The notes beneath the pieces were generated by a model, which was not told the origin of the DNA, searched no databases, and saw nothing but the letters and a program-made list of their open reading frames with translations. From IMG/VR virus record IMGVR_UViG_3300025314_000114, positions 1 through 21,226 of that record: a stretch of 21,226 nt of DNA, one strand, 5' to 3'. The stretch is from a virus. Position 1 is the first letter of the stretch. The number at the start of each line of letters is the position of its first letter. The position numbers and the translations under genes are program-made. Shown here piece after piece: positions 1-21,226 of the stretch.

Positions 1-84
1 CACCTCCGCCGCCCACGCCGCCCACGCCGCCCGCGCCGCCTCCGCCGCCCACGCCGCCACCTCCGCCGCCCGCGCCGCCGCCTT
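1..84 (-). repeat. Coding 9-bp microsatellite-like repeat encoding (W/R/E)-A-A
   Basis: The first 84 bases are built of imperfect 9-bp units of the form N-GCGGCG (minus strand) in which only the first codon varies among TGG, CGG and GAG, with occasional GAG-GTG insertions. The repeat lies in frame within the gene ending at the window edge and probably continues outside it. Such units can expand and contract by slippage without breaking the frame. Confidence 0.85.
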
Positions 85-510
85 TAATTCTTCACTTGTT
101 ATCTTGCCCTCCAACCAATCTCTTTTTGCCTGTATGGCAGCTAGGCTCCGTGTATCTCCGTTACCATATTTTGTAAAGGCATCTTCCGCTACTCGACAGG
201 CAAAAAGATGTAGTGCTTTGGTAGCGTCTACCATCCACAAAACCTCACGTTCCGATGCTACAGCCTTGTCCTGAGACTCTATCAGCTCTCCCCCCAAGCG
301 TACACGACAGGCGTACAGTTTTGCGCTATCCATCGGTGCGTAAGCTAGAGCATCTATCGCTCGGCGCGAGGCATGAAGACCCCACTCGCATAATGCTAGC
401 TTACCCGCTACCTTTACGGGCCTCCCGACCTCCACGACTTCCCGGGTGCCGTAACGGAGTCTCTTGTCCTCGGGTAAAAAGTGCCATCCTAGCCATTCAT
501 TAGCGCTCAT
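1..510 (-). CDS. Phage accessory protein with Ala-rich (W/R/E)AA repeat tail, 3'-truncated by window edge
   Basis: The reading frame opens with ATG at 510 and stays open for 170 codons to the window edge, so the C-terminus is missing. Residues 1-120 form an ordinary globular sequence, with segments such as LCEWGLHASRRAIDAL (about 40-55) and an LWMVDATKALHLFACRVAED stretch (about 91-110). From about residue 144 the protein becomes a run of tripeptides AAW, AAE and AAR. From memory this resembles a widespread phage and metagenome family of unknown function (I think the one named DUF7666), whose members often end in long alanine-tryptophan repeats; no biochemical role is known to me. The start overlaps the end of the upstream gene by 11 nt, as in the rest of this operon. 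An upstream GAGGAG supports the ATG. Confidence 0.8.
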   Translation of the reverse strand, partial: MSANEWLGWHFLPEDKRLRYGTREVVEVGRPVKVAGKLALCEWGLHASRRAIDALAYAPMDSAKLYACRVRLGGELIESQDKAVASEREVLWMVDATKALHLFACRVAEDAFTKYGNGDTRSLAAIQAKRDWLEGKITSEELKAAARAAEVAAWAAEAARAAWAAWAAEV

Positions 511-724
511 CTTTCTCCTCCCCAAACAACCTTTGGATATTATGCCCCCATACTAGGGGCCTTGTCAATAGGTCAAGACACCATTTTATGGCGCCCACGA
601 TCTCACGAGTTTCGGGCTCCGCCCAGCGGGCCATGTAATCGCCACAAACGGGCGAGGCCCGAAACCGATTGCGGTCGGTTGGGAGAGTTTCACGGACGTG
701 TATGCCTACCGGGAAGTTTTGCAC
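500..724 (-). CDS. Small phage protein of unknown function
   Basis: I place the start at GTG 724 rather than further upstream, because an AGGGGG Shine-Dalgarno sits six bases before it. Longer versions would also overlap the preceding cysteine-rich gene heavily; this start leaves a 19-nt overlap. The product is 74 aa, begins MQNFPVGIHVRETL, and ends in an acidic/basic tail (GEEKDER). The middle part (about 38-66) looks helical and contains several tryptophans. I recognise no family. Its stop codon overlaps the start of the Ala-repeat gene by 11 nt, so the two are probably translationally coupled. Confidence 0.6.
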   Translation of the reverse strand: MQNFPVGIHVRETLPTDRNRFRASPVCGDYMARWAEPETREIVGAIKWCLDLLTRPLVWGHNIQRLFGEEKDER

Positions 725-885
725 CAGTAACCCCCTAGCTTTTGCGCGCGGGCATCGACGGATGCCCGCTTTGCATCTATACGTTCCTGGCATCCTTTGA
801 GGCTCAGGCACCTATACTTCTTGCGTGAGCGGTCATAGCTCGTGAGAATCGAGCCATGACAGACGTAGCAGAGCCTAGGATTCAT
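706..885 (-). CDS. Tiny zinc-ribbon-like protein
   Basis: The product is 59 aa if translation begins at ATG 885; ATG 897 and TTG 903 are alternatives that add 4 or 6 residues. It carries CYVC at residues 6-9 and a second pair C26-x5-C32, which would make a four-cysteine zinc-binding knuckle, followed by a basic helical tail (RIDAKRASVDAR). It overlaps the upstream gene by 11 nt and the downstream gene by 19 nt. The Shine-Dalgarno is weak (GGATGG), so the exact start is uncertain. Small cysteine knuckles are common in phage accessory operons, usually without known function; a protein- or nucleic-acid-binding role is only an inference. Confidence 0.6.
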   Translation of the reverse strand: MNPRLCYVCHGSILTSYDRSRKKYRCLSLKGCQERIDAKRASVDARAQKLGGYWCKTSR

Positions 886-1072
886 CAACTGGCCCATCCA
901 CAAACGGCGCTCTGTTCTCTTGCTCGAAGACCGAGCCGGGCATCAGGGTGTTATAGTGGTCATTACAACATCCATGTGTGACCGACCAGCCTTGAGCCTC
1001 AAGGTCGCGAGTCTTGGCGCGGGATTCGGGACACCACGCGCAGAGACGGTAGAATCCTCTATTCTTCGTCAT
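875..1072 (-). CDS. Small CxxC / HGxC zinc-finger-like phage protein
   Basis: This 65-aa protein has CAWC at residues 11-14 and a second cluster THGCCNDHY at 32-40, giving Cys and His ligands spaced as in many phage mini zinc fingers. The ATG at 1072 is preceded by GGGAGG at a spacing of four bases, one of the best ribosome binding sites on this strand. The last 14 nt of the upstream gene overlap this start. No catalytic motif is visible; the fold prediction (zinc ribbon) rests only on ligand spacing. Confidence 0.7.
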   Translation of the reverse strand: MTKNRGFYRLCAWCPESRAKTRDLEAQGWSVTHGCCNDHYNTLMPGSVFEQENRAPFVDGPVDES

Positions 1073-1409
1073 ATAGCCTCCCAGCCAGTCTATCCCTAAA
1101 CTCCATCGGTACTTCAGTTCTACGCACTATTAATCTAGGCGTGTTGACTGCTCTAGAGAGGCGCCAAGCTGACATAAACCAGTCTCTTGACCATTTGCGC
1201 CCTTGGGCATATCCCGCGATATGACCGTTTATACGGTCATTTAGCCCCTGCGTGAACTGCCTTAGAATCTCTTCCCTGTTCTCTGGCCACCATGTACACA
1301 ATGTAGATTTGTACATGGTGTTTACTGGAGCAGCCTTAACAGCCTTCCAAGCCTTCACGTAAGCGCACAAAGTTACGGTTCCGCTACTTGTTACTATTAC
1401 TCGTTGCAT
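1059..1409 (-). CDS. Hypothetical phage protein, 116 aa
   Basis: The ATG at 1409 follows GAGGAG at five bases, located inside the end of the preceding 39-aa gene, so the two are likely co-translated. The protein is basic and rich in tryptophan and arginine. Its central part (about 42-85) reads as two amphipathic helices separated by NGHIAGYAQG. The N-terminus begins MQRVIVTSSGTV, which looks like a beta strand. I do not recognise the family. It has no cysteine clusters, unlike its neighbours. Confidence 0.7.
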   Translation of the reverse strand: MQRVIVTSSGTVTLCAYVKAWKAVKAAPVNTMYKSTLCTWWPENREEILRQFTQGLNDRINGHIAGYAQGRKWSRDWFMSAWRLSRAVNTPRLIVRRTEVPMEFRDRLAGRLYDEE

Positions 1410-1411
1410 TC

Positions 1412-1531
1412 TTACTCCTCCTCACAGTCCCCATAACCCATACATCCATCACAAAAATCCCCTTCTAGCCCGTAGGGCCTAGCGTGGTGGGTATGGTCGG
1501 TACTTAGGCCACAGGAATCACAGATCGCCAT
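1412..1531 (-). CDS. 39-aa zinc-ribbon microprotein
   Basis: A 39-aa reading frame opens with ATG at 1531 and stops two bases before the start of the next gene. It contains CDSC at residues 4-7 and CDGC at 27-30, with histidines between (THTHH-like stretch at about 11-16) and a last cysteine followed by an acidic tail. The C-x2-C ... C-x2-C layout is that of a minimal zinc ribbon. A GAGG lies about seven bases before the ATG. The tight placement between two genes on the same strand, the cysteine pattern and the ribosome binding site together support a real gene despite its size. Confidence 0.65.
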   Translation of the reverse strand: MAICDSCGLSTDHTHHARPYGLEGDFCDGCMGYGDCEEE

Positions 1532-1554
1532 ACTCGTCCTCTTTCTCCGAGACT

Positions 1555-2007
1555 TCAATATAACTCATCATCAGAGAGTAAGCCCAAAAAACTTTTCTTT
1601 GCTTTAGGGCATCTTGTTCTATGCCGAATGAACTTTACCCGTTCCCATCCGGACAAGAACAGGCAATTAAGACAATACCCCCCAGCTTTGGCCTTAGCTA
1701 TTTGTTGATTCTCCCATGCTGCGTGTTCATTAATACGTTCCCGCACCGATTGAGCTACAGCCTCCGCAGTTTTTCGATCATGTTCTTTTCTTTCGTCTTC
1801 CATTTGCCGTCTCAAGAGTCTAGCTCTCAATCCCTCGACAGACCAAAAGGGACTAGCATCGCACCAAGGATTTTCGCACTGGGTCTTGGGGGTTACCACG
1901 GGAGCCTTGCAGAATGGGCAATCAAACGAGCCGTCATCATAAACGTGCTTAGCTTCTCGCGTTTCGCCTAGCACTGTAGTCACTGTAGGTAGCTTTTTAC
2001 TCTCCAT
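1555..2007 (-). CDS. Double zinc-finger phage protein, 150 aa
   Basis: I choose ATG 2007 because AAGGAGGA stands just upstream, although the frame is open for six more codons. The N-terminal module has CPFC at residues 30-33 with further cysteines at 44 and 49. The C-terminal module reads CLNC (112-115), His129 and Cys133, a C-x2-C-x13-H-x3-C finger, followed by a lysine-rich PKAKKSF. Between them lies a charged helical linker (about 59-108) likely to form a coiled coil. The C-terminal finger resembles one I recall from other phage hypothetical proteins. DNA or RNA binding is plausible but not shown. Its start overlaps the preceding tiny gene by 11 nt. Confidence 0.75.
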   Translation of the reverse strand: MESKKLPTVTTVLGETREAKHVYDDGSFDCPFCKAPVVTPKTQCENPWCDASPFWSVEGLRARLLRRQMEDERKEHDRKTAEAVAQSVRERINEHAAWENQQIAKAKAGGYCLNCLFLSGWERVKFIRHRTRCPKAKKSFLGLLSDDELY

Positions 2008-2161
2008 ACTCGTCCTCCTTCTCAATCCGCACCTTAGCTTCTAGCTCCTCCGCTATCCAACAATCGCAACACGATTCGAGACAGCGGTCACAGGTTTCAC
2101 AAAAGGCCCGCCCGTCATCATGGGGACAGAGGTGGGGCCATGTTGGGTCTGGCCCCCACAC
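1997..2161 (-). CDS. 54-aa cysteine-rich microprotein
   Basis: Translation from GTG at 2161 gives a 54-aa protein. Its cysteines are C12, then CETC at 21-24, C27, and CCDC at 31-34, which is eight cysteines within 23 residues, enough for two zinc sites. The C-terminal 20 residues are a charged helix. The start codon shares one base with the stop of the upstream gene (TAGTG), a typical coupling arrangement, and AGGTGG lies five bases before the GTG. The end overlaps the next ATG by 11 nt. The function is unknown. Confidence 0.65.
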   Translation of the reverse strand: MWGPDPTWPHLCPHDDGRAFCETCDRCLESCCDCWIAEELEAKVRIEKEDEYGE

Positions 2162-2559
2162 TATAGCCACCTCTGCTTAAGCGCGTAGCCGCCGTCGGTC
2201 TCGTAGCTCATCGGCTCATTGCGCCAGTATTCCCGACCGTCCTTGTGGTAACCGGCCGTATCGAATCCCTTGGGCCATAGGGCCCATCCCAGCCGATAGA
2301 CAACCTCGAAGCCCATATCCATCCCACAGCCGTCCACCTTTAGACCCTGGCCTTGCTGTGGGAACGAGGCGTCGATGGCCTTGGCCACCAAGCCCGTGAG
2401 ATAGAAAGGCTCCCCGTCTTCTAGCTTGTAAACGTCGATCCGCCTGCTCATTCCTGTGCGCGACACCTTGCGCAATACAGTGTAGACCGTATCTCCGGGC
2501 TTGAGTGTCTTTCTCAGTTCCTCTATCGCTTCCTGCCGCTCTGCTTGTTTGCGAGTCAT
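2161..2559 (-). CDS. Conserved phage protein of unknown function
   Basis: This is a 132-aa protein that appears to be the first gene of the left leftward block. The segment TVLRKVSRTGMSRRIDVY (about 27-44) and the segment GLKVDGCGMDMGFEVVY (about 72-88) match, from memory, a family of small proteins found in many unrelated phages and prophages and annotated only as hypothetical. The N-terminal 15 residues are a charged helix. AGGAGG precedes the ATG by ten bases. The 5' end faces the long non-coding region, so its promoter should lie there. Confidence 0.8.
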   Translation of the reverse strand: MTRKQAERQEAIEELRKTLKPGDTVYTVLRKVSRTGMSRRIDVYKLEDGEPFYLTGLVAKAIDASFPQQGQGLKVDGCGMDMGFEVVYRLGWALWPKGFDTAGYHKDGREYWRNEPMSYETDGGYALKQRWL

Positions 2560-2602
2560 GGCTTTTTGTCCTCCTATCCTAAACGATATGCAACCGCCGT
2601 GC

Positions 2603-2620
2603 CACCGGCGATTGCCGGTG
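2603..2620. other. Perfect stem-loop upstream of the left gene block
   Basis: CACCGGC at 2603-2609 and GCCGGTG at 2614-2620 form a seven-base-pair stem with a GATT loop. It lies 44 bases upstream of the ATG at 2559 and would fall in the 5' untranslated part of the leftward transcript. No T-tract follows on either strand, so it is not a standard terminator. Confidence 0.45.
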
Positions 2621-2939
2621 TTGGCGCGGGGTTTGGTAGGTTGACGTGTGGGGATTTAGCCTACATAGCGACAATCTGCGGCGCCACTATTCGGTAGGCG
2701 TTACGAAAAGTAACACGGCGGAGTTGAGTAATCTACTTGGTGACCGGTCGGTAAGGGGAACATATAAACTGTGGGATTAGGAATAATTGGGCTTGCCATA
2801 TTGCCACCCGACTGCTACTGTCCACTAATTACCATAAATCAGTTACCATGATCCTTTAGAATCAACGAGGTACTACAATATCCACTAATAAGCGTTATCC
2901 CCCTTAGACATAGGGGGTGGTATCTAGAGAGGACATTAG

Positions 2940-3000
2940 ATATTAAATTGTATTAAGTGCTTTATATTGTATAGTATATATAATACTTGTATACATAACC
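2940..3000. promoter_or_regulatory. AT-rich stretch with candidate sigma70-like promoters
   Basis: This stretch is almost pure A and T in otherwise GC-richer surroundings. On the plus strand TTGTAT (2948-2953) and TATAGT (2970-2975) are spaced by 16 bases, and a consensus TATAAT lies at 2979-2984. The minus strand also offers TATACT-like hexamers, expected because the region is nearly self-complementary. A leftward promoter here would serve the block starting at 2559. It could equally be a DNA-unwinding element beside the repeats at 3021-3097. Direction cannot be decided from sequence alone. Confidence 0.35.
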
Positions 3001-3020
3001 ATTAAAGAGAGATATCTATA

Positions 3021-3097
3021 GAGAGAGCGATAGAGAGAGTGTAAAGAATCTTTACATGTCTAGAGAGATAGAGAGCGAGTGTAAAGACCCTTTACAC
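3021..3097. repeat. 40-bp tandem repeat carrying two TGTAAAG-N3-CTTTACA palindromes
   Basis: Two copies of a 36-bp unit (3021-3056 and 3061-3096, 29 of 36 positions identical by my count) repeat at exactly 40 bp. Each has a purine-rich GAGAGA-type left half and a palindromic right half. The palindromes are TGTAAAGA-A-TCTTTACA (3040-3056) and GTGTAAAG-ACC-CTTTACAC (3079-3097), with centres 40 bp apart, close to a whole number of helical turns. This is the expected look of a dimeric repressor's paired operators or of origin iterons. Confidence 0.65.
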
Positions 3098-3259
3098 ATT
3101 TCTACCTCTCCATAGGGCTATGGGTACCCTACTTTGCGTAGTAACGGGGATAATTGGGGTGGATTAGGTCGAAGAGCGCGCTATGCTGATGTCCTAGCGC
3201 CACTTGTCCATCTTCGGACATTCCCATCACTCCACAATCCCCCCTCTCACCCATATTAG

Positions 3260-3446
3260 TAGGTGCAAGATTGACACGGACATTTATATCAATGTGTGAT
3301 TATTCCCCTACCCTATCGCAACCTCCCACCTAGCAATGACATAGCGCGGGGCAAGAGCCCCACATGGGTGGGGGGCCGAGGCCACGTCACCTAACTTACA
3401 CCTAGGTGAGGGGGGGGCAGGGGCTCGGGTCATGATGTGTTAGGTG
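3260..3446. promoter_or_regulatory. Cluster of six CACCTA hexamers (both orientations)
   Basis: CACCTA occurs at 3327, 3388 and 3399 on the plus strand. Its complement TAGGTG occurs at 3260, 3403 and 3441. The copies at 3399 and 3403 merge into the perfect palindrome CACCTAGGTG (3399-3408). CACCTAAC (3388-3395) and GTTAGGTG (3439-3446) form an inverted repeat around it. About 0.1 copies would be expected by chance over this length on both strands. The arrangement suggests binding sites for a DNA-binding protein. Confidence 0.45.
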
Positions 3447-3682
3447 AGCTAGCCTACCGACCGTTCGGTAAGCGCGGGCGGGGCGAGCGGTGGGGCTATC
3501 CTACGCTTCGACGATTTGAGGACCCACCCGTACCAACCAGCCCGGCCCCTCGGCCCCGCCCCAGGGGGCCCCACCACAAACTGCGCGCACACTTTTTTGG
3601 GATTTTGTAACTCGTTGTGCGGAAAGGGGTTACTGGGGGAGGTTAAAATAACCACGGCCCGCGGTATTATTCACGCGGCCAT

Positions 3683-3716
3683 GTTAATTAACCTGGCCAG
3701 GTGAGCGGGGCCCCGC
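3683..3716. repeat. Three adjacent perfect palindromes
   Basis: GTTAATTAAC (3683-3692), ACCTGGCCAGGT (3691-3702) and GCGGGGCCCCGC (3705-3716) follow one another directly, just downstream of the last gene (stop at 3721) of the leftward block that begins near 5.5 kb. They could act as a transcript-end structure or as protein-binding sites. There is no T-tract on the minus strand directly after them, so intrinsic termination is doubtful. Confidence 0.5.
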
Positions 3717-3720
3717 GGCG

Positions 3721-3915
3721 CTATGATAATCTCCGCCAAAAAGTGTGATGGTATCGGTTCACGCCCTTCATCCCCGAGCGGCGGACCCGAATTCCTAACG
3801 GAGAGAACCACCCCAAGAATATCCCCGTAGGTCTTGTGGCTCTACCCTGAAGGCCCTGACTCATGCCTATGCGAGTTAATGCTACTACTGCACCTATTGA
3901 GGTGTTCCTATTCAT
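3721..3915 (-). CDS. Small basic protein of unknown function, 64 aa
   Basis: The start is ATG 3915, which overlaps the upstream stop as ATGA, with GGAG six bases before it; GTG 3927 is a less likely alternative. The product is strongly basic and rich in arginine, glycine and aromatic residues towards the C-terminus (RYHHTFWRRLS). Residues 4-14 (NTSIGAVVALT) are mildly hydrophobic but too short to span a membrane. The overlap geometry is the main evidence that it is real. It would be the last gene of its block; beyond it lie the palindromes. Confidence 0.5.
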   Translation of the reverse strand: MNRNTSIGAVVALTRIGMSQGLQGRATRPTGIFLGWFSPLGIRVRRSGMKGVNRYHHTFWRRLS

Positions 3916-4145
3916 CTGTTGCTCCACCTTCGCACGTAGGACGTTAGATCGGCAGGTTCGCCCGCGTTACCCCCCGCTTGGGGGGGCTTTGTGCACGAGT
4001 CGGGAGCCGATGGCGTTGATCTCGGATGTTCCCATTTCTCTCCGCACGTCAGGCAGGTCACATTAACTGTGTCGGTCAGGTAGTCAGTTATTTTGCTCAC
4101 TGCGAGATGGGGAGAGTAGCGACCAGTTCGTTGGTCAGTGTTCAT
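3912..4145 (-). CDS. Small CxxC protein, 77 aa
   Basis: I prefer ATG 4145, preceded by GGGGGG at nine bases. ATG 4193 is possible and would overlap the upstream gene by 8 nt, but it adds a glycine-rich stretch. The protein has one CLTC knuckle at residues 31-34, a lone cysteine near 51, and a proline- and glycine-rich second half. A GC hairpin (CCCCCC-GCTT-GGGGGG, 3970-3985) lies inside the coding sequence; because that is a homopolymer run, a sequencing indel here is possible. Its stop overlaps the next start as ATGA. No family is recognised. Confidence 0.5.
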   Translation of the reverse strand: MNTDQRTGRYSPHLAVSKITDYLTDTVNVTCLTCGEKWEHPRSTPSAPDSCTKPPQAGGNAGEPADLTSYVRRWSNR

Positions 4146-4185
4146 AGTGCTTATCCCCCCATAGCCCCCAGCGCCGCCTCGGAAC

Positions 4186-4290
4186 TCAACCATACAGCAC
4201 CACCAGTGCGGCTACCAAATAAGGCATCGCGAACCAAAAGGGAATTGATGCTAAGCCCAACATCACAGCAATTCTTGCCTTATGTGTCAT
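4186..4290 (-). CDS. 34-aa single-pass membrane microprotein
   Basis: An ATG at 4290 overlaps the stop of the nuclease gene as ATGA and has AGGAGGAG just upstream. The 34-aa product starts MTHKARIAVML and then stays hydrophobic to its end (GLASIPFWFAMPY followed by LVAALVVLYG), enough for one membrane helix of about 20-25 residues, with the positive charges at the N-terminus. Its stop overlaps a possible downstream ATG at 4193. Single-pass peptides of this size in phages can be small holins, superinfection factors or toxins; the sequence does not decide between them. Confidence 0.6.
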   Translation of the reverse strand: MTHKARIAVMLGLASIPFWFAMPYLVAALVVLYG

Positions 4291-4751
4291 CTCTCCTCCT
4301 CAGAAGTTGATAAGCCTATACGCTCACGAGTCAGATATTTAACTGCTAGTAGCAAAAGTTCTGGGTCATCGGCAAAACATCCTAGCCCATTGTTGCACCT
4401 ATGACACAATATACCACGAATAGCCAATGTTTCGTGGTCATGATCAACAGGATGTAGATTTTTTAGCGTGGACGGTAACCGCCGTAAACAAAGAGCACAG
4501 CAATCATTTTGTTTACATAGCATGTCGTCATAATCAGCTTGGGAGATTCCGTACCTGCGTCTAAGCCCGAGATCTCTTTCCCTACCCTTTATTTCTGGCA
4601 GCTGTTTATGTTTTCTAATCCATTCCTGTCGTGATGGTTGTTTGTTGTAGGCTTTTTGCCATGCCTTTCCCGCAGGTGATGCAGCCCAACGTTTACAGCG
4701 TGCCCTATCACGCTCTCGTGCCTCTTCGCAAGAGAACTTTCTAGGTCTCAT
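4287..4751 (-). CDS. Recombination endonuclease VII family HNH nuclease
   Basis: This 154-aa protein fits the recombination endonuclease VII family (T4 gp49-like), which cleaves branched DNA such as Holliday junctions. The zinc site is formed by CALC (85-88) and CHRC (116-119). Between them lies the catalytic motif VDHDH (102-106), followed by the family signature RGILCHRCNNGLG (112-124). The segment RRYGISQADYDDML (65-78) is the usual N-terminal lead-in. The first 60 residues are a very basic extension. ATGA overlaps join it to both neighbours, so it belongs to the same operon as the SPFH gene. A role in resolving concatemers before packaging is the usual view; homing activity is an alternative for stand-alone HNH genes. 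Confidence 0.9.
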   Translation of the reverse strand: MRPRKFSCEEARERDRARCKRWAASPAGKAWQKAYNKQPSRQEWIRKHKQLPEIKGRERDLGLRRRYGISQADYDDMLCKQNDCCALCLRRLPSTLKNLHPVDHDHETLAIRGILCHRCNNGLGCFADDPELLLLAVKYLTRERIGLSTSEEER

Positions 4752-5290
4752 GTCTGAATGATTCTAAATGTCCTGCTGTCAGTCTTTTGCAGCCACTGGA
4801 AGTCCTTTAACTTGTAACCGTAGGGATTCAGCGTACCTCGCGCCGAGGCGAGAATGGCCTTTCGCAGTTCCTTCGTATCGTCCACGAGGTCCGCATAGGG
4901 CCGGGCCTCCACATTAAGCGAAACCGCCGCACGCATAGCGCCCCCCCGCGCCGCGTCCTCCTCACCAAGGGTCTCCACATGCGTCCTGACCTTCTCGGGT
5001 AGGATAGTATACTGAAACGAGCCCTGCACGACTACATGCTGGCCATCCGAAGTGACCAGGGACTGCGGGGACATGTTCTCCCACTCGTCTTGGATACCAG
5101 CGGTTACGGCTTCCTCTATCCCTAACGGCCATATCAGGTGAAGCCCCGTCGAAAGCCAGCCATCGCTTGACGAAATTTCCCTGCCCAGTCGCCCCCACGT
5201 CGAAACTATCCCCTTTTCAGAGTAGTCGATAACGACCCAGAAGCGAAAAAGGTCAACGAATTCGAGCAGAAAATCTACTAACTTCTCCAC
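4748..5290 (-). CDS. Phage SPFH/Band-7 (prohibitin/stomatin-like) domain protein
   Basis: The 180-aa product reads as a single SPFH domain. After an amphipathic N-terminus (LVDFLLEFVDLFRFWVVI, 4-21) come the typical opening (GIVSTWGRLGREI, 27-39), a GLHLIWPLG turn (49-57), the central strand pair (SLVTSDGQHVVVQGSFQYTI) and the helical second half ending in a GYKLKDFQW segment. SPFH proteins assemble into ring-like membrane scaffolds. This copy has no clear full transmembrane helix, but the gene directly upstream encodes one, ending in TAG immediately before this GTG start. GGAG lies six bases before the GTG. Its role in phages is not established; membrane remodelling, exclusion or defence interaction are inferences. 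Confidence 0.8.
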   Translation of the reverse strand: MEKLVDFLLEFVDLFRFWVVIDYSEKGIVSTWGRLGREISSSDGWLSTGLHLIWPLGIEEAVTAGIQDEWENMSPQSLVTSDGQHVVVQGSFQYTILPEKVRTHVETLGEEDAARGGAMRAAVSLNVEARPYADLVDDTKELRKAILASARGTLNPYGYKLKDFQWLQKTDSRTFRIIQT

Positions 5291-5446
5291 CTAATACTCC
5301 GTAACCTCCTCTAGCGCCTCGTCTTCGAGGAAAAGCATGTTGTTTTGGGTCTCCAGCAAGTCGATAACCTTAGCAATCTGCTCAGAAATCCCTATGGTAG
5401 AACCCATCAACCATACCATGATAAGGAATAGTAAGAAGTCTCGCAC
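5291..5446 (-). CDS. 51-aa single-pass membrane protein preceding the SPFH gene
   Basis: Translation from GTG 5446 (AGGG seven bases upstream) gives 51 aa; ATG 5419 is an alternative start within the membrane segment. Residues 3-20 (DFLLFLIMVWLMGSTIGI) form one membrane helix, followed by an acidic helical tail (about 21-51, many Glu and Asp). The stop abuts the SPFH start with no gap, so the two are almost certainly co-translated. The pair looks like a split anchor plus SPFH domain. This gene runs antisense to the open frame that extends upstream of the small terminase, which argues that the terminase start lies further downstream. Confidence 0.6.
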   Translation of the reverse strand: MRDFLLFLIMVWLMGSTIGISEQIAKVIDLLETQNNMLFLEDEALEEVTEY

Positions 5447-5455
5447 CCCTCTACC

Positions 5456-5539
5456 CTACCACACTCCTGCCAACCTCGCAACGGCTTTTTTGGCTCCTTG
5501 GGAACTTGACATTCTCGCCAAGTCCCCCATTTTCGTCAT
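5456..5539 (-). CDS. Possible 27-aa peptide at the head of the leftward block
   Basis: A frame from ATG 5539 to TAG 5456 encodes 27 residues (begins MTKMGDLARMSSSQ, ends ARLAGVW) and is preceded by AGGGGG about ten bases upstream. Its stop lies nine bases before the GTG of the membrane-protein gene. It would be the first gene of the leftward transcript. Nothing but position and ribosome binding site supports it. Confidence 0.3.
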   Translation of the reverse strand: MTKMGDLARMSSSQGAKKAVARLAGVW

Positions 5540-5591
5540 ATTTTCTATCCCCCTTGCAACCTCTTTCGCCTTATGTTACCATTCCTCTCGC

Positions 5592-6083
5592 GTGGCCTCT
5601 TCTTCACTCGACATTCGTACTCAGATCCTCCTGGAAGAGGTCGCCAAGCTGCTCTCAAAGGGCCTGAGCCTCGAACATGTCGCGATTCAAGCCGATATGG
5701 ACGAGGAAACGGTTGCCCGCCTAGTCTCGCACGACGCATTTGACGGGATCTTCGCATCCATCGCGCCCCAGGCGCACAAGCGTTGGCGAGAGGCGAGGCA
5801 AGAGGACCTTTCTCAGCGTCGGGTCAAGGTTATGGCGCAGGAGGACGCCCCGGAGCACTACAAAATGCTTCGTCGGCTCGTGCGCGAGAGCGCGGCGTCA
5901 CTTAGCCCGGACTCTAAGGCCCGAATTTTGACCGATATGATCAAAATGTCCGGCGCGCTGAAGGAGGATTCGACTCGGCAGACCGTGGAGCTGAGTCCAG
6001 GTCAACTTGACTGGCTTCTAGAGGGCGACAGGGAGACAGAGGAGGCACTTGCAAGACTCGGACCGAGTCCCAATCGGCGGTGA
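5592..6083 (+). CDS. Small terminase subunit (putative, TerS)
   Basis: From GTG 5592 the product is 163 aa. Residues 10-45 resemble a helix-turn-helix (LLSKGLSLEHVAIQ and MDEETVARLVSHDAF) like the DNA-binding region of small terminases. The middle is a long charged helical stretch, and the C-terminus is acidic. The gene directly precedes and overlaps the large terminase by 35 nt, the normal position for TerS. The frame is open far upstream, but that part lies antisense to the 51-aa membrane gene and has no protein-like character, so I reject starts before about 5590. No good Shine-Dalgarno precedes GTG 5592, which leaves the start uncertain. TerS would recognise the packaging site and load the ATPase. 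Confidence 0.7.
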   Translation: MASSSLDIRTQILLEEVAKLLSKGLSLEHVAIQADMDEETVARLVSHDAFDGIFASIAPQAHKRWREARQEDLSQRRVKVMAQEDAPEHYKMLRRLVRESAASLSPDSKARILTDMIKMSGALKEDSTRQTVELSPGQLDWLLEGDRETEEALARLGPSPNRR

Positions 6084-7683
6084 TGTTTTTAAGCGCAAGG
6101 AGTTGGCCCGAAAGTGTCGGCGTTATCCGGGAGGGCTCTATTATTTCGCCAAAAATATTTGTGGCTTTACTCGACTCAATCCGCGCATTCATCTTCCGTT
6201 TTGCAACTATATCCAGCTCACTGTTCAGCCCTCGGGCCCCAAAATGCGACATCGACCCGTTTCCTGGATGCCCCGTGAACACTTCAAGTCAGTTATCGTT
6301 AGTGTTGCCTATCCTCTTTGGCTTCTCGCTTGCGTGGATCGTAATCTTACTATCGCTCTCATAAGCGCGCATTCGGATAATACGAAAAAGTGGCTGGGCC
6401 AGATACGACGCATTATAGAGAGCAACGGGTTATTCAAGTTTGCGTTCCCGGCGATCCGCCAAGGCGACAAATGGGCCGAGTCGGAGTTGATGGTGGAGAG
6501 GGACCAGAACTTGAGCGGCGAAGCGCAAGCCTCGATAACAGCCTACTCGTTGAACTCGGGCCTCGCCTCGCAGCACCATCATGTGATTATTCTGGATGAC
6601 CCAGTGAACGAGCAGACCGCAGCATCGGACCAGGAGATGACAAACGCGGTCGAGAAGTATATTCACCTGGAGGAGATTTTGCGGGGCTGGCGCAATTCTA
6701 CATTCATCGTGAACGGGACTCCGTGGGGTCGCGAGGACGTGTTACATGAGGCGCAGAAAGAGGAACGGCGAGGCTTCCGCGTCAAGTGGGGTCTCGGCGT
6801 ATTAGGCGACTTCGTCATATCCGACGAGCTGCGCGATTATCCTGAACTTATACCAGAAATCACGCCCGGAAAGCCCATCCTGCCCGAAGAGTGCGACGAA
6901 GAGAAGCTAGACCACATTAGACAACAGAATAGAGAAAAGTATTATTTTCAGTATCTCTGCAAGCCCTATGACGAGGGCCGCAACGGTTTCGACTTGGACC
7001 TTATTCGGGACTTCGCCGAGTTACCTGATGGTAAGTTGCTTTGCCAGTGCCACCCCTTACATGACCACCACCTACGCTTTGGCCTCACCTTAGCGGTCTC
7101 TGACCCAGCCTACACAAAGGGCAAGGAGGGGTGTGAGACATCCATATTGGTGGGGAACAGACAGCCCTGCGGATGTCGCTTCCTGCTCCACGAGTTCGGC
7201 GATCATATCCATCCCAGCGAATACATCGAGCGGGCCTGCTATATGGCTGGCAAGTTCAAGACCTGGCTCCGAGGCTGGGGGGTTGAGTCTGAGGCTCTAC
7301 AGCTCACGCTCAAGCAGTGGTTGGAGGAGAAGCAGAGAACTGGGGAGTTTCCCCTTGACATCGAAATCTTCCCACTCGAATCTCGCAACCGCTCCAAGGA
7401 CGCGCGCATCAGTGGGGCCCAGAATCCCGTAAATAACGGTCTATGGCACAAGCCCCCGACTATGAAACTAGTGGAGGGCCAGAATAACACCCTCCTGCAA
7501 TTATTCCACTGGCCCTACTCACGACAGCGTGACCGCGCCGATGCGTTTGCCTATTTTGAGGACGCTTTTGCTGAGCGCCCAGTATCGGGCCGGTCCGACA
7601 TCCCAGACACCCTCGCGCACGAGAACTCCCTGCGCGAACAGCTTGACATGGATCTATTTCTCTCGGAGGCAATGGCGGAATGA
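6049..7683 (+). CDS. terL: Large terminase subunit (TerL), ATPase and nuclease
   Basis: The product is 544 aa, normal for TerL. The ATPase half shows a Walker A-type loop at MPREHFKS (74-81), Walker B in HHVIILDD (177-184) and the coupling motif VNGTPWG (221-227). The nuclease half shows the RNase H-like acidic positions: Asp352 in SDPAY, probably Glu413 in the GVESEAL segment, and Asp495/Asp498 in RDRADAFAY near the end. It powers DNA translocation into the prohead through the portal and cuts the packaged DNA. Translation starts at TTG 6049; GAGGAGG stands just before it and no ATG or GTG in frame fits better. The stop overlaps the next start as ATGA. Confidence 0.93.
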   Translation: MQDSDRVPIGGDVFKRKELARKCRRYPGGLYYFAKNICGFTRLNPRIHLPFCNYIQLTVQPSGPKMRHRPVSWMPREHFKSVIVSVAYPLWLLACVDRNLTIALISAHSDNTKKWLGQIRRIIESNGLFKFAFPAIRQGDKWAESELMVERDQNLSGEAQASITAYSLNSGLASQHHHVIILDDPVNEQTAASDQEMTNAVEKYIHLEEILRGWRNSTFIVNGTPWGREDVLHEAQKEERRGFRVKWGLGVLGDFVISDELRDYPELIPEITPGKPILPEECDEEKLDHIRQQNREKYYFQYLCKPYDEGRNGFDLDLIRDFAELPDGKLLCQCHPLHDHHLRFGLTLAVSDPAYTKGKEGCETSILVGNRQPCGCRFLLHEFGDHIHPSEYIERACYMAGKFKTWLRGWGVESEALQLTLKQWLEEKQRTGEFPLDIEIFPLESRNRSKDARISGAQNPVNNGLWHKPPTMKLVEGQNNTLLQLFHWPYSRQRDRADAFAYFEDAFAERPVSGRSDIPDTLAHENSLREQLDMDLFLSEAMAE

Positions 7684-10073
7684 AGAAACTAGCATTATGG
7701 CTGAGCGTGGCGCTTATCGGCGTCTTCGCACTGTCCAGCCGCCCAGTCGCCACACAATCTACATCCACCAATTCTATTGTCCTTTTTGCCGACGCCTATG
7801 ACCTGGACTCGACAACTACCATCTACTGCGACACGGGGGCCACGTATCCTACGGGTACAGTAGCCGCGTGCTCGACCGGCTCAGCGGCCGGAGATGGCTG
7901 GATTACGGTCTCTGGTTATGGCAACGTCGCAGTGATTGTGGACGTGGACGCGGTGGACAACAACATCACCGTAGTGGTCGAGGCTCGCTATCGCAACGCG
8001 AGCCCCGTGACTACGGACACGATAACTATAGCTGATGCATTTGATATCATCAGCGCGGCGGGAGTTCAGACGTTTGTTCTGAACATCCCAGCAGATCAAA
8101 TTCGTGTCGGCGTGAGCGTGGCGGCTGGCGTAGAAGGAACAAACGAGGACCTAGAGGTAATCGTCTATCGGTCATTTAACGGACTCACGGCGGGCCTGAG
8201 TTCGAGCGGGACATCCACCGCCTCGGGCTCAGGTACTGCTAACACTGTGGTCAAGTTCGACGCAAGCGGGGACTTGGCGGATTCTCAGATCACGGACGAC
8301 GGGACCACGTTAGACATGACCGTCGCGGATCTTCAGTTCACCAACAACGGCACGATCACGTCTGATGTGAATATGTTCATAAACGCAACCTTTGGCGGAA
8401 CTGGGGTGATGTTGATCTCGGCGAATAGGACACAGAACATTGCCGTGTCTCCAGCGGCCAATACCGATATTTACGAATGGATTCAGACTCTACCAATCAC
8501 CGCTGCTGGGCAAACCACGAACGTACTTAAGTTGGAACTTACGAACGCCAACCATACTGGAGGCACAGTTAACGGGTTTCTGATCGGTGCTATTACGGGG
8601 GATGCCCAGGCTACGGAGGCAGGCATCAGCATTGAAAGTGGGTGGGATGTGGATATTCTCGGCGTCACCACCGACCTGATAATGGGAGCTGGAGCTGACC
8701 GTCTCACACTTACCGAAAATGATGGACTTGAGATTACAGGAATTGCTACTGCCAACTTGGGAAGCGCCGATGCCACGACGCTAAGGCTAACTGCAGATAG
8801 AAATAATGACGAGATTGCTTTGATTCTGAGGGGCTTAGGCTTGGGCCTAGATACATATGAGTTCACTGGGACAACGCCCGCCAACAGGGATTTCATTCAA
8901 GCGAGTTGGATACAGAGTGTCACGGCGGCAGGACAAACTGGCAGTGGGATAAATCTTGTAGTGACAGAGGCCAACCATACTGGGGGAACGCTCAACGGGT
9001 TTAACTTAGGTACGATCACCGGAGACGCCGATTCTACGGAAAATGCCATAAATATCGGGACCGGATGGGACTACGGACTCACTCTACCCGACGACATCCC
9101 CATATCCCTAGGCACGGATAGGGACTGGACAATTGAGTTTGATACTGACGATGGGGGACTGGCGTTACTATCCCCGACCGCCGGGCTAAACGGGCTCATA
9201 CAATTTACGAGGTTTGTTACAGCATCGTCTGGATTCCTGATGAGCCTTACCGGAACGGTTGGGGTGGCAGACGGCGGGGAAACGATTGATGGTTTGGTAG
9301 TAAATCTTACCAATGCAAATCATACTGGCACTGGTAATTTCTTTAGCCACCTGAAAATAGCCCCCGGCGTGGGCGATGCAAACGCCAATATGAACGGCAT
9401 TCTTATCCAAGCTCTAACTGGAACTGTTGGGGCGGCGGGCGAAATCGAGGCCGCAATTAATATCGCTTCGGGGTGGGACACCGGCATCCTCCTCGACGAC
9501 AACCTGACGGACTACATAACGTTTGAGAATGGGAATGGGAGTTTTAGGAATCATGCTAGCCCTGGTTACTACATCATGCCCAACGGCGTGCATCAGGTTG
9601 GTGGGGACACAAATGGTAGTACTCTAGGTGGTGTCGCCAACAATGTCCGTGTTTGGCGAGAGTACATTCCGTACCGCCTTACTGTCTCCAGGATTGTTTG
9701 GTCGATAGAAACTGGTGGGGCGGCAGGGGCTGAGTGTAGCGCCGGAATCTACAATGCTGATGGTACGACTTTGCTGATCAACTCAGGCGCACAGGTATGC
9801 ACGGGAACCGGGGCATACGATATTGATGTTACGGACACTACCATCGGCCCTGGGTTCTACCTATTCGTTGTCACCGCTGATGATGCGACTGTAGTTTGGG
9901 AGGTTGATTCGGATGCCACCCCTAACGCAGGCAAAGGCGCTGCGTACAACGCAACCGTAGTTCAAGTTGGGGATGCTACAAATGTCTCTGCGGACGCTGT
10001 GCTACCTGCTACTACCGGAGCCTTGGTTGGGGCGAACACTAGAGCGACCGCGATTGTCAAATTGCAAGGGTAA
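7680..10073 (+). CDS. Secreted-looking beta-repeat protein (tail fibre/adhesin-like)
   Basis: This 797-aa protein starts with a textbook signal peptide: KK at residues 2-3, a hydrophobic core LALWLSVALIGVFALSS, then a polar RPVATQ region. A serine/glycine-rich linker (about 174-186) leads to a typical fibre opening (VVKFDASGDLADSQITDDGT). The body contains three diverged repeats marked by ANHTG at about residues 290, 431 and 546 (141 and 115 residues apart), each followed after some 30-60 residues by a SGWD-type motif. The last 180 residues form a different, probably jelly-roll, domain. It lies between TerL and portal, with CGGAGG ten bases before the ATG. Receptor binding or carbohydrate contact is inferred from composition. 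Confidence 0.65.
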   Translation: MKKLALWLSVALIGVFALSSRPVATQSTSTNSIVLFADAYDLDSTTTIYCDTGATYPTGTVAACSTGSAAGDGWITVSGYGNVAVIVDVDAVDNNITVVVEARYRNASPVTTDTITIADAFDIISAAGVQTFVLNIPADQIRVGVSVAAGVEGTNEDLEVIVYRSFNGLTAGLSSSGTSTASGSGTANTVVKFDASGDLADSQITDDGTTLDMTVADLQFTNNGTITSDVNMFINATFGGTGVMLISANRTQNIAVSPAANTDIYEWIQTLPITAAGQTTNVLKLELTNANHTGGTVNGFLIGAITGDAQATEAGISIESGWDVDILGVTTDLIMGAGADRLTLTENDGLEITGIATANLGSADATTLRLTADRNNDEIALILRGLGLGLDTYEFTGTTPANRDFIQASWIQSVTAAGQTGSGINLVVTEANHTGGTLNGFNLGTITGDADSTENAINIGTGWDYGLTLPDDIPISLGTDRDWTIEFDTDDGGLALLSPTAGLNGLIQFTRFVTASSGFLMSLTGTVGVADGGETIDGLVVNLTNANHTGTGNFFSHLKIAPGVGDANANMNGILIQALTGTVGAAGEIEAAINIASGWDTGILLDDNLTDYITFENGNGSFRNHASPGYYIMPNGVHQVGGDTNGSTLGGVANNVRVWREYIPYRLTVSRIVWSIETGGAAGAECSAGIYNADGTTLLINSGAQVCTGTGAYDIDVTDTTIGPGFYLFVVTADDATVVWEVDSDATPNAGKGAAYNATVVQVGDATNVSADAVLPATTGALVGANTRATAIVKLQG

Positions 10074-10091
10074 AACCAGGAGGCCGAACGT

Positions 10092-10295
10092 ATGAAAGAA
10101 GCAGTAAAGACATGGATACCGGTAATAACGCTACTCGCGGGAGTTGGCGGATACTGGGTCTATAACCAGGTAGCAGCGCACCGAGAAATTGACGAGAAGC
10201 TAATTTCAATTCTCGCCAACCAGTGCAAGGTGTCGTTAGAGTCCGAAGGTTACACAGTAACAAAGGTCGAACCCAGTGGCGATGCGAAGCAGTGA
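10092..10295 (+). CDS. Small membrane protein, 67 aa (holin or spanin-like candidate)
   Basis: AGGAGG stands eight bases before the ATG. Residues 8-26 (WIPVITLLAGVGGYWVYNQ) form one membrane helix after a short N-terminus, followed by a charged helix and a single cysteine near 45. One-helix proteins like this in structural modules can be holins, spanin subunits or virion membrane-interacting proteins. No lysozyme gene is visible in the window to support a lysis cassette. A weak CCTCG/CGAGG stem (10300-10320) lies between this gene and the next and partly covers the next ribosome binding site. Confidence 0.65.
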   Translation: MKEAVKTWIPVITLLAGVGGYWVYNQVAAHREIDEKLISILANQCKVSLESEGYTVTKVEPSGDAKQ

Positions 10296-10333
10296 CTTCC
10301 CTCGTCTATTGGAACCGAGGAGGTTAGTAAAAA

Positions 10334-10534
10334 GTGCCAGAAAGCGCAAGACAAAAGCGAGCCGCGTGCGCCGATTACGGCCGCGCAAAAGCCGGTAAGG
10401 GCCCTAGGACATTTAAGGGCATGGGCATGAAGAAGTTGCGTGACTTTTGCGTGAGTCCTGTCAAGAAGGCCCACGGCGGCAGGGTCTATAAGAAATCAGC
10501 CTCGTACAAGAAGTCTAGTAGGAAGCGGGGCTAG
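10334..10534 (+). CDS. Small very basic phage protein, 66 aa (DUF3008-like?)
   Basis: It starts at GTG 10334 with GAGGAGG about ten bases upstream. The sequence begins PESARQKRAACADYGRAKAG and contains GMGMKKLRDFC, which resembles small phage proteins I recall as DUF3008, in which an SxxQ(Q/R)AA segment precedes a Lys-Leu-Arg-Asp/Glu-Phe segment. The C-terminus is a lysine/serine tail (KKSASYKKSSRKRG). The strong positive charge suggests binding to DNA or to an acidic partner; no role is established. Its stop is immediately followed by the next ATG. Confidence 0.6.
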   Translation: MPESARQKRAACADYGRAKAGKGPRTFKGMGMKKLRDFCVSPVKKAHGGRVYKKSASYKKSSRKRG

Positions 10535-10744
10535 ATGGCGGCGCCAAGCTGTAGCGCGAAGGTCGAAGTAGCAGTCGCCGGGACCGAGATCACGGTTAAG
10601 GTAGACGAGACTGGACAGGTATCGACCAAGTTCGTGCCCAACACGCTTGAGTGCCAGGGCCTGGCTACGGCCTACATCGCTGACATTCAGCGCCACATGT
10701 TCAACATTTTTGAGCTTTACGAGAAACTAAGGGTCCTGCCCTAA
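10535..10744 (+). CDS. Hypothetical phage protein, 69 aa
   Basis: The ATG follows the previous stop with no gap, with CGGGG just upstream. The protein has a beta-rich first half (KVEVAVAGTEITVKVDETGQ) and a helical second half (ATAYIADIQRHMFNIFELYE). Cysteines at 6 and 40 show no clear zinc pattern. Position just before the portal gene suggests a minor head-module role, but I do not recognise the family. Confidence 0.6.
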   Translation: MAAPSCSAKVEVAVAGTEITVKVDETGQVSTKFVPNTLECQGLATAYIADIQRHMFNIFELYEKLRVLP

Positions 10745-10745
10745 C

Positions 10746-12815
10746 ATGGCCTACCCAATAGACGGCGCGGCTGAAATCCGGCTAAACGAGGACGAGCGCC
10801 TCAAGATCGGCGCGGATTTCAAGAACTGGATCGAGGGTGTCGAGCGAGCCCGTACCAAGCGCAATGTTGATGTCTGGCAGAAGGCATTTGACAACTACGA
10901 GCAAACGGCCCGAATTAAGCAATTCCCTTGGCCCGGCGCGTCAAACGCCCGAATCCCCATCACTCCCTCGCACTCTAACACCCTCGCGGCGCGCATCTAT
11001 AACGCGGCCACAGCACAGGAGCCGGGCGTAATTATTCTAGCTGGGCGCCAGGGCAACATTATCGAAGAGGGCCAGTTCGACGAGGCGGTTAGTTACGAAT
11101 GGTGGGCGCAGCGCTGGGCCAAGATTGCCGAGTGGATCGAGAAAGCTGAAATCGAAGTAGACGAGATGTTGGACGAGCTGATTCTCACGTTCGTCCTGTA
11201 TGGCGATGCGTTCATTTACCTTCCCTGGGAAGTGGAGGAGGTAATGGACGTTGAGATGGGTCGTGGTGGGGAGCTTAAAAAGACCCCCCGCACGCTCATT
11301 GATCGACCTGTGCCCAAGGTTCTTCACCCCAAGGACGTTATTATTGCCCATTTTGAGAAGAGCGTTCAGTCCGCTCGGCGCGTGGGCGTCCAGTGGCTAC
11401 TTGACCTGCCAAAGATAGACGAGTTCGAGGCACAGGGGATCTACACGAGCAAAATGGCGGACAAGCTGCGCGAAAAGCTCGACGCCAAGAAGTCCCACGC
11501 TGAGGAAAGCAAAAAGGTTCGTGGTAACTTCGCTGGGACATACTATAAAGAGTGGGGCGGCTCGTATATGTCCAATGACGAGTTCCAGCGCCAGGTGGAC
11601 CAGCGTATTGGAGTGGACCCCGATGAGCAGCCCAATGCGTTGACAATGGTTAGAGTATTCGCGCGCGCGGATCTAGACGATGACGGTGTGCCCGAAGAAG
11701 TCATCTACGACGTGGAGAAGGAAGAGGGTCTTGTCCCGTACGCCCGCTATAATAACATCCTTCACCGCCAGCGGCCCCTAGTTCACTTCTATTTCGAGAA
11801 GCGTCCGGGCTCGATTTATAACCGGGGCGTTCCCGAGATGCTAATGAATATCCAGAAGATTCTGGACACGAGTGTCAGGGACCTCCTAGATAACAATAAA
11901 GTCCGCAATACTAAGGTATTCGTTGGGCGCAAGGGCGGGCCTCTCGAAGCGAACACCAAGCTCTATCCCGGCCGACTGTTCCTTCTAAACAACCCACGCG
12001 AGGACTTGCAGGCTCTAGATCTGGGCTCCGGTACTATTAATACCACAGTTAATGACATTGCTCTTATGCAGCAGTGGGGCGAGCGTCTCACAGGCGTTAC
12101 GGACTTCAATCTCGGCCAAGAGCGCCGCTCGCGCACACCCGCGACCACTACCCTGGCCCTACTCGAAGAGACTAACAAGCGTATCGACAAGACCATCAGG
12201 GTATTCCGAAAGGGGATGAAGGAGTTCTGGTTCCAAACTCTACAACTCTATCTCCAAAACGGGGACCCCGAAATCCTTGCTAAGGTCTCGGCACAGGAGC
12301 AGGGCGACGAGGAGAAGTTTATTGCCGCCTGGTCAGAGGTCAATGTCGAAGACTTTCGGCGCCAGGTGGAAATACAGCCCGAGATTTCTAGCGCCGCGCT
12401 CAATCAGACGATATTGAGGCAGGAGAAACTGGCCCTGTTCCAGCAGGTCGTAACAACTCAGGATCGGCTCATTGCACTTGCCAATTCAATTGGGGGCTCT
12501 GCCGCGGATCCCGCAATGAAACAGCTTTTCGTCATCTTCGCCAAGGCCACGCACCGCGCGATGAACAATGTGCTCGACACTTTTAGCGTGCGCGACCGCA
12601 AGGAGTTTAATCCCGACATCATCAAACTACTCGAAAACGTAACAAGTGTACCACTGGAGGCCGAAGATGGAGCGACAGAAACCGGACGCAGCAACCCTGC
12701 TCAGGCAGCTGCGGGACTGGTTGCAAACCAGCCTAGTCAGCTTGGAGAGCAAGCGGCGCCTGGCGAATCCATACCCGGATCACAACGCATACCTGGCCCT
12801 ACTCCAGGAAGCTAA
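10746..12815 (+). CDS. Portal protein
   Basis: At 689 aa this is at the long end for portals, nearer the P22 type. The signature near the N-terminus, KQFPWPGASNARIPITP (about 58-74), is shared by many phage portals. Further support comes from YGDAFIYLPWEVEE (about 152-165), acidic calcium-loop-like DLDDDGVPEEV (about 310-320), and the helical wing and crown section with LLEETNKRIDKTIRVFRKGM (about 475-494). The portal forms a dodecameric ring at one capsid vertex, through which TerL drives DNA. The C-terminal 50 residues are low-complexity (Ala, Gly, Pro, Ser, Gln) and coincide with the overlapping next gene. The start is two bases after the previous stop; the Shine-Dalgarno (AAGGG) is distant. 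Confidence 0.92.
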   Translation: MAYPIDGAAEIRLNEDERLKIGADFKNWIEGVERARTKRNVDVWQKAFDNYEQTARIKQFPWPGASNARIPITPSHSNTLAARIYNAATAQEPGVIILAGRQGNIIEEGQFDEAVSYEWWAQRWAKIAEWIEKAEIEVDEMLDELILTFVLYGDAFIYLPWEVEEVMDVEMGRGGELKKTPRTLIDRPVPKVLHPKDVIIAHFEKSVQSARRVGVQWLLDLPKIDEFEAQGIYTSKMADKLREKLDAKKSHAEESKKVRGNFAGTYYKEWGGSYMSNDEFQRQVDQRIGVDPDEQPNALTMVRVFARADLDDDGVPEEVIYDVEKEEGLVPYARYNNILHRQRPLVHFYFEKRPGSIYNRGVPEMLMNIQKILDTSVRDLLDNNKVRNTKVFVGRKGGPLEANTKLYPGRLFLLNNPREDLQALDLGSGTINTTVNDIALMQQWGERLTGVTDFNLGQERRSRTPATTTLALLEETNKRIDKTIRVFRKGMKEFWFQTLQLYLQNGDPEILAKVSAQEQGDEEKFIAAWSEVNVEDFRRQVEIQPEISSAALNQTILRQEKLALFQQVVTTQDRLIALANSIGGSAADPAMKQLFVIFAKATHRAMNNVLDTFSVRDRKEFNPDIIKLLENVTSVPLEAEDGATETGRSNPAQAAAGLVANQPSQLGEQAAPGESIPGSQRIPGPTPGS

Positions 12816-12954
12816 CTCACAGGAAAAGGTCTATGCGGAGGTTCTGGGCGTGATTGATGAACTTGGGAGCGGCTCTGCGTCGTATCAGGACGACCCCATG
12901 GGAGCCGACAAGCTACCTCAGTTCTGGGAGACCAGCGAACTTGAGGAGATATAA
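12667..12954 (+). CDS. Small head-module protein overprinted on the portal 3' end
   Basis: ATG 12667 has a perfect GGAGG at six bases, so I choose it over GTG 12646. The 95-aa protein is predicted helical: PDAATLLRQLRDWLQTSLVS, then DHNAYLALLQEANSQEKVYA, then an acidic tail. Its first 149 nt are shared with the portal gene in another frame. No family is recognised. Position between portal and scaffold suggests a head-assembly or portal-associated role, which is inference. Confidence 0.7.
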   Translation: MERQKPDAATLLRQLRDWLQTSLVSLESKRRLANPYPDHNAYLALLQEANSQEKVYAEVLGVIDELGSGSASYQDDPMGADKLPQFWETSELEEI

Positions 12955-12963
12955 AGGAGACCG

Positions 12964-13845
12964 ATGACTAACTACAGGAACCTAGCGGGGGCTGAGGGCG
13001 AGGGGGTCGAGGAAAATGTCGATCCTTCGCAAGACGAAGCCCTAGCCGCTAAGGAGGCAGAATCTCAAGAGTTGAAGCTCCGTGAGGCCCAGGAGCGTGC
13101 GGCAGACCGGGCCCGTGTCGAGCAGCTCGAACGAATGGTCCGTCAGGGCTTCGCGCAGCGCGGACAGCCTCATCAGGCCAACGAAGTTGCGGTGGCAAAG
13201 CAGGAACTGGGGATTACGGACCAAGATCTTGTGAAGGACCCCCAAAAGTACATCGAACAGATGGCTGAGCACATAGCGTCTCGAAAGATCCAAGAGAGCG
13301 AACAGCGTATTGGCGGAGTGTTGAGCGGACTTGTCGAGACATCCTTTGAGACCCAGCTCGGCGCCATGGGCTCACATCGCTACTATGAGGACCTAGCCCC
13401 TATCCTTCGTGAGCACTTCAACGAGAACCCCCATGAGAAGGTAGAGGCGGGCGCAGTACGGCGCCGGTTTAATGAGCTAATTGGGGCCAATCTGGACGAA
13501 CTTGAGCGCAGGGCCAAGGAGCGCGAGGGGCACAAGGCTAAAGAAGATTCCAACCTCGCGCCAGACGGCGGACAGATGCGGACACCAACCCGCCCCCGCG
13601 CAGTGGAGCAAACAGTGTCTATGCCAGTGTCACAGCCGAGGGGCTCGGCTCGTAAAGAGCGTAAGGACGACGGTCTGAACTGGGCGCGTGAGGAGATTAT
13701 GGAGAGTTTCAACCGTCAGGTTAGACTCAACATGACCCCCGACGAGTGGGACGACATAGAGGGTGGCCGAAAGTTGCCGATCAAAACCTCGGCAATGATT
13801 CAGACAGGAAAGGGTAAGGCGAATGTCAACTACGAAAGCAGCTAA
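12964..13845 (+). CDS. Putative scaffolding protein
   Basis: The 293-aa product is highly charged and mostly helical. An acidic N-terminus leads into a coiled coil (about 25-62, AKEAESQELKLREAQERAAD and onward), then a helical core, a disordered Pro/Arg/Ser-rich linker (about 200-230) and a C-terminal DxWDDIE segment. Scaffolding proteins have this build and this position between portal and major capsid protein; they bind capsid subunits through the C-terminus and leave before DNA packaging. AAGGAG precedes the ATG by four bases. The assignment rests on context and composition, not on a motif. Confidence 0.65.
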   Translation: MTNYRNLAGAEGEGVEENVDPSQDEALAAKEAESQELKLREAQERAADRARVEQLERMVRQGFAQRGQPHQANEVAVAKQELGITDQDLVKDPQKYIEQMAEHIASRKIQESEQRIGGVLSGLVETSFETQLGAMGSHRYYEDLAPILREHFNENPHEKVEAGAVRRRFNELIGANLDELERRAKEREGHKAKEDSNLAPDGGQMRTPTRPRAVEQTVSMPVSQPRGSARKERKDDGLNWAREEIMESFNRQVRLNMTPDEWDDIEGGRKLPIKTSAMIQTGKGKANVNYESS

Positions 13846-14419
13846 GGTGAACAAGCCGGATACGAAGGCCATAGCCGCGAGGGCTGTCGAGGAGATCATG
13901 AGCGGTGAGGTCCAGACTGTAGCGGTGGACGATCAAATCGGTCGCTCGCCCGATAGGGACGCCACCAAAGTCCCAGCGCAGCGTGACTATATCTCAGGCA
14001 CCCGGCGCCCCGACATGACGCATGTACCCGAGTTTGCCTATGACCAGGATATTGACGTTGAGCGTAGGGTCAAGATGCCCGACGACTATGCCTATTGTTG
14101 GGTATCTGACGCGCACGTAAGCAAATACAGGGTCCTGGGCTATAAGTTCTGCCTGTATAACGGTGGAAATCAGTCAGGATTCTCTGAGCGCGGACTCAAG
14201 GGTACTGGACTCTACGAATGCACAGTCACCGGGCATGTTCGCAACGGCGATTGTGTTCTTATGTTCGCGCCGAAACGGCTCTGGGAGGAACTTGTAGCCC
14301 AGGACGTAGAGCGCGTAGCCAAATGGAACATGGCGCCGAAGGGCCAATTCCACGACCTCGGGTACAGTCAAGGCGTTCGTACCTTTGAGGAAGAGGACGG
14401 CCAGATTAAGTACAACTAG
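13823..14419 (+). CDS. Conserved head-module protein of unknown function
   Basis: This 198-aa protein overlaps the scaffold gene by 23 nt. After a basic and disordered N-terminus (to about residue 70) comes a compact domain with DDYAYCWVSDAHVSKYRVLG (about 87-106) and HVRNGDCVLMFAPKRLWEEL (about 138-157). I recall similar proteins of unknown function lying between scaffold and capsid genes in other phages. A minor capsid or assembly role fits the position; nothing catalytic is visible. Confidence 0.7.
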   Translation: MSTTKAAKVNKPDTKAIAARAVEEIMSGEVQTVAVDDQIGRSPDRDATKVPAQRDYISGTRRPDMTHVPEFAYDQDIDVERRVKMPDDYAYCWVSDAHVSKYRVLGYKFCLYNGGNQSGFSERGLKGTGLYECTVTGHVRNGDCVLMFAPKRLWEELVAQDVERVAKWNMAPKGQFHDLGYSQGVRTFEEEDGQIKYN

Positions 14420-14444
14420 TTTTCACTAACGGAGGTTTAACTGA

Positions 14445-15001
14445 ATGGCTACTCAATACACTGTTGGTGGGTCAGAAACGAGCACGCAAGTCCGAAGACC
14501 ATCAGGTCGTATGCCGAGGAGGCTTCGCAGACCTTCAAAAAGGGTGCTGCGGTGGTTCTCGACTCGACCTCGAAGGAAGTTGAGGAGCTGGCTACAACGG
14601 CCGGTGTCCCCAACTCTGTCATTCTCCTGGGCTTTGCCCTAGAGGATGCGACGGGGACGGCGGGATCAGAGATTGATGTTTTGATCCCCCAGCCTGGTGA
14701 TGTCTTCACTGCTGCTGTACTGACTGATCAGGACACGACTGTCGCGCCGGATTACGATACCGACGTGGCGGAGAATTACGCCTTGATCAAGATGTCGGCT
14801 ACAGCGGGAGACGGAGATGAGTGGGGCCTCGAAAGGGCAGCCGGTGAGGCTTCCCCCTTTGTTGAGGTCATCGGACTCGACCCACGTGATGCAACCCGGC
14901 GCGGAGTTGACCCTAACGCGGTCGCCTCGGCGCTTAATGCTGGTGACAGGCTCCTGTTCAAGGTCCTGGCCACAGTGCTCGATGACGAGCCCCAGCAGTA
15001 G
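14445..15001 (+). CDS. Head decoration-like protein with an apparent frame break near the start
   Basis: GGAGG nine bases upstream marks ATG 14445, and the first residues read MATQYTVGGSE. That frame then turns into arginine-rich nonsense and ends at 14642. The protein-like sequence continues in the frame one base back: KTIRSYAEEASQTFKKGAAV from 14495, followed by PNSVILLGFALEDATGTAGS and so on to TAG at 15001. That frame has no ATG or GTG before 14552, which would cut off a conserved-looking part. Joining the frames gives about 185 aa, typical of small decoration or stabilisation proteins that lie just before the major capsid gene. One missing base around 14470-14494, for instance in GGG or AAA, would explain it. 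Confidence 0.65.
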
Positions 15002-15030
15002 TTTTTAAATTTAACTGGAGGTAGTTTCCA

Positions 15031-15957
15031 ATGGCGATGCGATCTTCTGATTTCCCTGAGTTGCTCGATACGCCCTTGCGGAAAATCTTCTTCCTTTCTC
15101 TCGAAAATTCTCGCCCCGAATACCAGCGCTGGATCAACATCGTTGAGACCAAGCGGGCATTCGAGGATGATTTGCGGATGGCAGAGTTCGGTTCGATTCC
15201 TCAGCACACTGAGGGCTCGACCCCCCTGTTTGAAGACGCAATCGAGGGCACAACGAAGAGGTACGCTCCGCTGGAGTATGTGGGTGGTTACATTATCACC
15301 CAGGTGCTCCGAGAGGACGAGCTTCACGGGATTATGGGCCGGATGACTGAGGGCCTTCGGGAGTCCCAGCGAAACCTGTTCGAGGTTCAGGCATATAACA
15401 TCCTGAACAACTCGACCACAGCCACGACCACGCGGCTACAGGGTTTTGACGGGCTGGCGCTTCTGAGTGCGGTCCACCCGAATCTGGGCAACCCGGATAC
15501 ACAAGCAAACAAACCAACGACCGATGTGACGCTTTCCCAGCTCGCAGTAGAAAACGCGGTTAACACCATGACCGCGTGGACTAACGAGAAGGGCTTCCCG
15601 GTCTTCCACACCCCAAGTCTGGCGATTGTTGATACCAGTGACCAGTTCATCGCGGCTAAGATCTTCAAGAACGCGATGCGCTACGACACAGCGAATCATG
15701 AGGAAAACTGGGTAAAGCAGGGTCCGGACATGAACGGGATTAGCGAGTTTATCGCGTCTCGTTACTTCACTGCCACCAACCAGTGGTTCTTGCTCTCTGA
15801 GAAGCGGAAGCACGACCTGAATATGTTCATTCGTGTTCACCCGCAGTTTGAGACGAGCATTGACTTCCCGACCGGGAATTTGATCGTAAAGACCCGTTCG
15901 CGGCTGTTCACATCGTTCGGTCGGTGGCCTGGCGTTTTTGGCTCTAAGGGATTCTAG
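15031..15957 (+). CDS. Major capsid protein (HK97-fold type)
   Basis: The 308-aa product has the order of features seen in capsid proteins related to Mu gpT: an N-terminal acidic segment, VGGYIITQVLREDEL (about 89-103), a long spine-helix region TEGLRESQRNLFEVQAYNIL (about 111-130), the DGLALLSAVHP motif (about 147-157), and a beta-rich C-terminus (DFPTGNLIVKTRSRLF). It assembles the icosahedral shell. GGAGG precedes the ATG by about nine bases, consistent with high expression. The decoration-like gene lies just upstream. Confidence 0.88.
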   Translation: MAMRSSDFPELLDTPLRKIFFLSLENSRPEYQRWINIVETKRAFEDDLRMAEFGSIPQHTEGSTPLFEDAIEGTTKRYAPLEYVGGYIITQVLREDELHGIMGRMTEGLRESQRNLFEVQAYNILNNSTTATTTRLQGFDGLALLSAVHPNLGNPDTQANKPTTDVTLSQLAVENAVNTMTAWTNEKGFPVFHTPSLAIVDTSDQFIAAKIFKNAMRYDTANHEENWVKQGPDMNGISEFIASRYFTATNQWFLLSEKRKHDLNMFIRVHPQFETSIDFPTGNLIVKTRSRLFTSFGRWPGVFGSKGF

Positions 15958-15970
15958 GGGGAGGTGACGA

Positions 15971-16927
15971 ATGCCTTTCACTAACTTTCAGAATGGCGCC
16001 ACCTCCTTCGGGATTCCCCAGTTTGGCGGCGGGCCCTGGCTCGGTGTTCCTAACCCTGCCACCCCCGGCAAGGTTCTCTTCGTAGACGGCACGAATGGGT
16101 CAGATGAGTTTGACGGCACTGCCGAGCACCCAGTCCAGACGATTCAGCAAGCAGTGGATCTCTCGACCAGCGGAGCGGGCGATGTCATTCTCGTCTATCC
16201 TGGCACCTACGTCGAAACTGTCACCGTTACGTCTAAGGACTACGTGACCATCATGGGCGTTCGCTCGGGTTACGGTAGGCCGGACGTGGAGCCCGCTAGT
16301 GGCCGTGCCCTGTTTGTGGATAACTCACAGGGCGTGGTCGTTAGGAGTCTTAGGTTCCGGGCTCGGGCAAGTGCTGTGGCTGTGCGGCAGGAAGGAAACG
16401 GGTTCTTGTACGAGGACTGCGTTTTCGACGGTCGTACTGGCGATAGCGGTCTGCTCCAACTTGTTGGCGATGCGACTGACGATAGTTTCACAGCGTCAGA
16501 AGGTGCGGTTGTGAATTGCCTCTTCAGGGACGGCAATACGGATGCGCTGATTATGCAGCATGCGGATGCCCCAAATGGAGTTGGCACGACTCACAATCAA
16601 ATCCTCTACAATCGCTTCATCGACAACACCGGTGACGATATTGCTACTGCGGCTGGAGCGTCGGGGGGCGGGGCTGGTATTTGCCAGGATGTTGTAATCT
16701 ATGGCAACCAGTTCGTCTCAATCGACAAGGCGGTCTATCTCGATATGGACCAGGCTAGTTTCTCGGGCGGGGATGAGGCTACGAATAGTGGCTTAATCTC
16801 TGGCAATTACTTCGGAGACGATGCGGCGCTCGACGCGACTAAGATTGACATCTCGGGCACGAGCTTCCGTTTCGTTGGCAACTACAACGCGATTGGGGTG
16901 GTTGACGGTTCCACGTTCGATAACTAA
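15971..16927 (+). CDS. Right-handed parallel beta-helix protein (pectate-lyase-like fold)
   Basis: The 318-aa protein has the opening VLFVDGTNGSDEFDGTAEHP (about 35-54) and TIQQAVDLS, the usual start of DUF1565-type beta-helix proteins, followed by YPGTYVETVTV and repeating strands rich in Asn, Gly and Asp (VRSLRFRARA, YEDCVFDG, VNCLFRDGNTD, NQILYNRFIDN, DVVIYGNQFVS, ISGNYFGDD). There is no signal peptide. GGGAGG lies six bases before the ATG. Directly after the capsid gene it may decorate the head or form a fibre; carbohydrate binding or cleavage is an inference from the fold. Confidence 0.8.
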   Translation: MPFTNFQNGATSFGIPQFGGGPWLGVPNPATPGKVLFVDGTNGSDEFDGTAEHPVQTIQQAVDLSTSGAGDVILVYPGTYVETVTVTSKDYVTIMGVRSGYGRPDVEPASGRALFVDNSQGVVVRSLRFRARASAVAVRQEGNGFLYEDCVFDGRTGDSGLLQLVGDATDDSFTASEGAVVNCLFRDGNTDALIMQHADAPNGVGTTHNQILYNRFIDNTGDDIATAAGASGGGAGICQDVVIYGNQFVSIDKAVYLDMDQASFSGGDEATNSGLISGNYFGDDAALDATKIDISGTSFRFVGNYNAIGVVDGSTFDN

Positions 16928-16945
16928 TCCAGGGGGGTATCTCTA

Positions 16946-17293
16946 ATGCCAAAAGACATTAAGGCCAACCCTTGGGTCTTCGATGCCGAAGGTCAAGGCG
17001 AGGGGTTTGGCCCTAACGAGGACGGCGTAGCTGTCAACTTTAGCGAGGTCAAGCCCTACGTCTCTCGCATCAAAATCATGGGAGGCGACGGCGGAACGGT
17101 TGAGATCTTGTCGCGCCAGAACACATCTAGCGGCGACCACGCACGCTACGAGATTTTGCCCATAGTCACGGCGGCCGCAAACGCGGTTACGGATCATGTG
17201 GTGAATCAAGTAGTGGACGGGATTTATATCAACGATCTCCCACTAAACGCCAAAGTCTACGTCTACCACGGGCACGAAGCAAGCGGACTGTAG
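16946..17293 (+). CDS. Small head-module protein, 115 aa
   Basis: The protein starts MPKDIKANPWVFDAEGQG and ends AKVYVYHGHEASGL, with an internal IKIMGGDGGTVEILSR strand pair. Comparable small beta proteins with an N-terminal ANPW and a C-terminal V(Y/F)VYHG sit near capsid genes in other phages as I recall them, always without assigned function. GGGGGG precedes the ATG by eight bases. It lies between the beta-helix and LamG-like genes, so it may be part of the same surface structure. Confidence 0.7.
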   Translation: MPKDIKANPWVFDAEGQGEGFGPNEDGVAVNFSEVKPYVSRIKIMGGDGGTVEILSRQNTSSGDHARYEILPIVTAAANAVTDHVVNQVVDGIYINDLPLNAKVYVYHGHEASGL

Positions 17294-17305
17294 GGGAGGG
17301 CTAAT

Positions 17306-17371
17306 ATGGCCTACCCGAACATCGGCCGGGGGTGGGGGCCCTTTGGCAGGGTTCCCGCCCTATGGCTGTAA
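17306..17371 (+). CDS. Tiny leader ORF or broken N-terminus of the LamG-like gene
   Basis: GGGGAGG six bases upstream makes ATG 17306 the best-supported start in this spot, yet the frame (MAYPNIGRGWGPFG and onward, 21 aa) stops at 17371, ten bases into the LamG-like frame if that begins at ATG 17362. Either this is a leader peptide that hands ribosomes to the next gene, or a base is missing in the two runs of five G at about 17328-17338. Adding one G there would fuse it smoothly into the LamG-like protein. Confidence 0.45.
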   Translation: MAYPNIGRGWGPFGRVPALWL

Positions 17372-18342
17372 CGCTTGATGGCACGAGCGAATACTATCTA
17401 AGGTCGGACGGGCTCAAAAGCGCGGCCGACGCGAAGGTGGGGACGTTTGCCTGCTGGTTTAGGCGAGCGGCGATTGGATCCATACAGACGCTGTTCTCTA
17501 TAAGCCAGGGGGCCAGCGAGCGTTTCTCCGTCACGCTCGACGCATCGAATCTCGTTCAAGTGGCGGGATCTAATTCGGCCGGTGTTAGTATTCTCGCCTA
17601 CCCCGCTGACGTAGCAATCACCAACCTCACCAACTACCACCACCTCGTCACGAGCTGGGATTTAGCTAACGCCGAGTTCCACCTCTATCTGGACAGGGTC
17701 GAGGCTCGCGGGACGGTCGTTACGCAGACTGACGCGAATATTGACTACACGGGCGATACGGCAGCGGTTGGTGCGCGGAGTCATGATGCTGCGAGGCTCT
17801 GGAACGGCGATATTGCGGAGGTATTTTTCGACCCTACGACCTTCGTTGACCTGAGCGATTCGGACGAGCTTGGTAAATTTGTTTCACAGGACAACTCTAG
17901 TAATAGCCAGGGGGAGTTTCTCAAGTCAGAGCCGGGAGTCCAGTATAAGCCAGTAGGCTACGGACACGACGCGAGTTTCGCTACCGGCGCGAGGCCCTCG
18001 GTCTTTCTGCATGGCTACGGGCCCGCCTTCGGCCAGAACAAAGGCACTGGTGGGTCTTTTAATATGGTCGGTACACCGGCTAACGACTCGGATCTTAGCC
18101 CCTATCGCCATCATGCCAAGTGGCCTACGCCGGGGCTCAGGTGGTTCATGTCGGAACGGTCGGGATTCCTGTACCCGCGCGGGGACACCTTCGTAGAAAA
18201 GCGGGAGGGGATACCAGGCTACGGGCAGCGCATGGGCCAGGACGAGCTGGACGACACAACTAGAGAAGAGCAGCCCCACACCGACTTCCTCTCGATGATC
18301 TTCCAAGACCGTGAGGACGACAAGGAAGAGAAGGACAGATAA
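17362..18342 (+). CDS. Concanavalin/LamG-like domain protein
   Basis: From ATG 17362 the product is 326 aa; GTG 17332 in the same frame would add ten residues. Residues 1-150 read as a LamG-like jelly roll: AVTLDGTSEYYLRS, TFACWFRR, TLFSISQG, YHHLVTSWD, FHLYLDRVEA, AAVGARS and an IAEVFFDPT strand are the usual landmarks of that fold. The second half (about 180-326) is unlike it, rich in Gly, Pro and aromatic residues, and ends in an acidic tail. LamG domains usually bind sugars. No strong ribosome binding site precedes either start; the strong one serves ATG 17306. The stop overlaps the next start as TAATG. Confidence 0.75.
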   Translation: MAVTLDGTSEYYLRSDGLKSAADAKVGTFACWFRRAAIGSIQTLFSISQGASERFSVTLDASNLVQVAGSNSAGVSILAYPADVAITNLTNYHHLVTSWDLANAEFHLYLDRVEARGTVVTQTDANIDYTGDTAAVGARSHDAARLWNGDIAEVFFDPTTFVDLSDSDELGKFVSQDNSSNSQGEFLKSEPGVQYKPVGYGHDASFATGARPSVFLHGYGPAFGQNKGTGGSFNMVGTPANDSDLSPYRHHAKWPTPGLRWFMSERSGFLYPRGDTFVEKREGIPGYGQRMGQDELDDTTREEQPHTDFLSMIFQDREDDKEEKDR

Positions 18343-19001
18343 TGGCGGTACTTTCTGACATCCTAGCGCGGGTCAAGTTTCGCTCGGGGTCCAAGACGGG
18401 CGCGGACTCGCAGGTCACGGCGAATATTAACGAGGCCACGCGACATACGATTTTACGCGCTCGCCCGCAAGAGATGCAAACCACGGCCACGTTCGCTACG
18501 TCTAGCGGGACCTCTAGCTATGCGTTCTCGACCATCGCTACGGACTTGTTAGCGGTTCTATACGTCCGGGATAACACGGACGATGTTCCCCTGCTCCGAG
18601 GCGACATCGAGCACTTCAATAGGCTGCAACAGGATACTTCAGACACGTCCAATCTGGGGGATCCTCGGCGCTGGACCCGACAGGGCAATAACTTGATCCT
18701 ATACTCGAAAATCCCCGATGGTACTAGCCGAACAATAAAGCTCACGTATCTGAAAGACTTCACCGACCTAGTGAATAGCGGAGATACGTTCCCGCTGAAC
18801 GAGGAATGGCTCCTGCCGGTGGAACAATATGCCTCAGCTTTGACTATGTTAGACCTCAATGCCGAGGCCAAAGCAAGCGCCAAGTTTGCAGTTTACGAGC
18901 AAATGATCTCCTCCCGCGAGAGCCCCAAGGGAATTGAGGACGAGTCCTCGTGGTCCCAGATGTACCCGATCTCTAACACTGGTATCAATAGCGATTTCTA
19001 A
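18342..19001 (+). CDS. Head-tail adaptor protein (gp6-like, putative)
   Basis: The 219-aa product has the pattern of phage adaptor proteins that sit below the portal: an N-terminal helix (LSDILARVKFRSG), a beta section (TTATFATSSGTSSYAF, then ATDLLAVLYVRD), the segment DPRRWTRQGNNLILYSKIPD (about 107-126) followed by LTYLKDF, and a helical C-terminus (LLPVEQYASALTMLDLNAEA). Its place upstream of a long hub-like gene fits. One-base overlaps (TAATG) join it to both neighbours. Confidence 0.7.
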   Translation: MAVLSDILARVKFRSGSKTGADSQVTANINEATRHTILRARPQEMQTTATFATSSGTSSYAFSTIATDLLAVLYVRDNTDDVPLLRGDIEHFNRLQQDTSDTSNLGDPRRWTRQGNNLILYSKIPDGTSRTIKLTYLKDFTDLVNSGDTFPLNEEWLLPVEQYASALTMLDLNAEAKASAKFAVYEQMISSRESPKGIEDESSWSQMYPISNTGINSDF

Positions 19002-21226
19002 TGCCCTTTACACAGCTAACTCCGCTCGATGACCAGGGCCTCAGATCAAGTCGGCCCGCTAACGAAGTCAAGTGGCGGACGCTCACGAATGTAATAGCGC
19101 GCGATGGTGCGCTCAGGCGCAGGCCGGGGTTTGTCAATCCCAAGGGCGTACGGAACGAGAATCTCCCAGACAATACACAAGTAGGAACTACGGTAGTTAT
19201 CGCGGAGATTAACAATCCTGGCTCGTCTGCCGAAGGCCGGTCGGGTTACTCATACGTGGCGGAGACGATTCGTCCCGACGCGACGGGGACTAATAACGGG
19301 TGGTTCAGGAATGACGGGGTTACTACGACCAACCTCCACTTAGATATAGACGAGACGGGCACGCTCGATGCGGCGGTTATTAGGACGCCCACGCTCGGCG
19401 CGGATGTGGCTATAGGATTTGTGGATCCTGTCAACTCCCCAGACATCACCGTGGGCCGAGTGCTACGGGGCCGCGCCAGACTGTTAGCCATTAACGGCAC
19501 GCGGGCGGTTCTGAACTTCTACGCTGGCAGCATATCTGATGATAACCTCATTGGCACAGCGACCATATCGGTCTCCGCTACGGACTCCGGTACTTCTGAG
19601 TGGGATAACATTCAACTTCAGGGCGTCTGGAGCGACGATGAGATAATCATCCAGTACGTGGACGGGGACATAAGCGGCGTGGATATGTTGTTGCCTAACG
19701 GTAATGGCGACGATACTGCATGGCGTGATGCCGAGGACCTGTCCACTGCCAGCTTTGCAGATTTTAATGAATCCCCTTGGGACCTGTGGGACGCTCCCCC
19801 GGCTCACCAGTTGAATGGTGTACAGCCGGATCCAGGGCCGGGCGGACTAAACGACAAGCAGGGATTCACGTTTCCCGCACCCAATAACACCTTTAGCACC
19901 ATAAATGAGCTTGTGTTACTCGTGGGCGGGAATAAAGTGCAACTAGCCGAGCCCAAGCTAGATATTATCTATAAGGTGGGCGGCGTTGAATACACACTTG
20001 GGTCAAATGTTGAAATCTCCAACTTTGATAGCGTGTACAGGGCTTTCGATATTCTAGCCGCCTCCCCGCTCAATCCGGCTACGTCTCTGGCATGGACCAC
20101 CGCAGATATAACCAGCGGACAGTTTATATTCAAATATGCGGGCGGCGGGCAGAATTTTGTAATCGACCAGACTGGGTTGTTTATCGGGGGGAAGCTCTCC
20201 TCGGCCCCCCAAGTAGGCATAGACTATCTTGCGATCGATATTCTGCAAGCCACCGCAGATAACAACGCTGACGACAACGTGCTAGGCAAGTCGGCAATTT
20301 ACGTTACGACTAATAACTACTTCAAACTCGGGACCGATGCCTTCGGTCAAGCCATACTTGATGTGGCTGGAGGCACAGCTAATATAACCACTGGTCCAGT
20401 ACCTCTAGACCATACGATCCTCTATGGCCAGCTTTATGTGGTCAACGGTATAGACGACACCAGGCGCTATCCTACGGCTGGGGGCGTGTTCGAGGCGCTT
20501 TCGACAAACCTGGATGGCGCCAACCCCATAACAGGCCGGTGCGTGGAGGCTTTCGCGGATCGCATATTCTACGGATGGGTCAATGAGGACGGTACGCAGA
20601 CCCCCGAGCGTATTGCGTGGTCTGTGTTTCAAAACGGGGGAACCCACAATGGAGCCTCGGCTGGCGATGCGGACCTGTTAGATACTCCTGGGGGGATTCT
20701 AGCACTAGGCGTCATAACTGAAGACACCTGCACGGCGGTCAAGGAGCAGGGGGTTTACTTGCTCCGGCGCACAGGTAACAGCGTCATCCCATTTATTCGC
20801 GACGTGATTGATTTTCATTCAGGCATTGTGGCCCCCCGCACCTTTCAAACTGTTATTACGCCCGATGGCAATACTATTCAGCTATGGCTAGGCTTTAGCC
20901 CCGCCAAGGGCCTTAACGTGTTCATGTTCGACGGGTCGCAGGTACGAGCGGTGGGGGATGAGATCCATAAGGAATTGCGTGACGACTCTAACCCCATGAC
21001 CATCGCCTCGAACTCATTTGCAGAGATTGACCCGCAGGGGGCTGGTTACTGGCTATTTGTGCCAGAGGGTGAGGAAATACTCCCCACTAATGGATTCTTT
21101 TACAGCCTTCGACAGGGCCAGTGGTATAGGGTCACCTTACCCTACTTTGCCTCATGCGCGGGTCGATGGACCATCCGTGACGACTCGGTAACTACGTCCC
21201 TTGCGCTTCGTGGCAATGACAACATG
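19001..21226 (+). CDS. Tail-hub/stabilisation-like protein (P22 gp10-like?), 3' end outside window
   Basis: The frame opens at ATG 19001, sharing its first base with the previous stop, and stays open for 742 codons to the window edge with no stop. The N-terminus (LTPLDDQGLRSSRPANEVKW, then LTNVIARDGALRRRPGF) matches the beginning typical of long phage tail-hub proteins that interact with the portal complex, such as P22 gp10-type and other propeller-like proteins. Further on, LYVVNGIDDTRRYP (near 477-490), RIFYGWVNEDG (near 523-533) and repeated beta-blade-like strands support this. Together with the adaptor it suggests a short tail, but the family assignment is only from memory of general patterns. 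Confidence 0.6.
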   Translation, partial: MPFTQLTPLDDQGLRSSRPANEVKWRTLTNVIARDGALRRRPGFVNPKGVRNENLPDNTQVGTTVVIAEINNPGSSAEGRSGYSYVAETIRPDATGTNNGWFRNDGVTTTNLHLDIDETGTLDAAVIRTPTLGADVAIGFVDPVNSPDITVGRVLRGRARLLAINGTRAVLNFYAGSISDDNLIGTATISVSATDSGTSEWDNIQLQGVWSDDEIIIQYVDGDISGVDMLLPNGNGDDTAWRDAEDLSTASFADFNESPWDLWDAPPAHQLNGVQPDPGPGGLNDKQGFTFPAPNNTFSTINELVLLVGGNKVQLAEPKLDIIYKVGGVEYTLGSNVEISNFDSVYRAFDILAASPLNPATSLAWTTADITSGQFIFKYAGGGQNFVIDQTGLFIGGKLSSAPQVGIDYLAIDILQATADNNADDNVLGKSAIYVTTNNYFKLGTDAFGQAILDVAGGTANITTGPVPLDHTILYGQLYVVNGIDDTRRYPTAGGVFEALSTNLDGANPITGRCVEAFADRIFYGWVNEDGTQTPERIAWSVFQNGGTHNGASAGDADLLDTPGGILALGVITEDTCTAVKEQGVYLLRRTGNSVIPFIRDVIDFHSGIVAPRTFQTVITPDGNTIQLWLGFSPAKGLNVFMFDGSQVRAVGDEIHKELRDDSNPMTIASNSFAEIDPQGAGYWLFVPEGEEILPTNGFFYSLRQGQWYRVTLPYFASCAGRWTIRDDSVTTSLALRGNDNM

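Follow-up and report, generated by a model that had tools for sequence, protein, structure and literature searches.

Fibre-like proteins encoded in the head operons of unrelated phages carry a conserved N-terminus of predicted export type

Comparison of sequences shows that fibre-like proteins encoded in the head operons of unrelated phages bear a conserved N-terminus of predicted export type. The protein analysed here, P0001, is encoded in a stretch of viral DNA of 21,226 nucleotides (IMG/VR record IMGVR_UViG_3300025314_000114, the window in what follows), and judging from its sequence it probably works outside the host cytoplasm. A sequence-only reading of the window had placed its 797-codon frame between the genes for the terminase large subunit and the portal, and the matches of these two neighbours to phrog_38 and PF23899 confirm that placement. 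The gene and its surroundings comprise the following features:

6049..7683, + strand: terminase large subunit (TerL; phrog_38, 1e-53), with a 4-nt overlap with the P0001 start
7665..7669, + strand: RBS-like GGAGG within the TerL end, 10 nt 5' of the P0001 ATG
7680..10073, + strand: P0001, a 797-aa fibre-like protein with a predicted N-terminal Sec-type signal peptide (ORF and relatives)
7680..7757, + strand: predicted signal peptide region, residues 1-26 (n/h/c-region rule; cleavage site uncertain, with several options)
10092..10295, + strand: 67-aa protein carrying a single transmembrane segment at its N-terminus, possibly a partner of P0001 (homologue in the related contig L013)
10746..12815, + strand: portal protein, SU10 type (SU10_portal PF23899, 8e-17)
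15031..15957, + strand: major capsid protein (PF25209, 1.6e-7)

Inspection of the sequence reveals that the P0001 ATG and the TerL stop overlap as ATGA. Together with the GGAGG upstream of it, this overlap makes the start credible and places the gene tightly within the structural operon. In most family members the start codon likewise overlaps or abuts the upstream gene. Scans of positions 5000-11500 for promoters (sigma-70-type only) and terminators gave nothing above shuffled sequences, and the gene does not display the promoter and terminator of its own that characterise an autonomous phage 'moron'. A chance ORF or a misread start was also considered for P0001 and is ruled out by the RBS, the ATGA overlap and the conservation of the gene.

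The N-terminus of P0001, MKKLALWLSVALIGVFALSSRPVATQ, combines an n-region of charge +2 with an h-region of 15 residues whose mean hydropathy is 2.53, and residues 2-19 form a helix in the AlphaFold model of the full-length monomer, a poor model (pLDDT 40) that is usable for this helix alone. The signal call was made with a home-made rule and conservation in relatives, not with SignalP. The rule asks for a net positive n-region, an uncharged h-region of 9-16 residues with a mean Kyte-Doolittle value of at least 1.8, and a cleavage site whose -1 residue is A, G or S and whose -3 residue is small or aliphatic; it was run on all relatives and on all ORFs in 14 loci that reach 100 aa, allowing in-frame starts within the first 60 codons. 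All of the relatives whose N-terminus is present pass it (11/11), their predicted cleavage sites including the classical ASA↓Q, SWA↓Q, SLA↓Q and AMA↓A, and the signal character is kept while the N-terminal sequences themselves differ between members. Among the 155 ORFs, 13 are positive: all nine complete family members, L013c (a C-domain homologue, see below) and three antisense or spurious-looking ORFs. The chance of such a concentration, calculated by hand, is about 2e-13 assuming independent ORFs, which related sequences are not. P0001 itself has the n-region, the h-region and the -3/-1 residues expected of a substrate of Sec and signal peptidase I. The rule and the agreement of 11 relatives across unrelated backbones therefore support the Sec-type signal peptide proposed in the sequence-only reading, and no repeat-bearing relative lacking the hydrophobic N-terminus, the observation which that reading had set against its own proposal, was seen. 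In the relative L029 the hydrophobic segment is long and has no convincing cleavage site, and may stay as an uncleaved anchor.

We recognised in P0001 neither a lipobox with a cysteine at +1, as in lipoproteins of the Llp/Cor type (its first cysteine is residue 50), nor a sortase motif or an autotransporter anchor, and for this reason the cleaved product would remain periplasmic until lysis in a diderm host. The C-terminal YadA-type anchor of trimeric autotransporter adhesins is absent as well: no Pfam family matches up to E 0.1, and the C-terminus is an A-4L-like domain. Downstream of the signal region, P0001 can be divided into the following parts:

7791..8174, + strand: N-terminal beta domain, residues 38-165, containing Cys50/Cys64 (matches L013:7920-8405 at 39% identity, E=1e-14)
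8232..8318, + strand: fibre-shaft-like motif GTANTVVKFDASGDLADSQITDDGTTLDM, about residues 185-213 (from the sequence)
8445..8660, + strand: repeat 1, ANHTG at 290 and GWD at 321 (motif positions and alignment)
8868..9083, + strand: repeat 2, ANHTG at 431 and GWD at 462 (motif positions)
9192..9491, + strand: repeat 3, more diverged, ANHTG at 546 and GWD at 598 (motif positions)
9516..10070, + strand: C-terminal beta-sandwich domain, residues 613-797, with Cys686/Cys707 (homology to L013c; homologue of an A-4L capsid protein)

The three ANHTG/GWD repeats noticed earlier are thus found at residues 290/321, 431/462 and 546/598, and even a single ANHTG is present in just 15 of 20,000 shuffles of P0001. 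The distinct C-terminal domain that had been described with them is real, since it is separately encoded in L013. There, three parts of P0001 are three consecutive genes in the same order: L013a (7920-8405) is 39% identical to residues 38-163 (E=1e-14), L013b (8405-10042) matches the repeats, and L013c (10066-10983) is 41% identical to residues 613-796 (E=1e-31). By the home-made rule each of the three has a signal peptide of its own and, because the same parts occur there as separate signal-bearing genes, P0001 resembles three modules, each exportable by itself, joined into one protein. In the alignments, the cysteine pair 50/64 is conserved in L013a and the pair 686/707 in L013c. The neighbourhood is also common to this unrelated phage, as the 76-aa membrane protein encoded 3' of L013a-c is a homologue of the window's 67-aa protein (40% over 42 aa, E=1e-11).

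P0001 has no Pfam match, its PHROG matches are all weak and of unknown or doubtful meaning, and tblastn of the whole protein against cultured phages gave no match. We take the motif GTANTVVKFDASGDLADSQITDDGTTLDM to resemble tail-fibre motifs. L013b has a match to a tail-fibre PHROG and, like L013c, contains a segment, DPTADRT...LPNA, that matches Pelagibacter phage and cyanophage fibres; the C-terminus of L029 is a phage depolymerase C-terminal domain (Phage_depo_C) above the Pfam cut-off. The terminal domain of L015 recurs in a 201-aa protein of Pseudomonas phage Rollin that adjoins a tail fibre and has no signal peptide. In a viral fold library, the best matches of the P0001 C-terminal domain (C-domain) include many fibre-like and collagen-like phage proteins. 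Similarity to trimeric phage fibres is accordingly found through L013b, L029 and the C-domain folds.

Structure prediction, which had been suggested for the repeats and the C-domain, succeeded in part: the C-domain is modelled as all-beta at low confidence (mean pLDDT 46), and the full-length model is the poor one mentioned above. The C-domain model being of low confidence, fold matches were accepted only where sequence agreed. Its best Foldseek match in the PDB is 9jwb chain Z, from the capsid asymmetric unit of Anabaena phage A-4L, which is the protein ORF25L; VIA gave this chain a Z of 6.7, third among tied folds. Other VIA matches of the C-domain are GOLD, CBM and lectin folds, with Z of about 5-7. 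At the sequence level, L013c shares 29% identity with ORF25L over 151 aa, and its alignment score exceeds shuffles by 11.5 sd; that of the window copy does so by 4.8 sd and was equalled by the best of 500 shuffles. ORF25L was the best of the 24 A-4L proteins tested for both L013c and the window C-domain. HMM-HMM comparison of the C-domain with ORF25L returned a probability of 1.4, and ORF25L was not among the phmmer/hmmsearch matches of the C-domain in PDB sequences. The window C-domain is also tied to ORF25L through L013c, the two being clear homologues. The alignments thus indicate that the C-domain of P0001 is homologous to the capsid-associated ORF25L, and P0001 itself may therefore have a link to the virion.

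Relatives of P0001 are few, all come from metagenomic contigs and several are fragmentary. L002 and L003 show zero DNA differences over the shared gene and belong to the same virus population; the diverged relatives are L005, L013, L014 (5' cut), L015/L016, L017, L019, L029, L036, L042 and L043. Their backbones are diverse. The window, L005 and L014 have an SU10-type portal with a phrog_38 terminase, L015 being more distant; L017 has a phrog_3717 terminase, a phrog_156 portal and a phrog_14242 capsid, and L036 the same terminase type; L013 has a phrog_113 portal, L042 a phrog_10963 portal with a protease-capsid fusion, L043 a lambda-type phrog_21 portal with a phrog_29 capsid, and L029 a phrog_207 protease. 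The gene lies 3' of the (likely) capsid gene, directly or after 1-2 small ORFs, in L013, L015, L017, L019, L036, L042 and L043. The interruption of the terminase-portal order stressed in the sequence-only reading therefore holds for the window and L005, which share the TerL-gene-portal placement, but not for the other phages, where the gene usually follows that of the capsid; in L006, a TerL relative of the window, TerL is followed by the portal with nothing between. Since TerL adjoins the portal in L006 and the repeat profile found no match in the TerL relatives L006 and L023-L026 (mostly contig fragments), the gene is apparently accessory. No host was indicated by the membrane and lipoprotein genes of the related contigs, and tblastn of L013b against plasmids gave no match.

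A genome scan with a single repeat profile was negative, and a second scan located the repeat in one Candidatus Woesebacteria contig, beside signal-bearing repeat proteins. Of the 380 Patescibacteria genomes sampled, 3 carry it, and one of the matches is a 6481-aa open frame starting with a signal peptide. The ANHTG...GWD repeat thus also occurs in bacterial extracellular proteins.

The explanation we prefer, to which we give about an even chance, is that P0001 is made late, exported by Sec and active as a fibre-like accessory protein beyond the cytoplasm, where it likely limits re-adsorption or late superinfection. We infer export, extracytoplasmic folding, late timing and a trimeric state for it. 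Ribosomes ending TerL would restart on P0001, SecYEG would export the product, and signal peptidase would remove about 20-26 residues. The protein would then fold extracytoplasmically, probably trimerising and forming disulfides at both cysteine pairs, and perhaps in partnership with the 67-aa membrane protein. It may build up in the periplasm or wall, or be secreted, acting at or outside the envelope and being freed at lysis. In the least certain step, surface sugars or receptors are its most likely targets, and by binding them it would reduce either the re-adsorption of progeny to debris and spent cells or late superinfection; superinfection exclusion is only one option, and both a coating or masking of the host surface, as raised in the sequence-only reading, and a decoration of virions after lysis are candidate roles. 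An envelope-side or released role of this kind fits the export, the accessory distribution and the late timing. On the other side, both the capsid homology of the C-domain and the fact that the gene usually follows that of the capsid point to the particle, and classical superinfection exclusion would call for earlier expression.

The assumption for tailed phages is that particle proteins assemble in the cytoplasm. A head fibre or decoration that takes a detour, with Sec export, periplasmic folding and disulfide formation, and capture by the capsid through the C-domain at lysis, appears rather unlikely to us. Such a component, added to the particle after lysis, fits the gene's usual place directly 3' of the capsid gene in the head module and the homology of the C-domain to A-4L capsid chain Z, and is also favoured by the shaft similar to Pelagibacter phage and cyanophage fibres, by the depolymerase domain of L029 and by the many fibre-like and collagen-like matches in the viral library. 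Against it, the A-4L and Rollin homologues of the domain have no signal peptide, the C-domain model is of low confidence (mean pLDDT 46), and a C-terminal fold common at the tips of many phage fibres does not require capsid binding; moreover, we know of no tailed phage that adds an exported fibre after lysis. As a general proposition, that some tailed phages Sec-export a fibre, fold it and form its disulfides outside and fit it onto capsids post-lysis, as an extracellular maturation of the virion, we consider it distinctly unlikely.

The reading that fits worst is an unexported one, in which the hydrophobic N-terminus of an otherwise ordinary fibre anchors it in the virion or acts as an assembly helix. 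The position in a structural operon, the fibre-like sequence and the L029 segment without a convincing cleavage site speak for it, but the complete n/h/c layout of every member, including classical sites like ASA↓Q, SWA↓Q and SLA↓Q, the signal character kept despite differing sequences and the paired cysteines make it very improbable, and the signal peptides on three separate genes in L013 weaken the virion anchor entertained in the sequence-only reading. We would give equally little weight to a surface adhesin of lysogenic conversion, borrowed from secreted proteins of bacteria such as Patescibacteria and serving the host cell: the repeat shared with Patescibacteria proteins and the accessory distribution agree with it, whereas the repeat occurs in only 3 of the 380 genomes sampled, and starts that overlap structural genes, with no promoter of their own apparent, imply late, lytic expression.

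Under our preferred explanation, late operons would also commonly make envelope-side or secreted managers of adsorption at lysis; alternatively, export-tagged fibres in head operons would mean that particle assembly is partly finished extracellularly. The finding would also link phage fibres to surface proteins of Patescibacteria. A limited search of the open-access literature turned up no account of exported fibre proteins encoded in head operons.

P0001 shares shaft-like motifs, repeat-rich beta sequence and a C-terminal beta-sandwich with phage tail, head and collagen-like fibres, but those belong to the particle and we know of none with an export signal. A-4L ORF25L is homologous to the C-domain of P0001 and L013c and differs in being a single domain without signal peptide, shaft, repeats or the conserved cysteine pair; if the role of the pair lies in an oxidising compartment, its absence from this leaderless protein is what one would expect. 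The large secreted repeat proteins of Patescibacteria have the same type of ANHTG...GWD repeat, one with a signal peptide, but lie on bacterial contigs, not among phage head genes, and one is far larger. PblA and PblB of Streptococcus phage SM1 are likewise fibre-type phage proteins; they can act on the host surface, as P0001 may, but reach it by release, having no signal peptide. T5 Llp and the Cor proteins of phi80 and N15 are exported phage proteins that block receptors, and lambda Lom is exported and encoded among late structural genes. These are small lipoproteins or outer-membrane proteins and not fibre-like, and P0001 has no lipobox; it resembles them in being phage-encoded and, by prediction, exported, and Lom also in the place of its gene among late structural genes.

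Downstream of the 67-aa membrane ORF and ahead of the portal gene, the window has a GTG-initiated ORF (10334-10534, + strand) encoding a strongly basic 66-aa protein, for which a family search gave no match. The capsid gene is adjoined on its 3' side by a gene encoding a 318-aa DUF1565/beta-helix protein (15971-16927, + strand), which carries no signal peptide; a gene resembling it is located after the capsid region in the terminase-related phage contig L006. Immediately upstream of the structural genes, and on the opposite strand, we found a gene for an SPFH/Band 7 (stomatin-prohibitin) domain protein (4748-5290, - strand; PF01145 match, 2e-11). The window also encodes a Recombination endonuclease VII (4287-4751, - strand; PF02945 match, 5e-19).

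The phage contig holding the L015 relative, L059, also contains a lipoprotein-like ORF (10535-10951, + strand; MKRTLIALLLVLGAFAMAC...), with no match in a Pfam search. Immediately 3' of the exported fibre gene of L005, a coiled-coil-like protein of 123 aa with the N-terminus MLTIILLLLLQPPQP (3374-3745, + strand) may be a second exported protein of the TerL-portal interval. In another phage lineage, small membrane ORFs are located between terminase and portal (L017, 2637-2924; L036, 1991-2257); membrane proteins are recurrent in this interval.
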